Origin: Allomesorhizobium camelthorni
GTDB taxonomy: Bacteria; Pseudomonadota; Alphaproteobacteria; Rhizobiales; Rhizobiaceae
Direction: 5' to 3'
Length of the DNA stretch: 64,000 bases
Assembly (NCBI RefSeq): GCF_011045125.1
Contig: NZ_JAAKZF010000009.1
Span: 62,001 to 126,000 of the forward strand
The translations under genes were made by a program, and so were the position numbers. Every line of letters begins with the position of its first letter. Within the stretch, counting starts at the first letter, position 1. Of the stretch, positions 1 to 64,000 are shown in pieces. Under the pieces are notes generated by a model. The model did no database searches. It was not told the origin of the DNA and was given only the letters and a program-made list of their open reading frames with translations.

Positions 1-207
1 GTCGTTGTTGATATTGCGGGCAAAGCCGGTGTCGATCTCGACGAAGTCCGGATCAGCCAGATCGATCCGATAGAGCCTTCCGTTCCGGTTGGCGACCAGG
101 GCTGCGCCGTCCGGCGTCCAGTTCGGCGCCTCGACGAGATCCGCCGTCTTCAGCACTGTCGTCACCGTCTCGCTCGCAAGCTCGAAGATCGCGATCTCGC
201 TCTTCAT
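1..207 (-). CDS. TolB-like beta-propeller protein, N-terminal part only
   Basis: The reading frame starts at ATG 207 on the minus strand and runs off the left edge of the window, so only the first 69 residues are seen. A GGGAG ribosome site lies just upstream of the start. The peptide contains the stretch APNWTPDGAALVANRNGRLY, the pattern of a PD40/WD40-like blade in TolB-family propellers. No signal peptide is visible at the start, so a cytoplasmic location is likely. It follows the FGGY kinase by 42 bases on the same strand and is probably the next gene of the amino-sugar operon. Its role there is unknown. Confidence 0.6.
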   Translation of the reverse strand, partial: MKSEIAIFELASETVTTVLKTADLVEAPNWTPDGAALVANRNGRLYRIDLADPDFVEIDTGFARNINND

Positions 208-249
208 CTCGTTTCTCCCTGAAATCTCGATAGAGATCGACTGGTCCGA

Positions 250-1833
250 TCATCTGATTGCGTCGAGCACTTGTCGTTGCCGGTGCATCTCGAGAAAAAT
301 CCGGTAATCGCGATCGAACCGTTCCCGAGCCTTGGGATTGGGTTGCCGCTCCCTTCCTCCCTGCTGCATCGCCGCGCAGGCTTGCGCCAGCGTCGGGAAC
401 AGGCCGGCCGCGGTGGCCGCCACCATGCCCGTACCGAGCAGCATCGAATCCTCCGCCCGCGGCTCGATCACCGTGCAGCCCGTGGCGTCGGCATAAAGCT
501 CCATCAGAAGCGGGTTCTTCGCATGGCCGCCGGTGACATGCAGCGTATCGACGGGCTGGCCGTTCTCGTTGAGCGCCTCCAGGATATGGCGCACGCCGAG
601 CGCGATGCCGACGCAGGTGCGCCAGTAAAGGCGGCAGAGACTATCGAACGAGGCGTCGAGCGTCAGCCCACTGATGACGCCTACCGCATGCGGATCGGCG
701 AGCGGCGAGCGGTTGCCGTGGAAATCCGGCAGCATATGCAGGCGTCCGGCGAGGTCCAGGCCCTCCCCGGCACGCAGTTCCATCACCCGTGCGGCGATCC
801 GGCGATGAGTGGCCGCGTCGGGTTCGCCGCCCGCGCCGTGCCAGCGAATGATGTGATCGAGCAGCGCGCCGGTGGCCGATTGGCCGCCTTCGCTCAGCCA
901 GCAGCCGGGCAGCGCCACGCCGAAATACGGCCCCCACCCGCCGACGAAGGGGCGCGGCTCTGCAGACATTGCCATCACGCAACTCGACGTGCCGGCGATC
1001 AGCGCGACATGCCGGTCGAGGCTCTGAAGATCGCCGGCATGGCCGCCAAGCACGCCGAGCGCGCCGGCATAGGCGTCGATCAAGCCGGCGCCGACGCGGC
1101 AGTTCACGGTCAGGCCGAGCGCCTCGGCCGCTTCCGCCGTCAGCGGCCCAAGATCCGCGCCGACTGGGCTCGCTTTGTTGGGCACGCGGCCGCGCTCCAG
1201 CATATCGTGGATGCCGACGAGCTTCAGGAAATCGCGCCGCCAGCCTTCCGCCTCATGGGCGAGGTAAGTCCATTTGCAGGTCAGCGTGCATTGCGAGCGG
1301 GCAAGCGAGCCGGAAGCCTTGAAGGTCAGGAAATCGGCCAGATCGTACATATAGCCGGCGCGCGCCCAGCTCTCGGGCAGGTTCCGCTTCAGCCACATCA
1401 GCTTCGGAGACTGCATTTCGGGCGACATCACGCCGCCGCAGAAGTCGAGCACGCAGTGGCCGGTGGCGGTGCATTCGTCGGCTTCCTCGAGCGCGCGATG
1501 GTCGAGCCAGACGATCGTGTCCCAGCGATCATCGCTTCCGGTCGAGACCGTAAGCTGGCCGCCATCGAAATCACGCAGCACCAGCGAGCAGGTGGCGTCG
1601 AAGCTGATGCCGGCGATCTCTCCGGCCAAGATGCCGGCCTTCTCGCGTGCCGCCCGGACCGCGAAGCAAACCGCCGACCAGATGTCTTCCGAATCGTGTT
1701 CGGCATGGCCGGGCTTCGGCCGGTTGATGATGATCGGGTGTTCGGCGCGCCCACGCAGTCCGCCGCTTTTGTCCAGAATGCCGGCGCGGGCGCTGCCGGT
1801 GCCGACATCGACGGCGCAGATGAAACGCTCCAT
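250..1833 (-). CDS. FGGY-family pentulose kinase (ribulokinase-like)
   Basis: A 527-residue sugar kinase of the FGGY family. The N-terminal ATPase motif AVDVGTGSARAGIL and the second-domain phosphate motif LIAGTSSCVMAMS are both intact. The FGGY signature-like region VDTLHVTGGHAKNPLLMELY is near the C-terminus. Length and motifs fit the FGGY pentulose kinases (D-ribulokinase type) better than glycerol or xylulose kinases. It would transfer phosphate from ATP to a ketopentose or similar sugar in the cytoplasm. It lies 108 bases downstream of nagA on the same strand, an unexpected place for a pentulose kinase, so the true substrate may be another sugar. Start is ATG 1833 with only a weak purine-rich site upstream. 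Confidence 0.85.
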   Translation of the reverse strand: MERFICAVDVGTGSARAGILDKSGGLRGRAEHPIIINRPKPGHAEHDSEDIWSAVCFAVRAAREKAGILAGEIAGISFDATCSLVLRDFDGGQLTVSTGSDDRWDTIVWLDHRALEEADECTATGHCVLDFCGGVMSPEMQSPKLMWLKRNLPESWARAGYMYDLADFLTFKASGSLARSQCTLTCKWTYLAHEAEGWRRDFLKLVGIHDMLERGRVPNKASPVGADLGPLTAEAAEALGLTVNCRVGAGLIDAYAGALGVLGGHAGDLQSLDRHVALIAGTSSCVMAMSAEPRPFVGGWGPYFGVALPGCWLSEGGQSATGALLDHIIRWHGAGGEPDAATHRRIAARVMELRAGEGLDLAGRLHMLPDFHGNRSPLADPHAVGVISGLTLDASFDSLCRLYWRTCVGIALGVRHILEALNENGQPVDTLHVTGGHAKNPLLMELYADATGCTVIEPRAEDSMLLGTGMVAATAAGLFPTLAQACAAMQQGGRERQPNPKARERFDRDYRIFLEMHRQRQVLDAIR

Positions 1834-1941
1834 CAGCAGGCGCTCTTTCGCGCTTGCGCTTCTGGGGAATGTCGCGACCGTTGCACCATGACGGCGAGCA
1901 TAATGGCCGCCCGAAACGGCGCAAGAGGCAAGCGGGCGCCG

Positions 1942-3105
1942 CTAGGCAGCGGCAAACACTCTTTCGCCGCCGTTCCACACGCTCTCGACGTCCAGCGCAT
2001 CCGACAAATGCACGATGTCGGCGCGCGCGCCCGGCGCAAGCCGCCCGTAACGCCCGCTCTGCCCAACACTGTCGGCTGGATAGAGCCCGGCCATGCGCAG
2101 GGCCTCGCCGAGCTCGACCCCGAGCGTCCGGTGCATGAAGCGGACGGCCGAGATCATGTCGAGATCGGCGCCGGCCAGTGTGCCGTCCTCCAGCGTCAGC
2201 CGTCCGCTTTCGCGCCTTATGGTGCGGCCGTTCAGCGTAAAGGAGGTCATGTCCGTGCCGATCGTCGCCATGGCGTCGGTTACGAGGAAGATCTTGCCCG
2301 ACCCTTGCTTGGCGCGCAGCGCTATGCCGATCGTCGCCGGGTCGACATGGATGCCGTCGGCGATCAGTCCACACGACAGCGCGCCGGTGTCGAGCGCCGC
2401 ACCGACCAGTCCCGGTTCGCGGTTGCCGATCTGGCTCATCGCATTGAACAGATGCGTGACCATCGATGCGCCGGCTTCCGCCGCGGCCGCTGCCGTGCGG
2501 TACGTCGCGTCGGAATGGCCGAGGCTTACAATCACTCCGGATTGAGCGAGTGAGGCTATGCGATCGTTTGAAACGGATTCCGGCGCAACGGTGGTCAGCA
2601 GCACCGGCACCTGCCAGCGCGCGGCGGCAAGTGCCGCTTCGTCTGCCTCCGTCATCGGCCGGATCAGCGCCGGGTCGTGAGCGCCCTTGCGGGCGGTCGA
2701 CAAATGCGGGCCTTCTAGGTGCAGCCCAAGAAAACCAGGGATCTTTTGGCGCGCTGCGTCGGCCCCGGCGGCGATCGCTTGCGCGGTGATTTCCGGCGTG
2801 TCGGTGATCAGTGTCGGCAGCAGCGCCGTGGTTCCAAACGGCGCATGCGCTCGGCAGATGGTGCGGATCGTCTCGGCGTCGGGCCGGTCGTTGAACATGA
2901 CCCCGCCGCCGCCATTGACCTGGACGTCGACGAAACCCGGCGCAAGCAGGCCGCCGTCGGCTTCCACCACGCGCATGCCGGACGGAATCGCGTCCGCCGC
3001 GACGATCGACTCGACCGACCCGTCGCGGATGAGCAGGACGGAGCGTTCATGCCAGGTCTCGCCGTCGAAGATCGTGGCGCCTCTTATGGCGAATGGCCCG
3101 CTCAT
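1942..3105 (-). CDS. nagA: N-acetylglucosamine-6-phosphate deacetylase
   Basis: A 387-residue amidohydrolase that removes acetate from GlcNAc-6-phosphate to give GlcN-6-phosphate. The family motifs are present in order: GFVDVQVNGGGG near the start, HLEGPHLS, HLFNAMSQIGNREPG, GLIADGIHVDP, and the catalytic-Asp motif LVTDAMAT. The frame stays open upstream into the preceding gene, giving an apparent 598-residue protein. The homology begins at ATG 3105, which overlaps the stop of the upstream SIS-domain gene by four bases (ATGA). That overlap indicates translational coupling with the deaminase, its direct pathway partner. Confidence 0.95.
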   Translation of the reverse strand: MSGPFAIRGATIFDGETWHERSVLLIRDGSVESIVAADAIPSGMRVVEADGGLLAPGFVDVQVNGGGGVMFNDRPDAETIRTICRAHAPFGTTALLPTLITDTPEITAQAIAAGADAARQKIPGFLGLHLEGPHLSTARKGAHDPALIRPMTEADEAALAAARWQVPVLLTTVAPESVSNDRIASLAQSGVIVSLGHSDATYRTAAAAAEAGASMVTHLFNAMSQIGNREPGLVGAALDTGALSCGLIADGIHVDPATIGIALRAKQGSGKIFLVTDAMATIGTDMTSFTLNGRTIRRESGRLTLEDGTLAGADLDMISAVRFMHRTLGVELGEALRMAGLYPADSVGQSGRYGRLAPGARADIVHLSDALDVESVWNGGERVFAAA

Positions 3106-4130
3106 ATGGTCTCGGTCACTTTTCTGAGGTTCGGCGGCTCGTCCGGATTTAGCCCGCGATGCCGCGCAAACGCTTCGACGAAACCGTAGAACGACACGAT
3201 CAGCGCCAGCGGGTCCGTCAGCGGATGCCCAGTATCGACATGGGGAAGCATTTTCGCGGCGCTGGCCCGCGCCGAGGTCAGGAACACCGATGCGCCCTTT
3301 TCGGCCAATCGGCCGGCGGCTTCCACCATGGACGGCTCCGAAGCGTCCCGAGCTGCGAGCGCCAGTACCGGAAAACCCGGGCCCACCAGCGCCAGCGGCC
3401 CGTGCATCACTTCGGCCGCGCTGTAGGCCTCGGCATGCATGGCGCAGGTTTCCTTGAATTTCAGCGCCGCTTCGCTGGCGATGGCGAAGGACGGGCCGCG
3501 GCCGAGAATGAATAGCGAACTCTGCCCGGTCAGCGCGGCCGAAATCTCCATCCAGTCGCATTCGACCGCCTTGCGAAAATGGCCAGGCAGTTCCGCCAAA
3601 GCGGCAAGCAACGCGGTGTCGCCGGTGCAATGCGCCATCAACGCCAGGCCGGCGACCGCCGAATTGACGAAACTCTTGGTCGCCGCGACGCTGCGCTCCG
3701 GACCGGCCAGGATGTCGATGGCGTAGTCCGAAGCGCACGCCAGCGGCGAATCTGCCGTGTTGGTGAGCGCGATGGTCAGCGCGCCGGCGGTGCGCGCGCT
3801 CTCGGCCATCGCGACGATATCGGGGCTCTTGCCCGACTGCGAGATCGTCAGGCAGGCCGACCCCGCGAGCCTGAGTTTCGCGCCATAGATCGAGGCGACC
3901 GACGGGCCGACGGAGGCTACGGGAATCCCGGCAGTCAGTTCCACGGCATACTTCATGAACGAGGCGGCGTGGTCGGAGGAGCCGCGCGCCACGGTTACGA
4001 GAAAAGCGGGATTGCGGTCGCGTACGCCACGCCCCGCCTCCGCCAGCGCCTCTCTCGAGCCATCGAGCAGGCGTGCCACCGCGTCGGGAATCTCGGCGAT
4101 CTCTCGCCGCATATGCGTCATTGTGGTCAA
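3102..4130 (-). CDS. nagB-II: SIS-domain glucosamine-6-phosphate deaminase (NagB-II type)
   Basis: A 342-residue protein with two SIS sugar-isomerase domains. Motifs seen are RGSSDHAASFMKYAVE and TISQSGKSPDIV in the first, and SVAATKSFVN and LGRGPSFAIASEAALKFKET in the second. This is the layout of the isomerase half of GlmS without the glutaminase domain, which is typical of NagB-II deaminases. These convert GlcN-6-phosphate to fructose-6-phosphate and ammonia. Start choice: TTG 4130 has a GGGAG site seven bases upstream and overlaps the GntR stop by four bases. In-frame ATG codons at 4121 and 4112 are alternatives. It sits between the GntR regulator and nagA, as expected for the amino-sugar pathway. 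Confidence 0.9.
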   Translation of the reverse strand: MTTMTHMRREIAEIPDAVARLLDGSREALAEAGRGVRDRNPAFLVTVARGSSDHAASFMKYAVELTAGIPVASVGPSVASIYGAKLRLAGSACLTISQSGKSPDIVAMAESARTAGALTIALTNTADSPLACASDYAIDILAGPERSVAATKSFVNSAVAGLALMAHCTGDTALLAALAELPGHFRKAVECDWMEISAALTGQSSLFILGRGPSFAIASEAALKFKETCAMHAEAYSAAEVMHGPLALVGPGFPVLALAARDASEPSMVEAAGRLAEKGASVFLTSARASAAKMLPHVDTGHPLTDPLALIVSFYGFVEAFARHRGLNPDEPPNLRKVTETI

Positions 4131-4915
4131 ACCGACGCTCCCGGATTGTCCGTGCGCCCGCTCAGGCGCAGTTCGGCGACGAAGTCGTAGGCGTCACCGC
4201 GATAGATCGAACGGGTGAATTCTATCACCTTGCCGCTGGCAAGATAGGAAATCCGCTCGATATTCAAACTGGCGGAGCCGGCCGGCACGTCGAGGAGCTT
4301 CGCATCTGCCTCGCCGAGATTGGCGGCCGAGATGCGCTGCACGGCGCGCACTGGGCGGTTGCCGGTTTTTTCCAGCGCCGCATAGAGCGACGAGCCGACC
4401 GCGCCTGGATCGGGCAGCGCGGTCGCGGACAGCGACGCGCGCTCGATTGCCAGCGGCGTATCGTTGGCGATGCGCAGGCGGCTGACGCGCGCCACGAACT
4501 CCTTCGACGAAAGGCCGAGCACCATCATCTCGTCGGGCGAGGGCGGATAGATGCCGCGGTCAAGCCAGGTGGATCGCACAGTCATGCCGCGCCTGGCCAT
4601 GTCCTCGGTGAAGGAGGTCAAGAGCGACAGCGATTGCTCGACGCGCTCCAGGCGCGGCGCAACGAAAGTGCCGGAGCCATGTCGCTGGACGAGTATGCCG
4701 CCCTTCACCAGATCCTGAACGGCCTTGCGCACCGTCACCCGAGACACATCGGCTTTAAGTGCAATGTCGCGCTCCGAGGGCAGCGCATCGCCCGGCCCGA
4801 TGACGCCGCTCAGCACCGCATCCTCGATGCTTTTCTTCAGTTGCAGGTAGAGCGGGGCGCCGCGCTGCGCTGCGTTCCTGACGCTTGCAAAGATCTGCTC
4901 GGCTGCGTCAGCCAT
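4127..4915 (-). CDS. GntR-family (HutC subfamily) transcriptional regulator of the amino-sugar genes
   Basis: A 262-residue regulator with an N-terminal winged helix (LPSERDIALKADVSRVTVRK) and a C-terminal UTRA ligand domain ending in RGDAYDFVAEL. This is the HutC/NagR/DasR architecture, whose ligands are usually phosphorylated amino sugars. Start is ATG 4915, which overlaps the end of the kinase gene by eight bases. The longer open frame upstream is the kinase region read in another frame. It lies between the kinase and deaminase genes, so it is probably autoregulated. The TGGTATT pairs at 5810-5827 and 5946-5963 are its most likely binding sites (inference from half-site similarity to NagR/DasR operators). 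Confidence 0.9.
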   Translation of the reverse strand: MADAAEQIFASVRNAAQRGAPLYLQLKKSIEDAVLSGVIGPGDALPSERDIALKADVSRVTVRKAVQDLVKGGILVQRHGSGTFVAPRLERVEQSLSLLTSFTEDMARRGMTVRSTWLDRGIYPPSPDEMMVLGLSSKEFVARVSRLRIANDTPLAIERASLSATALPDPGAVGSSLYAALEKTGNRPVRAVQRISAANLGEADAKLLDVPAGSASLNIERISYLASGKVIEFTRSIYRGDAYDFVAELRLSGRTDNPGASV

Positions 4916-5786
4916 GAGCCTTGCCCTCGCCGAACCGGCGCACCGCCATGGCGACCGCACCGCCAAGCGCATCCTGCAGCGCCGGGCGCACCATGGCCCG
5001 GTATTTCTGCGAAAGGCGCGGCTCCAGAAGCGGCGCAAGCCCGCCGAGCAGGCAGAGCGGATTGGCTTCGCGCAGATCGAGCACGCCAAGCGATGCCTCG
5101 ATGTCGGAGACGGCGCGGGCAAGAATCCGCTCGCCGACAACGTCGCCCTTGGCGGCGTATTCGAAAACCATCGGCGCGAAACCGCCGAAATCGCCGGGCT
5201 TGGCCGTGGTCGTGAACTCGACCACGTCGCGCGGATTATCCCGAAACACGGCGAGCAATGCCTGGGTTAAGGGCGAAGCCTCGCGGATGCGGTCATAGGC
5301 GAGCATCGTTTCCTCAAGCAGGTCGCGGCCGATACGCCCGCCGCTTCCCTGGTCGCCGATCAGGAAGCCCCAGCCGCCGACTGTGCGTACCTGTCCGTCC
5401 TTGCGCACCATGAAGGCGGTGCCTGTGCCGAGCACGGCAATTGCGCCGTCGGCCTGGCCGAGCGCGCCTTCGAGCGCAATCAGCGCGTCGCTCTCGACGA
5501 TGCTTCTGGGGAAGGGCAGTATGGCTTCGAGCTGCTGCCGGTAAGTGCCGACATTGCTGCCGGCCAGGCCGAGCAGGGCCGGTATTTCGGGGATCAGCGC
5601 CGGATCCTTGCCGGCATCGATGAGCGCAAGCCGCGCGGCCTCGACTATGTTCGCGCGGGCGCCGGTCAGGTCGGTGCGGATATTGGCTGGGCCGCTCTTG
5701 GCGCGGCCGATGATCGTGCCGTCGGGTCCGGCCACCGCCGCCCGGCAACTCGTGCCGCCGCCATCTATTCCAAGCACCAGTTCCAC
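4908..5786 (-). CDS. BadF/BadG-family amino-sugar kinase (GlcNAc/MurNAc kinase candidate)
   Basis: A 292-residue member of the BadF/BadG/BcrA/BcrD ATPase-kinase family. The phosphate-1 motif VLGIDGGGTSCRAAV opens the protein, and AVLGTGTAFMVR with GGWGFLIGDQGSGGRIG forms the second nucleotide-binding region. This family includes GlcNAc kinases and the clostridial MurK, which phosphorylates both MurNAc and GlcNAc. Together with murQ across the promoter region it would supply MurNAc-6-P or GlcNAc-6-P. Start is GTG 5786, with a GGAGG site ten bases upstream. The open frame continues upstream but without homology. It is the first gene of the leftward operon. The substrate is inferred from context. 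Confidence 0.85.
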   Translation of the reverse strand: MELVLGIDGGGTSCRAAVAGPDGTIIGRAKSGPANIRTDLTGARANIVEAARLALIDAGKDPALIPEIPALLGLAGSNVGTYRQQLEAILPFPRSIVESDALIALEGALGQADGAIAVLGTGTAFMVRKDGQVRTVGGWGFLIGDQGSGGRIGRDLLEETMLAYDRIREASPLTQALLAVFRDNPRDVVEFTTTAKPGDFGGFAPMVFEYAAKGDVVGERILARAVSDIEASLGVLDLREANPLCLLGGLAPLLEPRLSQKYRAMVRPALQDALGGAVAMAVRRFGEGKAHG

Positions 5787-5809
5787 GTCGAAAGCTCCTC
5801 CGCAGTGAT

Positions 5810-5827
5810 AATACCAATAAAATACCA
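5810..5827. promoter_or_regulatory. Left pair of AATACCA half-sites, candidate GntR operator
   Basis: AATACCA occurs at 5810-5816 and again at 5821-5827, exactly 11 bases apart, inside a longer AATACCAATA direct repeat. It lies 24-41 bases upstream of the kinase start. The reverse complement TGGTATT resembles the TGGT-containing half-site of NagR/DasR operators. The binding protein is inferred to be the GntR regulator encoded in this operon. Confidence 0.55.
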
Positions 5828-5945
5828 ATAGCCAAGTGCTAATTTGTTCGCCCGGTGCCGACACCGCTCATGTGTTTGAATGGATTGCATTTTACTGATG
5901 TTTCAACGAATCTGCGGAACAAATTTGTTAACGCCGCTGGACAAG

Positions 5946-5963
5946 TGGTATTTTTTTGGTATT
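5946..5963. promoter_or_regulatory. Right pair of TGGTATT half-sites, candidate GntR operator
   Basis: TGGTATT occurs at 5946-5952 and 5957-5963, again 11 bases apart, 22-39 bases upstream of the murQ start. It is the mirror image of the pair at 5810-5827. A possible -35 (TTGTTA, 5925-5930) would place the -10 inside the first copy, so binding here could block murQ transcription. The promoter assignment is tentative. Confidence 0.55.
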
Positions 5964-5984
5964 GTCGGTTGATGGAGGGACATA

Positions 5985-6920
5985 ATGGCCATTGCGCGTA
6001 CCGAAGCGGTGCACAGAAATGCCAGCGGGCTGGATCTGCTGCCGCCGGAGGCCATTGTCCGTATTTTGCTCGACGCACAGGTCGAGGCCGCCAACAGTGC
6101 CCGCGCGGCGGCCGGCGATATCGCCGAGGCTGCCCGCTTGGCCGCGCATTGCCTCGCCACCGGCGGTCGGCTCGTTTATGCGGCCGCGGGCAGTTCTGCT
6201 CTGATGGCGCTCGCAGACGCGCTGGAGCTGCCGGGTACATTCGGTATCTCGCGCGATCGCATCGTCATACTCTTGGCCGGCGGCCTCGCCAGTCTCACCG
6301 ACCTCGCTGGTGGCCCCGAAGACGACGCCGGTCAGGCGAAACGGGAAATCGCTTCGGCAGGCGTTTCGAACAAGGACTGCGTGATCGCGGTTTCGGCCAG
6401 CGGCTCGACGCCCTATGCGGTCGGCGCGCTCGAGGAGGCGAAAAGCCGCGGCGCTTCCACGATCTCGATCGCCAACAATGCAGGCGCACCGCTCACCGCG
6501 CTCGCCGATGTCGGCATCGTCGTTGAAACTCCACCGGAAGTGATCGCCGGCTCGACCCGGATGGGCGCTGGCACCGCGCAGAAAATCGCGCTCAACATGA
6601 TGTCGACGCTGATGGCGGTTCATCTCGGCCATGTGCATGACGGCTACATGGTCAATCTCAATCCCGACAATCTCAAGCTGAAGGCCCGCGCCGCCCGCAT
6701 CGTCGCGGCGATATCCGGCTGCACGGAGGTCGAAGCCGCATCGTGGCTCGACAAGGGCGGCGGTTCGGTCAAGGCTGCTATCCTGATGGCTGCCGGCGCG
6801 GCCAGCCGGGACGCGGCGCAGGAACTGCTCGCAGGCGCAGACCAGAAGCTCAGGCATGCGCTTGCGAAACTCGAGGGGAGCGCGGGCGCAATGTCCACGC
6901 CTCGTCATAACCGAACCTGA
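5985..6920 (+). CDS. murQ: N-acetylmuramic acid 6-phosphate etherase
   Basis: A 311-residue single SIS-domain protein that splits MurNAc-6-phosphate into GlcNAc-6-phosphate and D-lactate. The MurQ/GCKR signature EVIAGSTRMGAGTAQK is at residues 185-200. Glu-81 (ALELPGTFG) and Glu-112 (GPEDD) match the expected positions of the two functional glutamates of the family. Start is ATG 5985 after a GGAGGG site. It is the first gene of the rightward operon, divergent from the kinase-regulator-nagB-nagA operon. It supplies the step that makes this locus suited to peptidoglycan sugars rather than chitin sugars alone. Confidence 0.95.
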   Translation: MAIARTEAVHRNASGLDLLPPEAIVRILLDAQVEAANSARAAAGDIAEAARLAAHCLATGGRLVYAAAGSSALMALADALELPGTFGISRDRIVILLAGGLASLTDLAGGPEDDAGQAKREIASAGVSNKDCVIAVSASGSTPYAVGALEEAKSRGASTISIANNAGAPLTALADVGIVVETPPEVIAGSTRMGAGTAQKIALNMMSTLMAVHLGHVHDGYMVNLNPDNLKLKARAARIVAAISGCTEVEAASWLDKGGGSVKAAILMAAGAASRDAAQELLAGADQKLRHALAKLEGSAGAMSTPRHNRT

Positions 6921-6944
6921 ACAGGTCAAAACAGGGAGACTGAA

Positions 6945-8204
6945 ATGAAGAACAAGGCACTGACAACGCTTCTGATGGCGTCCAGCATTCTCGGCTCGGC
7001 CGGGCTTGCTGTCGCCCAGGACAAGACGATCACCATCGAAAGCTGGCGCAATGACGACCTCGCCATCTGGCAGGAAAAGCTGATCCCGGCCTTCGAGGCC
7101 AAGAACCCCGGCATCAAGGTGGTGTTCGCACCGTCCGCGCCGACCGAGTACAATGCCGCGCTCAACGCCAAGCTTGACGCCGGCTCGGCCGGCGACCTGA
7201 TCACCTGCCGCCCGTTCGACGCATCGCTTGAACTCTACAACAAGGGCCACCTCGCCAACCTGGCCGACCTGCCCGGCATGGAGAATTTCTCCGATGTCGC
7301 CAAGTCTGCCTGGACCACTGACGACGGCTCGGCCGATTTCTGCGTGCCGATGGCGTCCGTCATCCACGGCTTCATCTACAATGCCGACGCATTCCAGCAG
7401 CTCGGCATCGCCGTGCCTGCGACGGAAGCCGAGTTCTTCGCAGCCCTCGACAAGATCAAGGCCGACGGCACCTACATCCCGTTGGCGATGGGCACCAAGG
7501 ATCTCTGGGAAGCCGCGACCATGGGCTACCAGAACATCGGCCCGAACTATTGGAAGGGTGAGGAAGGCCGCCTGGCGCTGATCAAGGGCGAGCAGAAGCT
7601 GACCGATCCGGCCTGGGTCGAGCCCTTCGCCACGCTCGCAAAGTGGAAGGACTATCTCGGTGACGGCTTCGAGGCGCAGAGCTATCCGGACAGCCAGAAC
7701 CTGTTCACGCTCGGCCGCGCGGCTATCTATCCCGCCGGCTCGTGGGAGATTTCCGTCTTCAACACACAGGCGCAGTTCAAGATGGGCGCCTTCCCGCCCC
7801 CGGTGAAGAATGCCGGGGACGAGTGCTACATCTCCGACCACAACGACATTGCGATCGGTCTCAACCCGAAAAGCCCGAACGCCGACGCGGCCAAGACTTT
7901 CCTGTCCTGGGTGGCTTCGCCGGAATTCGCCACGATCTACGCCAACGCGCTGCCGGGCTTCTTCAGCCTGTCCTCGACGCCGGTGAAGATGGAAGACCCG
8001 CTTGCCCAGGAATTCGTGTCCTGGCGCGACAAGTGCAAGTCGACCATCCGCTCGACCTACCAGATCCTGTCGCGCAGCACGCCCAACCTTGAGAACGAGA
8101 CCTGGGTCAAGTCGGCCAACGTGATCAACGGCACCGAGACGCCGGAAGCGGCGGCCAAAGTGCTTCAGGACGGTCTCGACAGCTGGTACAAGCCGGCTAA
8201 GTAA
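6945..8204 (+). CDS. ABC sugar importer, periplasmic binding protein
   Basis: A 419-residue family-1 extracellular solute-binding protein. Residues 1-25 form a signal peptide ending near GLAVAQ, followed by TITIESWRNDDLAIWQEKL, typical of sugar-binding proteins of MalE-like importers. It begins 24 bases after murQ with a GGGAG site. By position it should deliver an amino sugar or small amino-sugar saccharide to the two permeases that follow. The 281-base gap behind it holds a repeat with two stem-loops. The substrate (GlcNAc, MurNAc or a disaccharide) cannot be told from sequence. Confidence 0.9.
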   Translation: MKNKALTTLLMASSILGSAGLAVAQDKTITIESWRNDDLAIWQEKLIPAFEAKNPGIKVVFAPSAPTEYNAALNAKLDAGSAGDLITCRPFDASLELYNKGHLANLADLPGMENFSDVAKSAWTTDDGSADFCVPMASVIHGFIYNADAFQQLGIAVPATEAEFFAALDKIKADGTYIPLAMGTKDLWEAATMGYQNIGPNYWKGEEGRLALIKGEQKLTDPAWVEPFATLAKWKDYLGDGFEAQSYPDSQNLFTLGRAAIYPAGSWEISVFNTQAQFKMGAFPPPVKNAGDECYISDHNDIAIGLNPKSPNADAAKTFLSWVASPEFATIYANALPGFFSLSSTPVKMEDPLAQEFVSWRDKCKSTIRSTYQILSRSTPNLENETWVKSANVINGTETPEAAAKVLQDGLDSWYKPAK

Positions 8205-8263
8205 GAGCGACGCACCAAGTCGGGTTGAGCTACACGCTCGGCCGGGATTGTTCGCAGTTGTCT

Positions 8264-8437
8264 GCGCTGCTCCTCACCCTTACCCTCTCCCCGCGAATGA
8301 CGGGGAGAGGTGGCGTCAGCGCTGGAGCTTGTACTTCTCCCGTCCAAGAAGAAGGGAGAGGCGCGATGCCGAAGACAGCCCCTTCTCCCTGTCACTATAC
8401 GGGGAGAAGTGCCCGGCAGGGCGATGAGGGGCGGCGC
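8264..8437. repeat. Rhizobial-type palindromic intergenic repeat (family A)
   Basis: The element lies between the binding-protein and permease genes. Hairpins are at 8284-8293/8301-8310 (CCTCTCCCCG with CGGGGAGAGG) and 8382-8389/8402-8409. The outer ends also pair (GCTCCTCACCC with GATGAGGGGC). Related copies are at 10290, 20345, 39250 and 55897. Confidence 0.8.
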
Positions 8438-8485
8438 TGTCGATAGACCAATGAAGCGCCCCCAGAACGGAACGGGACCAAGCCA

Positions 8486-9415
8486 ATGGCGGAAAGCACC
8501 GAGATCAGGCGGCCAATGCGCTGGCATATTGCCGTGTTCCTGGCGCCGGCGGTGCTGGTCTATACGGCGGTCATGATCGTGCCGCTGTTCGGCACGCTGC
8601 AGCTTTCCCTGTTCAGCGCCGAGGGCCAGACGCGTGTTTTCGCCGGCCTGGATAATTTCCGTACCCTGTTCTTCGACCCGCGCTGGGCCGCGAGCTTCTG
8701 GAACGCGCTGTGGAACAACACCTGGTTCTTCATCATCCATATGCTGGTGCAGAACCCGATCGGCGTCGTGCTGGCGGCGCTACTTTCATCGCCCAGGCTG
8801 CACTTTTCCGCCTTCTACCGCACCGCGATCTTCATCCCCACGATCCTGTCATTCGTCATCGTCGGCTTCGCCTGGAAGCTGATCCTCTCGCCGCTTTGGG
8901 GTGTCGCGCCCAACCTGCTCGACCTCGTTGGCCTGAAGAGCCTGTTCACGCCATGGCTCGGCAAGGAGGAATATGCGCTGACGACGCTCGGCCTGATCTC
9001 GGTCTGGCAATTCGTCGGCATTCCGATGATGCTGATATACGCGGCGCTGCTGTCGATTCCCGACGAGGTGATCGAGGCCGCCGAATGCGACGGCATCACC
9101 GGCATGGCGCAGTTCTGGAAGATCAAGCTGCCGCTGATCCTGCCCTCCATCGGCATCATCTCGATCCTGACCTTCGTCGGCAATTTCAACGCCTTCGACC
9201 TGATCTATTCGGCGCAGGGCGCTCTCGCCGGCCCCAATTTCTCGACCGACATTCTCGGCACCTTCCTCTACCGCACCTTCTTCGGCTTCCAGCTGCAGAT
9301 CGGCGATCCGTATATGGGCTCGACCATCGCCTCGATGATGTTCTTCATCATCCTCGCCGGCGTGTGCCTGTACCTGTTCGCCGTTCAGACGCGGCTGCGG
9401 CGTTATCAGTTCTGA
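8486..9415 (+). CDS. ABC sugar importer, inner-membrane permease 1 (MalF-like)
   Basis: A 309-residue permease of the binding-protein-dependent sugar family with about six membrane segments, the first at residues 12-34. The cytoplasmic EAA loop that contacts the ATPase reads EVIEAAECDGITGMAQFWKI. It forms a heterodimer with the next gene product. Start is ATG 8486 with a weak site. The repeat-containing gap upstream separates it from the binding protein, so its expression may be lower. The next permease starts 10 bases after its stop. Confidence 0.9.
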   Translation: MAESTEIRRPMRWHIAVFLAPAVLVYTAVMIVPLFGTLQLSLFSAEGQTRVFAGLDNFRTLFFDPRWAASFWNALWNNTWFFIIHMLVQNPIGVVLAALLSSPRLHFSAFYRTAIFIPTILSFVIVGFAWKLILSPLWGVAPNLLDLVGLKSLFTPWLGKEEYALTTLGLISVWQFVGIPMMLIYAALLSIPDEVIEAAECDGITGMAQFWKIKLPLILPSIGIISILTFVGNFNAFDLIYSAQGALAGPNFSTDILGTFLYRTFFGFQLQIGDPYMGSTIASMMFFIILAGVCLYLFAVQTRLRRYQF

Positions 9416-9425
9416 GGGTGAGGAG

Positions 9426-10265
9426 ATGAGCACCGCCACCTCTTCTCTACCCAGAACCATCGCTGCCCATGCCGTGCTGCTCGCCTACACGGCCATCGCG
9501 CTGTTCCCGGTCGTCGTTATCGTCGTCAACTCCTTCAAGTCGCGCAACGCGATCTTCCGCTCGCCGTTGTCGCCGCCCACAACCGAGACCTTCGACCTGA
9601 TCGGCTACACGACCGTGCTGAGGCAGGGCGACTTCTTCCTCTATTTCCAGAACAGTTTCATCGTCACCGTCATGTCGCTGTTCCTGGTGCTGCTGTTCGG
9701 CGCGATGGCGTCGTTTGCGCTGTCGGAATACCGCTTTCGCGGCAATTCGCTGATGGGCCTTTACCTGGCGCTGGGCATTATGATCCCGATCCGGCTCGGC
9801 ACCGTGGCGATCCTGCAATTGATGGTGGCGAGCGGGCTGGTCAACACGCTGACGGCGCTGATCCTGGTCTACACCGCGCAAGGGCTGCCGCTCGCCGTGT
9901 TCATCCTGTCGGAATTCATGAAGCAGGTTTCCGACGATCTCAAGAACGCCGGCCGCATCGACGGGCTTTCCGAATACCGCATCTTCTTCCGCCTGGTGCT
10001 GCCGCTGGTGCGGCCGGCCATGGCGACGGTCGCCGTCTTCACCATGATCCCGATCTGGAACGATCTGTGGTTCCCGCTGATCCTCGCGCCTTCGGAAGCG
10101 ACCAAGACCGTCACGCTCGGCGCTCAGCTCTTCATTGGGCAATACGTCACCAACTGGAACGCCGTGCTCGCCGCGCTCTCGCTGGCGATCCTGCCGGTGC
10201 TGATCCTCTACCTCATCTTCTCGCGACAACTGATCCGCGGCATCACCTCGGGAGCGGTGAAGTGA
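9426..10265 (+). CDS. ABC sugar importer, inner-membrane permease 2 (MalG-like)
   Basis: A 279-residue permease with about six membrane spans and the EAA-type loop DDLKNAGRIDGLSEYRIFF. It ends with the usual basic tail SRQLIRGITSGAVK. It pairs with the product of the preceding gene to form the membrane channel of the amino-sugar importer. Start is ATG 9426 behind GAGG. A 199-base gap follows, filled by another family A repeat, before the oxidoreductase gene. Confidence 0.9.
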   Translation: MSTATSSLPRTIAAHAVLLAYTAIALFPVVVIVVNSFKSRNAIFRSPLSPPTTETFDLIGYTTVLRQGDFFLYFQNSFIVTVMSLFLVLLFGAMASFALSEYRFRGNSLMGLYLALGIMIPIRLGTVAILQLMVASGLVNTLTALILVYTAQGLPLAVFILSEFMKQVSDDLKNAGRIDGLSEYRIFFRLVLPLVRPAMATVAVFTMIPIWNDLWFPLILAPSEATKTVTLGAQLFIGQYVTNWNAVLAALSLAILPVLILYLIFSRQLIRGITSGAVK

Positions 10266-10289
10266 GACAAGCAGTCTCTTCAAAAGTTA

Positions 10290-10418
10290 GCGCCGCACCT
10301 CACCCTTACCCTCTCCCCGTGAAGGACGGGGAGAGGGGGATTGCCCGACGTCGAAGCCGCCCTCCTCTCCCCGTCCTTACGGGGAGAGGTGCCCGGCAGG
10401 GCGGTGAGGGGCTGCGCC
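10290..10418. repeat. Palindromic intergenic repeat (family A)
   Basis: Two nested hairpins of the CTCTCCCCGT / ACGGGGAGAG type sit between outer arms GCGCCGCACCTCACCC and GGTGAGGGGCTGCGCC. The element sits inside the operon, between permease 2 and the oxidoreductase gene. Confidence 0.8.
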
Positions 10419-10464
10419 GACTTCCCAGTAAAGGCAGTTCGACATCGCAATTTGGAAGCCCGCA

Positions 10465-11526
10465 ATGAACGCTGACATACCCCTCTGCGTCGTCGTCGCC
10501 GGGCTCGGCAATATGGGCCGGAGCCATGCGCTTGCCTACCACAACAATTCCGGCTTCGAGATCATCTCGCTGGTCAACCGTTCGGACGTGCCGTTGCCCA
10601 AGGAGCTCGGCGCCTATGAAATCCGGCGCTCGTTCGAGGATGCGCTGCGCGACCTGCGGCCCGACGTCGCTTCCATCAACACCTATTCCGACAGCCATGC
10701 CGACTACGCGGTCATGGCGCTGGAAGCGGGCTGCCACGTCTTCGTGGAAAAGCCGCTCGCCACCACCATAGCCGATGCCGAACGCGTGGTCGCTGCGGCC
10801 AAGGCCAACGGCCGCAAGCTCGTCATCGGCTACATCCTCCGGCATCACCCGTCCTGGATGCGTCTGATCGAAGAGGCGCGCAAATTGGGCGGCCCCTATG
10901 TCTTCCGCATGAACCTGAACCAGCAGTCGAGTGGACCGACTTGGCAGACGCACAAGGCGCTGATGCAGACGACCTCGCCGATCGTCGACTGCGGTGTCCA
11001 CTATCTCGACGTGATGTGCCAGATCACCGACGCGAAACCTGTCGAAGTGCGGGGCATGGGTCTGCGGCTGACCGACGAGATCGACCCGGCGATGTACAAT
11101 TACGGCCACCTGCAAGTGCTCTTCGACGATGGCTCGGTTGGCTGGTACGAGGCGGGCTGGGGGCCGATGATGTCGGAAACTGCATTCTTCGTGAAGGACG
11201 TGATCTCGCCTCAAGGCTGCGTCTCGATCGTCATGAGGGAGGGCGCGAAGTCCGACGACATTGACACCCACACCAAAACCTCGGTGATCCGTGTGCATGA
11301 GGCCGCTACCGGCCCCGATGGGCGGTTTCTACGTTCCGACCAGGACCTGGTAATGAGCGGCGAACCCGGTCACCAGGAGCTTTGCGACCGCGAGCAGGCG
11401 TTTTTGCTCAAGGCGATCCGCGAGGATCTCGATCTCACACGCCACATGGATGACGCGGTGAAATCGCTCCGCGTCTGCCTCGCCGCCGACGAAAGCGTGC
11501 GCTCCGGCCGCGCTGTAACCCTTTAG
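10465..11526 (+). CDS. Gfo/Idh/MocA-family oxidoreductase
   Basis: A 353-residue NAD(P)-dependent sugar oxidoreductase. The Rossmann motif [16 protein letters not shown] is at residues 10-25, and the family EKP motif ([11 protein letters not shown]) is at residues 95-97. The C-terminal half carries the usual substrate domain with [10 protein letters not shown]. Members oxidise or reduce sugars, inositols or sugar acids, and some act on N-acetyl sugars. It lies between permease and ATPase genes of the amino-sugar operon, suggesting it modifies an imported amino sugar. The exact reaction is not recognisable. Confidence 0.85.
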
Positions 11527-11543
11527 AACGGATCGGAATCGCC

Positions 11544-12542
<999 letters not shown>

Positions 12543-12549
12543 GCGCCGG

Positions 12550-13665
12550 TTGAAAGCTCAAGTCGGCACTGCGATCATCGACACGCTGCATCCCGTTTAC
12601 GAGGGCAGGGTCTTCCATTGGACCAGGGACACCCCTGACGATACCCGCGTCACCGAATACTTGCCGACCGCCGCGAGCGACAACGAGGAAAGCTGGCGCC
12701 GCAGTCCCTTCTATTACCTCCTTCAAAGCGGCGAGGACGAATTACGCCGCCGTCTCGAATTGGGCGAAACGGCCGGGTTTCCGATCCTCGACGAACTGAT
12801 GCAGAGAGGCGAGACCGATTATTTCGCCATGATCCATCGGTTCGACAAGAAAACCGCTATCGGCGAGATGGATTGTTTAATGTCGCGCTGGACGACAACG
12901 CGGCCAGGCGGCTTCAACGAAGCCGATCTGAAGGCTCTGCGCCGGCTGGTCCCTGCCCTTGGCCTCGCGATCAAGTCGGCGTCGCTCGCGCGGGTCGCGG
13001 AATCGCTGGTCGAAGCCTATCTCGGGCGTGATCCGGGTCGGCGCGTGCTCCAGGGCCGGATGTCGCGCGGCGTGGTCGAAAAGATCAACGCCGTGCTGTG
13101 GTTCTCGGACATGAAAGGCTTCACCGCGCTTTCCGAAAGCATCGCGTCCGACCAGCTGATCCCGCTGCTGGACGATTACGCCGAGGCCGTCATTTCGGCT
13201 ATCCATGGCGCTGGCGGCGATGTGCTCAAGCTTATTGGCGACGGCACGCTGGCGATTTTCACAGCCGACGATCCCGAGGAGGCCTGCTGCTCGGCGCTGC
13301 GGGCCGAGGCGGAGCTAAGGTTGCGGCTGGCCGAGCTCAACCAGCGCCGTGAAGCCGAGGGAAGACCGACCACGTCGATCTATCTCGGGCTGCATATCGG
13401 CGATGTCTTCTACGGAAACATCGGCAGCAAGGACCGGCTCGACTTCACCGTCGTCGGCCAGGCGGTGAACGAGGTGAGCCGCATCGCGTCGATGTGCAGT
13501 TCGGTCGATCGCGACGTTCTCTTTTCGGCCGCCTTCCGCGCGTCTCTGCCCGAGGCGGAGGGAGCGAAGCTCGTCTCGGTCGGCCGCTACGCGCTGCGCG
13601 GCGTCGGCCGCGCCCAGGAACTGTTCACGCTCGATCCGGAACTGGCGGTTTTCCCGCTACGTTGA
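12550..13665 (+). CDS. Soluble class III adenylate/guanylate cyclase
   Basis: A 371-residue protein with a C-terminal class III cyclase homology domain. The two metal-binding aspartates are visible as Asp-187 (WFSDMKGFT) and Asp-231 (KLIGDGTLAIF). No membrane segments are present. The N-terminal 150 residues resemble the sensor-like region found before the catalytic domain in many rhizobial cyclases, but appear shorter at the start than usual. The only start is TTG 12550, since a stop lies at 12532-12534, and the ribosome site is poor. It follows the ATPase gene by seven bases and so is probably the last gene of the amino-sugar operon. It would make cAMP or cGMP; the nucleotide specificity was not judged. 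Confidence 0.85.
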   Translation: MKAQVGTAIIDTLHPVYEGRVFHWTRDTPDDTRVTEYLPTAASDNEESWRRSPFYYLLQSGEDELRRRLELGETAGFPILDELMQRGETDYFAMIHRFDKKTAIGEMDCLMSRWTTTRPGGFNEADLKALRRLVPALGLAIKSASLARVAESLVEAYLGRDPGRRVLQGRMSRGVVEKINAVLWFSDMKGFTALSESIASDQLIPLLDDYAEAVISAIHGAGGDVLKLIGDGTLAIFTADDPEEACCSALRAEAELRLRLAELNQRREAEGRPTTSIYLGLHIGDVFYGNIGSKDRLDFTVVGQAVNEVSRIASMCSSVDRDVLFSAAFRASLPEAEGAKLVSVGRYALRGVGRAQELFTLDPELAVFPLR

Positions 13666-13682
13666 GACGGGCGAGTCAAAAA

Positions 13683-13871
13683 GGTGCGTCCTTCGAGGCT
13701 CGCTGCGCTCGCACCTCAGGATGAGAAAGGTGGGCGCATCGTTGCCAGATTCTGAGACGCCGACGACTGCAATATGCTGCCAGCGAAGCGTGCTTTCGTC
13801 TCAGAACTGGCGATCAGCGCCAACAGCCCTCATCCTGAGGTGCGAGTGCAGCGAGCCTCGAAGGACGCACC
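13683..13871. repeat. Inverted-repeat element (family E)
   Basis: Arms of 43 bases at 13683-13725 and 13829-13871 are inverted copies (GCGTCCTTCGAGGCTCGC ... CTCAGGATGAG). It fills the gap between the convergent cyclase and hydrolase genes and could fold as a shared terminator-like stem. The same family is at 40939-41172, and a short fragment is at 16549-16563. Confidence 0.8.
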
Positions 13872-13883
13872 CAATCGAAAAAC

Positions 13884-14729
13884 CTACCCGTCGGCGCGAA
13901 CCTGCTGGCGCTGCGATCCAAGCCCTTCGATGCCTAGTTCCACCACGTCGCCGGCCTTCAGATAGCGCGGCGGCTTCATGCCCATGCCGACGCCCGGCGG
14001 CGTGCCGGTCGAGATGATATCGCCGGGCAGCAGGGACATGAACTGGCTGAGGTATGAAACGAGATATGACGCCCCGAACACCATGGTCCTGGTCGAGCCG
14101 TCCTGCATGAACTCGCCATTGACCGTCAGCCACATCTTCAGTTTCTGCGGGTCGGGAACCTCGTCCTCGGTCACCAGCCACGGGCCGGTTGGGCCGAACG
14201 TGTCGCAGCTCTTGCCCTTGGTCCACTGGCCCGAGCGCTCGGTCTGGAAGGCGCGCTCGCTGACATCATGAACGACGCAGTAGCCGGCGACGTAATCCAA
14301 AGCCTCGGCTTCGGAGACGTATTTTGCTTGTCTGCCGATGACGATGCCGAGTTCGACCTCCCAGTCGGTCTTTTCCGAACCGCGCGGGATCAGCAGGTCA
14401 TCATTAGGCCCGACGATCGCCGAGGTCGCCTTCATGAAGATGATCGGCTCCGGCGGCACGGTCGCGCCGGTCTCGGCGGCATGGTCGGAATAGTTGAGGC
14501 CGATGCAGATGAATTTGCCGGTGCCCGTTACGCAAGGGCCTATGCGAGGGCTGCCGTCGACCGGCGGCAGCGTCGCCGGGTCGATGCGGGAGAGATCCGC
14601 CAGCGACCGCGGATCAAGCGCCGCTCCGCCAATGTCGGCCACATGCGCCGACAGATCCCGGATCTTTCCATCCGCGCCGATCACGCCCGGCCGTTCGCTT
14701 CCGGCCTCTCCATATCGAACCAGTTTCAC
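13884..14729 (-). CDS. Fumarylacetoacetate hydrolase family protein, likely 2,4-diketo-3-deoxy-L-fuconate hydrolase
   Basis: A 281-residue FAH-family enzyme. The N-terminal KLVRYGEAGSERPGVIGADG is the subfamily opening. The metal site is marked by EPIIFMKATSAIVGPNDDL and the later DWEVELGIVIG. The C-terminal motif GDIISTGTPPGVGMGMKP is intact. In the non-phosphorylative L-fucose route this family cleaves 2,4-diketo-3-deoxy-L-fuconate to pyruvate and lactate. The next genes are the matching dehydrogenase and lactonase, which supports that call over generic isomerase activity. Start is GTG 14729 with AAGGAG six bases upstream. Confidence 0.8.
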   Translation of the reverse strand: MKLVRYGEAGSERPGVIGADGKIRDLSAHVADIGGAALDPRSLADLSRIDPATLPPVDGSPRIGPCVTGTGKFICIGLNYSDHAAETGATVPPEPIIFMKATSAIVGPNDDLLIPRGSEKTDWEVELGIVIGRQAKYVSEAEALDYVAGYCVVHDVSERAFQTERSGQWTKGKSCDTFGPTGPWLVTEDEVPDPQKLKMWLTVNGEFMQDGSTRTMVFGASYLVSYLSQFMSLLPGDIISTGTPPGVGMGMKPPRYLKAGDVVELGIEGLGSQRQQVRADG

Positions 14730-14752
14730 ATCATACTCCTTGAGGACAAAGA

Positions 14753-15493
14753 TCAGATCGCCATGCCGCCATCGATGGCATAGGCTTGGCCGGTCGTATA
14801 GGTCGCGCCGGCGAGATAGACCGCGAGGTCGGCTATTTCTTCTGGCGTGCCGATGCGGCCCATGGGTTGGCGCGCGATGAAGGCGGCGCGTGCGGCCTCG
14901 TAGTCCCCCTGCGCCCGCATCCGGTCTTCCAGCGAGGGGCTCTCGACCGTGCCCGGGCAGATGGCGTTGCAGCGTATGCCCTGGCCGACGAAGTCCGCGG
15001 CGACTGATTTGGTCAGGCCGATCACCGCCGCCTTTGTGGTGGAATAGGCGAAGCGGTTCGGCACGCCCTTTATGCTCGACGCCACCGAGGCCATGTTGAT
15101 AATCGCCCCGCTGCCGCGCGCGATCATGCCGGGCAGCACGGCGCGGATGGTTCGCACCATGGATTTCACATTGAGATCGAAGGCGAAATCGAGGTCGCCC
15201 TCCTTCATGTCGAGGATCGAGCCGGCATGGACGAAGCCGGCGCAGTTGAACAGCACGTCGACCGGGCCAATGGCGGCCAAGGCAGTGGCGACCGCCGCAT
15301 CGTCGAGAACGTCGAGCCTTTGCACCGAAAGCCCGCCCTCACGGCCGAGTTCTGCGAGCAGCTTCTCGTTGATGTCGGTGGCGTGCACCACGGCGCCCGC
15401 GCGTGCAAAAGCCAGCGCGGTCGCGCGGCCTATGCCTTGCGCCGCCGCAGTGACCAGAACCGTCTTGCCCGCCAGATCTCCCGTCATCGCCAT
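14753..15493 (-). CDS. SDR oxidoreductase, likely 2-keto-3-deoxy-L-fuconate dehydrogenase
   Basis: A 246-residue short-chain dehydrogenase. The cofactor motif is TAAAQGIGRATALAF, NAG is replaced by FNCAGF, and the catalytic YSTTK is present. The region SVASSIKGVPNRFAYSTTKA is very close to human BDH2/DHRS6 and to bacterial 2-keto-3-deoxy-L-fuconate 4-dehydrogenases. It would oxidise 2-keto-3-deoxy-L-fuconate to the diketo acid that the adjacent FAH-family enzyme cleaves. Start is ATG 15493 with GGAG nine bases upstream; ATG 15487 is possible. It is transcribed 23 bases ahead of the FAH gene and divergently from the lactonase. Confidence 0.82.
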   Translation of the reverse strand: MAMTGDLAGKTVLVTAAAQGIGRATALAFARAGAVVHATDINEKLLAELGREGGLSVQRLDVLDDAAVATALAAIGPVDVLFNCAGFVHAGSILDMKEGDLDFAFDLNVKSMVRTIRAVLPGMIARGSGAIINMASVASSIKGVPNRFAYSTTKAAVIGLTKSVAADFVGQGIRCNAICPGTVESPSLEDRMRAQGDYEAARAAFIARQPMGRIGTPEEIADLAVYLAGATYTTGQAYAIDGGMAI

Positions 15494-15690
15494 TTCCTCT
15501 CCTGGCGCAGTCGTAAGTTTACACGCCGGGTTCGTCAACGCGGCCAGGACGCGGAGAGGAGCGCCCGGCGGCGAACGTGTCTGTTTATCGGTAAAGAACA
15601 GGTTTTTTGCCGTCAAGCCCGAGTGAGGCTTGCGGTGCGGCTTTCCTCGTCTATGAATTTCGGCCAGTCATGGGAGAACGGGAGCGCGCC

Positions 15691-16548
15691 ATGCTGGTCG
15701 ACACGCACCTTCACATCATCGACAAATCGCGCCTGCGCTATCCGTGGCTGGCGGAGGTTCCGGCGCTCGACCGCGACTTCCTCTACGCCGAATATGAGCG
15801 CCAGGCGCTGCGCGCCGGCATTTCCGACGCCATCCACATGGAAGTGGACGTGGCGCCTGACCAGATCGAGGCGGAAATCGCCTTTGCCGGCGAACAATCT
15901 CGGTCGGCGGGAAGCCTGATCCGCGGCTGCATCGCAGCCTGCCGGCCGGAGGAACCGGGCTTTGCCGCCCTTCTCGAGAAATATGCCGCCGACCCCTTCG
16001 TGCTGGGTTTCCGACGCCTCATCAACCCACTGTCGGAGGGCGTTTCGGACAGCCGCATCTTCGTTGAAAACATCCGCCGTCTTGGTGGAACATGGCTGAC
16101 CTTCGACGCGCATGTCCACGGCCATCAGTTGCCGCGGGCGATCGCGCTTGCCGACGCGGCGCCAGAGGTTCGCTTCATCCTCGACCATTGCGGCGTGCCG
16201 GACATTCGCGGCGGCGATTTCTCTGGGTGGCAGGAAGGCATCGCGGATCTCGCGAGGCGGGAGAACGTAACCGCCAAAATTTCCGGCATCGTCGCCTATG
16301 CCGATCCCGACGGCTGGACGGCCGAGACGCTGCGGCCCTATGTCGAGCACATCATCGAAAGTTTCGGCTGGGACCGTGTGGTGTGGGGCAGCGACTGGCC
16401 AGTCTGCACGCTGGGCGGCGGACTGCTGGCCTGGACAAGCGCGACCCATGCGCTGCTTTCAGGCTGCGCCAATAAGGAACGTGAAAAACTGTTCTGGCGG
16501 AACGCGGACCGGATCTGGAAGCTGGGATTGGCCGGCGCTTGGGAATAG
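15691..16548 (+). CDS. Amidohydrolase family 2, likely L-fucono-1,5-lactonase
   Basis: A 285-residue TIM-barrel amidohydrolase of the COG3618 lactonase group. The metal motif VDTHLHIID opens the protein. Further barrel motifs are RFILDHCGVPDIRGG and the late Asp motif VVWGSDWPVC. Enzymes of this group hydrolyse sugar lactones such as L-fuconolactone. Start is ATG 15691, with GGGAG six bases upstream; ATG 15670 would add seven residues. It is divergent from the SDR gene across a 197-base gap, which should contain the control region for the small L-fuconate cluster. Confidence 0.8.
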   Translation: MLVDTHLHIIDKSRLRYPWLAEVPALDRDFLYAEYERQALRAGISDAIHMEVDVAPDQIEAEIAFAGEQSRSAGSLIRGCIAACRPEEPGFAALLEKYAADPFVLGFRRLINPLSEGVSDSRIFVENIRRLGGTWLTFDAHVHGHQLPRAIALADAAPEVRFILDHCGVPDIRGGDFSGWQEGIADLARRENVTAKISGIVAYADPDGWTAETLRPYVEHIIESFGWDRVVWGSDWPVCTLGGGLLAWTSATHALLSGCANKEREKLFWRNADRIWKLGLAGAWE

Positions 16549-16593
16549 TGCGTCCTTCGAGGCACCCTCAACCGGTCCCGACCAAACCCATCC

Positions 16594-18969
16594 TCAATCC
16601 CCATAGGGCACCCAGACGTTCTTCACCTCGACAGCCCGCCTCAGAAACGCCTCGCCCCCCACGAGATCGGACGTCCAATCGACCGAGCGGCCATTACTGG
16701 TCCAGACCCGCTTGAGATTGCCGATCGATTCGGCCTCGGCCGACTTGCAGACATCGGAATCGGCGACGATCCACAGCCCGTCGACATCGTCGTGCCTGGC
16801 CAGCACGCCGGCCAGTTCGGCGGTCTTGCCGGTGACGATATTGATCGCGCCGGCCGGCACGTCAGAATATTCGATGACCTGATAGAGGTCGGCCGCCAGC
16901 AGCGGATATTTCTGGCTCGGCACAGCGACCACCGTGTTGCCCATGGCGAGCGCGGGCGCGATCAGCGAAATCAGGCCGAGCAGCGGTGCATCGTCGGCGG
17001 CCACGATGCCGATCACGCCGACCGGCTCATGCACCGCCAGTGTCACCGCGCGGGCCGGCGGCGCATGCACCCGGCCTTCGAACTTGTCGGCCATGCCGGC
17101 GAACGAGAAAAGCCGCTCGATCGACAGCTCCACTTCTTCGCGTGCGGCCTTGGCGCTCGCGCCGGTAAGTTGCACCAGCCGGGCGGCAAACTCATCGGCG
17201 CGGCCGGAGAGATTTTCAGCCAGGAAGTAGAGCACCTGACTGCGGTTATAGCCGGTCGCTTCGCCCCAGGCTTTCGCTCCACGCGCGGCCGAAACCGCGT
17301 CGCGGATATCCTTGCGGTTGCCGAGGCCGACTTCGCCGGCGAGCTTTCCCTTCCGGTCGGCGACGGCCAGCGAATAATTGCCGTCGGGCCGAACCTGCTT
17401 GCCTCCGATGAACAGCTTTGCCGTGCGGTCGATGCCGAGACTTTCGCCATCCGCGCGCTCCGCTACTTTCGCCTCGGCGGCGGGCTTGATCGGCGCGCCG
17501 AGCGGCAGCTTGGCCATCAGATATTCGTGCATGCCTTCGCGCCCGCCCTCGCGTCCAAAGCCGCTCTCGCGATAACCGCCAAAGCCGCAGGCGGCGTCGA
17601 ACATATTGGTGCCGTTGATCCAGACGACGCCGGCCTTGAGCTGCGGCGCCGCGTGCAAAGCGAGATTGATGTTCTCACTCCAAACAGAGGCTGCAAGGCC
17701 GTAGCGCGTGTTGTTGGCGAGTTCGACCGCCTCTTCGGTGGTGCGGAAGGTCATCGCCGCAAGCACCGGGCCGAACACTTCCTCCTGCGCCAGTATATTG
17801 GCCGGCGCGACGCCGGTGGCGAGCGTTGGCAGGTGGAAAAACCCGGTCGAAGGCAGCGCGCAGTCCGGCTGCCAGCATTCCGCGCCTTGGCTGGCGCCCT
17901 GGGCGACCAGGCCGCGCACCCGGTCGAGCTGCGTCCTGTCGACGAGCGGGCCGATGTCGGTGTTCTTGTCGAGCGGGCTGCCGAGCCGCAGCCGGGCCAT
18001 GCGCGTCTTGACCTTGGCGATAAAGGCTTCGGCGACGCCCTCCTGCACCAGCAGCCGCGAGCCGGCGCAGCAAACCTGCCCCTGGTTGAACCAGATGCCG
18101 TCGACCAGGCCTTCGACCGCGCTGTCGAGGTCGGCGTCCTCGAAGACTATGAAGGCCGACTTGCCGCCGAGCTCCAGCGAAATCTTCTTGCCCGAACCAG
18201 CGGTCGCCTTCCGTATGATCTTTCCGACCTCGGACGAGCCGGTGAAGGCAATCTTCTGCACGCCGGGATGGTTGACGATTGCAGCGCCTGCATCCGGTCC
18301 GCCCGGCAATATGTTGACGACGCCCTTCGGCACGCCGGCGCGCTCGCAGATTTCGGCGAACAATATGGCCGTCAGCGGGGTGAATTCGGCCGGCTTCAGC
18401 ACGACAGTACAGCCGGCCGCCAGCGCCGGCGCGATCTTCCAGGCGAGCATCAGCAGCGGGAAATTCCACGGGATGATCTGGCCGACGACGCCGACCGGTT
18501 TATGACCGGGAAATTCCTTATCCAGCGACTGCGCCCAGCCTGCATGGTGGATGAAATGGCGGATCGCCAGCGGTACGTCGATGTCGCGGCTTTCGCGGAT
18601 CGGCTTGCCGTTGTCGATCGATTCCAGCACGGCGAACAGGCGCTGATGGCGCTGCATAGCGCGGCCGATGGCGTAAAGCACCTTGGCTCGCGTGTAGCCG
18701 GAACTGGCGCTCCATTTCGGCAGCGCCTTTGCAGCGGCCCCAACCGACGCGTCAACGTCGGCGTCGCCCGCATCGGACACCTTGGCCAGCAGCTTGCCGG
18801 TCGCGGGGTCGTTCGTGTCGAACGTCTTGCCGCCGGCAGGCGCTTTCCATTCGCCGCCGATGAACAGCGACTTGGAGAAATCCCTGGCTGCCAGCCAGGC
18901 GTCCGCCTCATTGCGGGACTCCGGCGCGGGGGCGTAATCCATCGCGTGGTAGCGTTCGAGGATGTTCAT
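16594..18969 (-). CDS. Aldehyde dehydrogenase with two ALDH domains, second one degenerate
   Basis: A 791-residue protein. Residues 1-500 form a complete NAD-dependent aldehyde dehydrogenase, with the catalytic Glu in LELGGKSAFIVFEDAD and catalytic Cys in WFNQGQVCCAGSRLLV. Residues 510-791 repeat the start of an ALDH fold (RKDIRDAVSAARGAKAW) but lack a recognisable Glu motif and catalytic Cys loop. The second half is therefore probably structural or a partner-binding domain. It lies downstream of deoC on the same strand and most likely oxidises the acetaldehyde released by that aldolase. Start is ATG 18969 with GGGAG seven bases upstream. Confidence 0.88.
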   Translation of the reverse strand: MNILERYHAMDYAPAPESRNEADAWLAARDFSKSLFIGGEWKAPAGGKTFDTNDPATGKLLAKVSDAGDADVDASVGAAAKALPKWSASSGYTRAKVLYAIGRAMQRHQRLFAVLESIDNGKPIRESRDIDVPLAIRHFIHHAGWAQSLDKEFPGHKPVGVVGQIIPWNFPLLMLAWKIAPALAAGCTVVLKPAEFTPLTAILFAEICERAGVPKGVVNILPGGPDAGAAIVNHPGVQKIAFTGSSEVGKIIRKATAGSGKKISLELGGKSAFIVFEDADLDSAVEGLVDGIWFNQGQVCCAGSRLLVQEGVAEAFIAKVKTRMARLRLGSPLDKNTDIGPLVDRTQLDRVRGLVAQGASQGAECWQPDCALPSTGFFHLPTLATGVAPANILAQEEVFGPVLAAMTFRTTEEAVELANNTRYGLAASVWSENINLALHAAPQLKAGVVWINGTNMFDAACGFGGYRESGFGREGGREGMHEYLMAKLPLGAPIKPAAEAKVAERADGESLGIDRTAKLFIGGKQVRPDGNYSLAVADRKGKLAGEVGLGNRKDIRDAVSAARGAKAWGEATGYNRSQVLYFLAENLSGRADEFAARLVQLTGASAKAAREEVELSIERLFSFAGMADKFEGRVHAPPARAVTLAVHEPVGVIGIVAADDAPLLGLISLIAPALAMGNTVVAVPSQKYPLLAADLYQVIEYSDVPAGAINIVTGKTAELAGVLARHDDVDGLWIVADSDVCKSAEAESIGNLKRVWTSNGRSVDWTSDLVGGEAFLRRAVEVKNVWVPYGD

Positions 18970-19011
18970 GATGGGTCTCCCGTGCTTTGGTGACGGAGAG
19001 TTATTTGGGAC

Positions 19012-19171
19012 CGACCCCCCACTGTCCTGCCGGACATCTCCCCCTCAAGGGGGGAGATCGGCCGTCGCATCGGCTTTCGCCAATCGCCAACGTCGCAGAA
19101 GAAGCGGTGAGACAGAAGCTGCCAATCTCCCCCCTTGAGGGGGAGATGTCCGGCAGGACAGAGGGGGGTCG
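19012..19171. repeat. Long inverted-repeat element (family B) between deoC and the aldehyde dehydrogenase gene
   Basis: Arms of 47 bases at 19012-19058 and 19125-19171 match in 46 positions when one is inverted. The core is CATCTCCCCCTCAAGG. A 66-base loop lies between. On the leftward transcript it would form a very stable stem between deoC and the dehydrogenase gene. Confidence 0.85.
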
Positions 19172-19202
19172 TTTCAATCATAAGAACCAAGCCGGACCGC
19201 CA

Positions 19203-20249
19203 TCAAGCCATTGCATGTCTGTGATTGGCCGAATAGCGGCCGGTCAGATGATGCTCGAGTTGCCGCTCTATATCGGTGAGCAGGCTCGACGCGCCGAAGC
19301 GGAAAAGCTCCGGCTCCAGCCAGGGCCGACCGAGTTCTTCCTTCATCAGCACCAGCCAGTCGAGCGAGGCCTTCGCGGTCGAAATGCCGCCGGCGGGCTT
19401 AAAGCCGATCAGATAACCGGTGTGCTCGAAATAGGCGCGGATGGAGCGGACCATAGCGAGCCCCACCGGCAACGTGGCGTTGACGCTCTCCTTGCCCGTC
19501 GAGGTCTTCACGAAATCGGCGCCGGCCATCATCGCCACCATAGACGCCAGCATGACGTTGCGCAGGGTTGCAAGGTCGCCTGTGCCGAGGATCACCTTCA
19601 GATGCGCTTCGCCGCAGGCGGCGCGGAACGCGACGATCTCGTCATAGAGCTCCTGCCACTTGGCGCCGAACACCAGGCCGCGCGGAATGACGACATCGAT
19701 CTCGTCTGCGCCGTCGGCCACGGACGCCTCGATTTCCTGGATACGTGTCCTGAGAGGCGCCAGCCCGTGCGGGAAAGATGTCGAGACCGCCGCGACATGG
19801 ATGCCGGTGCCCTTAACAGCCTCCGCAGTTGTTGCGACGAACGGATGATAGACGCATACCGCCGCCGGCCGGATTTTTTCGTCTCCAAGGCCCAGCCCCT
19901 CGATGATGTCGGCCCGCAGCGGGTTGATCGCCTTGGCGCACAAGCGGCGCACGCGCTCGTCGGTGTCGTTGGAGTTCAGCGTCGTCAGATCCATCAGCGA
20001 GATTGATCGCAGCAGCCACGCCGCTTGGTTATCAGCCTTGATCGAGCGCCGTTTGGTCAGGCTGGCGACGCGGCGCTCCAGCGCCGAGCGGTTGACGTTT
20101 CGCATCGATTCCAGGAAACCGAGATCGAGTTTCATGCCGGGATTGCGGGCAATGCCATGCGCCTCGATCGGCGCGTTGGCCGCCACGCGCACGGGCAGCG
20201 CCGTTACCGACGGAGCCTCCGTCTTCAAATCCGCCGCAGCCTTGGTCAT
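19203..20249 (-). CDS. deoC: Deoxyribose-phosphate aldolase
   Basis: A 348-residue class I aldolase that splits 2-deoxyribose-5-phosphate into glyceraldehyde-3-phosphate and acetaldehyde. The Schiff-base lysine lies in DFVKTSTGKESVN, the second active-site lysine in IGFKPAGGISTA, and the acidic residue in ADEIDVVIPRG. The length, about 90 residues more than E. coli DeoC, fits the long subfamily found in rhizobia and animals. Start is ATG 20249. It is transcribed ahead of the double aldehyde dehydrogenase, which can remove the acetaldehyde product. Confidence 0.93.
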   Translation of the reverse strand: MTKAAADLKTEAPSVTALPVRVAANAPIEAHGIARNPGMKLDLGFLESMRNVNRSALERRVASLTKRRSIKADNQAAWLLRSISLMDLTTLNSNDTDERVRRLCAKAINPLRADIIEGLGLGDEKIRPAAVCVYHPFVATTAEAVKGTGIHVAAVSTSFPHGLAPLRTRIQEIEASVADGADEIDVVIPRGLVFGAKWQELYDEIVAFRAACGEAHLKVILGTGDLATLRNVMLASMVAMMAGADFVKTSTGKESVNATLPVGLAMVRSIRAYFEHTGYLIGFKPAGGISTAKASLDWLVLMKEELGRPWLEPELFRFGASSLLTDIERQLEHHLTGRYSANHRHAMA

Positions 20250-20344
20250 GTGCCTGTCCTCGCGATCCCGGCCGGAGCCGCCCCTGTTCTACCCGCCATC
20301 GTGGGCCGATATCAAGGAGAGGAATTGCGGTGCTGTCCGCAGCA

Positions 20345-20412
20345 TTGCCGCTTATCCCTTCTCCCCGTCTCTACACGGGGAGAAGGTGCCGGCAGGCGGA
20401 TGAGGGGCGGCA
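20345..20412. repeat. Palindromic intergenic repeat (family A), terminator-like
   Basis: A perfect 11-base stem, CCTTCTCCCCG at 20357-20367 and CGGGGAGAAGG at 20376-20386, lies between the WYL-like gene and deoC on the leftward strand. It is a shorter copy of the family at 8264. Confidence 0.7.
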
Positions 20413-20435
20413 CTAACCTTGGAAATTGCGAAGGG

Positions 20436-20723
20436 CTAAACCTGGCAGATGATCCGCGCAAAGAACCGGTCGCGCCGGTTGTATTCCGGCCTGAAGCCCG
20501 AGAACTTCTGGTCCATGACCTTCAGCGATGTCGCCCCCTCGATCGGGAAGGTGCGGAACCCGACGCCGCTGCCGCCCGCCGTCTGCACGGCCGAAAGCAC
20601 CAGTTCGCCATGCTCGTCATAGCCCAGGATGAACGGCTCCGCGATCCGGGCTTCGGATTTATAGGTGAAGGAGAGCAGGCACCGTTCGTTGATGGCCCGG
20701 CAAATTACGTCGACGACAGCCAT
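20436..20723 (-). CDS. Small WYL-like domain protein of unknown function
   Basis: A 95-residue protein with no helix-turn-helix. The pattern INERCLLSFTYKSEARIAEP followed by GYDEHGELVLSAVQ resembles the start of a WYL sensor domain, which binds nucleotides or nucleic acid in larger regulators. It ends in the charged stretch PEYNRRDRFFARIICQV. Start is ATG 20723, six bases after GGAGGGAG; ATG 20741 overlaps that site and is rejected. It lies between DoxX and deoC on the same strand. Function is unknown and the WYL call rests on pattern only. Confidence 0.6.
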   Translation of the reverse strand: MAVVDVICRAINERCLLSFTYKSEARIAEPFILGYDEHGELVLSAVQTAGGSGVGFRTFPIEGATSLKVMDQKFSGFRPEYNRRDRFFARIICQV

Positions 20724-20774
20724 TGCGTGCTCCCTCCTCATCAGCGGAAGCTAGATATAAGGCGGACGGTTCGG

Positions 20775-21185
20775 CTATCTAGCGGTGGCCACAGCGCGTC
20801 GCGCCGAATCGACGCTCCAAGCGCCCGACCCGGCGACGAACAGATAAAGATAGATAAAGCAGTACAGGACGGCCGCGTCGCCCATATTGTTGACGGGGAA
20901 GAAATTCTGCGGTGCGTGCGCCATGAAATAGGCGACGGCCATGAAGCCGGACAGGATGAACGCCACCGGCCGCGTCAGGAAGCCGATCAGGATCAGAAAT
21001 CCGCCGAACGCCTCCAATATGCCGGTGACCAGCGTCAAGCCGTCCAATCCGCCGGCTCCCCCATCCATCGTGGACGGCGGGAATCCGATCAACTTCTGCG
21101 TGCCGTGCTCGATGAACAGCAACGCCGTCATGATGCGCAGCACCGCGAGCGCCTGTGGCTGATAGCGGGAAAGACTGTCAAGCAT
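20775..21185 (-). CDS. DoxX-family membrane protein
   Basis: A 136-residue inner-membrane protein with four predicted spans. Family hallmarks are LRIMTALLFIEHGTQKLIGFP in the first span and GILEAFGGFLILIGFLTRPVA in the second, followed by PQNFFPVNNMGDAAVLYC. DoxX-like proteins are linked to thiol and redox balance, but this member's activity is unknown. Start is ATG 21185 with AAAGGAGG upstream. It follows the ferredoxin-NADP reductase gene on the same strand by 98 bases. Confidence 0.85.
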   Translation of the reverse strand: MLDSLSRYQPQALAVLRIMTALLFIEHGTQKLIGFPPSTMDGGAGGLDGLTLVTGILEAFGGFLILIGFLTRPVAFILSGFMAVAYFMAHAPQNFFPVNNMGDAAVLYCFIYLYLFVAGSGAWSVDSARRAVATAR

Positions 21186-21283
21186 TGCAGGTCGCCTCCT
21201 TTGGAACCCGCGGGTCAGCCCACCGCACTCACCCGGACGAGGCGATATATGGCAAGGTTCCCGGGAAAGGACAGGTCGGCAAG

Positions 21284-22111
21284 TCAGCCGACGAACGCGC
21301 GCTCGACGACGAAGCTGTTGGGATGGCTAAGCGAGCCTTCGACGAAGCCGAGGCTTTCGACCAGTTCCTTGACGTCCTTCAGCATGTGCATGGAGCCGCA
21401 GATCATGACCCGGTCGGTCTCGGGATCGAGTTCTTCGATGCCGAGGTCGGCGTAGAATTTGCCCGAGCCGATCAGCGCGGTGATCCGGCCCATGAAGTCG
21501 GACGGCTCACGCGTCGTCGTCGAATAGAGCGTGACGCGGCCGGCGGTGAGTTCGCCGATCAGCGGATCGTTTTCAAGCTCGTCGTAGAGTTCCCGGCCGT
21601 AGGCGAGTTCGGCGATGTCGCGGCAGGTGTGGGTGAGGATGACCTCGTCGAATTTTTCGTAGGTCTCGGGATCGCGCAGCAGGCTGGCGAAAGGCGCGAT
21701 GCCGGTGCCGGTCGAGATCATGAACAGCCGCTTGGCCGGCGTCAGCGCGTCGACCACCAGCGTGCCGGTCGACTTCTGGCGCATCAGCACCGTATCACCG
21801 GGCTGGATCTTCTGCAGTTCGGAAGTCAGCGGGCCGTCTGGCACCTTGATCGAGAAGAATTCCAGTTCCTCGTCCCAGTTCGGGCTGGCCACAGAATAGG
21901 CGCGGAACACCGGCTTCTCGGCGTTGGGTAGGCCGATCATCACGAACTCGCCGGAGCGGAAGCGCAGCGACTGCGGGCGTGTGATGCGGAACGAGAACAG
22001 CCGGTCGGTATAGTGCTTCACCGAGACCACGGTTTCGGCATAGACATTGGCCGGGATCGGAAAGCCGAGCGGCTTTGCCTCGTTGATGTTCAGGGCTGCT
22101 GCAGTATTCAT
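21284..22111 (-). CDS. fpr: Ferredoxin-NADP reductase
   Basis: A 275-residue FAD enzyme that moves electrons between NADPH and ferredoxin or flavodoxin. The FAD motif is FRAYSVASPNWDEELEF, the NADP motif is FMISTGTGIAPFASLLRDP, and the C-terminal domain has VMICGSMHMLKDV. It ends in VERAFVG, the short C-terminal tail usual for the bacterial (FpR) class. Start is ATG 22111, where homology begins, although the frame is open further upstream. It faces away from the hyuA gene. Confidence 0.93.
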   Translation of the reverse strand: MNTAAALNINEAKPLGFPIPANVYAETVVSVKHYTDRLFSFRITRPQSLRFRSGEFVMIGLPNAEKPVFRAYSVASPNWDEELEFFSIKVPDGPLTSELQKIQPGDTVLMRQKSTGTLVVDALTPAKRLFMISTGTGIAPFASLLRDPETYEKFDEVILTHTCRDIAELAYGRELYDELENDPLIGELTAGRVTLYSTTTREPSDFMGRITALIGSGKFYADLGIEELDPETDRVMICGSMHMLKDVKELVESLGFVEGSLSHPNSFVVERAFVG

Positions 22112-22315
22112 GAACCCAAGCCTTTGTCTTGACGGCAAATTTCTGCCGCTGCGCCGACATGCCTTTCGGCCGGGGCGCCGCCAAAAATCCCGAAGCGGGA
22201 AACTCTTGTCTAGCAAACTTATTAGTGTACAAACGATATTCAGGTCAAGATAGCGGCGGGAAACACTCTTCCAAACTGCGCCGCATCCTTAGTCCGGGCA
22301 TTTCGGGTTTGGCGC

Positions 22316-24385
22316 ATGGCTGAGAATTTTCCGGCAAACGCGGGCAATGTCGTCGCCGGCATCGATGTCGGCGGCACCTTCACCGACCTTCTGCTGATCG
22401 ACGGGCGTGGCAGCGGCAGGGTCCATATCGCCAAGACGCCGACCACCGTCGACAACCAGGCTTTTGGCGTGGTGGCGGCACTTGCCGATACCGGATTTCC
22501 GGTCGCAGACATCGACCTCATCGTGCACGGCACGACGACCACCACCAACGCCGTTCTCGAGCGCCGGCTGGCCAAAACCGGCATGATAACCACCCGCGGC
22601 TTTCGCGACGTGATTGAGCTCGGCCGCCGCACCCGGCCGCAGGCCTACGGCATGACAGGCACCTTCGTTCCCGTCATCCCGCGCAATCTCAGGCTTGAGG
22701 TCTCGGAACGCGTCGAGGCGTCCGGCGCTGTGCGCGTTCCGCTCGACGAGGAGGAGATGCGGGCGGCCGTCTCGGCGCTGCTGGCAGCCGGCTGCGAATC
22801 CCTCGTCATCCATTTTCTGCACTCCTACGCCAATCCCGAACATGAGCGGCGGGCGGCCGAGATTGCCGCCGAGCTTTGGCCGAACGGCTACATCACCGCC
22901 GGGCACTCGCTGCTTTCGGAAGCGCGCGAATTCGAGCGCGGCGTCACCGCCGCTGTCAACGCCTCGGTGCAGCCGATCCTGGAGCGCTATGTGGACCGGC
23001 TGCGGCGCGAGCTGGAAGCGCGTGGTTACGCCCGCGACTTCCTCATCATGAACGGCAATGGCGGCATGATCTCGGCGCGCTTCGTCACGCAGGAATCGGC
23101 CAAGACGGTGATGTCCGGCCCGGCCTCCGGCGTCATCGCGGCCGCCTATACCGGCAGGCGCGCCGGCTACGAAAACCTCGTCACCTACGACATGGGCGGC
23201 ACCTCGACCGACGTCGCGCTGATCCAGGACGCCGAGCCGGCGGTCTCGAACGAGACCGAAATCGAATATGCTATGCCGATCCACGTGCCGATGGTCGCCG
23301 TCCACACGGTCGGCGCCGGCGGCGGCTCGATCGCGCGCGTCGACGCCTCGGGCCTGATCCAGATCGGCCCGGAAAGCGCCGGCGCCAATCCCGGCCCGAT
23401 CTGCTATGGCCGCGGCGGAACCGGACCGACGGTCACCGACGCCAATTTGGTGCTCGGGCGGCTCAATCCGAAAAAACTGCTCGCCGTCGACAATCCGGTG
23501 ACCGCTGACCATGTCCGCGCGATCTTCGAGGAAAAGATCGGCGCGCCGACGGGGCTTTCCGGCATCGAGGCGGCGGGCGCGGTGCTGCGTCTCGGCAACA
23601 TAAAAATGGCCGGCGCGATCCGCATGGTGTCGGTATCGCGCGGCCACGATCCGCGCGACTTCGCGCTGTTCGCCTTCGGCGGCGCGGGGCCGCTGCATGC
23701 GACTGCGCTGGCCCGCGAACTCGGCCTGCCGAAAGTGCTGGTGCCGGCGCGGCCCGGCATCACCAACGCGCTCGGCTGCGTCGTCGCCGACCTGCGCCAC
23801 GATTTTGTCAACACGATCAACCAGCCGGTGGCCACCGTCGACGAAGCGCGTATCCGGGAGACACTGGAGCGGCATCGGGCCGAGGGGGCCGCGCTTATCG
23901 CCAAAGAAGCGGTGCAGCCGGAAACGATCCGGTACAGCCATTCGGCCGACATGCAGTTTGTCGGCCAGACCCACATCTTGAACGTGCCGCTGCCCGCGGT
24001 CGATGTCGGCCGCGACCTGCTGCAGCGCCTGTTCGAAGAGGCCTATTTCGCACGCTTCAAAGTCGAGCTGCCGGAAATCCGTGCCAATCTGGTCAACCTC
24101 AACACCTCGGTCATCGGTATGCGCCCGGCGGTTGATCTATCCCGGCTGATCGACCCGGACGGACGCAGCGACATGCTGAACGGCGCGCTCAGCGAGATAC
24201 GGCCGGTCTGGTACGATGGAAGTTGGCACGACACTCCGGTCTATGCCCGCGAAAAGCTGCCGCTCGACGCGGTGATCCAAGGGCCGGCGATCCTCGAACA
24301 GATGGACGCAACAACGGTGCTGGAACCCGGCGACTGGGCCATGACCGACGCGGATGGGAATATTGTTATCGAGGTGGGGAGATGA
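22316..24385 (+). CDS. Hydantoinase/oxoprolinase subunit A (HyuA family)
   Basis: A 689-residue ATP-using subunit of the N-methylhydantoinase / 5-oxoprolinase family. The N-terminal ASKHA motif GIDVGGTFTDLLLIDG and central YDMGGTSTDVALI mark the two nucleotide-binding halves. The linker HTVGAGGGSIARVDASG is also typical. With HyuB it forms a complex that opens cyclic amides or carboxylates ketones at the cost of ATP. Start is ATG 22316 with a weak ribosome site. A 313-base gap with an inverted repeat separates it from hyuB. The substrate is not predictable. Confidence 0.9.
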   Translation: MAENFPANAGNVVAGIDVGGTFTDLLLIDGRGSGRVHIAKTPTTVDNQAFGVVAALADTGFPVADIDLIVHGTTTTTNAVLERRLAKTGMITTRGFRDVIELGRRTRPQAYGMTGTFVPVIPRNLRLEVSERVEASGAVRVPLDEEEMRAAVSALLAAGCESLVIHFLHSYANPEHERRAAEIAAELWPNGYITAGHSLLSEAREFERGVTAAVNASVQPILERYVDRLRRELEARGYARDFLIMNGNGGMISARFVTQESAKTVMSGPASGVIAAAYTGRRAGYENLVTYDMGGTSTDVALIQDAEPAVSNETEIEYAMPIHVPMVAVHTVGAGGGSIARVDASGLIQIGPESAGANPGPICYGRGGTGPTVTDANLVLGRLNPKKLLAVDNPVTADHVRAIFEEKIGAPTGLSGIEAAGAVLRLGNIKMAGAIRMVSVSRGHDPRDFALFAFGGAGPLHATALARELGLPKVLVPARPGITNALGCVVADLRHDFVNTINQPVATVDEARIRETLERHRAEGAALIAKEAVQPETIRYSHSADMQFVGQTHILNVPLPAVDVGRDLLQRLFEEAYFARFKVELPEIRANLVNLNTSVIGMRPAVDLSRLIDPDGRSDMLNGALSEIRPVWYDGSWHDTPVYAREKLPLDAVIQGPAILEQMDATTVLEPGDWAMTDADGNIVIEVGR

Positions 24386-24442
24386 GCGGGTTCTCCCTCC
24401 GACCTGGTGCTCACCGGTACCGGCCCTGGTGTCTTCAAATCC

Positions 24443-24626
24443 GAGGCGTGGATTTCCGACACTCTCCGCTCCCTTCGGTCGCTCACGAGGTCGAGAATGA
24501 CGAATTGCATTTTTGCCCTCGCTCAATCTTCCGCGTGGATGATTTGCGTAAGCCGTCCAAAAAATCCGTCATTCCCGGCCTCGTGAGCGACCGAAGGGAG
24601 CGGAGAGTGTCGGGAATCCATGCCTC
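24443..24626. repeat. Inverted-repeat element (family C) between hyuA and hyuB
   Basis: Arms of 59 bases at 24443-24501 and 24568-24626 are inverted near-copies (core GACACTCTCCGCTCCCTTCG). It takes up most of the 313-base gap, which has no other feature apart from the hyuB ribosome site (GGAG, 24688-24691). A perfect relative is at 28308-28505. Confidence 0.8.
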
Positions 24627-24698
24627 GACCAGGATGAAACCAGAGTCGGTGAATAGGACCATTTCACTGCTACTCAGAGGTTCCGCCGGAGCCAACCC

Positions 24699-26441
24699 AT
24701 GACCCTCGACGCCATCACCCTTTCCGTCATCCAAGCCGCGCTCCAGCAAACCTGCGACGAGATGGACCTTACGTTCTCGCGCGCTGCATTCTCGCCGGTC
24801 ATCGCCGAGGCCAATGACCGTTCCGACGGCATCTATTCGGCCGAAGACGGTTCTCTCATCGCACAAGGCTCGCAGGGCCTGCCGGTCTTCGTCGGCGTGA
24901 TGCAGTACTCCACCAAGACGATCATCGAGATGATCGCCGACGGGCGCTGCCTAGAGCCGCAGGAAGGCGACATCTACATCGTCAACGATCCCTATCTTGG
25001 CGGCACGCATCTGATGGATGTGCGCTTCGCCATGCCGGTCTGGCGCGGCGGAAAAATCTTCTGCTGGCTTTCCAACACCGGTCATTGGCCAGACATCGGC
25101 GGCTCGGTGCCGGGCGGATTTTCGGCCTCGGCCACCGCCGTCGAGCAGGAAGGGCTGCGCCTGCCGCCGGTAAAACTCTTCAAGAACAAAAAACTCGATC
25201 CGGAAATCTACGCGATCATCTGCTCCAACATCCGCGTCGCCGACCAGCGCATCGGCGACATCCGCGCCCAGGCGGCCGCGCTCTATGTCGGACAGGAACG
25301 GCTCTTTGCCATCCTGGATCGTTACGGAGACGAAACTGTTGTTGCGGCGATTTCCGAGTTGCGAAACCGCGCGGCCGAGCAGATGCGAGCGCATATCGCT
25401 CCCATCCCGGACGGCGTCTACCGCTCAAAGGCTTTTGTCGATTCCGACGGCGTCGTCGATCAGCCGCTGACCATTGCGCTTGCGGTCGAGAAAAAGGGCG
25501 ACACGCTCACTTTCGACTTTTCCGAATCCAGCCCGCCCTGCATCGGCCCGATGAACAGCGTGCTCGCGACAACGCTGTCCTCCGTCTATCTCGCCATGCG
25601 CCACATCTTTCCCGACGTGCCGATCAGCGCCGGAGCGTTCGAGCCGCTGGTCGTCAAGCGGCCGGAGGGCACGTTCCTCGACGCGAAATATCCGCGGCCT
25701 GTGTCGGGTTGCGCGGCCGAGGTGTCGCAGCGCATCGCCGAGGCGGTATTCGCCGCCATGGTCCAGGCGCTGCCGGAAAAAGTCACCGCCGCGCCCGCCG
25801 GCTCTAGCGGCAATTTCGCGCTCGGCGGCAACGACCCGGCGCGCGGCCGCGACTACGTCATGTACCAGATCTCCGGCGGCGGCTATGGCGGCAATATCTC
25901 GCATGACGGCCTCTCCAACGGCTGCTCGACCATCGGCATTTCCAAATCGCCGCCGGTCGAAATCATGGAACAGGCCTATCCCGTGCTCTACCGGCATTAT
26001 GCGCTGCGCGAAGGCTCGGGCGGCGCGGGAACGCAACGCGGCGGCTTCGGCCTCGCCTACGAGGTCGAGATCCTGCGCGGCGAGGCGCGTGCATCCTTCG
26101 TCATGGACCATGGCCGCACCGGCCCGCAAGGCGCCTGCGGCGGCAAGGACGGCGTGGTCAACACGGTCACCGTTTTCCGCGACGGCAAGCCGCATGTGCC
26201 GAAGCACCTGTCCAAGGAGCAGGACATTCCGCTGAAAGCCGGCGACCGTGTGTGCGTCGGTACGCCCGGCGGCGGCGGCTACGGCGACCCGTTCCTGCGC
26301 GATCCGGTGCTGGTGCTGCGCGATGTCAGGCTGGGATATTACACGGCCGAGCAGGCGGCGGAGCTGTTTGCTGTGGCGCTCAGCGCCGACGGTCAGATCG
26401 ACCTTGCTGCGACCGAAACGCTCCGTTCCGGAGCCCAATAG
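24699..26441 (+). CDS. Hydantoinase/oxoprolinase subunit B (HyuB family)
   Basis: A 580-residue HyuB-type subunit. Family motifs are TFSRAAFSPVIAEANDRSDG near the start, DIYIVNDPYLGGTHLMDV, and YQISGGGYGGNISHDGLSNG, with the glycine-rich end VGTPGGGGYGDPFLRDP. It partners HyuA in an ATP-dependent hydrolase or carboxylase. Start is ATG 24699 behind GGAG at a seven-base distance. The SorC-type regulator starts 89 bases downstream on the same strand and may control this pair. Confidence 0.92.
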   Translation: MTLDAITLSVIQAALQQTCDEMDLTFSRAAFSPVIAEANDRSDGIYSAEDGSLIAQGSQGLPVFVGVMQYSTKTIIEMIADGRCLEPQEGDIYIVNDPYLGGTHLMDVRFAMPVWRGGKIFCWLSNTGHWPDIGGSVPGGFSASATAVEQEGLRLPPVKLFKNKKLDPEIYAIICSNIRVADQRIGDIRAQAAALYVGQERLFAILDRYGDETVVAAISELRNRAAEQMRAHIAPIPDGVYRSKAFVDSDGVVDQPLTIALAVEKKGDTLTFDFSESSPPCIGPMNSVLATTLSSVYLAMRHIFPDVPISAGAFEPLVVKRPEGTFLDAKYPRPVSGCAAEVSQRIAEAVFAAMVQALPEKVTAAPAGSSGNFALGGNDPARGRDYVMYQISGGGYGGNISHDGLSNGCSTIGISKSPPVEIMEQAYPVLYRHYALREGSGGAGTQRGGFGLAYEVEILRGEARASFVMDHGRTGPQGACGGKDGVVNTVTVFRDGKPHVPKHLSKEQDIPLKAGDRVCVGTPGGGGYGDPFLRDPVLVLRDVRLGYYTAEQAAELFAVALSADGQIDLAATETLRSGAQ

Positions 26442-26530
26442 GCCGAACAATTGCCGCCGTGCATTGGCAATTGCGCATTCCTCGATTCCCTGCGAAACTG
26501 CTCGGAAAGGGCAGGAGGCAGGACAGGATC

Positions 26531-27487
26531 GTGAATATCCGGCAGGACACCGGCCGCAACCGGCTCGACGACGCGGCGCGAGCGGGCTGGCTCTATTATG
26601 TCGCCGGCAACACCCAGGACCAGATCGCGGCGAAGCTTGGCGTATCGCGGCAAACCGCGCAGCGGCTGGTGTCGCTCGCGGTCTCTGAAGGGCTGATCAA
26701 GGTTCGCGTCGACCATCCGATCGCAAACTGCCTCGACCTCGCGGCCAGGCTCAAGGCGCGCTTCGCGCTCGATCTCGTCGAAGTCGTGCCGAGCGACCCT
26801 TCATCGACCTCGACGACGCTCGGCGTAGCGGAAGCGGCGGCGGCCGAGATCGAACGGCGGCTGCGCTCGACCGAGCCGATCGTCATGGCGATCGGCACCG
26901 GCCGCACGCTGAAGGCGGCGATCGAGCAGCTGCCGTCGATGGAGTGCCCGCAGCACAAGCTCGTCTCGCTCACCGGCAACATCTCGCCGGACGGCTCGGC
27001 CGCCTTCTACAACGTCATCTTCACCATGGCCGACCGCATCAAGGCGCGCTCATTCCCGATGCCGCTGGCGGTCATCGCCTCCTCGCCGGAGGAGCGCGAA
27101 ATGCTGCTGTCCCAGCCGATGATCCAGCCGACGCTGGCGCTCGCCGCGCGAGCCGACGTGACCTTCATCGGCATTGGCGACCTTGGCCCGAAAGCGCCGC
27201 TCTACGAGGACGGCTTCATCAGCGAGGCCGAGCTGAAGGCGCTGCAGAAGGCCGGCGCGGTGGCCGAGATCGTAGGCTGGGCCTATGACCGTGAGGGCCG
27301 GCTGATCGAGGGCATCACCAATGACCGCGTCGCCTCGGCGCCGCTGCCCTCGCGCGAAAAATCGCTGGTCATCGCGCTGGCCATGGGCGAGCGCAAGGTC
27401 CCCGGCATACTGGCGGCTGCCACGCGGCGGCTGATCAACGGGCTGATCACCGACGAACGCACCGCCGAGGCACTGCTTGAAGCCTGA
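26531..27487 (+). CDS. SorC/DeoR-type sugar-binding transcriptional regulator
   Basis: A 318-residue regulator. The N-terminal HTH is YVAGNTQDQIAAKLGVSRQT. The sugar-phosphate-binding domain follows with MAIGTGRTLKAAIEQLPSM and VTFIGIGDLGPKAPLYEDG, the SorC effector-domain hallmarks. Start is taken as GTG 26531, with an AGGAGG about 12 bases upstream; this gives the normal family length, while the frame itself opens within hyuB. Regulators of this family often control polyol operons, so besides hyuAB the smo operon at 33.8 kb, which has no regulator beside it, is a possible target. Confidence 0.85.
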   Translation: MNIRQDTGRNRLDDAARAGWLYYVAGNTQDQIAAKLGVSRQTAQRLVSLAVSEGLIKVRVDHPIANCLDLAARLKARFALDLVEVVPSDPSSTSTTLGVAEAAAAEIERRLRSTEPIVMAIGTGRTLKAAIEQLPSMECPQHKLVSLTGNISPDGSAAFYNVIFTMADRIKARSFPMPLAVIASSPEEREMLLSQPMIQPTLALAARADVTFIGIGDLGPKAPLYEDGFISEAELKALQKAGAVAEIVGWAYDREGRLIEGITNDRVASAPLPSREKSLVIALAMGERKVPGILAAATRRLINGLITDERTAEALLEA

Positions 27488-27488
27488 T

Positions 27489-27511
27489 CCATTCCGACGG
27501 GATCGGAATGG
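27489..27511 (+). terminator. Hairpin after the SorC-type regulator gene
   Basis: CCATTCCGA (27489-27497) pairs perfectly with TCGGAATGG (27503-27511) around a five-base loop, starting two bases after the stop codon. A short A/T-rich run (AAATTATT) follows at some distance. It is probably a transcription end or 3' stabiliser. Confidence 0.5.
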
Positions 27512-27600
27512 GGCTCCAAATTATTGTCCTGTCGCATGATCTCGTTCGACTTTTCGCTGGCCGACCTTCGGCTGGGAATCATGCTCTTCGCGGGATAAAC

Positions 27601-28089
27601 CTACTTCCCGACGACCAGCGCCCAGTATTTGCGGCCGTCCGCCTCACCGGCATAGGCCAAGCCGAAGCGGTTGAAGCGCGGGTCGAGCATGTTGCGGCGG
27701 TGGCCGGAGGAGTTCATCCACATGGAGAACAGCTTGTCCATTTCCATGCGGCCCTGGGCGATGTTTTCCGCCGCGGGAGCGTCGACGCCGTTCTTCTTCA
27801 TGCGCCGACCGAAATCCTTGCCCCAGCCGGTCGTGTGCTCCATGCGGCGCGACCGCGCCATAAAGGCGGCCTGCTGCAGCGCCGCCTTTTCCAGCCGCGC
27901 ATCGTAGGCGAGCGGCGGCAGGCCGTGCGAGGTGCGGATCTCGGTGAGATAGGAAACGCCGGACACCGATGCGCCGCCGCTGTCGCCGACAGACCCGCCG
28001 GTCTGGCAGGCGGCGAGAGCCAGCGCGGCGCAGATTGCCGCCATCGGGAGAAGACGCCGCCCGACGGCGGGAGAGTGAGAATCCGGCAT
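27601..28089 (-). CDS. CAP-domain (SCP/PR1-like) lipoprotein
   Basis: A 162-residue secreted protein. The N-terminus is a lipoprotein signal with lipobox LALAAC, placing Cys about residue 28 as the lipidated residue. The CAP domain follows: LTEIRTSHGLPPLAYDARLE, AAENIAQGRMEMDKLFSMWM and SSGHRRNMLDPRFNRFGLAY, including the HRRNML motif common to bacterial members. Function of bacterial CAP lipoproteins is largely unknown. Start is ATG 28089. It is convergent with the SorC regulator gene. Confidence 0.88.
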   Translation of the reverse strand: MPDSHSPAVGRRLLPMAAICAALALAACQTGGSVGDSGGASVSGVSYLTEIRTSHGLPPLAYDARLEKAALQQAAFMARSRRMEHTTGWGKDFGRRMKKNGVDAPAAENIAQGRMEMDKLFSMWMNSSGHRRNMLDPRFNRFGLAYAGEADGRKYWALVVGK

Positions 28090-28307
28090 GAACGTCCCCG
28101 GTTGATATCAGTCAGGAGCATTTTCGGCTTAAGCCGCTAACGCCCGGTTTCCGGAATAACGTTCATTGTGGCATTTGCCGGGCAGGGCGGTGTCGTTGTC
28201 GCTTCTGCGACTGACCTGCCCTAACAGAGTTGTAGAAGGCAGCCTATCGCACAGCCGTATTAGTTTTCGGCGAGCTTCCTGCCGTGCTGTCATCTCTCTT
28301 GCGTTCA

Positions 28308-28505
28308 GGCATGGATTCCCGACACTCTCCGCTCGTTCCTCGCTCACGAGGTCGGGAATGACGGACTTCGTGGGGCGCTTCCGCAAATTGTCAACGCTGG
28401 GTTTCCGCAAGCCAGCAACGCTCGAGATCGGCGGAGACATCAATGCATTCGTCATTCCCGACCTCGTGAGCGAGGAACGAGCGGAGAGTGTCGGGAATCC
28501 ATGCC
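28308..28505. repeat. Perfect 55-base inverted repeat (family C)
   Basis: Arms at 28308-28362 and 28451-28505 are exact inverted copies of 55 bases (GGCATGGATTCCCGACACTC at the outer edge). An 88-base loop lies between. It lies within the 493-base gap 28090-28582, in which no other feature was seen. Confidence 0.88.
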
Positions 28506-28582
28506 GGAACGTGGGAGACATCATCGCCGGGGCAAAGAGGCCCCGTATTCATGAGAGACACCGCCCGGTCACCGCGACGCCT

Positions 28583-28783
28583 TCACCTCCTCCGGCCCAC
28601 GCGATTTCCGTCGAGAAACCCCATGTCGCGCTTCAGATGATCGGACAGGTCCCTGACATCCAGCCTCGCCTGGCGGCGGCCGGGCCGCGCAAACCACGCT
28701 GCCAGCCATGAATTCAGGAATCCGCTATGGGCCTGTTCGAGCCGTACCGTTGTATGCGCCATCGTGTCTGCCAACCTTTTCAA
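28583..28783 (-). CDS. Small DUF1127-like protein
   Basis: A 66-residue basic protein. The C-terminal half, LDVRDLSDHLKRDMGFLDGN, matches the DUF1127/YjiS-like pattern (L-x-DLSDHLL-x-D-x-G), preceded by an arginine-rich segment RPGRRQAR. Rhizobial DUF1127 proteins have been tied to RNA binding and phosphate or carbon metabolism in some species, but this one's role is unknown. Start is TTG 28783 with GGGAG six bases upstream; the in-frame ATG 28762 lacks a ribosome site. It is divergent from the LysR gene 98 bases away and may be its target. Confidence 0.65.
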   Translation of the reverse strand: MKRLADTMAHTTVRLEQAHSGFLNSWLAAWFARPGRRQARLDVRDLSDHLKRDMGFLDGNRVGRRR

Positions 28784-28881
28784 GGGTTGCTCCCTTTATC
28801 CGTTGGCCTTCAATCTGGTCCCGAAAGGCGCTAGTTTCCAATTGAATGTCGATAGGCATGCATAAGGCAGTTTAATCCATC

Positions 28882-29814
28882 ATGGCTTCGCACGTCCCTC
28901 CGCTCCCTCAGCCCCCTCCGCTCCCTCCGCTGCAGGCGCTCCGGGCCTTTGAGGCCGCCGCGCGGCATCTGAGCTTTACCAAAGCCGCGGCCGAACTCGG
29001 CATGACGCAGGCGGCGGTCAGCTATCAGGTGAAGGTGCTGGAGGAGCGGTTCGGCGCGCCGCTTTTCCTGCGCCGGCCGCGCCAGGTGGCGCTGACCGAG
29101 GCGGGCCAGCGGCTCGCGCCCGCCATCACCGAGGCGTTCGAGATGATCGCCTCGGCCTGGGCCTCGGGCCGCAGCGGTGCTCAGGGCACGCTGTCGATCA
29201 GCACCGTCCAGACTTTTGCATCGCAATGGCTGGCGCAGCACCTGGGCTCGTTCCAGATGGCGCATCCGACGCTCGCGGTGCGGCTCGACACCTCGCCGCG
29301 CTTCGTCGATTTCGCTCAGCAGGAAATCGACGTGGCGATCCGTGCCGGCGGAGGCAAGTGGCCGGGACTGGAAACACATTTGCTGATGCATACCGGCTTC
29401 ACACCGATGCTGAGCCCGAAGCTCGCTGAAAGCATAGGCGGGGTGAAGGAGCCCGCCGACCTGCTGCGGCTGCCGATCGTCGGTCCGGACGATCCGTGGT
29501 GGACGCAGTGGCTGACCGAGGCGGGCGTGCCGACCGACGGGCTGCAGAACCGGACGCGCAGCCGCATGGGTTCGCAGTCGCTCGAGGCCGGCGTTGCGAT
29601 CGCCGGCGGCGGGGTGGCCATGCTGACGCCCGCCTTCTTCGCCGCCGACCTTGCCGCCGGCAGGCTTCTCCAGCCCTTCGACCTCGTCTGCAACGATGGC
29701 CACGCCTACTGGCTGGCCTATCCCGAATCGCGCCGCAACGCGCCGAAAGTCAGCGCCTTCCGGACGTGGATCCTGGCCGAGATGAAGGCGTTTCTGGGCG
29801 AAGCCGAGGGATGA
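28882..29814 (+). CDS. LysR-family transcriptional regulator (GcvA-like)
   Basis: A 310-residue LysR regulator. After a proline-rich leader (residues 1-15) the winged helix reads LQALRAFEAAARHLSFTKAA and GMTQAAVSYQVKVLEERFG, the GcvA subgroup pattern. The C-terminal ligand domain ends at about residue 300. It is divergent from the DUF1127 gene. The leader contains tandem proline codons, which is unusual but found at N-termini in this group. The target genes are not known. Confidence 0.9.
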   Translation: MASHVPPLPQPPPLPPLQALRAFEAAARHLSFTKAAAELGMTQAAVSYQVKVLEERFGAPLFLRRPRQVALTEAGQRLAPAITEAFEMIASAWASGRSGAQGTLSISTVQTFASQWLAQHLGSFQMAHPTLAVRLDTSPRFVDFAQQEIDVAIRAGGGKWPGLETHLLMHTGFTPMLSPKLAESIGGVKEPADLLRLPIVGPDDPWWTQWLTEAGVPTDGLQNRTRSRMGSQSLEAGVAIAGGGVAMLTPAFFAADLAAGRLLQPFDLVCNDGHAYWLAYPESRRNAPKVSAFRTWILAEMKAFLGEAEG

Positions 29815-29911
29815 CGGACGTTACTTCGGATAAGCCGATCATTGAAGAGTTTGATTTGTGGGCCGTTCAGGCACTCCCTGTTTTGAACCGGCTCTGACGC
29901 GTTTCGTTGAG

Positions 29912-29960
29912 GCATGGCATCCCAAGGTCGCGCTCCGCTTCGCTTGCCCGAGGATGACGA
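29912..29960. repeat. Single-arm copy of a dispersed repeat (family H)
   Basis: About 49 bases around GTCGCGCTCCGCTTCG and ending CGAGGATGACGA recur, with small changes, at 32070-32122. No inverted partner was seen nearby. It lies in the 270-base gap between the LysR gene and the convergent SDR gene. Confidence 0.6.
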
Positions 29961-30084
29961 AGCAGGGGCGCTCGCGTCACTCACTCGGCCACCCGGCTTG
30001 GTTGCGGCAGACTCGCCGAATTGCCTTCGCGAGCCAAGCTTTTCGCATCGATTTGGCGGGTGGTTCTGGCAACCTGGTAAGTTT

Positions 30085-30699
30085 TCAATGGTCGCGAGAC
30101 CAGCCGATGCGATAGACGCGGCCGGTTTGCGCGCCCTCGACGCTCTTGGCATAGCCAAGCGCGGCCTCGCTCGCGGGCACGGCCTTGGTCCCCCGGAAAT
30201 AAGAACCATAGGCCGGCAATGATTCCTCGACCACGGTCGGGCTGACGACGTTGATGCGCAGGCCGCGCGGCAGCGTGATCGCCGCGCCGTGAACGAACCC
30301 CTCAAGCCCACCGTTGACCAAGGCGGCCGACACACCCTCGCGGATCGGATCATCGTTGAGAAGGCCGCTGGTCAGGGTGAACGAGCCGCCGTCGCGGATG
30401 TGCTTTAGGCCCAGGGTCACAAGATTGACTTGGCCCATCAGCTTATTGCGCAAGCCAAGCTCGAAGTGCTCTGAGGTGAACTGTTCGAACGGCCCGAAAT
30501 GAACTTTCCCGGTGGTGCAGACCAAGGCGTCGAACGCGCCGGTCTGCTCGTAAAGTCGCTCGATCGACGTCGGGTCGGCAATGTCGACTTGAAAGTCGCC
30601 GTTGGTGCGGTTGACGTGCACGACTTCGTGGCGGGCACTTAGCTCCGTATCCACGGCCTTGCCGATGGTGCCGCTGGCTCCGACGAGGATAATTTTCAT
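30085..30699 (-). CDS. Short-chain dehydrogenase-like protein lacking the usual Tyr-Lys pair
   Basis: A 204-residue compact SDR-like protein. The nucleotide motif is ILVGASGTIGKAVDTEL and a NAG-like LVCTTGKVHFGPF follows. At the place of the catalytic YxxxK the sequence reads AALVNGGLEGFVHGAA, so the usual tyrosine is absent. Related rhizobial proteins share this change, so it is probably a subfamily trait rather than damage. The substrate is unknown. Start is ATG 30699 with AAAGGAA upstream; the longer open frame has no homology. It is downstream of the phosphotransferase-like gene on the same strand. Confidence 0.82.
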   Translation of the reverse strand: MKIILVGASGTIGKAVDTELSARHEVVHVNRTNGDFQVDIADPTSIERLYEQTGAFDALVCTTGKVHFGPFEQFTSEHFELGLRNKLMGQVNLVTLGLKHIRDGGSFTLTSGLLNDDPIREGVSAALVNGGLEGFVHGAAITLPRGLRINVVSPTVVEESLPAYGSYFRGTKAVPASEAALGYAKSVEGAQTGRVYRIGWSRDH

Positions 30700-30906
30700 G
30701 ATGCGTTCCTTTTCTGGCGGAAGGTTCGTCAGTCCCACCCATCGTGAGTGTGAACCGAATAGCAAAGAGGCCCGCTTGCGCTGTGGGAGTGGTGGCGTTC
30801 CTCGCGGGGAATCAGGTGACGTTGGACACTACCAGCCCGCCATGATCGCCTCTCGGGGAATTTGGGAGAACCTTCGGCACCACAGCCAAGCGCTCAAGGT
30901 TCTTGA

Positions 30907-31896
30907 TCAGAAGAGACGTGTCAGGAGATGTTGTTCCTCCCAGTTGCGCAGGAAGGCCACCTGTCTGTCCAGCCACGCCGTCGACAGGTGATCAAGGCCC
31001 CATATGGATGCATGGGCAGCGTACTCTCCGAGCAGCCAGATGTGCCGGATGGGGACGAACAGAAGCGTCGCATCGAGATCATTCGAGGCAAGCGGGAGAA
31101 CGCTCCGATAGCCTTCCAGAAATGGGGGCCAGAGATTCAGGGTGGCGGGATTGAGCGCCTTGTTCCAGAGATAGACTGCCAGATCATATCCGAGCCAACC
31201 GGGACCGCCGTCGTCGAAGTCGAAGAAGGCAGCCGCCCGGCCTAGTGAGCCGCTCTCGGTGATCCTGGCGTTGAACCCATGGCAATCACCGTGGCAGTGG
31301 CCCCATGCGAGTGTGCCTTTAGCCGCGTCCAAACGCTCCCCCAGCCGCGGCACAAGCGCTGCAAAGAAGTCGCGATGTGCGGTCTCAAGCGTTCGGAGAG
31401 CGAGAAGGGCGGCGAGCGGGCGGGCCGCGAGGTGCTGGAAGTCGAGCTGAAACCGACTTGCAGGACCTGCATACGATTGGCCGGCCCGATGGACCTCGGC
31501 CAAGGTTCGTCCTTGCGCGTATGCGTCGGGCGCGGACCCGTGACGTGCGGTTCGCCCCGGTAGGAAATGAAACAACGCGACCGGTCGCGGGCCTTCTGCA
31601 AAGGAGCCCAGGCACCAGTGCCGGCCATCTCGCGCAGTAACTGGCGCCGCGACCGGAACTTTGCATTCATCGAGATACGCCAAAAATGCCGTCTCGTAGT
31701 CGAGATTTGCCTCATTACGCGTACGGCGATTTGCAATTCGGAGCACGAAACGCCGACCTGCCTCTGTACCAAGCTCATAGGTGTCGTTGAACCCGCGGTT
31801 CAGCAGGTTGCAAGCCGTGACCTCACCGATGTCGTATGCGTCGTTTACGAGCCTCGCCACGTCATCTGCAGCGGGCATAGAATAGAGAGTTCGCAC
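30907..31896 (-). CDS. Aminoglycoside phosphotransferase/choline kinase-like protein
   Basis: A 329-residue protein kinase-like small-molecule kinase (APH / homoserine kinase type II group). The Brenner motif is GHCHGDCHGFNARI, holding the catalytic Asp and Asn, and the metal-binding motif is FFDFDDGGPGWLGYDL. The N-terminal lobe has RFVLRIANRRTRNEANLDYE. It phosphorylates a hydroxyl group of an unknown amino alcohol or sugar; there is no reason to assume antibiotic resistance. Start is GTG 31896, with GGAAAGG seven bases upstream; ATG 31878 is an alternative. Confidence 0.82.
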   Translation of the reverse strand: MRTLYSMPAADDVARLVNDAYDIGEVTACNLLNRGFNDTYELGTEAGRRFVLRIANRRTRNEANLDYETAFLAYLDECKVPVAAPVTARDGRHWCLGSFAEGPRPVALFHFLPGRTARHGSAPDAYAQGRTLAEVHRAGQSYAGPASRFQLDFQHLAARPLAALLALRTLETAHRDFFAALVPRLGERLDAAKGTLAWGHCHGDCHGFNARITESGSLGRAAAFFDFDDGGPGWLGYDLAVYLWNKALNPATLNLWPPFLEGYRSVLPLASNDLDATLLFVPIRHIWLLGEYAAHASIWGLDHLSTAWLDRQVAFLRNWEEQHLLTRLF

Positions 31897-32069
31897 GTCT
31901 ATGCCTTTCCAGGAAGATCGGCGGTGCAGGAACGCGATTTGTCGGGGGCACTGTTTGATATAACCATCGTCACTGAAAGACCGCAACGTTCAGGTCGGTC
32001 ACGCCTGGCCGATATGTCAGCGTCGGGAATTGCCCTGCGTGCACCGGCTCTTATGTTTTCGCCGTCGCG

Positions 32070-32122
32070 GCATGGATCCCCGGGTCGCGCTCCGCTTCGC
32101 TGCGCTTGCCCGAGGATGACGA
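32070..32122. repeat. Single-arm copy of a dispersed repeat (family H)
   Basis: Similar to 29912-29960: GCATGG start, GTCGCGCTCCGCTTCGC core, CGAGGATGACGA end. It lies in the 600-base gap 31897-32496, which holds no supported gene. Confidence 0.55.
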
Positions 32123-32192
32123 CGTTGGGGCGGGCGCGCCGGCAAGCGCAGAGGCGATGGCATTGTCTTTCACGACTTCATTTCAGGTCCTT

Positions 32193-32354
32193 CGTCATTC
32201 CGGGGCCGCGAAGCGGAACCCGGAATCCAGCACGCTGGTCCTCGTTCAGTTGTCCGACAGCGTCCGATCTCGCTCCGATCGCATCGGATGCATCTCGTTC
32301 CTTAAGTGCCGACGCTCTGGATTCCGGGTTCCGCTCCGCGGCCCCGGAATGACG
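32193..32354. repeat. Inverted-repeat element (family D)
   Basis: Left arm 32193-32231 and right arm 32314-32354 are inverted near-copies (CGTCATTCCGGGGCCGCG and its complement), differing by one substitution and a two-base insertion. It occupies the second half of the gap between the phosphotransferase-like and aldo/keto reductase genes. Confidence 0.75.
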
Positions 32355-32496
32355 AGCACAGCGCCAGTCAATGCACGCTTCCCTCGGTGCAGATGCCGAT
32401 AAGCAGCACGCTCAGAGTTGATGACGAAGGGAGGCGGCCATCTCACTCGGCGGCGCGGATGCCGCCGATGCTGCTCGCAGGATGCCGCGGCGCTGG

Positions 32497-33465
32497 TCAG
32501 CGCAGCCGTAGCGCGTCGATTGCGGCGGTCTCCTCCGGCGGCAGCGGGCCGGCGGCCTCGGCGTCGAGGCATTGGCGCAATTCCTCGCGGTTCTTGACGC
32601 CGAGCACCAGCGTGTCGACGCCATCCATGCCGAGTGCATAGCGATGAGCGATGATGGCCGGGTCCGCGCCCCATCTGTCGCATAGCGCCCGGAACGGGGC
32701 GGCGCGAACGAAGTCGCGGGCGTCGGGATGGTCGGGGTCGAGCGGGCGGTCGATGGCTCTGGTGAGGGCGCCGGCCTGCACGGCGCGGATTCCCATCACG
32801 CCGACACCGTTCGCCTGCGCCGTAGCGATGATGTCGCGCGGCCGCGCCGGAGTTCTTAGCCGCGTCAGCCCGCCCGGGCTGTCGAGCAGGTTGGCCACCG
32901 CCTGGACCGCCTGAGGGCGAGGCGCCTCTTGCAGCGCGTCGATGATCGCTTCGGGTACGCCCACCCCGGTGATGCCCCAGGCGCCGATCAGGCCTTCCTG
33001 CTTGAGCCGCTCGAAGGCGGGCACGACGGCGTCGCGATAGAGCGACCACGCCGTCGCGAATTCGGACAGGCGCTCATTGTCCACCGGATAGGCGAAATCG
33101 TCCGGGCAGATCTCGTTGTGGAGAAAGAACAGATCGACCCGTTCGAGCCGCATTGCAGCCAGGCTCTGCTCGAGCGAGGCGCGGAATTTCGGATAGACTT
33201 CCCCGGCCGGCGGGGAGCCGATGCCGCATTTGGTAGTGATCTTCATCCCCTCCGGCAGGCGGCCGCCGAAGGCCTCGCCGATGAGTGCTTCGCAGACCTT
33301 GTAGCCGGGCGCGGCGTCGATGACGTCGATCCCGCCATCGACGGCCAGCTTCAAGGTGGCGATGCCTTCTTCGCGGCTGGTGCTGCCCCAGACCTGACCG
33401 ATGCCGCCACCGCCAAGGGTGAGGCGGCTGACCTCGCCAATCGTGCCGAACCGACGCTTTTCCAT
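32497..33465 (-). CDS. Aldo/keto reductase
   Basis: A 322-residue NADPH-dependent reductase of the AKR fold. The opening is RRFGTIGEVSRLTLGGGGIG. The catalytic set is Asp and Tyr in DVIDAAPGYKVCE, Lys in KITTKCGIG, and His in VDLFFLHNE. A late motif, VLGVKNREELRQCLDAEAAG, ends the barrel. It resembles bacterial aldose or pyridoxal-type dehydrogenases but the substrate is not known. Start is ATG 33465, seven bases after GGAG. It is divergent from the smo operon, separated by 392 bases. Confidence 0.88.
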   Translation of the reverse strand: MEKRRFGTIGEVSRLTLGGGGIGQVWGSTSREEGIATLKLAVDGGIDVIDAAPGYKVCEALIGEAFGGRLPEGMKITTKCGIGSPPAGEVYPKFRASLEQSLAAMRLERVDLFFLHNEICPDDFAYPVDNERLSEFATAWSLYRDAVVPAFERLKQEGLIGAWGITGVGVPEAIIDALQEAPRPQAVQAVANLLDSPGGLTRLRTPARPRDIIATAQANGVGVMGIRAVQAGALTRAIDRPLDPDHPDARDFVRAAPFRALCDRWGADPAIIAHRYALGMDGVDTLVLGVKNREELRQCLDAEAAGPLPPEETAAIDALRLR

Positions 33466-33783
33466 TGCCATGCTCCGTTTGGTGAGAGGCGGGCAGGATA
33501 GCATCCTGCGCCGGGTCGGCTACCCCGCGAAGGCGGGTCCTGCGCGAAGCTCCCGCCGCCACCGGGGATAAAATCTCGAAACAGCGCGCGGGCGACACGG
33601 AAAAATCGCTGCAATAACAGCGGTATCGGCTGCTGGACCGCCGCTTCGGATGCGCAATTTGTTCACAAAGCCCGCCGGAGCCGTGAATGGCGGCGGGTTC
33701 AACGCAATAGCCGGGCTCGCTCGATGCATTCCGGTGCGATGTCTCGAGTGCCAGCCCTGCCGCACTGCAGCACAGAATCCCGC

Positions 33784-33812
33784 TTGACATAAATCACGGT
33801 AAGTGAATAATT
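33784..33812 (+). promoter_or_regulatory. Promoter of the smo polyol operon
   Basis: TTGACA at 33784-33789 is followed after 16-17 bases by AATAAT/ATAATT (33806-33812). This is close to the sigma-70 consensus and lies about 50 bases before the smoE start. The remaining 300 bases of the gap upstream show no other feature. Confidence 0.65.
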
Positions 33813-33839
33813 GCCCACAGCCAAGGCAAATGCTCACTT
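33801..33839. promoter_or_regulatory. Candidate operator overlapping the smo promoter
   Basis: AAGTGAATAATTGCC (33801-33815) is repeated in inverted form as GGCAAATGCTCACTT (33825-33839). Twelve of 15 positions match. The left half overlaps the -10 region, so binding would block transcription. The binding protein is unknown; no regulator gene adjoins the operon. Confidence 0.5.
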
Positions 33840-33857
33840 GGTCTATGGGAGGAATTC

Positions 33858-35168
33858 ATGAAACTGACCACGCTCATTCTGGGCCTGTGTTCCGCGAGCG
33901 CACTTGCGTTTGCCGCTCACGCCGAATCCATCACCATCGCCACGGTCAACAATGGCGACATGATCCGCATGCAGAAGCTGACGGACGACTTCACCGCCAA
34001 GAACCCCGACATCCAGCTGCAATGGGTGACGCTCGAGGAGAACGTGCTGCGTGAGCGCGTGACCACCGACATCGCCACCAAGGGCGGCCAGTATGACGTG
34101 ATGACGATCGGCACCTACGAGGTTCCGATCTGGGCCAAGCAGGGCTGGCTGCTGCCGCTGGAAAACCTCGGCGCGGATTACGACGCGGACGACATCATCC
34201 CCGCGATCCGCGGCGGCCTGACCGTGGACGGCAAGCTTTATGCCGCGCCCTTCTACGGCGAAAGCTCGTTCATCATGTACCGCAAGGACCTGATGGAGAA
34301 GGCCGGGCTGACCATGCCCGATGCGCCGACCTGGGAGTTCGTGGCCGACGCCGCCCGCAAGATGACCGACCGAGCCGCCGACATCAACGGCATCTGCCTG
34401 CGCGGCAAGGCCGGCTGGGGCGAGAACATGGCCTTCCTGACCGCCACCTCCAACTCGTTCGGCGCGCGCTGGTTCGACGAGAACTGGGCGCCGCAGTTCG
34501 ACCAGCCCGAGTGGAAGAACACGCTGCAGTTTTACGTCGACCTGATGAAGGACGCCGGCCCGTCGGGCGCGTCCTCGAACGGCTTCAACGAGAACCTGGC
34601 GCTGTTCCAGCAGGGCAAATGCGGCATGTGGATCGACGCCACGGTCGCGGCGTCTTTCGTGTCGAACCCGAAGGACTCGATCGTCGCCGACAAGGTCGAC
34701 TACGCGCTGGCGCCCGACACCGGACTGGGCAAACGCGGCAACTGGCTGTGGGCATGGTCGCTGGCGGTTCCGGCCGGCACGCAGAAGGCGGACGCCGCGC
34801 AGAAATTCATCTCCTGGGCGACCAGCAAGGATTATCTGGCGCTGGTGGCGGAGAAGGAAGGCTGGGCCAACGTGCCGCCCGGCACCCGCACCTCGCTCTA
34901 CGAGAATCCCGAATACCAGAAGGCCGCGCCCTTCGCCAAGATGACGCTGGACTCGATCAACGCCGCCGACCCGACCAAGCCGACGGTGAAGCCCGTGCCC
35001 TATACCGGTGTGCAGTTCGTCGCCATCCCCGAATTCCAGGGGCTCGGCACGACGGTCGGCCAGTTGTTTTCGGCCGCACTCGCCGGGCAGATGAGCGTCG
35101 ACGACGCGCTGGCGCAGGCTCAGTCGGTTGCGACGCGGGAAATGACGCGTGGCGGGTACATCAAATAG
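33858..35168 (+). CDS. smoE: Polyol ABC importer, periplasmic sorbitol/mannitol-binding protein
   Basis: A 436-residue family-1 solute-binding protein. Residues 1-22 are a signal peptide ending FAAHA. The mature start ESITIATVNNGDMIRMQKLT and the motif GGQYDVMTIGTYEVPIWAKQ match polyol-binding proteins of rhizobia and Rhodobacter. It is the first gene of an operon with two permeases, an ATPase, a polyol dehydrogenase SDR and mannitol dehydrogenase, the smoEFGKS-mtlK order of S. meliloti. Start is ATG 33858 with GGGAGGA upstream. A 335-base gap with a perfect inverted repeat follows. Confidence 0.92.
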   Translation: MKLTTLILGLCSASALAFAAHAESITIATVNNGDMIRMQKLTDDFTAKNPDIQLQWVTLEENVLRERVTTDIATKGGQYDVMTIGTYEVPIWAKQGWLLPLENLGADYDADDIIPAIRGGLTVDGKLYAAPFYGESSFIMYRKDLMEKAGLTMPDAPTWEFVADAARKMTDRAADINGICLRGKAGWGENMAFLTATSNSFGARWFDENWAPQFDQPEWKNTLQFYVDLMKDAGPSGASSNGFNENLALFQQGKCGMWIDATVAASFVSNPKDSIVADKVDYALAPDTGLGKRGNWLWAWSLAVPAGTQKADAAQKFISWATSKDYLALVAEKEGWANVPPGTRTSLYENPEYQKAAPFAKMTLDSINAADPTKPTVKPVPYTGVQFVAIPEFQGLGTTVGQLFSAALAGQMSVDDALAQAQSVATREMTRGGYIK

Positions 35169-35280
35169 GCATAGGGCATCCTCCCGGTGCCTGGCCGTCC
35201 GGGTCCCAGCCTGGGCGGCCCCTTTCAAGGACAGCGCTCCCGTTCTTACCAGAGCAATCATGTACGATTGGAACTGGACG

Positions 35281-35432
35281 CTGACGACCCCCTCCCCCTT
35301 GAGGGGAGGGATAGAGGGTGGGGGTAGAACCGCATCAAGCATGTCAGAACTACTTTGTGTGAAATCAGGTAGGGAAGCAGCCTTCATACCCCCACCCTCT
35401 ATCCCTCCCCTCAAGGGGGAGGGGGTCGTCAG
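35281..35432. repeat. Perfect 46-base inverted repeat between smoE and smoF (family G)
   Basis: Arms at 35281-35326 and 35387-35432 are exact inverted copies (core CCCCCTTGAGGGGAGGG). They would form a stable stem with a 60-base loop in the smo transcript. The rest of the 335-base gap holds only the smoF ribosome site (GGAGGA). Confidence 0.85.
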
Positions 35433-35503
35433 CGCCGAGTCTCCGACCTGAAAAGGCCGGCGAGAAATAGTGCAGCCGAAGCGGTTCATTTCGGAGGAAG
35501 ATC

Positions 35504-36376
35504 ATGGCCACGCGACAGACCGGCACGCTAGCGCGCTTCATGATGGCGCCGTCGGTGATCCTGCTGCTCGTCTGGATGACCGTGCCGCTGGCGATGACGC
35601 TGTGGTTCTCGTTCCTGAACTACAATCTGCTCAACCCCGGCAATGTCAGCTTCGCCGGCCTCTTCAACTATCAGTATTTCTATACCGACCCCGCCTTCTT
35701 CCAGTCGATCTGGAACACGCTTCTGATCGTGGTCGGCGTGCTGCTGATCACCGTCATCGGCGGCATTGCGCTGGCGCTTCTGCTCGACCAGCCGATCTTC
35801 GGGCAGGGCATCGTGCGCATATTGGTGATCTCGCCCTTCTTCGTCATGCCGCCTGTCGCAGCGCTGGTGTGGAAGAACATGATCATGCACCCCGGCTACG
35901 GCGTCTTCGCCGACATATCCCGGTTCTTCGGGCTGCAGCCGGTCGACTGGTTCGCGCAGTATCCGCTGTTTTCAATCATCGTCATCGTCGCCTGGCAGTG
36001 GCTGCCCTTCGCCACGCTGATCCTCTTGACCGCGCTGCAGTCGCTGGATGCCGAGCAGAAGGAGGCGGCCGAGATGGACGGCGCGAATTTCGTCAACCGC
36101 TTCATCTACCTGACGCTGCCGCACATGGCCCGCGCCATCACTGTGGTCATCCTGATCCAGACCATCTTCCTGCTCGGCGTCTATGCCGAGATCCTCGTCA
36201 CCACCAATGGCGGCCCGGGCTACGCCACGACCAACCTGCCCTTCCTGATCTACCGCACCGCGCTGCTCGGCTATGATGTCGGCGGAGCTTCGGCGGGTGG
36301 GGTGATCGCCGTCATCCTCGCCAACATCGTCGCCTTCTTCCTGATGCGCGCGGTCGGCAAGAATCTGGACAGGTGA
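35504..36376 (+). CDS. smoF: Polyol ABC importer, inner-membrane permease 1
   Basis: A 290-residue MalF-type permease with six predicted spans. The EAA loop that docks the ATPase is EQKEAAEMDGANFVNRFIYL. The last loop NGGPGYATTNLPFLIYRTAL is typical of this polyol group. It pairs with SmoG. Start is ATG 35504 behind GGAGGAAG. The position after the binding-protein gene and repeat element fits a lower expression than smoE. Confidence 0.92.
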   Translation: MATRQTGTLARFMMAPSVILLLVWMTVPLAMTLWFSFLNYNLLNPGNVSFAGLFNYQYFYTDPAFFQSIWNTLLIVVGVLLITVIGGIALALLLDQPIFGQGIVRILVISPFFVMPPVAALVWKNMIMHPGYGVFADISRFFGLQPVDWFAQYPLFSIIVIVAWQWLPFATLILLTALQSLDAEQKEAAEMDGANFVNRFIYLTLPHMARAITVVILIQTIFLLGVYAEILVTTNGGPGYATTNLPFLIYRTALLGYDVGGASAGGVIAVILANIVAFFLMRAVGKNLDR

Positions 36377-36432
36377 GGGCGAACTAATGCGACTGACATT
36401 CGAACTGTCGACACCCAATCGCCTTCGGGCAT

Positions 36433-36554
36433 CGCCCCCTCCACCGCCTTCGGCGGTCCCCCTCCCCCGTAAACGGGGGAGGATCAACGGCGACGCCGGT
36501 TCCTCCCCTGCGAAGCGGGGGAGGGGGACCATGCGAAGCATGGTGGAGGGGGCG
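36433..36554. repeat. Palindromic repeat element between smoF and smoG (family F)
   Basis: CGCCCCCTCCACC at the left pairs with GGTGGAGGGGGCG at the right, enclosing two small hairpins (CCTCCCCCGT/ACGGGGGAGG and CCATGCGAAGCATGG). The same element is at 50185-50304. Confidence 0.8.
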
Positions 36555-36622
36555 TCCAGCAAGCTGACCGCCGAAGGCGCTGGAGGGGGCGGCCTCATGC
36601 ATCCCGTGAAGGAGACCTAGCC

Positions 36623-37447
36623 ATGGCCCGCGCAGTTTCGACACGACGCAAGGCAGCCTTCACCGCAGCTGCATGGCTGGTCGCGTTCGTGATCTTCTTC
36701 CCGATCCTCTACACCATCCTGACCTCGTTCAAGACCGAGCCCGAGGCGATTGCGGGGTTCAGCCTGTTCCCTAGCTGGACCGCCGAGAACTATGTCGAGG
36801 TGCAGACGCAGCGCGATTATTTCAAGCCGTTCATGAATTCGGTCGTCATCTCGGTCGGCTCGACGCTGCTGGCGCTTTTGGTCGCCATACCCGCCGCCTG
36901 GTCGATGGCGTTTTCGCCGACCAAGCGGACCAAGGACATCTTGATGTGGATGCTGTCGACCAAGATGATGCCGGCGGTGGCGGTCTTGGTGCCGATCTAC
37001 CTGATCTTCCGCGACACCGGCCTGCTCGACACCCGCATCGGTCTCACCGTCATGCTGACGCTGATCAACCTGCCGATCGTGGTGTGGATGCTCTACACCT
37101 ATTTCCGCGAGATACCCGGCGAGATTCTCGAGGCCTCGCGCATGGACGGCGCCTCGCTGCTGAACGAGATCGTCTATGTGCTGACGCCGATGGCGATCCC
37201 CGGCATCGCCTCGACCATGCTGCTCAATATTATTCTCGCATGGAACGAGGCATTCTGGACGATCCGCCTGACGACGACCAACGCGGCCCCGCTGACGGCG
37301 TTCATCGCCTCGTTCTCCAGTCCGCAGGGGCTGTTCTGGGCGAAGCTTTCGGCCGCCTCGACGCTGGCCATCGCGCCGATCCTGATCATGGGCTGGTTCT
37401 CGCAGCGGCAATTGGTGCGCGGCCTGACCTTTGGCGCGGTTAAATAG
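36623..37447 (+). CDS. smoG: Polyol ABC importer, inner-membrane permease 2
   Basis: A 274-residue MalG-type permease with six predicted spans. The EAA loop is [20 protein letters not shown] and the tail is [15 protein letters not shown], a usual ending for this subunit. It partners SmoF and the ATPase SmoK. Start is ATG 36623 behind GGAGACC. smoK begins 19 bases after its stop. Confidence 0.92.
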
Positions 37448-37466
37448 AATCCCCGGGGAGGAAGCC

Positions 37467-38461
<995 letters not shown>

Positions 38462-38465
<4 letters not shown>

Positions 38466-39238
38466 CGAAGAGATTAGCCGGCAAATCGGCTCTGATAACC
38501 GGCGCTGCGCGGGGCATCGGCCGCGCCTTCGCCGAAGCCTATGTGCGCGAAGGCGCGACCGTCTGCATCGGCGACATCAACCTGGATGCGGCGATGAAGG
38601 CTGCCGACGAGATCGGCGACGCTGCCTATGCGGTCAGCCTCGACGTGACCAACCTTTCCTCCATCGATGCGGCGGTGAAGGCGGTCGAGAAAAAGGCGGG
38701 CGGGCTCGACATACTGATCAACAATGCGGCGCTGTTCGACGCAGCGCCCATCGTCGAGATTTCCAGGGCGAGCTACGACAGGCTGTTTTCGGTCAACGTC
38801 GCGGGCACGCTGTTCATGATGCAGGCCGCCGCCCGTTCGATGATCGCGCGCGGAAAAGGCGGCAAGATCATCAACATGGCGAGCCAGGCCGGGCGGCGCG
38901 GCGAGGCGCTGGTGGCGGTCTATTGCGCGACCAAGGCCGCCGTCATCTCGCTGACCCAGTCGGCGGGGCTCGATCTCATCAAGCACGGCATCAACGTCAA
39001 TGCGATCGCGCCGGGCGTGGTGGACGGCGAGCACTGGGACCACGTCGATGCGCTGTTCGCCAAATACGAGAACCGGCCCAAAGGCGAGAAGAAACGGCTG
39101 GTCGGCGAAGCGGTGCCGTTCGGCCGCATGGGCAGGGCGGAAGATTTGACCGGCATGGCGGTTTTCCTCGCCGGCGCCGAGGCCGAATACATCGTCGCCC
39201 AGACCTACAATGTCGACGGCGGCCAGTGGATGAGTTGA
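38462..39238 (+). CDS. smoS: Sorbitol (L-iditol) dehydrogenase, SDR type
   Basis: A 258-residue NAD-dependent short-chain dehydrogenase that oxidises D-sorbitol to fructose. The cofactor motif is [21 protein letters not shown] is NNAALF, and the catalytic motif is YCATK. The stretch [20 protein letters not shown] is a hallmark of the SmoS/PolS polyol dehydrogenases. Start is GTG 38462, which overlaps the smoK stop (GTGA). It is followed after 190 bases by mtlK. Confidence 0.92.
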
Positions 39239-39249
39239 GGGCTCCGCTT

Positions 39250-39385
39250 CGCTCTTCTCCCCGTTCACGGGGAGAAGATGCCGGCAGGCAGATGAGGGGC
39301 AGCGCGAAGATTTGCAAGGCCAGTGCCGCCCCTCATCCGACCCTTCGGGCCACCTTCTCCCCGTATAGAGACGGGGAGAAGGGGT
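39250..39385. repeat. Two half-elements of the family A repeat between smoS and mtlK
   Basis: CTTCTCCCCGTTCACGGGGAGAAG-type hairpins occur at 39254-39277 and again around 39353-39381. Each carries its own outer arm (GATGAGGGGCAGCGC and GTGCCGCCCCTCATCCG), in opposite orientation. Confidence 0.75.
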
Positions 39386-39428
39386 CGTCGACGGCGGCGC
39401 CACGCAGCAAATAAGAGGTGCGGTTCAC

Positions 39429-40907
39429 ATGACCATCAAATTGTCGTCCGAGTCTCTGACCCACCTCCCCTCAAGCGTCGCCGCGCCAAAATACCGCCGC
39501 AGCGACCTCACCCCCGGAATCCTGCATTTCGGCGTCGGCAATTTCCATCGCGCGCACCAGGCGGTCTATCTCGACGATTTGTTCAACGCCGGGATAGACC
39601 GCGACTGGGCGCTGGTCGGGGCGGGGGTCTTCGAGGGCGAGAGAGTGGGGCGCGACAAGCTCGCGAGCCAAGATTTTCTGACCACCGTGGTCGAGCAGGA
39701 TGACGGCCACGTGCAGGCGCGGGTAACCGGCGCGATGGTCGATTTTCTTGTCCCCGGCGACAGCGCCGCCATCATCCGCCGGCTCGCCGATCCCGCGATC
39801 CGCATCGTCTCGCTGACCATCACCGAGGGCGGCTATTTCATCGATCCGGCTTCGGGAAAATTCAATCCGGAGCATCCCGCGATCGTCGCTGACGCAGCAG
39901 ACATCGACCGGCCGTCGACCGTGTTCGGCATGATCCTGGCCGGACTGAAGCGGCGTCGCCAGGCCGGGACGCCGGCTTTCACGATCATGTCGTGCGATAA
40001 CATTCCCCACAATGGTCATGTCACCTCTGACGCGATCATCGGCCTGGCGCGGATCGCCGATGACGGACTGGCAGACTGGGTGAGAGAGAACGTCGCCTTT
40101 CCCAACGGCATGGTCGACCGCATCACGCCCGCCACCACCGACCGCGAACGCGCGATCCTGGCCGACAAATTCGGCGTCGAGGACAATTGGCCGGTGTTTT
40201 GCGAGCCGTTCCGGCAATGGGTGCTGGAGGACAATTTTCCGGCCGGCCGGCCGGCGCTGGAAAAGGCGGGCGTCCAGTTCGTCGACGACGTCTCGCCCTT
40301 CGAGCTGATGAAGATCCGCATTTTGAATGGCGGCCACGCCACGATCGCTTATCCCGCCGGGCTGATGGACATCCATTTCGTCCACGAGGCGATGCAGGAG
40401 CCGCTGGTGCGGGCGTTTTTGGCCAAGCTCGAGCGCGACGATATCATCCCGACGGTGCCGCCGGTGCCGGGCGTGGTGCTGGACGACTATTTCGAGCTGA
40501 TCGAAAAGCGCCTTTCCAATCCGAAGATCGGCGACACGGTGCGCCGGCTATGTCTCGACGGCTCGAACCGGCAGCCGAAATTCATCATCCCGACCATCGC
40601 CGACCGGCTGAAGGAAGGGGCAGCCGTAGAGGGCCTGGCGCTCGAATCGGCGCTCTGGTGCCGCTATTGCTTCGGAACCACGGAGTCCGGCGCCAAGATC
40701 GCGCCAAACGATCCGAACTGGGACCGGCTGCTGACGACCGCCCGCGCTGCGCTGGCCGATCCCGCCGCGTGGCTTGCCATGGAGGATATTTACGGCGAGG
40801 TCGGCCGGTCGCCGGTATTTGTTGAGGCGTTTGGCGTTGCGTTGAAGGCGCTGTGGCGGGACGGCACGCGGGAGACGCTGGGGAGATATTTGGAGGGCGG
40901 CTTGTGA
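39429..40907 (+). CDS. mtlK: Mannitol 2-dehydrogenase
   Basis: A 492-residue polyol-specific long-chain dehydrogenase that turns D-mannitol (and related polyols) into fructose with NAD. The N-terminal motif GILHFGVGNFHRAHQAVYLD binds the cofactor. The catalytic Lys-Asn-His set is visible in MKIRILNGGHATIAYPAG. It is the last gene of the smo operon. Start is ATG 39429. The insertion of a repeat between it and smoS does not break either gene. Confidence 0.95.
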   Translation: MTIKLSSESLTHLPSSVAAPKYRRSDLTPGILHFGVGNFHRAHQAVYLDDLFNAGIDRDWALVGAGVFEGERVGRDKLASQDFLTTVVEQDDGHVQARVTGAMVDFLVPGDSAAIIRRLADPAIRIVSLTITEGGYFIDPASGKFNPEHPAIVADAADIDRPSTVFGMILAGLKRRRQAGTPAFTIMSCDNIPHNGHVTSDAIIGLARIADDGLADWVRENVAFPNGMVDRITPATTDRERAILADKFGVEDNWPVFCEPFRQWVLEDNFPAGRPALEKAGVQFVDDVSPFELMKIRILNGGHATIAYPAGLMDIHFVHEAMQEPLVRAFLAKLERDDIIPTVPPVPGVVLDDYFELIEKRLSNPKIGDTVRRLCLDGSNRQPKFIIPTIADRLKEGAAVEGLALESALWCRYCFGTTESGAKIAPNDPNWDRLLTTARAALADPAAWLAMEDIYGEVGRSPVFVEAFGVALKALWRDGTRETLGRYLEGGL

Positions 40908-40938
40908 AGCCGATGCCCGCCGCCCGCACGTGAGTATA

Positions 40939-41172
40939 GTGCGTCCTTCGAGGCTCGCTTCGCTTGCACCTCAGGATGAGGGAAGTTGGTGCTGGCCGAC
41001 AACCTTAAAGGCCGGTGTCGGTTGAAACCTCAAACTGGTGTCGTCCAACGATCCCCGAAAGCTAGTGGTGACCGAAACCACAATGCTGTTTCGGTCAACT
41101 TCGAAGGTTGAGGCAGGTTACCATACGGTCCTCATCCTGAGGTGTGAGCGAAGCGAGCCTCGAAGGACGCAC
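40939..41172. repeat. Inverted-repeat element (family E)
   Basis: Arms of 43 bases at 40939-40981 and 41130-41172 are inverted near-copies (GCGTCCTTCGAGGCTCGCTT ... CTCAGGATGAGG). It covers most of the 328-base gap between mtlK and the next SDR gene; the 148-base loop shows no gene. Confidence 0.82.
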
Positions 41173-41235
41173 CTAACATTGCATCAGCCCAACTCCGGCG
41201 GTTGATCTGACAAGAAGAATAGATTGGAGAACCGC

Positions 41236-42027
41236 ATGGACCTCGGACTGAGAAACAAGGTGGCCGTCATCACCGGCGCGAGCGTCGGCATCGGGCTCGG
41301 CGTCGCCGAAGCCTTCGCCAGGGAGGGCGCGAACCTCGTCATGGCCGCGCGTGGCGAGGAGCGCCTTGCAGCCGAGGCGGCGCGGATCGCGAGAGAGCAT
41401 GGCGTCACCGCGGTTCCCGTGGCGTGCGACGTGGCGACGGCGGAAGGCGCGGCTTCCCTGGTTGAGGCCGCGCGGCAAAAATTCGGCGGCGCGGATATTC
41501 TCATCAACAATGCCGGCACCGGTTCCAACGAGACAATCATGGAGGCCGCCGACGACAAGTGGCAGGCCTATTGGGAACTGCATGTGATGGCGGCGGTGCG
41601 GCTGGCGCGCGGCTTCGTGCCTATGATGCGCGCGCGGGGTGGTGGAGCCATACTTCACAACGCCTCGATATGCGCCGTGCAGCCGCTATGGTACGAGCCC
41701 ATCTACAACGTCACCAAGGCCGCGCTGCTGATGTTCTCGAAAAACCTCGCCAATGAGGTGATCAAGGACAATATCCGCGTCAACACCATCAATCCCGGGC
41801 TGATCCTGACGCCCGACTGGATCAAGACGGCGAAGCAACTTACCGCGGAAACCGGCGGCGACTGGGAGGGCTATCTGCAATCCGTCGCCGACGAGCACGC
41901 GCCGATCAAGCGTTTCGGAACGGTCGAGGAACTCGCCAACTTTTTTGTCTTCCTGTGCTCGGAGCGCGCGAGCTACGCGGTCGGGGCCACTTATCATGTC
42001 GACGGCGGCATGCTGAGGACGATCTGA
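41236..42027 (+). CDS. SDR-family oxidoreductase
   Basis: A 263-residue short-chain dehydrogenase. Motifs are VITGASVGIGLGVAEAF for the cofactor, ILINNAGTGSNE for the fold, and catalytic YNVTK following Ser in HNASICAVQPLWYEP. The C-terminus VGATYHVDGGMLRTI is normal. The substrate is not predictable; the glucose dehydrogenase and 3-ketoacyl reductase families are both near. Start is ATG 41236, six bases after GGAG. It is on the same strand as the smo operon but separated from it by a long repeat, so it is likely independent. Confidence 0.85.
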   Translation: MDLGLRNKVAVITGASVGIGLGVAEAFAREGANLVMAARGEERLAAEAARIAREHGVTAVPVACDVATAEGAASLVEAARQKFGGADILINNAGTGSNETIMEAADDKWQAYWELHVMAAVRLARGFVPMMRARGGGAILHNASICAVQPLWYEPIYNVTKAALLMFSKNLANEVIKDNIRVNTINPGLILTPDWIKTAKQLTAETGGDWEGYLQSVADEHAPIKRFGTVEELANFFVFLCSERASYAVGATYHVDGGMLRTI

Positions 42028-42202
42028 AGGCTGGCCGCCGGCCGGCGGAGAGGGCGGGAGCGGCAGGCGCCACGGCCGCGACGGTGCATTTCATCGATTT
42101 CGCATTGCATTGGTTCCTCCTGGATGGTGTTCGTTTTCCGGAGGTGTGTCGCGCGGCGGCGCGAAACGGTTCACGGGCCGGCCAAAGCCGCGCGGCAGAC
42201 AA

Positions 42203-42231
42203 AAACCCCGCCGGCTGGGCCGGCGGGGTTT
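42203..42231 (-). terminator. Intrinsic terminator of the large secreted-protein operon
   Basis: A perfect 12-base stem, AAACCCCGCCGG (42203-42214) with CCGGCGGGGTTT (42220-42231), encloses a five-base loop. Read on the minus strand it is followed by a run of five T. It lies 24 bases after the stop codon of the 1212-residue protein gene. Confidence 0.85.
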
Positions 42232-42254
42232 CGCTTCAGGCAACTCGCCTGCTT

Positions 42255-45200
42255 CTATTGAACCGGCTTCTGGTTCTGCTGCTCGCGCCGGGGGAGGATC
42301 TTTCTCAACGTATCCGGATTGATCCGGATGTTGGGCTGAGTGGGTTGCGTCACCTTCCGGCAGTTCGGAGGCGTGCCAACGGTGCCGCGCGGGCAACGGA
42401 GCGGCTGGACCTCCACCTTGCGGCAGTTCGGCAGCGTGCCGATCGTTCCGCGTGGGCAACTGAGCGGCTGGACGGTGACGCACCGTCCGTTGCGCAGCGT
42501 TGTGCCTTTCGGGCACTCGACCGTCGTCTGCCGGCACTGGCCACGCACCAGGCGCGTGCCGCGCGGGCAGATGCAGCGGCCGTCCTGGGTCCGGATCTGG
42601 CCGGGCAGGAGCGTGCACTGGTGGACCGGCGGCACGTCCTTGACGCAGCGGTTGTTGCGCAGCTCGGTTCCGCGTGGGCAGATGCAGCGCCCGTCCTGCG
42701 TCCGGATCTGGCCGGGCAGCAGCGTGCACTGGCGGACCGGCGGTACGTCCCTGACGCAGCGGTTGTTGCGCAGCTCGGTTCCACGCGGGCAGATGCAGCG
42801 ACCGTCCTGGGTCCGGATCTGGCCGGGCAGCAGCGTGCACTGGCGCACGGGCGGAACGTCCCTGACGCAGCGGTTGTTGCGCAACTCGGTCCCACGCGGG
42901 CAGATGCAGCGTCCGTCCTGTGTCCGGATTTGTCCGGGCAACAAGTTGCACTGTTGCGGCTGCGGTTTGCGCGGTTTCGGCGTCGGGGTCGGCGTGGTGC
43001 CCTGGTCGCCCGTGCACCGGCCATTGCGGAAGGTCGTCCCTTCCGGGCAGACGCAGCGGCCGGCATTGTTCATCACGAACCCTTCCGAGCACTGATCCTT
43101 GGGCTGTTCCGGCTTGGAGATCGTGAACGGATGGCAGGCATATTGGCCTTCCTCGGGCGAGCCCTCGACGAGCGACTGGCCCTCCGAAAGACCGCCGCCA
43201 TTGCGCACCGGCGTGTCGGGGCTGAGCACCGCCACGCAGTTGCGGCCGTTGATCGGGCCGTTCTGGTTGTCGAAGCGGCCGTCGTCCGGGATCACCACGG
43301 TGACCTGGTGGACCCTGGCTTCGCCCGCTCCGAGCGAGAGGTCGGCGACGCAGGAGATGGGCAGCGTCGTCGGCTCCGGCGCGCAGCCGAAGGGCGGGAC
43401 TATCTCGGCGATCTCGACGCCTTCGAGACGGCCGAGACCTTCGACGCCGATTGCGTCGCCGATCCGCACCGGCCCGTTGAACGCCGTGTCGCTGTCGTTG
43501 CGGATGGTGACCTCGAACGTGCAGGGCTCGCCGACGCGGCACTCGCGGTCGCCGGTCTTCTCGACCCTGATGCTCGAGCCGCCCTGATCGCAGGCTTCGC
43601 CGATCGGATAGACGATGTCGTCTCCCGGTGCGGGCCCGTACGAGGCGCGGGCGCAGTTCTCGAACCGCTCGTTCGGCGAGACGTTCACCGTCACATCGAA
43701 ATGGCGGCTCGTTCCGGGTGTCATCACCGCGCCCGGGATCTGGCACGACAGCGTGTCGGCCGGAACCGGTCCGCAGCTCCATTCCGCGCCGTCAGGGGTG
43801 ACGGTTTGGATCTGGACGGGCGTGCCGGCGCCGATCAGTTCGGCCGCGTCATTGACCCGGACCGGGCCCGAAGGCGCGGTGGTGCCGAGGCTGATGACGG
43901 TTATGCGGCAGGTATATCCCGCAGCGCCGGCCACCGCTTCGCAGGTCTTGGTGATGCGGAGCGTCGGCTTGCCCGGATCGCGGCGGGGGATGCGCGCCTT
44001 GGCGCATGCCTTGTTGTTGGTGAGATCGCTCTCATCGGCAACGGGCAGCACTTCGGCGCAGTTCTCGAGGAGGTCGGCGGGGAAATCGTCGCCGACGATC
44101 GCCCTGACGCCAAGCGGGATGAAAGCGCCTGGAGCCAGCATCACGTCCGGATGGTCGCAGCGGAACCGCCCGGCCACTTCCGGCACGCACGACCATGGCG
44201 GCGACGGCACGAAGTCGGACGAAGCCGGCACGTTGACCGGATATTCATCGATGACGGTGATCGGGCCGTTGATGGTCTCGGCGCCGGTGTTGATGACGTT
44301 GATGATGAAGAAGCAGACGCCGTCGGGCGAACAGACCGGAGTGCGGGCCTGCTTGGTGATGCCGAGATCGACCTTCTTCTCCACCGGCGGCCTGCAATCC
44401 CGGTCGTTGGGACGGCAGAGCCTGATTGCCGCGCAGGCCCTGTCGTTCGCCTGCGAGCCGAACAGCTCCTTCTCGCTCGCCGGATAATCATATGCGGCGC
44501 AGTTGCGGATGTAGCGGGCGCCCCAGCCGGCACCCGGCTTGAAGCCGAGCTTCAGGTCGATGGATTCGCCAGGATTGAGCGTGGTCGCAGGATGCTCGCA
44601 GCTCATCGGGCTGGTCAGCGGGGCGCAGACCCATGGCGGGTTCGGGCCGCTGTCGATAGTTGCATTGCCGGGCAGCGTGACCTCGTCCAGCACGATCTTC
44701 CCGTTATAGGGCGCGTCGCCGACATTGGAGACGGTGATGGTGAAGTTGCAGCCGCCTTCGATCGTGCAGGTCGCCACGTCCGCGCGCTTCTCTATCCTGA
44801 TGTCGGGTTCGCCGCGTTCGTCCGGGCAGTCGAGATCGTCGGGGATGACGAGGTCGACGGTCTGCGTGCAGCAGAGGCCGACGCCTTCTTCCGGCCCGGC
44901 ATAGGTTTCGATGCCGGTGACGATCAGGTGCACGACGTCGCCCGGCAACGCGCCGGTGATCGTCCAGGCGAGCACGCCGCCGCCGGCCGGCACGAGTTGC
45001 GCCGCGGGCGCCACCATGATGCCCGGCGTCGTGGTGCGGAGCTGCACCCACTTGCCGGCCATGTCGGCGCCGACAGGCATGTTGTAGATGAAGGCGCCGC
45101 CGCCAGGCACGCAGTCGACATCGCCGGTCTCGACCTCGAAACAGGCCTCGTCGCCGCCCGGGGGCGGTGGCGGAGGCGGTTCGCAATCGGTCACGTCGAT

Positions 45201-45893
45201 GCCGATTTTCGTCGGCTTGCCGGTCAGGAAATCGCCATCGTCCGGCAATGCCGGGTCATGCGAGGGGATTTCGATCGCGGCAGCGCCCGGGCGGGCGAGC
45301 GTGACGAAACCCTGATTGTCGACCGCGGTCGCCGCCGGGAAGGCGGCGTGGTCGATTTTCGCCGTGATGATCACGTCGAAATAGCGCCGGTCCAGAAGGC
45401 CGTCGCCATCGAGGTCTGTTCCCGAGAGGCGGAAATCCTCGATCGTCACCGTGTCGTCGGGCGAACCCGTCGTCGAGACGGAAGCCGCCGGTGCGGGTCC
45501 GCCCGCAGAGTCGGTAATGTCGCCGTTTATCTCGACATTGACCACTGAAAGCCCGGCCGGAAGCTGGTCGCGGAAATCCATGCGGATCTGCTTCAGCTCG
45601 TTGCCGAATTTTTCGCTGTTGAGCACTTCCGGTTCGCCCTCCGCGCCGAAGCGCAGACGGTATTTGACGTATTCGCAGCTTATCTGCTTGCCGATCTTCT
45701 CGAAGAACGGCTCGACGCGCTCGCGCTCCTGAATTGGTCCATCCGGCCTGTCGAGTTCGATGAGCGGCCTGTCGTCGGCCGGAACCAGAAGCGGCGTCTG
45801 GGCGGCGGCGGGTGCGATGCCGAAGGAGGCAAACGCCAGCCCGGCCGCCATCAGCCAGCGCGACGCGCGCGCGGCGATGGTTGCAGGTTTCAT
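42255..45893 (-). CDS. Large secreted protein with DUF11-like domains and Cys-rich tandem repeats
   Basis: A 1212-residue exported protein of unknown function. Residues 1-31 are a signal peptide (cleavage after APAAA). Residues 35-235 are a unique domain. A polyproline linker (238-245) leads to a domain at 250-350 with C-x(8)-C and a CC pair that is also present in the upstream gene's product. Four DUF11/CARDB-like beta domains follow at about 363-500, 506-640, 643-765 and 774-895, each with paired cysteines. The C-terminus holds EGF-like Cys repeats: one at 934-960, then four 37-residue copies of QCTLLPGQIRTQDGRCICPR type (981-1122), and two PLxCPRGTxGTxPNCRKV units. No anchor or transmembrane end is seen. 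Start ATG 45893 has GGAG six bases upstream. Confidence 0.75.
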   Translation of the reverse strand: MKPATIAARASRWLMAAGLAFASFGIAPAAAQTPLLVPADDRPLIELDRPDGPIQERERVEPFFEKIGKQISCEYVKYRLRFGAEGEPEVLNSEKFGNELKQIRMDFRDQLPAGLSVVNVEINGDITDSAGGPAPAASVSTTGSPDDTVTIEDFRLSGTDLDGDGLLDRRYFDVIITAKIDHAAFPAATAVDNQGFVTLARPGAAAIEIPSHDPALPDDGDFLTGKPTKIGIDVTDCEPPPPPPPGGDEACFEVETGDVDCVPGGGAFIYNMPVGADMAGKWVQLRTTTPGIMVAPAAQLVPAGGGVLAWTITGALPGDVVHLIVTGIETYAGPEEGVGLCCTQTVDLVIPDDLDCPDERGEPDIRIEKRADVATCTIEGGCNFTITVSNVGDAPYNGKIVLDEVTLPGNATIDSGPNPPWVCAPLTSPMSCEHPATTLNPGESIDLKLGFKPGAGWGARYIRNCAAYDYPASEKELFGSQANDRACAAIRLCRPNDRDCRPPVEKKVDLGITKQARTPVCSPDGVCFFIINVINTGAETINGPITVIDEYPVNVPASSDFVPSPPWSCVPEVAGRFRCDHPDVMLAPGAFIPLGVRAIVGDDFPADLLENCAEVLPVADESDLTNNKACAKARIPRRDPGKPTLRITKTCEAVAGAAGYTCRITVISLGTTAPSGPVRVNDAAELIGAGTPVQIQTVTPDGAEWSCGPVPADTLSCQIPGAVMTPGTSRHFDVTVNVSPNERFENCARASYGPAPGDDIVYPIGEACDQGGSSIRVEKTGDRECRVGEPCTFEVTIRNDSDTAFNGPVRIGDAIGVEGLGRLEGVEIAEIVPPFGCAPEPTTLPISCVADLSLGAGEARVHQVTVVIPDDGRFDNQNGPINGRNCVAVLSPDTPVRNGGGLSEGQSLVEGSPEEGQYACHPFTISKPEQPKDQCSEGFVMNNAGRCVCPEGTTFRNGRCTGDQGTTPTPTPKPRKPQPQQCNLLPGQIRTQDGRCICPRGTELRNNRCVRDVPPVRQCTLLPGQIRTQDGRCICPRGTELRNNRCVRDVPPVRQCTLLPGQIRTQDGRCICPRGTELRNNRCVKDVPPVHQCTLLPGQIRTQDGRCICPRGTRLVRGQCRQTTVECPKGTTLRNGRCVTVQPLSCPRGTIGTLPNCRKVEVQPLRCPRGTVGTPPNCRKVTQPTQPNIRINPDTLRKILPRREQQNQKPVQ
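42528..42953 (-). repeat. Four in-frame 111-base tandem repeats (three complete, last one divergent)
   Basis: The repeats encode residues 981-1122 of the large secreted protein. Each unit carries four cysteines in the pattern C-x(13)-C-x-C-x(10)-C. The first three units are almost identical in protein and DNA, which points to recent duplication; the fourth changes after ICPRGT. Confidence 0.88.
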
Positions 45894-45966
45894 GATCGTC
45901 TCCATGACATCGGTTTCAGTGCGCCCCGCCAGGGGAAGATGTGAGAACATGGTCATCTCTCCCTCC

Positions 45967-47940
45967 TCACGGCGCGCAGCTTGCGGGTGGCGTTTCGAGC
46001 GTCACCGTGACTTTGCAGCACGGGTAGTAGCCGCCCCGTTCGGCATCGGCTTGCCTGTAGAAGCAGAGCCCGACATCGACATTCTCGCCGGGGAAGTGCC
46101 CGGTAATGCCCAATGTGAACGGAGCGCCTGCAGGTTGCGTCTGCTGCAGGGGCGAAACGCCGATCCCCGGTGTCCTGGAGTCGGCCTTGATCGTGTCGCC
46201 GCCGATGCCGGCGACGTCGCGCACGTAAAGATCGGCCTCGAGCCCGGCCGGCGTGCAGAAATACTCGACCGCATCGAGATCGATGCAGGGCGGAATGTCG
46301 TCCCCCGGCTGCGGGAAGATCGGCGGCCAGATGGGCGGCGGGTAGCCGCCGCCCGGAACCGGCTCGTAATAGCCGGCGCGGCCTTCGCAGGGCCGCCAGA
46401 CTTCCACGTCGCCGACATGGCCCTCGACTTCCGGGTCTTCGAAAAATCCGTCGAAATCGACGAACCAACTGCCGAATGGCGGCTCGTTCTTCGGGCGCAC
46501 CAACGGCGTCGGCGTGATCTGCACGCCGTGCACGGCTAGCGGCCCGCCCGGGATGAGCTGCTCTTCGAGCGCCGGATTGTCGCGCAGCTTATCGCCGGTC
46601 TTCACCAGCGTATCGGCGCAGGCATTGGTGTTGATGAAGCCCTGCGCGTCATAGCCATATTGCAGGTCGATGCCGCCGGCGCTCTGGCGGTGGCCTTCGG
46701 GGAAGCCGACCGCATATTCCTCCGGCGCTTCCACCCAGATCGATTCCGTCGCCGGATCGTCGGGGCTTTCGCGCCAATAGCGCAGCACGACGCCGTCGCC
46801 GGAATCGGCGAAGCGGCTATAGTCGTAGCGGTTGTCGATCTCGCCGCGCTGGGCGAGATACATGAAGCCGCGCGTGTCGAAGGCGATGTCGGTCACCGCC
46901 AGCTCCTCGGGAGCGGCGACTGTCAGCTCCCAGCGCGGATCGGCAGCGAACGTCCCATCGCGGGCGATGCCGACCGACCAGATTTCCGCCTTCTCGCCGA
47001 CGGCGTAGTAGAGCCGGCCGCCATGCACCTGGACGCCCCAGACGCGGCGTTCGTCCTGCGTGTAACCCCAGGTGTCGGGGTCCTCGCTGTCGAAGGCAGC
47101 GCCCTCTATGTCCATCACCGCGCCGTCGTCGGCGACGGCGTCGAGGCCGCGCGCCGGCCGTCCGGCAACGCCGTGATCGAAGATGTCGATCAGGGCGCCG
47201 TCGGCGCCGATGCGGTGGATCAGGCCCGTGTCGAGGTCGGAAGCGAAGAACTGCCGGTGCGCCTTGTCGAAGGCGACGTTGCCGATGCCCGGCCCGCTAT
47301 TGCTGTCGATGTCGGCAAACAGCGAGACCTGGCCGGTCAGCCCGTCGATCTTCCAGATCGTGCCGGGCCCGCCGCCATTCTCCTCGGCGAACTGGCCTTC
47401 CATGAAGGTCGCGCCTTCCGCGCCGCGGCGCTGGCGTTCCGGCCGGCCGTCATCGTCCTCGTCGGGCGTGACGATGCGGACGCCGTGCAGCGAGCTTGCG
47501 GCCGCATAGAGGTTCGGCACGCCGCTCGAGATGCCGTCGCGAACGCCGTCGTCATAGGCGAGGCCGAAAACCTGGCCGATCTGGCCGGCCATCACCTCAA
47601 AGGGTTGCGGCGTATAGACGAGCTGCCCGGAAGGCGGTCCGCCGAGCGCATTGACGTCGAAAACGCGCAAGGTTGCGCGGTCGAGGTCGATGAAGGTTTC
47701 GTCGACCGGGTCGACGCCGGGCGGCAGTCCCTCGTCGAAATTGGGAATGATGGTGCCGGAAAATCCGGTCGCCGCCATCGATCCGGGATGGATGATCTGC
47801 GTTTCCTGCGCCCTGCCGGGGCCGGCGAACCAGAGCCCGGCCGTCAGCGCCAGCGCGACGATTGCGCTCGTCGAGGCCAGTGCGTTGCGGCGGCGATGGT
47901 GAAGGGCGTGCAGGATGGATGTTCCGCGGACATGCGGCAT
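45967..47940 (-). CDS. Secreted beta-propeller-like protein with Cys-bearing C-terminal domain
   Basis: A 657-residue exported protein of unknown function. Residues 1-45 look like a long signal peptide with an arginine-rich start (HHRRRNALA) and end at GRAQ. Residues 50-520 have repeated propeller-like strands (VFGLAYDDGVRD, GTIWKIDGLTGQVSLFADID, FASDLDTGLIHRIGADG, VTDIAFDTRGFMYLAQRG), as in NHL/YVTN or SMP-30-like proteins. Residues 550-657 form a domain that matches part of the next gene's product. It is the first gene of a two-gene operon, with a 73-base gap to the next. Start is ATG 47940 with GGGAG seven bases upstream; the longer open frame crosses the promoter and is rejected. Confidence 0.75.
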   Translation of the reverse strand: MPHVRGTSILHALHHRRRNALASTSAIVALALTAGLWFAGPGRAQETQIIHPGSMAATGFSGTIIPNFDEGLPPGVDPVDETFIDLDRATLRVFDVNALGGPPSGQLVYTPQPFEVMAGQIGQVFGLAYDDGVRDGISSGVPNLYAAASSLHGVRIVTPDEDDDGRPERQRRGAEGATFMEGQFAEENGGGPGTIWKIDGLTGQVSLFADIDSNSGPGIGNVAFDKAHRQFFASDLDTGLIHRIGADGALIDIFDHGVAGRPARGLDAVADDGAVMDIEGAAFDSEDPDTWGYTQDERRVWGVQVHGGRLYYAVGEKAEIWSVGIARDGTFAADPRWELTVAAPEELAVTDIAFDTRGFMYLAQRGEIDNRYDYSRFADSGDGVVLRYWRESPDDPATESIWVEAPEEYAVGFPEGHRQSAGGIDLQYGYDAQGFINTNACADTLVKTGDKLRDNPALEEQLIPGGPLAVHGVQITPTPLVRPKNEPPFGSWFVDFDGFFEDPEVEGHVGDVEVWRPCEGRAGYYEPVPGGGYPPPIWPPIFPQPGDDIPPCIDLDAVEYFCTPAGLEADLYVRDVAGIGGDTIKADSRTPGIGVSPLQQTQPAGAPFTLGITGHFPGENVDVGLCFYRQADAERGGYYPCCKVTVTLETPPASCAP

Positions 47941-48049
47941 GAGGCTTCTCCCGAATTTCGTCGGAGAAACCACCGGTGCGGCCGCGCGAACGACCGCCGC
48001 GTGTCCGGCACTTTCCCCCCTGGCAATACGGTGTCCGCCCCTCATCTGC

Positions 48050-48078
48050 ACGTTACGCGGGCAATGACGTTGCGTCAA
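48050..48078 (-). promoter_or_regulatory. Candidate promoter of the secreted-protein operon
   Basis: On the minus strand TTGACG (48078-48073) is followed after 17 bases by TAACGT (48055-48050). It lies 110 bases upstream of the propeller-protein start. The rest of the 320-base gap 47941-48260 has no recognised feature. Confidence 0.4.
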
Positions 48079-48260
48079 CGGGACGAGGCCGAAGCCCAGC
48101 GCGTCCGTTTCGTCTCCGAAACGGTGGTCGCACTGAGCGCCGGCTGGTCCCGTTGACCTGTAACTGTCGGTGGTCATGGGTTTTCCTTTCCGGGGCCGCA
48201 CCATGCGGCTCCTGGACGCTCAGTCGCGGCGGAAAGGAGAAAGGTTCACCGAGCGGGCAG

Positions 48261-48872
48261 TCAGCGGTCCGACAGCGCGAGCCGCAGCCCAAGCGCCGCG
48301 AAGGCGCCGGCAAAGCCGCGCCGCAGCCAGGCAAGCACGCTGGGACTCGAAATGACGTAGCGCCTTGTCGCCGAGGCGAACGCGCCGTAGCCGACGAAGA
48401 CGATGAAGGTCAGCGCCATGAACACGCCCGCCAGCCCCAGCATGTAGGAGGTCGGGCTGGGCGTGTTCGCCGGCACGAATTGCGGCAGGAAGGCCAGGAA
48501 GAACAGCGACAGCTTGGGGTTGAGAATGTTCAGCATGAAGCCGCTGGCGATGATCTTTGCCGGCGAGCGCGTGGAGTGGCGTTCGGAAACCTGCAGCGCG
48601 CCGCCGTCCCGCATCACCCCCCAGGCCATGTAGAACAGGTAGGCGACGCCGAGATATTTGACGATCTGGAAAGCCAGCGCGCTGGTGTGCAGCAGCGCCG
48701 CCAGCCCGGCTATGCTGGCCGCGATATGCGGGACGATGCCGAGCGTACAGCCGATTGCCGCGAGTACGCTGGCGCTCCAGCCCCGGCTCAGCCCGAAGGC
48801 CAGCGTGTAGAGCACGCCGGTGCCCGGCAGGAGAATGACGATGATCGAGGTCAGCAGATATTCGGGGGTCAT
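48261..48872 (-). CDS. LysE/RhtB-family amino-acid exporter
   Basis: A 203-residue inner-membrane exporter with about six spans. The opening ILLPGTGVLYTLAFGLSRGW is a variant of the family's PGP motif, and GFMLNILNPKLSLFFLAFLP is the conserved third-span signature. Members export amino acids such as lysine, threonine or homoserine lactone; the specificity here is unknown. Start is ATG 48872. It is on the same strand as the AraC regulator gene 369 bases upstream, which may control it. Confidence 0.88.
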   Translation of the reverse strand: MTPEYLLTSIIVILLPGTGVLYTLAFGLSRGWSASVLAAIGCTLGIVPHIAASIAGLAALLHTSALAFQIVKYLGVAYLFYMAWGVMRDGGALQVSERHSTRSPAKIIASGFMLNILNPKLSLFFLAFLPQFVPANTPSPTSYMLGLAGVFMALTFIVFVGYGAFASATRRYVISSPSVLAWLRRGFAGAFAALGLRLALSDR

Positions 48873-49241
48873 GATGGCGCTCCAGGTTCGGGATTTTCGG
48901 AACCGCAGGAAAGCCGATCGGGAGGAGCTGGTCTTGAACGAAATTGCAGTGCTTTTCGGATGGATGAAATCGCTAACCGACGCGCGTCGTAGCGCTGCAA
49001 ATCAGGTGCGAGCGGACGTTTCGCCGGGTGTCCATACCTGAGGGAATCCATGCCTCGCCACATCGGAAGTCAAAGGCGGGGCAGAACAGGCGGCCACTGA
49101 GCTTCGCCCAAACATGTTCCATATGCGATCGCCAGCCTGCGAACGGGGAGGAGATTCTGGCAAGGATGTTCGAAAGAGAGGTTGACTGGTGGTCGTGGGG
49201 CTGCCGATCACTCTACCGGCCCATTGGCATAGCCACCAAAA
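48873..49241. other. Gene-free stretch between the AraC regulator and LysE exporter genes
   Basis: No reading frame with coding character, no repeat of the families seen elsewhere and no clear terminator were found in these 369 bases. A promoter and control site for the exporter gene would be expected here but none stood out. Confidence 0.5.
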
Positions 49242-50087
49242 TCAGCCGACCGCCTCGGCATAAGCGCCGGGCGAAATCCCATAGGTCCGCACGAACATTC
49301 GGGTCATGTGGCTCTGGTCGGCGAAGCCGCTTTCAAGGGCGGCCTGCGCCAACGGCCTGCCTTGCGCGATCAGCCGCCGCGCGGCCGCGATCCGGCGCTG
49401 GAGAATATAGGCATGTGCCGTAAGCCCGGTTGCCCTCACAAAACCGCGCAGCACCTGGAAGCGGCTGAGGCCGCTTTCGCGCGCCAAGTCGGCCAGCGTG
49501 ATCGCCGCCGCCGGATCGTCGTCGATCAGGCTGCGGGCGACGGAAATCGGTGCGGGCATCGATCGGTCCGGGACAAAACCGTTCCCGTCGCGCATGACCT
49601 CCGCCAGCAGCATCAGCATCGTTTCCTCGCGCGCGACCGACGCTTGCGCACCGGCCGGCGTCGTCGCTTCGTCTTCGGCGTCCTGCCTGCCTGCCGTCAT
49701 CGCCGAAAACAGCGCGCCGAAGCAGGCGGCGATCCGAGGGTCCCCGATGACCGGCCGGGTGAATTCGAACGTGCTCGTCCGGCCCTGGCTGATGTCGCGG
49801 GCGGCGTCGGCGATCAGCGGCGGGTCGAAATAGAGCATGCGCCAGGAGCGGCCGGCGTCGCCGATCGGCGCGCCGTCATGCACCTCGCCCGGATTGACGG
49901 TGATCGCGTCGCCGGGGCCGGCCTCCACCATGCCGCGGCCGCTAAGAGATTTCTGCGCGCCGCGATGGATGACGCCGATGCCGAACTGCTCGTGCGTATG
50001 GCGCGGAAATGTGTGGCGCGTTTCCGCTTCCACCGCGTCCACGCCGGCGATCGCGCACCGGAGCATTTTGAATTGGGCTCGTGCCAT
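49242..50087 (-). CDS. AraC-family transcriptional regulator
   Basis: A 281-residue regulator. The N-terminal half is a cupin-like AraC ligand domain (HTFPRHTHEQFGIGVIHRGA, VNPGEVHDGAPIGDAG). The C-terminal half has two HTH motifs, ITLADLARESGLSRFQVLRG and PLAQAALESGFADQSHMTRM, with the usual ending FVRTYGISPGAY. The context, upstream of a LysE exporter on the same strand, is common for regulators of amino-acid export. Start is ATG 50087 behind GGAGGAGG; the longer open frame lacks homology. Confidence 0.9.
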   Translation of the reverse strand: MARAQFKMLRCAIAGVDAVEAETRHTFPRHTHEQFGIGVIHRGAQKSLSGRGMVEAGPGDAITVNPGEVHDGAPIGDAGRSWRMLYFDPPLIADAARDISQGRTSTFEFTRPVIGDPRIAACFGALFSAMTAGRQDAEDEATTPAGAQASVAREETMLMLLAEVMRDGNGFVPDRSMPAPISVARSLIDDDPAAAITLADLARESGLSRFQVLRGFVRATGLTAHAYILQRRIAAARRLIAQGRPLAQAALESGFADQSHMTRMFVRTYGISPGAYAEAVG

Positions 50088-50184
50088 CTGGTCATGCCTC
50101 CTCCGGCAGTTTGCCTGCCCGTGCCATGAACCGCAACGGGAGGGGCGGTGTTGAAGCGCCAGGCGCATTGCAACCCCTGCCTAT

Positions 50185-50304
50185 GCCCCCTCCACCGCCT
50201 GCGGCGGTACCCCTCCCCCGTAAACGGGGGAGGATCAGCGGCGACGCCGGTTCCTCCCCTGCGAAGCGGGGGAGGGGGACCACGCGAAGCGTGGTGGAGG
50301 GGGC
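50185..50304. repeat. Palindromic repeat element (family F)
   Basis: Near-identical to 36433-36554: GCCCCCTCCACC paired with GGTGGAGGGGGC, enclosing CCTCCCCCGT/ACGGGGGAGG and a CCACGCGAAGCGTGG hairpin. It lies in the 403-base gap between the divergent AraC and sigma-factor genes. Confidence 0.8.
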
Positions 50305-50443
50305 AACCCCATGCTTCAGCCTTCGCGATCATCCCACCCGCCTCGCTGCGCTCGCCCGCCTTCCCCCATCGAGGGAGGTAGGGCGGCGACGCTGCCAAGC
50401 TGGCGCAGTTCCCCCTCTTGGTCTAATCCTTCATCAACGGGGT

Positions 50444-50468
50444 GAACCTTTCCGAGGCTGCATGCGAC
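50444..50468 (+). promoter_or_regulatory. Possible ECF-type promoter upstream of the sigma-factor gene
   Basis: GAACC (50444-50448) is followed after 16 bases by CGAC (50465-50468), 22 bases before the sigma-factor start. The GAAC -35 is the usual ECF feature and autoregulation is common, but the -10 is weak. Confidence 0.35.
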
Positions 50469-50490
50469 AGAGCCGACAGAAGCGCCGGTC

Positions 50491-51051
50491 ATGACGAACG
50501 ATACCGATCGTGACCTGGTCGGCCGCGTCGCCAAGGGCGACCGCGCTGCCGTGCGGCTTCTGTTCATGCGCCACCACGCGCGGGTCTACCGTTTCGTGGC
50601 GCGCCAGACGGGATCGGAAGCGATGGCGGACGACATAGCCAACGAAGTTTTTCTGGAGCTGTGGCGGCAGGCGCCGCGCTTCGAGGGCCGGTCGGAAGTC
50701 TCGACCTGGCTGCTGGGCATTGCCCGCTTCAAGGCGCTGTCGCATCTGCGCAAGAAAAGCGAGGCGTGGATCGACGATGACGACGCTGCCGCGATTGCAG
50801 ACAGCGCCGATACGCCGGAAGTGACGGTGATGAAGGAGAACAAGGCGGCGGCGCTCAGGCGCATGGTCGACGCGCTGCCCGAGGAGCATCGCACGGTGGT
50901 CGACCTCGCCTATTATCACGGCAAGTCGGTCAGCGAGATCGGCGAGATCCTGTCTATACCGGTGGCGACGGTGAAGACCCGGATGTTTTATGCCCGCAAG
51001 AAGCTGGGCGAGGCGCTGAAAGCCGCCGGTCACGACAGGGGTTGGCCATGA
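50491..51051 (+). CDS. ECF-family RNA polymerase sigma factor
   Basis: A 186-residue group IV sigma factor. Region 2 covers residues 20-90 (FVARQTGSEAMADDIANEVF, FEGRSEVSTWLLGIARFKAL), and region 4 covers 120-175 (LPEEHRTVVDLAYYHGKSVS, IPVATVKTRMFYARKKL). No additional C-terminal domain is present. It overlaps the next gene, a membrane anti-sigma candidate, by four bases (ATGA), so the two are coupled. The third gene is a secreted subtilase. Start is ATG 50491. The signal sensed is unknown. Confidence 0.92.
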   Translation: MTNDTDRDLVGRVAKGDRAAVRLLFMRHHARVYRFVARQTGSEAMADDIANEVFLELWRQAPRFEGRSEVSTWLLGIARFKALSHLRKKSEAWIDDDDAAAIADSADTPEVTVMKENKAAALRRMVDALPEEHRTVVDLAYYHGKSVSEIGEILSIPVATVKTRMFYARKKLGEALKAAGHDRGWP

Positions 51052-51716
51052 GCGCCGGGGAAAACATGTCGCGCCGCGACGAACTGGAAGCGCTGCTGCC
51101 TTTCTACCTGAACGGCACGCTGGAAGGCGACGACCTCGAAGCCGTCGAGGAGTGGCTGGCCTCAGACCCTGAGGCGGCGGTGGCGCTCGCCGAAGCCGAC
51201 GCGGAATTTGCCGGCGCGGTCGCCGCCAACGAGGCGCTGCGGCCTCCCGCCGATGCGCTGAGCCGCTTTTCGAAGGCGCTGGAGGCGGAAGCCGTGCCCG
51301 CGAGGTCGCAGGCGGGAAAATCCTGGCTCGCCAACGTCTGGGAACGGATCGCCGGCCTGCCGGCGGGGCTCGCCTGGGCAACGGCCGCCGCGGCGGTCAT
51401 GCTGCTTGTCGTGCAGACGGCGCTCGACACCGGCAGGCAGGGCGGCGATTTCGAGATCGCCGGAGAGCAAGGCGGCGTCGGCGCGATGCCGTTCGCCTTC
51501 GTCAAGTTCAGGCCGGAGGCGGAGATGGCCGACATCTCGGCCTTCCTCATGGAAAACGGCGCGGCCATCGCCGGTGGGCCGACGGCGGGCGGCGTGTTCC
51601 GCATCGCCATCCCCGCGAAGACCGCCGCCGACTATGACAGGCTGGTCGGCCTTATTGCCGCCCAGCCCTTTGCCGAGACTGTTTCCGAAGGCAGGAAACC
51701 GTCCAATGGCGGGTAA
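51048..51716 (+). CDS. Membrane anti-sigma factor candidate with propeptide-like periplasmic domain
   Basis: A 222-residue single-pass membrane protein. Residues 9-60 (LEALLPFYLNGTL, AVEEWLASDPEAAVAL) have the shape of the anti-sigma N-terminal domain, but the usual zinc-binding His/Cys set is absent. A transmembrane helix is at about 104-124. Residues 147-212 are periplasmic and read like a subtilisin-type propeptide or I9 inhibitor (FVKFRPEAEMADISAFLMEN, AAIAGGPTAGGVFRIAIP). Start is ATG 51048, within the sigma stop. Its stop lies inside the start of the protease gene (11-base overlap). The anti-sigma role is inferred from position and layout. Confidence 0.7.
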   Translation: MSAGENMSRRDELEALLPFYLNGTLEGDDLEAVEEWLASDPEAAVALAEADAEFAGAVAANEALRPPADALSRFSKALEAEAVPARSQAGKSWLANVWERIAGLPAGLAWATAAAAVMLLVVQTALDTGRQGGDFEIAGEQGGVGAMPFAFVKFRPEAEMADISAFLMENGAAIAGGPTAGGVFRIAIPAKTAADYDRLVGLIAAQPFAETVSEGRKPSNGG

Positions 51717-53127
51717 GGCATTCAGGATTGCGGCGTTTTCGGCTGCCATGCTTGCGGGCGTGGCTCCGGCTTTGGCGCAGACCAACGACCCTTCCGGCGC
51801 GCTCCCGACCGATCGGATAACCGTTCAGCCTGAAGGCACGGATCCGGACGATGATCGCGGCGGCCAAAATGCCGTGCTGCTGCCGGATTTGCTGTTCGAC
51901 CTGTTTCCCAATCCCGCCGGCCGCGAGCCGGCTCAGCCGGGCAGCGGCGCGGGACAGGCGCCGCCCTCAAACACGCAAGCGGGAGGACCGCCGCCTGTGC
52001 CGGCGCGAAATCCGCTCGGCGCGGCCGCTGCCACTGCTGCGCGCCAGCCGCTCGCCGCCCCGGCGCAGGCGATTGCCGGCGAGTTCGTCCCCGACGAGGT
52101 GCTGGTGACCATCGAAGGCGACGGCGCGGTCGTCCAGGACATCGCGGCGGATTTCGGGCTCGAGATACGCTCGCAGCGGCTTTCGACCCTGCTCGGCCTG
52201 ACCGTCGTGCGCTTCGGCATTCCCGACGGCCGGCCGGTCGGCGTCGTGCTGGCCCAACTTGCCGCCGACGGCCGCGCGCAGGGGCGCGTGCCCAACCACG
52301 TCTACGACCTCCAGCAGGCGCCGGCAGTCATCAACTACGCCTTCCAGCGCATCGCGCTGGATTCCGCCGCGGCCAGCGGCAAGGATGTGCGCATCGCCGT
52401 CATCGACACTGCGGTGGACGAGACGCATCCGGCGTTGAAAGGCGTCGTTGCCGAGATTTTCGACGCCATGCCGGAGGTCGAGATCGCCTCGCGCGACCAC
52501 GGCACTTCGGTCGCCGGGCTGATCGCCGGCACGGGGCCGTTTCGCGGCATGGCGCCCGGATCGAGCATCTACCATGCCCGTGCGTTCGAGAACGGCAAGT
52601 CAACCATGGACACGATCCTGAGCGCGCTCGACTGGGCGGCAGGCAGGGATGTGCGCATCATCAATATGAGCTTCGTCGGGCCGCGCAACGAATTGCTGGA
52701 GACCGCCTGCCGCAATGCGCGGGCGCAAAACATGGTGCTGATCGCGGCGGCCGGCAATAACGGCCCGAAAGCGCCGTTCGGCTATCCCGCCGCCTATGCC
52801 GGCGTGACCGCCGTGACCGCAACCGACGAGCAGGACCGGCTGATGCAGCAGGCCAATCGCGGGCCTTACGTCTATCTGTCGGCCCCCGGCGTCGACATGA
52901 TCGCGCCGGTCGGCGGCGGCTCGGACCTCGTCACCGGCACCTCCTTCGCCGCAGCGATCGTCTCGGGCGCGGTCGCCAATCTGATCCGCAGCAATCCCGA
53001 GCGCTCGGCCGACTGGATCGAGAAGGCGCTGGCCGAAACCGCCACCGATCTCGGCAGCGCCGGCCGCGACGGCGATTTCGGTTACGGCCTGCTCAACGCC
53101 AAGGCGGCGGATGCGGCGAAGGAATAG
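51706..53127 (+). CDS. Secreted S8 (subtilisin-like) serine protease
   Basis: A 473-residue exported protease. A signal peptide covers residues 1-24 (ends PALAQ). A proline/alanine-rich linker and a propeptide-like region (126-204) precede the catalytic domain. The triad is Asp-234 (AVIDTAVDETHP), His-265 (DHGTSVAGLIAG) and Ser-413 (GTSFAAAIVSG), with the oxyanion Asn-351 (AAAGNNG). No membrane anchor follows. It overlaps the anti-sigma candidate by 11 bases and is the last gene of the sigma operon. It could process extracellular targets or the anti-sigma itself. It is convergent with aglR, with only six bases between the stops. Confidence 0.9.
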   Translation: MAGKAFRIAAFSAAMLAGVAPALAQTNDPSGALPTDRITVQPEGTDPDDDRGGQNAVLLPDLLFDLFPNPAGREPAQPGSGAGQAPPSNTQAGGPPPVPARNPLGAAAATAARQPLAAPAQAIAGEFVPDEVLVTIEGDGAVVQDIAADFGLEIRSQRLSTLLGLTVVRFGIPDGRPVGVVLAQLAADGRAQGRVPNHVYDLQQAPAVINYAFQRIALDSAAASGKDVRIAVIDTAVDETHPALKGVVAEIFDAMPEVEIASRDHGTSVAGLIAGTGPFRGMAPGSSIYHARAFENGKSTMDTILSALDWAAGRDVRIINMSFVGPRNELLETACRNARAQNMVLIAAAGNNGPKAPFGYPAAYAGVTAVTATDEQDRLMQQANRGPYVYLSAPGVDMIAPVGGGSDLVTGTSFAAAIVSGAVANLIRSNPERSADWIEKALAETATDLGSAGRDGDFGYGLLNAKAADAAKE

Positions 53128-53133
53128 GCGCGG

Positions 53134-54156
53134 TTAGCCCGCCGCGCCGGCGATCGAGCCGCGAACGACCAGGTCGACCGGCCAGATCTCACCCCGCGCG
53201 CCCTCTTCCAGGCCCGAAATCCGTGCCACCAGCCGCTCGGCGATCCGCGCGCCCGCCGCCCGGATCGACGAGCGCGTCGTCGACAGCGGCACGGAAAAAT
53301 GCTCGGGCCTCAGCCACGGAAACACGTCGTCATGTGCGACTAGCGACACGTCGCCGGGGATGGTCAGGCCGAGATCGCGCACGGCGCGCACCACGCCGAG
53401 CGCCATGATCAGGCTGGAGCAGGCGATCGCCGTTGGCGGTTCGGGCTGCTCGAGCAGGCTGCGCGCCGAGCGGTAGCCGTTCTCTTCGGTCATCGCCACC
53501 GAGCGGATCCTTTCGGGCGGCAGCGCCAGCCCGGCGGAAGCCAGCGCGCGCCTGACGCCGCGCTCGCGGAAGATCGCGAAAGTCTGCCCGTCGTCGCCAT
53601 TGATCAGCGCAATGCGTTTGTGGCCGAGTTGGACCAGCAGCCGCGCCGCCTCGTGGAATGCGCCCTCATTGTCGATGTCGAGGAAGGGATAGTCGAAATC
53701 GAGCCCTTCGGCGCGGCCGTGCACCAGGAAGGGCAGGCCGAGCTGGTTGACCAGCGAGATGCGCCGGTCGGCGGGGCGCGGCGCGGAGATATAGACGGCG
53801 TCGACCTGTTTGTTGGCGGCGACGCGCCGGTAGGTCGTCTCCTCGTCGTCGGCGTCGGCCGGGCTCAGCACCAGATCAAGCTCGTGCGAGCGCGCGTAAT
53901 CGCCCAGCCCCGACAGGAATTCGACGAAATGCGGGTCGATGTCGACCGAGGCGCCGGTCGGCAGCACATAGCCGATCATGCCGGCCTTGCCGGTCGCCAG
54001 GCGTCTCGCGCTCGGGTTCGGCCGGTAGCCGTGGCGCTTGGCGGCGTCGGTGACGCGGCGGCGGGTTTCCTCGCTGACTTCCGGGTAGCCGTTCAGCGCC
54101 CGGCTCACCGTCGTCTGCGAGAGTTGCAGCATATGCGACAGCTGTTTGAGGTTCAC
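53134..54156 (-). CDS. aglR: LacI-family repressor of alpha-glucoside uptake
   Basis: A 340-residue LacI/GalR regulator. The HTH is LKQLSHMLQLSQTTVSRALN, followed by the hinge NPSARRLATGKAGMIGYVLP and a periplasmic-binding-protein-like sugar domain. It is divergent from aglE across a 348-base region with two perfect LacI-type palindromes, as AglR is in S. meliloti. Start is GTG 54156 with GGAG seven bases upstream, and this puts the HTH at the very N-terminus as usual; the longer frame is rejected. Confidence 0.92.
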   Translation of the reverse strand: MNLKQLSHMLQLSQTTVSRALNGYPEVSEETRRRVTDAAKRHGYRPNPSARRLATGKAGMIGYVLPTGASVDIDPHFVEFLSGLGDYARSHELDLVLSPADADDEETTYRRVAANKQVDAVYISAPRPADRRISLVNQLGLPFLVHGRAEGLDFDYPFLDIDNEGAFHEAARLLVQLGHKRIALINGDDGQTFAIFRERGVRRALASAGLALPPERIRSVAMTEENGYRSARSLLEQPEPPTAIACSSLIMALGVVRAVRDLGLTIPGDVSLVAHDDVFPWLRPEHFSVPLSTTRSSIRAAGARIAERLVARISGLEEGARGEIWPVDLVVRGSIAGAAG

Positions 54157-54174
54157 AGCAGAGCTCCAGATTCT

Positions 54175-54186
54175 CAAAGCGCTTTG
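54175..54186. promoter_or_regulatory. AglR operator 1
   Basis: CAAAGCGCTTTG, a perfect 12-base palindrome with the central CG step typical of LacI-family operators. It lies 19 bases upstream of the aglR start, so it would serve autoregulation. Confidence 0.8.
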
Positions 54187-54380
54187 AATGCAGCCGGATT
54201 GCCGCTTTTGTCTCCTGTCGCGCAACATTCACTATAGGTCGCGAATCGCCTGTTCAGAAGCGATATTGCATGCTGCAGCCCCAAAAAAGCATGCTGCGCT
54301 GCGCGATTGGCGCATTTTAAATCGGTTTATGACCCGGAGCTCTTGACTCTTTGCCGGTTCGGTGGCGTGATGCAGTCAGC

Positions 54381-54392
54381 CAAAGCGCTTTG
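54381..54392. promoter_or_regulatory. AglR operator 2
   Basis: A second identical CAAAGCGCTTTG, 206 bases from the first, lies 113 bases upstream of aglE. A TTGACT at 54343-54348 could be the -35 of the agl promoter, in which case this site overlaps or follows the start point. The two sites could be joined by a DNA loop. Confidence 0.8.
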
Positions 54393-54504
54393 GGAGCTCT
54401 ACCTATGCGGTTGCGATCCGCACGGGGCTGGGGCACATTCGAGCGGCCGCCGGCAGGACGGAATGGAGGTTCCGTCTCCATTGAGAACCGTTGGGAGGAC
54501 TATC

Positions 54505-55860
54505 ATGAAAAAAACCCTGATGCTGGGCGCCGCCCTTGCCGCGCTCGCTTTTGGCGCGCCGGCTCACGCCGAACTGAAATTCCAACCGGGCGAGGATCCC
54601 CGCTTCACCTGGGCCAACTACGAAGAGCTGAAGAAAGTCGACCTGAAGGGCGAGACGCTGTCGATCTTCGGCCCATGGCGCGGCGAAGACGAAGCCTTGA
54701 TCCGCTCCGTTCTCGAATATTTCACCGAGGCCACCGGCGCGACGATCAACTATTCTTCGTCGGAAAATTATGAACAACAGATCGTCATCGACACGCAGGC
54801 GGGCAGCCCGCCCAACATCGCCGTACTGCCGCAGCCGGGTCTGATCCAGGATCTTGCTTCCAAGGGCCTGCTGACGCCGCTCGGCGAGGAGACCGCGACT
54901 TTCGTCAAGGACAATTACGGCGCAGGCCAGTCGTGGGTCGACCTCGGCACCTACAACGACAAGGACGGCAAGCCGGGTTACTTTGCGTTCCCTTACAAGG
55001 CCGATCTGAAGTCGATTGTCTGGTACGTGCCGGAAAATTTCGAGGAAGCCGGCTACGAAGTGCCGAAGACCTGGGAAGAACTGCAGGCTCTCGCCGACCA
55101 GATCGTCGCCGACGGCGGCAAGCCCTGGTGCATCGGCCTGGGTTCGGGCGGCGCGACCGGCTGGCCGGCGACCGACTGGATCGAGGACATCATGCTGCGC
55201 ACGCAGCCGCCGGAAACCTACGACAAGTGGACCAAGAACGAGATTCCGTTCAACGATCCGGCGGTCGTCGAGGCTCTCGACATCTTCGCCAATATCGCGA
55301 CTAACGACGCCATGGTAGACGGCGGCGCGGCGGCTGTCGCGGCCACCGACTTCCGCGACAGCCCGAAGGGCCTCTTCGGCATCCCGCCGAAATGCTATCT
55401 GCACCGCCAGGCCTCGTTCATCTCATCCTTCTTCCCGGAAGGCACCGAGCTCGGTGAAGGCGCGGATTTCTTCTACCTCCCGCCCATGGCTGCGACGCCT
55501 GAACTCGGCAAGCCGGTGCTCGGCGCTGGAACGCTGTTCAGCATCACCAAGGACTCCAAGGCCGCGCGCGCCTTCATCGACTTCCTGAAGATGCCGCTGT
55601 CGCACGAGATCTGGATGGCGCAGTCGGGCTTCCTGACCCCGCTGAAGACGGTGAACGGTGAAGCCTATGCCAATGAAGCGCTGAAGAAGCAGGGCGAAAT
55701 CCTGGTCAATGCGTCGACCTTCCGCTTCGACGGTTCCGACCTGATGCCCGGCAAGATCGGCGCCGGCGCCTTCTGGACCGGCATGATCGACCTGGTCGGC
55801 GGAAAGCCGTCTGCCGACGTCGCGGCCGATATCCAGACGAGCTGGGACGCGATCAAGTAG
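54505..55860 (+). CDS. aglE: Alpha-glucoside ABC importer, periplasmic binding protein
   Basis: A 451-residue solute-binding protein. Residues 1-23 are a signal peptide (ends APAHA). The mature part, LKFQPGEDPRFTWANYEELK and LSIFGPWRGEDEALIRSVLE, matches the AglE group that binds sucrose, maltose and trehalose. Start is ATG 54505 behind GGGAGGAC; the open frame extends upstream over the operator region. It is the first gene of aglEFGAK. A 316-base gap with a family A repeat follows. Confidence 0.93.
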   Translation: MKKTLMLGAALAALAFGAPAHAELKFQPGEDPRFTWANYEELKKVDLKGETLSIFGPWRGEDEALIRSVLEYFTEATGATINYSSSENYEQQIVIDTQAGSPPNIAVLPQPGLIQDLASKGLLTPLGEETATFVKDNYGAGQSWVDLGTYNDKDGKPGYFAFPYKADLKSIVWYVPENFEEAGYEVPKTWEELQALADQIVADGGKPWCIGLGSGGATGWPATDWIEDIMLRTQPPETYDKWTKNEIPFNDPAVVEALDIFANIATNDAMVDGGAAAVAATDFRDSPKGLFGIPPKCYLHRQASFISSFFPEGTELGEGADFFYLPPMAATPELGKPVLGAGTLFSITKDSKAARAFIDFLKMPLSHEIWMAQSGFLTPLKTVNGEAYANEALKKQGEILVNASTFRFDGSDLMPGKIGAGAFWTGMIDLVGGKPSADVAADIQTSWDAIK

Positions 55861-55896
55861 AGCAAAGTTCGGCATGCCGCGCAGCTAGACGTGATT

Positions 55897-56087
55897 GCGC
55901 TGCCCCTCACCTGCCTGCCGGCATCCTCTCCCCGTTATCCTTCGACAAGCTCAGGACGGGGAGAGGGCCGCCTTCATAGGCTCCTTCGCCAATTGTCATC
56001 GTTGAAAGTTGGCGAAACCGGTGCGGTTCTGGCCTCTCCCCGTTCTTCACGGGGAGAGGATGCCGGCAGGCAGGTGAGGGGCAGCGC
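55897..56087. repeat. Palindromic intergenic repeat between aglE and aglF (family A, composite)
   Basis: Outer arms GCGCTGCCCCTCACCTGCC and its complement at the right end enclose two CTCTCCCCGTT / ACGGGGAGAG stems. One stem is interrupted by TTCGACAAGCTCAGGA, a short motif inserted in its loop. The remaining part of the 316-base gap has only the aglF ribosome site. Confidence 0.8.
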
Positions 56088-56176
56088 CAAGTTTGAAGAA
56101 AGTAGCTGCTCGCGGACAAGGTCGAAGCAACAGGCCGCGAGCCCCACATCGCAGGCCACATCAGGGGGAGGAACCC

Positions 56177-57190
56177 ATGGCGGCTCAGATTTTTTCGGCG
56201 ATCCTGGTCATCATCATCGGCGTCGGCGGCTGCGTCGGCTATTTCTGGGGCGCCAACAAGCTGCTCGACGTGATCTTTCCCTCGCGTGGCGTGAAAGGTG
56301 GGGCGGCGATCGACAATCTGCGCCGCCAGGGAGTCATCCGGCCATGGCTCTTCATCGGGCCGGCGCTGATCATTCTGACGGTCTATCTGATCTATCCCGT
56401 GGTCCAGACGCTGATCCTGTCCTTCCACGACCGCGGCGGCGAGAATTTCGTCGGCGTCGCCAACTATTCCTGGGCGTTCGGGGACCGCGAGTTCCGCAAT
56501 TCGATCTTCAACAATCTGCTTTGGCTGCTCGTCGTTCCGGCCGCCTGCACGTTTCTCGGGCTGGTGATCGCCGTTCTGACCGACAAGATCTGGTGGGGCA
56601 CGATCGCCAAGAGCCTGATCTTCCTGCCGCTCGCCATTTCCTTCGTCGGCGCCAGCGTGATCTGGAAGTTCGTCTATGAATATCGCGGTGAGGGCCAGAC
56701 CCAGATCGGCATCCTCAATTCCATCGTGCAGTTCTTCGGCGGCTCGCCGCAGGTCTGGATATCGCTGCCGCTCTGGAACAATTTTTTCCTTATGGTCATC
56801 CTGATCTGGATCCAGACCGGCTTCGCCATGGTCATCCTGTCGTCGGCGCTGCGCGGCATTCCCGAGGAGACGCTGGAAGCCGCCGTCATCGACGGCGCCA
56901 ACCCGTTCCAGATTTTCTGGAAGATCATGATACCGCAGATATGGGGCACGATCGCCGTCGTCTGGACCACCATCACCATACTGGTGCTCAAGGTATTCGA
57001 CATCGTGCTGACCATGACCAACGGCCAGTGGAACAGCCAGGTTCTCGCCAACCTCATGTTTGATTGGATGTTCCGTGGCGGCGGCGATTTCGGCCGCGGC
57101 GCGACGATCGCCATCATCATCATGCTCGCGGTGCTGCCGATCATGATCTGGAACATCCGCCAGGCCAACAAAGAGACCGGAGGACACTGA
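56177..57190 (+). CDS. aglF: Alpha-glucoside ABC importer, inner-membrane permease 1
   Basis: A 337-residue permease, longer at the N-terminus than other MalF-type subunits. An extra hydrophobic helix is at residues 5-27 (FSAILVIIIGVGGCVGYFWG), before the core spans. The EAA loop is EETLEAAVIDGANPFQIFWK. Start is ATG 56177 behind GGGGGAGGA; the longer frame crosses the repeat. It pairs with AglG, whose gene begins two bases after its stop. Confidence 0.92.
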   Translation: MAAQIFSAILVIIIGVGGCVGYFWGANKLLDVIFPSRGVKGGAAIDNLRRQGVIRPWLFIGPALIILTVYLIYPVVQTLILSFHDRGGENFVGVANYSWAFGDREFRNSIFNNLLWLLVVPAACTFLGLVIAVLTDKIWWGTIAKSLIFLPLAISFVGASVIWKFVYEYRGEGQTQIGILNSIVQFFGGSPQVWISLPLWNNFFLMVILIWIQTGFAMVILSSALRGIPEETLEAAVIDGANPFQIFWKIMIPQIWGTIAVVWTTITILVLKVFDIVLTMTNGQWNSQVLANLMFDWMFRGGGDFGRGATIAIIIMLAVLPIMIWNIRQANKETGGH

Positions 57191-57191
57191 G

Positions 57192-58346
57192 ATGGCCAAT
57201 CCGACCGGCAAGTCCTACCTCGGCCGCTTCGGCGTCCACATAGCGGTTCTCTTCTTCGTCGCGCTCTGGACCCTTCCGACGCTCGGCATCCTGATCTCCT
57301 CGCTGCGCGACAAGGATCAGATCATCGTCTCCGGCTGGTGGACATCGCTTACAAGTTCCACCCAGACCGAGGCCGGGCGGCTGCCGCCGCCCAACACAGC
57401 GGCCGAAAGGGACGGCAAATTCGTGCTGGAAGGCAATCTGTTCGAGGTGCCGGGAAGCCGCGCGATCACCAATTTCGGCATCCGCGCCCAGGCGCCGACC
57501 GAGTTCGAAGCCGGCAGCGTCGCCGATCTCGGCGACGGCGAGACCATGCAGGTCAATGCCGATGGCGGTTTCATCATGACGATGCCGGCAGCCTCCGACG
57601 CCACGCGCGGCCGGCGCGTCTATTATGCCGCGACGGTGCCGCCGCGCTTCACCACCGAAAATTACGCGAACGTGCTGTTTTCTGAAGGCATCGGCCGCTC
57701 CTTCATCAACTCTCTGACGGTCACCATACCGGCGACCGTGATCCCGATCATGATCGCCGCCTTCGCCGCCTACGCGCTCGCCTGGATGCGCTTTCCCGGC
57801 CGCGCGCTTCTCATTGCGACCATCATCGGCCTGCTCGTCGTGCCGCTGCAAATGACGCTGATCCCGCTGCTGGAACTGTATAATGACGTGGGCGAACTGT
57901 TCGGCGTGCCGTCCAAGACCTATCTCGGCATATGGCTGGCCCATACCGGTTTCGGCCTGCCTTTCGCGATCTACCTCTTGAGGAGCTACATGGCCGGCCT
58001 GCCACGCGAACTGATGGAATCGGCCCGCATCGACGGCGCCAGCGACTTCGAGATATTCGTCAAGATCGTGCTGCCGCTGTCGTTCCCGGTGCTCGCTTCC
58101 TTCGCCATCTTCCAGTTCCTGTGGGTGTGGAACGATCTGCTGGTAGCGATGGTCTTCCTCAAGACCGACGCCACACAGCTCGTCTTGACCGCAAGGCTCA
58201 ACGCGCTCCTCGGTTCGCGCGGCGGCGATTGGGAAATCCTGACGGCTTCGGCCTTCGTGACGATCATCGTGCCGCTGATCGTGTTCTTCTCGCTGCAACG
58301 CTATTTCGTCCGCGGTCTGCTCGCGGGCTCGGTCAAAGGAGGCTGA
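57192..58346 (+). CDS. aglG: Alpha-glucoside ABC importer, inner-membrane permease 2
   Basis: A 384-residue MalG-type permease with a large periplasmic insert of about 120 residues after the first span (residues 40-160, including TEAGRLPPPNTAAERDGKF). This insert is characteristic of AglG. The EAA loop is ELMESARIDGASDFEIFVKI, and the C-terminus is QRYFVRGLLAGSVKGG. Start is ATG 57192. aglA begins at 58348, one base after its stop, so translation is tightly linked. Confidence 0.93.
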   Translation: MANPTGKSYLGRFGVHIAVLFFVALWTLPTLGILISSLRDKDQIIVSGWWTSLTSSTQTEAGRLPPPNTAAERDGKFVLEGNLFEVPGSRAITNFGIRAQAPTEFEAGSVADLGDGETMQVNADGGFIMTMPAASDATRGRRVYYAATVPPRFTTENYANVLFSEGIGRSFINSLTVTIPATVIPIMIAAFAAYALAWMRFPGRALLIATIIGLLVVPLQMTLIPLLELYNDVGELFGVPSKTYLGIWLAHTGFGLPFAIYLLRSYMAGLPRELMESARIDGASDFEIFVKIVLPLSFPVLASFAIFQFLWVWNDLLVAMVFLKTDATQLVLTARLNALLGSRGGDWEILTASAFVTIIVPLIVFFSLQRYFVRGLLAGSVKGG

Positions 58347-58347
58347 T

Positions 58348-60018
58348 ATGATGCAGGCCGTTCTGCGCAAGGCGGAAGAGCCGGCGCTCGCAGTCGACCG
58401 CGACTGGTGGCGCGGAGCGGTCATCTATCAGATCTATCCGCGCAGCTACCAGGATTCCAACGGCGACGGCATAGGCGACCTGAAGGGCATCATCCGCCGG
58501 CTTCCCTACATTGCCTCGCTGGGCGCCGACGCGATCTGGATCTCGCCGTTCTTCAAGTCGCCGATGAAGGATTTCGGCTACGATGTCTCGGATTATTGCG
58601 ACGTCGATCCGATGTTCGGCACGCTGGCCGATTTCGACGATCTAATAGCCGAGGCGCACCGGCTGGGCCTGCGGGTGATGATCGACGAGGTGATCTCGCA
58701 TACGTCCGACGAGCATCCCTGGTTCAAGGAAAGCCGCTCCAGCCGCGACAACGCCAAGGCCGACTGGTACGTGTGGGCGGACGCCAAGCCCGACGGCACG
58801 CCGCCCACCAACTGGCTGTCGATTTTCGGCGGCTCGGCGTGGCAATGGGACACGCGCCGCCAGCAATATTACCTGCACAATTTCCTGGCCGAGCAGCCGG
58901 ACCTCAACTTCCACAACAAGGACGTGCAGGACGCCTTGCTCGGCGTCACCCGTTTCTGGCTCGACCGCGGCGTCGACGGTTTCCGGCTCGATACAATCAA
59001 CTTCTACTTCCACAGCCAGGGGCTGGAGGACAATCCGCCGCTGCCGCCCGAATTGCGCAACGACCAGACCGCCCCGGCGGTGAACCCGTATAATTACCAG
59101 CACCACATCTACGACAAGAGCCGGCCGGAAAACCTTGCTTTCCTCGCCCGCTTCCGCGCTTTGCTCGACGAGTATCCGGCGGCGGCGGCGGTCGGCGAGG
59201 TCGGCGATTCGCAGCGCGGGCTCGAAGTCGTCGCTTCCTACACAGCCGGCGGCGACAAGGTGCAGATGTGCTACGCCTTCGATTTCCTGGCGCCCGAAAA
59301 GATCAGCGCCGCCAAGGTGCGCACCGTGCTCGAGGATTTCGGTGCGGCGGCCAGTGACGGCTGGTCGTGCTGGGCCTTCTCCAACCATGACGTGATGCGT
59401 CATGCCACGCGCTGGGGCAAAGGCGAGGCCGACAGGACCGCTTATCTGAAGGTCATTTCAGCGCTGCTGATGTCGCTGCGCGGCTCGGTCTGCCTCTATC
59501 AGGGCGAGGAATTGGGCCTGGGCGAAGCCGATCTCGCCTTCGAGGATCTGCAGGACCCCTACGGCATACGCTTCTGGCCCGAATTCAAGGGCCGCGACGG
59601 CTGCCGCACGCCGATGGTGTGGGACCAAAATGCGCCGAATGGCGGCTTCTCATCGGCCAAGCCATGGCTGCCGGCGCCGCGGGAGCATCTCGCGCAGGCG
59701 GTCAGCGCACAGCAGGGCGACGAAAACTCGCTGCTCGAGCACTACCGCCGCTTCCTCGCCTTCCGCCGCGCGCATCCGGCTTTCGCCAAGGGCGAGATCG
59801 AGTTCCTGGCCGGGGAGGGCGATGTTGTCGCCTTCACCCGGCGTCAGGGCAATGAGGAGATCGTCTGCGCCTTCAACCTCGGCGCCGGACAGGCAAGCGT
59901 CGATCTCGGCGGCGATCGCACGGTCCAGCCGCTTACCGGGCACGGGTTTACCGGACAAGCGGATGCAGGCAAAATCCGGCTGGGCAGCTACGGAGCGTGG
60001 TTCGGGCGCATTGCCTGA
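58348..60018 (+). CDS. aglA: Alpha-glucosidase, GH13 family
   Basis: A 556-residue cytoplasmic glycoside hydrolase that splits imported alpha-glucosides such as sucrose, maltose or trehalose. GH13 regions are visible in order: QIYPRSYQDSNGDGIGDLKG, IDEVISHTSDEHPWF, the nucleophile Asp in DGFRLDTINFYF, the acid/base Glu in AAAVGEVGDSQRG, and the transition-state Asp in CWAFSNHDVMRH. No signal peptide is present. Start is ATG 58348 (a second ATG follows at once). It lies between the permease and ATPase genes as in S. meliloti agl. Confidence 0.95.
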   Translation: MMQAVLRKAEEPALAVDRDWWRGAVIYQIYPRSYQDSNGDGIGDLKGIIRRLPYIASLGADAIWISPFFKSPMKDFGYDVSDYCDVDPMFGTLADFDDLIAEAHRLGLRVMIDEVISHTSDEHPWFKESRSSRDNAKADWYVWADAKPDGTPPTNWLSIFGGSAWQWDTRRQQYYLHNFLAEQPDLNFHNKDVQDALLGVTRFWLDRGVDGFRLDTINFYFHSQGLEDNPPLPPELRNDQTAPAVNPYNYQHHIYDKSRPENLAFLARFRALLDEYPAAAAVGEVGDSQRGLEVVASYTAGGDKVQMCYAFDFLAPEKISAAKVRTVLEDFGAAASDGWSCWAFSNHDVMRHATRWGKGEADRTAYLKVISALLMSLRGSVCLYQGEELGLGEADLAFEDLQDPYGIRFWPEFKGRDGCRTPMVWDQNAPNGGFSSAKPWLPAPREHLAQAVSAQQGDENSLLEHYRRFLAFRRAHPAFAKGEIEFLAGEGDVVAFTRRQGNEEIVCAFNLGAGQASVDLGGDRTVQPLTGHGFTGQADAGKIRLGSYGAWFGRIA

Positions 60019-60050
60019 GCGACAGACAAGAAGAATTCGGGAGGAAAAGC

Positions 60051-61163
<1,113 letters not shown>

Positions 61164-61191
61164 CTCTCCTCCCGTCTGGCGTCTTGTGGCG

Positions 61192-61209
61192 GGCTCCCGA
61201 ACGGGAGCC
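61192..61209. terminator. Possible shared terminator hairpin between aglK and the cyclase gene
   Basis: GGCTCCCG (61192-61199) pairs with CGGGAGCC (61202-61209) around a two-base loop. It lies between convergent genes, but no T-run follows on either strand, so the terminator role is only likely. Confidence 0.4.
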
Positions 61210-61217
61210 GCCTGCTG

Positions 61218-63131
61218 TCAGGCCACGCTCATTTGGCGTTCGGCCGCAGCTTCGGCGCTGACATCGGCGACTTCGCCCACAAGAAAGAGCTCGATCGCCT
61301 CGCCCCTGCCGCGCAGCCTGTGCCGCCCCGAGGGTATGACCTCGAAGCGTTCGTCGAGGCGCGACGCGGTCTCGGCCGAGATGGCGATCATGGTCTGGGC
61401 TTCGGGCGCCAGCGTCTTGCCCAGCCCCTGCAGCCTCTGGCTGACATTCACCGTGTCACCGATGATCGTATAGTTTACGCGGTCCGAAGCGCCGATATTG
61501 CCGACGATGACTGGGCCGGTATGGATGCCGATCCGCACCTTGAGGGCCGGCAGTCCCTCCAGCACTGCCGCCTTGTTGTCGGCTGCAAGATACTCCCTGA
61601 TCTGAGCGGCGGCGCGGACGGCCGCAGCGGCATGGCCCTTCAGCCGGTCGGGAGCGCCGAAGAATGCCATCATGCCGTCGCCGAGGAATTTGTCGACTGT
61701 GCCGCCATGCGCGTCCACGGCGCGGCACAGGATGGCGAAATGACGGTTCAAGAGCTTCGACACCGCCGCCGCGTCCAACTGCTCCGACAGCGCCGTGAAA
61801 TCGGCGATGTCGGTGAACATCACCGTGACGACCGTCTCACGCGGTTCGGCGATGCCGATCTCGCCAGTGCGCACCAGCTTGGCGACAAGTGAGCGCGGAA
61901 TGTAGGTGGAGAAGGCGCGCAGTCCGATCAGCATGGCATTGAAGGCTGACGCCTGATCGTCCAGTTCCTTGATCCGGCTGCGCGGCAGCGGAGCCACGCC
62001 GTCTAGATCGAAATCGGCGACTCGCGTCGCCTGTCCGGCGATCGCCTGTATGGGTCGCGAAAGGCGCCTGCCGAGTAGGATGGCGACGATCACCGCGGCG
62101 GCCATCGCGGCAAGCCCGAGCATGGCCGATCCCATGACACGCTCGATCTCGCTGCCGACCTGGCTGCCTTTGAAGTATGCGCCAATCGTCCAGGGCCGCT
62201 CGCCATAGCCAGGAATCTTGCGGGTGATGGCAACGTAGGCATTGTCGCCCCACCAGTCATCGTCCCCGCCATCGATATTTATTTCCGAAAGCTCGACATC
62301 GCGGGTGCGTCTGGCGTCGAACTGATCCTCTACCTTGCGAGTGGAATAGGTGGCCAGCACCGGGTCACCGAACGTCGCGAGCGGCATCAGCGGCGCCATG
62401 CCGTTCTTGCGCGCATCGGGTTGGGACAGGCGTTCGTCGGCAATGACGCGGTCCTCGCCATCAAGGATGAAGGCATGCGTTCCGAACCGCATCGAGAGGT
62501 CCCGCGTGATCTCGGAGAGCTTCTGCAGCTCGACCGCCGCGATCACCCAGCCTTGCGGTGCGGCCCCGCGAGAGAGCGGCGCCGACACATTGGCGTACAG
62601 GCCGTGCTCGTTGGCCACAAAGGATCCCCACAACAGCCGGTTGGTCTGGCGGCGTTGCTCCAGGGCGGCCAGCACCTGCGGCGATTTCTCGACCTCAGGC
62701 GGCAGAAGCTCGACCTTTCCGTCTGTATCGCGGGCGACGCCCCGGCAGATCATATCCGGCGTGCAGATCAGCATGGCGGTCGCGGGCTGGGCGGCCAAGA
62801 GTGCGCCCGAAAGAGCCGCCGACATAGCGTCATCGTCGTCGATCAGGAACTCGCCCTGCGCATAGAGCTTGGAGATGCCGTTCACGGCGCTTTCAGCCTG
62901 CTCCATCTCCGCGCGCAACAAATCCTCCATCGCATCGACGAGCAGGGTGGACTGCGCGCCGAGCAGGTCGAGTGTGTTGCGGATATTGGCGCCGACCGTC
63001 AGAGTCAGCACGCCGCCGATCGACAGGAAGACGAGCGTGCCGAAGCTGATCGCCATGATGGCCGCGACCGGCATGCGCCGCCACTTCTTGGCGGGGCGGA
63101 CCAGGCGCACCGGTTCATTCGACGAATCCAT
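61218..63131 (-). CDS. Membrane-bound class III adenylate/guanylate cyclase
   Basis: A 637-residue receptor-type cyclase. A transmembrane helix at 22-46 and another at 332-354 bracket a periplasmic sensor of about 285 residues (double-Cache-like). A HAMP linker (355-405, RRLSRPIQAIAGQATRVADF) leads to the cyclase domain at 433-600. The metal Asp residues are Asp-441 (FTDIADFT) and Asp-485 (KFLGDGMMAFFG), and IGIHTGPVIVGNIGASDRVN is the usual dimer motif. Start is ATG 63131; a longer GTG start lacks a ribosome site. It should convert an outside signal into cAMP or cGMP. The ligand is unknown. Confidence 0.88.
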   Translation of the reverse strand: MDSSNEPVRLVRPAKKWRRMPVAAIMAISFGTLVFLSIGGVLTLTVGANIRNTLDLLGAQSTLLVDAMEDLLRAEMEQAESAVNGISKLYAQGEFLIDDDDAMSAALSGALLAAQPATAMLICTPDMICRGVARDTDGKVELLPPEVEKSPQVLAALEQRRQTNRLLWGSFVANEHGLYANVSAPLSRGAAPQGWVIAAVELQKLSEITRDLSMRFGTHAFILDGEDRVIADERLSQPDARKNGMAPLMPLATFGDPVLATYSTRKVEDQFDARRTRDVELSEINIDGGDDDWWGDNAYVAITRKIPGYGERPWTIGAYFKGSQVGSEIERVMGSAMLGLAAMAAAVIVAILLGRRLSRPIQAIAGQATRVADFDLDGVAPLPRSRIKELDDQASAFNAMLIGLRAFSTYIPRSLVAKLVRTGEIGIAEPRETVVTVMFTDIADFTALSEQLDAAAVSKLLNRHFAILCRAVDAHGGTVDKFLGDGMMAFFGAPDRLKGHAAAAVRAAAQIREYLAADNKAAVLEGLPALKVRIGIHTGPVIVGNIGASDRVNYTIIGDTVNVSQRLQGLGKTLAPEAQTMIAISAETASRLDERFEVIPSGRHRLRGRGEAIELFLVGEVADVSAEAAAERQMSVA

Positions 63132-63189
63132 GGCATCAAATGTCGTGACGGGCCGACGAATTGCAAGCCTGGAGTGCACGCAACAACGT

Positions 63190-63993
63190 TCAGGCTGGCT
63201 CGGCAGCCTGTTCGGCGCGGGCGGTCTTGCGGCGCGAGATGAAGAAAGCGGCGACGAAGGTCAAGCTCATCAGGAGCACGATTGTCGGCGCGGGCGCCGA
63301 ATCGAGGAAGAAGCTCAGATAGACGCCGAAGAACGACGCCAGGGCCGCGATGGCGACCGCGAACATGAGCATGCGGTCGAAGCGGTCGGTGAGCAGGAAG
63401 GCGATGGCGCCGGGCGCGATCAGCATTGCGATGGCGATGATGATGCCGACCGCCTTCAGCGCCCCTACAATGGTCAGCGACAGGATCGACAGCAGCCCGT
63501 AGTGGAGGAGCCGGACCGGCAGGCCGATGGCGCGCGCGTGCTGCGGGTCGAAGGCGTGAACGAGGAGATCGCGCCGGAAGATCATGATCGCGCCGCCCGC
63601 AATAGCGGCGATGACGCCGCTTTCGGCCACGTCGGCCCAGGTGACGCCGAGCATGTCGCCGAACAGTATATGGTCGAGGTGAACGTCGGTCTCGATCTTG
63701 GTGTAGAGCACGATGCCGAGCCCGAACATGCCGGAAAAGACGACGCCCATGACGGTATCTTCCTTGACCCGGCTGTTTTCCTTGAGGAAGCCGGTGGCCA
63801 GCGCGCAGACCATGCCCGCGCCGAATGCGCCGACGGCGAGCGGCAGGCCGGCAATATAAGCGAGCACGATGCCGGGCAGCACGGCATGGCTGATGGCGTC
63901 GCCCATCAGCGACCAGCCCTTCAGCACCAGAAAGGACGACAAGAGCGCCATCGGCACGGCGACCAGCACGGCGATGACGAAGGCCTGCTGCAT
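63190..63993 (-). CDS. Metal ABC transporter permease (SitD/MntD-like)
   Basis: A 267-residue inner-membrane permease of the ABC-3 family for manganese, iron or zinc. It has seven to eight spans. Hallmarks are VLKGWSLMGDAISHAVLPGI at the N-terminus, ENSRVKEDTVMGVVFSGMFG in the middle and KAVGIIIAIAMLIAPGAIAF near the end. It is very like rhizobial SitD. Start ATG 63993 is seven bases from the edge, and the partner permease, ATPase and binding-protein genes presumably lie beyond it, so the operon is cut by the window. Confidence 0.9.
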   Translation of the reverse strand: MQQAFVIAVLVAVPMALLSSFLVLKGWSLMGDAISHAVLPGIVLAYIAGLPLAVGAFGAGMVCALATGFLKENSRVKEDTVMGVVFSGMFGLGIVLYTKIETDVHLDHILFGDMLGVTWADVAESGVIAAIAGGAIMIFRRDLLVHAFDPQHARAIGLPVRLLHYGLLSILSLTIVGALKAVGIIIAIAMLIAPGAIAFLLTDRFDRMLMFAVAIAALASFFGVYLSFFLDSAPAPTIVLLMSLTFVAAFFISRRKTARAEQAAEPA

Positions 63994-64000
63994 GAAGGGA

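Follow-up and report, generated by a model that had tools for sequence, protein, structure and literature searches.

What do two adjacent genes build when both of their products are exported and both carry the same domain? The question arises from a 64,000-nucleotide stretch of Allomesorhizobium camelthorni DNA (here called the window), the host being a Mesorhizobium-like soil bacterium, for which an original prediction had proposed a surface or extracellular assembly held together by the common domain and by disulfides. We favor, with a fair measure of confidence, a two-subunit exported assembly in which a propeller head, protein B, and a stalk, protein A, are joined by a heterotypic docking pair formed by their copies of the shared domain, SD_B and SD_A. 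The gene coordinates first proposed turned out to hold, and the features of the locus are the following.

45967..47940, minus strand: protein B, 657 aa, with signal peptide, probable beta-propeller, Pro-rich linker, and SD_B
46375..47820, minus strand: propeller region of B, about residues 41-522 (DFPase profile match and structural alignment of the model)
45970..46350, minus strand: SD_B, the B-type shared domain, 6 Cys, last ~125 residues of B, residues 531-657 (sequence and profile comparison)
42255..45956, minus strand: protein A, 1233 aa, 59 Cys, with signal peptide, DUF7929, SD_A, four DUF11/CLIPPER repeats, Cys-rich EB-like modules, and Gln/Arg-rich tail
45189..45710, minus strand: DUF7929 (PF25551), a predicted intramolecular isopeptide domain, A residues 83-256 (E 4.4e-85; K87/D130/N214)
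44811..45188, minus strand: SD_A, the A-type shared domain, 5 core Cys, after DUF7929, A residues 257-382 (sequence and profile comparison)
43119..44801, minus strand: four DUF11/CLIPPER repeats, at 44418..44801, 43989..44366, 43575..43961, and 43119..43571 (PF01345 E 2.8e-13; K/D/N pattern in each)
42345..43091, minus strand: Cys-rich EB-like modules, CPRGTxLRNNRC (PF01683 E 1.1e-4, below the family cut-off)
42562..42940: 111-bp tandem array in the Cys-rich part of A (TRF, 3.4 copies, 92% matches)
42201..42231, minus strand: Rho-independent terminator after A (~13-bp stem, U5 tract, z -2.72)
50491..51051, plus strand: ECF sigma factor, cassette gene 1, divergent from the pair (PF04542, PF08281; synteny; co-occurrence)
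51042..51716, plus strand: presumed anti-sigma protein, cassette gene 2 (no Pfam match; identity assigned from position)
51706..53127, plus strand: secreted S8 subtilase, cassette gene 3 (PF00082 E 2.1e-42; start placed by eye)

Composition and location of the two proteins

Protein B gave no Pfam or NCBIfam match at E ≤ 1, and a PHROGs search gave no match. Judging by profile comparison and modeling, it is probably a beta-propeller: the propeller profile matched DFPase in the PDB with E 5e-4 (best single stretch, E 0.0093), and a low-confidence model of B aligned with the NHL propeller TRIM71 at Z 15.1 (222 aligned residues, rmsd 3.7). The motif DxDxDGRPER is conserved in this region, and the propeller family is present in 89 of the 297 sampled genomes of the order. 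That the propeller, instead of being an adhesive head, is a secreted lactonase/phosphotriesterase-like enzyme of the SMP-30/DFPase kind tethered to a wall-bound stalk seems to us rather doubtful. In the PDB, everything that the propeller profile matched at E ≤ 0.013 was a DFPase or an engineered protein aligning in the same way, the propeller holds invariant polar residues such as DHG, and relatives carry peptidoglycan-binding domains; however, the DFPase match spans ~100 residues, and NHL and YWTD binding propellers top the structural list.

Protein A is counted here from an ATG with a better ribosome-binding site; the 1212 aa originally given correspond to a later ATG. Its DUF7929 match scored 284.3 bits against a Pfam cut-off of 27, and the spacing of the triad K87/D130/N214, 43 and 84, equals the spacing published in the available part of a survey that names DUF7929 as a predicted intramolecular isopeptide domain (PMC12617251). 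The three residues are retained in 36, 37, and 35 of 40 aligned rows, respectively, and by eye are substituted in loci L227 and L229. PF01345 reached 50.6 bits against a cut-off of 24.6, with two stretches passing individually, and all four repeats show a Lys/Asp/Asn pattern, assigned by eye, with 33-35 positions from Lys to Asp and 61-72 from Asp to Asn; for the DUF11/CLIPPER crystal structure 9IFR the same survey, in its available part, gives 33 and 58 (PMC12617251). As read from its sequence, A is a rod of predicted isopeptide-type Ig-like domains with a Cys-rich tail, and the novelty first claimed for the shared domain does not extend to most of this protein, DUF7929 and DUF11/CLIPPER being known kinds.

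Both proteins bear Sec-type signal peptides by eye, as export of the two would have it, while a Tat signal for B, also judged by eye, was unconvincing. The pair likewise has the terminator of its own that had been ascribed to it, with the stem and U5 tract listed above; a consensus scan for terminators found 7 sites against 4.5 expected and listed only part of this one. The proposed disulfides fared less well. The number of cysteines is odd in 33 of the 36 complete A orthologs, which suggests one free thiol in A, and even in B (8 in 40 of 41), which argues against a simple A-B disulfide.

A surface location of A and B is plausible, and it is made less certain by the peptidoglycan-binding domains of relatives, since PG_binding_1 is as compatible with a wall-bound position in the periplasm as with the surface. 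That the pair is a periplasmic, peptidoglycan-bound scaffold that is not surface exposed seems to us improbable, though deserving of attention: the signal peptides seen by eye are of the Sec type only, PG_binding_1 occurs in 24 of 68 tails of relatives encoded by one gene, and PG-binding-like stretches were seen by eye in the A partners of L227, L229, L248, and L281. Against this, A of the window has no PG-binding match, and the available part of PMC12617251 describes isopeptide stalks as belonging to the cell surface. A Pfam search of A found no outer-membrane anchor, and no gene dedicated to secretion was seen next to the pair.

The shared domain

Profile comparison, on which the claim of a common domain had been staked, found the two copies to be related: 12 SD_A sequences aligned with 12 SD_B sequences by hhalign with a probability of 97.4% and E 1.3e-11, and the blocks first picked out by eye (two early Cys, TPG, PG, CC, last Cys) are conserved SD columns. 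Searched against its own genome, B matched only itself and A (34% identity over 114 residues, E 3e-4), and SD_A of the window, searched in related loci, reached the C-terminus of B proteins with a best E of 3e-9. The relation rests on profiles, since single-sequence searches are weaker; in 80 named loci, at domain E <1e-5, a search with SD_A recovers B in 25 and one with SD_B recovers A in 0. On a tree with several long-branched rows, SD_A and SD_B were reciprocally monophyletic (100/99; 99% of 200 bootstraps).

No convincing sequence match to SD was found in Pfam, NCBIfam, or the PDB. A teneurin-like PDB match of the SD profile (best E 0.037) and matches of one SD member each to VERL (E 0.062) and to a beta-lactamase model (E 0.081) were taken as chance. 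As far as these searches reach, SD would be an unnamed, new domain, so that here the claim of novelty can stand. Structure prediction of both copies gave an AF2 model of SD_A with eight strands (mean pLDDT 76.2) and a usable SD_B, while the whole model of B was poor (mean pLDDT 47.5), its usable parts being SD_B and portions of the propeller. Fold comparison returned no clear relative of SD: the best Z was 8.2, the structural matches were generic, with many unrelated Ig-like rows at Z 6-7, and the PapD/Caf1M rows, examined for kinship with donor-strand pilus proteins (Z ~6.5-7.7), stood at the same level as the unrelated ones.

One-gene and two-gene forms

The two genes proved to be constant neighbors, as originally supposed. 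They adjoin in all 80 named loci retained from 248 relatives; in a family sample of 247 genomes, the 20 with DUF7929 are the same 20 that have a full-length close B; and in the 297 genomes of the order, all 22 DUF7929 loci have B directly upstream. In L120, B is broken by a TAG, and in L106 it occupies two frames next to a stretch of N.

Related propellers are also found fused to DUF11 within one gene. We scored the architecture by the position of DUF11, independently of SD, leaving out L101, L103, and matches above E 1e-45; the DUF11 profile was built from matches in the same locus set, and Pfam's own DUF11 at E ≤ 0.001 finds only 28 of the 68 one-gene tails. Of the two-gene loci, 40 of 40 had SD in both partners (to these come one locus whose B is broken and another truncated by a contig end), whereas SD was in none of 55 one-gene proteins and in none of 13 proteins with no DUF11 found; with a broader SD profile, 0 of 71 one-gene or no-DUF11 ORFs matched at E <0.1. 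On the tree, for which rows without detected DUF11 and near-identical two-gene rows were also left out, the state changed about six times, and the five independent pairs all agreed (sign test, p 0.0625, the lowest value that five pairs can give). Two more two-gene pairs, from beyond the order, had SD in both partners. In the L091 fusion, B up to residue 521 is joined to A from residue 774, with both SDs dropped, and in L281 a 153-aa exported protein consisting of SD_B only lies beside a 707-aa SD_A-DUF11 protein on a 3.9-kb contig with no propeller. A distance correlation was not specific as a sign of SD_A-SD_B pairing (partial r 0.31, versus 0.58 between SD_B and the part of A that follows SD_A).

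Because relatives with head and stalk in one protein are without SD, SD probably clips B to A, and the idea of the common module as a joint gains support from this distribution. SD_A and SD_B would be the two members of an ancient heterotypic docking pair and would bind each other after export. Docking of B, a probable propeller head ending in SD_B, to A, an isopeptide-type Ig-like rod (DUF7929, four DUF11/CLIPPER repeats) with a basic, Cys-rich tail and with SD_A just ahead of its DUF11 stalk, would set the propeller directly before that stalk, where the one-gene relatives hold it by a peptide bond; the SD pair would thus replace the peptide link of head to stalk, and the assembly may serve in attachment. 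That SD is just an ordinary Ig-like spacer, or a secretion or maturation module that each partner needs for itself, its loss in fusions being collateral, is unlikely, since, for all its generic Ig-like fold and its place at the expected cut point of a fusion, seen in L091, so that it could vanish simply as a fusion junction, it is retained in none of the 55 one-gene proteins and divides into an A and a B subfamily, both old and distinct, with one of each per pair, and we infer from the other Ig-like spacers kept in A that a mere spacer need not vanish every time.

An accompanying cassette

A cassette of ECF sigma factor, anti-sigma protein, and subtilase often accompanies the A/B system, and its second gene sits between the other two wherever all three are found. 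It is probably part of the system, as a regulator or processing protease. The link to the propeller is not exclusive, since G415 (L295) has a distant cassette but no match to B. In G489 and G360, which are among the 20 family genomes with the two-gene form, no close subtilase was found (short contigs). With one simple pattern, no consistent ECF promoter motif was found upstream of the propeller gene. A wider form of the docking model, which we offer tentatively and with somewhat more doubt than trust, is that SD_A/SD_B constitute a new heterotypic docking-domain family, an autonomous connector that lets an alphaproteobacterial lineage make the head and the stalk of exported proteins separately. 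L281 would show that this works without a propeller too; an unpaired, reactive cysteine of SD_A might link stalks to one another, and the cassette might be dedicated to controlling assembly.

Significance and comparison with known systems

The open literature, mostly at the level of titles and abstract openings, gave no description of the B/A pair. Some six natural switches, with SD absent from the one-gene proteins examined and present in both proteins of two-gene loci, yield a specific and cheap prediction, namely that SD_A binds SD_B. If true, it would mean a new small protein-protein connector, an assembly role for the propeller family, and a context for DUF7929, to our knowledge a family so far without known function.

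A probable likeness of B to beta-propellers of the NHL, YWTD, and DFPase types lies in the alignment of its low-confidence model (Z ~14-15) and in the DFPase profile match; the difference is that its propeller region matches no Pfam family at E ≤ 0.1 (in the propeller family, NHL was found at this threshold in 2 of 51 members and SGL in 1). Fibrillar adhesins, in the available part of PMC9210967, have head and stalk in one polypeptide; the likeness lies in the head plus repeated Ig-like stalk, a layout that the one-gene relatives have, and in the signal peptide (by eye), whereas here there are two polypeptides, no known anchor was found, the propeller region has no adhesive family match in Pfam or NCBIfam, and adhesion is only presumed. 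A shares with DUF7929 proteins the domain and triad given above, and what PMC12617251 says of DUF7929 in its available part mentions neither a neighbor gene nor SD. With DUF11/CLIPPER proteins (PF01345; 9IFR; available part of PMC12617251), A has in common a long exported stalk and its four repeats with the Lys/Asp/Asn pattern; the difference is that here the head comes from a separate gene, presumably joined via SD.

The gene pair and its shared domain

The two genes encode exported proteins, a probable propeller protein of 657 residues (B) and a stalk protein of 1233 residues (A), and are arranged as follows:

45967..47940, minus strand, gene B, first of the pair
42255..45956, minus strand, gene A, second, after B

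Since only 10 bases, containing a good ribosome-binding site, separate the stop codon of B from the first ATG of A, translation of the two is probably coupled; a strong rho-independent terminator lies downstream of A. The genome is Mesorhizobium-like, and the nearest named relative of B, from Mesorhizobium alhagi, shows 97% identity.

The original prediction was that the two proteins share a domain, here called SD, and judged by sequence its two copies are indeed homologous:

A residues 257-382, copy SD_A
B residues 531-657, copy SD_B

In single-sequence searches of 80 named loci (domain E<1e-5), SD_A recovered B in 25 of the 80 and SD_B recovered A in none. The predicted structure of SD_A has eight strands (pLDDT 76.2), and their order is the same in the SD_B part of the poor AF2 model of B (mean pLDDT 47.5). 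No convincing Pfam or NCBIfam match was found for the 38 SD members scanned, the best match of the SD profile to the PDB reached only E 0.037, and the fold matches were generic Ig-like entries. In a tree of 19 SD_A and 19 SD_B copies made by a careful method, several rows of which were long-branched, the two types were reciprocally monophyletic (100/99, 99% of 200 bootstrap trees). SD_B contains six cysteines in 40 of 41 B proteins, and SD_A, in an alignment inspected by eye, a core of five.

No Pfam or NCBIfam family matched B at E≤1. Its propeller fold is nevertheless likely, because a 51-member profile of the propeller region matched diisopropyl-fluorophosphatases in the PDB (E 5e-4; best single stretch 0.0093), residues 8-453 of the low-confidence model aligned with NHL and YWTD propellers (Z 14-15), and, among the eight Pfam families matched weakly by propeller regions, five are propeller families.

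Split and fused architectures

A propeller alone was commoner than the pair, being present in 89 of the 297 genomes sampled from the order. Many propeller genes are single long ORFs in which a linker connects the propeller to DUF11 repeats, and the tails of such one-gene proteins are Cys-rich, His/basic, or peptidoglycan-binding. We classified 110 propeller ORFs according to where DUF11 lies, independently of SD, with a profile built from the repeats in the window and their matches in the same loci. DUF11 was in the next gene for 40 ORFs, with SD present in both B and A (40/40 each), within the same ORF for 55 (SD in 0/55), and not detected by the profile for 13 (SD in 0/13). At locus L120 both SDs are present and B is broken by a TAG, and at L087 B has SD and A is truncated at the contig end. 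Pfam's own DUF11 was found at E≤0.001 in just 28 of 68 one-gene tails. When 71 ORFs with DUF11 in the same ORF or undetected were searched with a broader SD profile, none gave an SD match at E<0.1; one of the 71 is the L120 fragment.

The SD label switched six times in a propeller tree of 92 rows made by a quick method, at least five of the switches being on well-supported branches, and both traits switched six times in the architecture-scored tree of 78 rows. Five independent pairs were all concordant (sign test, p 0.0625 with n=5). Locus L091, nested among two-gene loci, is a fusion of B through residue 521 to A from residue 774, which lacks SD_A and SD_B as well as DUF7929 and three of the DUF11 repeats. 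A minimal pair was found at L281 (338-2862, minus strand), where an exported 153-residue protein consisting of SD_B only lies beside an exported 707-residue SD_A-DUF11 protein on a 3.9-kb contig without a propeller; elsewhere in this incomplete genome, a different contig carries a separate one-gene-type propeller ORF.

The pattern of SD fits best with a predicted docking of the two proteins. SD_A lies directly ahead of the DUF11 stalk, so that binding of SD_B would place the propeller where the fused relatives carry it. It is also possible that SD has a role other than docking, that the pair is a wall-bound periplasmic scaffold, or that the head formed by B is an enzyme.

Four of the propellers without SD (L094, L097, L273, and L282) are followed by very long stretches of short His/Lys/Ser repeats (e.g., SHLKTGSPHNKLQ), tails that possibly bind metal or polyanions. 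Tails of one-gene relatives (alignment A7) gave CBM_14 chitin-binding matches in 2 of 68 cases and TIL matches in 4 of 68; both families are known mainly from animals.

Spread of the pair and a neighboring cassette

Of 248 relatives of B from a genome scan, the best 80 were retained as the named loci, and at all 80 A lies directly downstream of B with SD in both proteins. The 20 of 247 family genomes with DUF7929 are the same 20 that have a full-length close B, and one further genome (G341) carries a divergent pair. In the order sample, DUF7929 was present in 22 of 297 genomes, with B upstream at 22 of 22 loci. A narrow SD profile matched 7 of 299 genomes of the phylum sample, two copies apiece, and a broader one matched 4 of 337 of the class sample, with a single copy in G922 and two in each of the other three. 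Beyond the order, both partners of a two-gene pair carry SD in G1004 and G1015, and G922 has B with SD and an A cut off by the contig end.

A cassette divergently upstream of the pair is likely a third component of the system:

50491..53127, plus strand, ECF sigma factor, presumed anti-sigma protein, and secreted S8 subtilase
48261..50168, minus strand, LysE translocator and AraC regulator genes, between pair and cassette

In the window the cassette lies 2-3 kb from the pair, beyond the LysE and AraC genes; where other loci have a cassette nearby, it mostly adjoins B. The LysE and AraC genes occupy this position in the genus of the window (window, L069, L070) and seem to have been inserted into what is otherwise a compact divergent layout. 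A sigma factor or subtilase was found near the propeller at 23 of 121 SD loci versus 6 of 71 loci without SD, the 121 being 41 outside the named set (16 positive) and 80 named (7 positive), sets that overlap in genomes. Close subtilase orthologs (at least 59% identity) were present in 19 of the 247 genomes of the family; each of these genomes also had a propeller, of the two-gene form in 18 and fused in one, even when the subtilase lay far from it; the three cassette genes were together in 11 of 11 fetched loci of these orthologs. The link is not exclusive, since no close ortholog was found in two of the 20 two-gene family genomes (G489 and G360) and G415 has a more distant cassette with no propeller match, and the association is confounded with kinship.

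Cysteines and the stalk

Counted from 180 residues upstream of SD_A through the C-terminal end, the cysteine total was odd in 33 of 36 complete A proteins (odd totals from 35 to 85), a count given without a probability because the rows are related by descent. The exceptions were L115 (22), L116 (12), and L281 (50); the SD_A of L281 is missing one cysteine of the CC pair. B has eight cysteines in 40 of 41 proteins and ten in the remaining one. The parity suggests that A has one unpaired cysteine, probably in SD_A, and speaks against a simple disulfide between A and B; disulfides had been proposed, along with the shared domain, to hold the assembly. In A of the window and 35 complete orthologs, the totals look as if pairs had accrued around a single free cysteine.

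Searches of the openly accessible literature on this system and its domains turned up neither the split form nor the SD pair. Pfam places DUF7929 at A residues 83-256 (E 4.4e-85) and also detects DUF11 (E 2.8e-13). SD_A lies between the first and second Ig-like domains, and these domains are followed by Cys-rich EB-like modules, some of which are encoded by a 111-bp tandem array. From the Lys/Asp/Asn patterns of DUF7929 and of four DUF11 repeats, A is predicted to be a rod with up to five Ig-like domains stapled by isopeptide bonds. In an isopeptide-bond survey, DUF7929 appears among the predicted intramolecular isopeptide domains (Lys86/Asp129/Asn213), and DUF11, for which a crystal structure is reported there, is renamed CLIPPER (PMC12617251). 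The DUF7929 triad of A (K87, D130, and N214, conserved in 36, 37, and 35 of 40 aligned rows, respectively) has the same spacing as the published one, while each of the four DUF11 repeats has a Lys/Asp pair 33-35 residues apart and, 61-72 further on, an Asn preceding a Cys, compared with 33 and 58 in the crystal structure (PMC12617251). Both the domains of the stalk and the fibrillar layout belong to known kinds.
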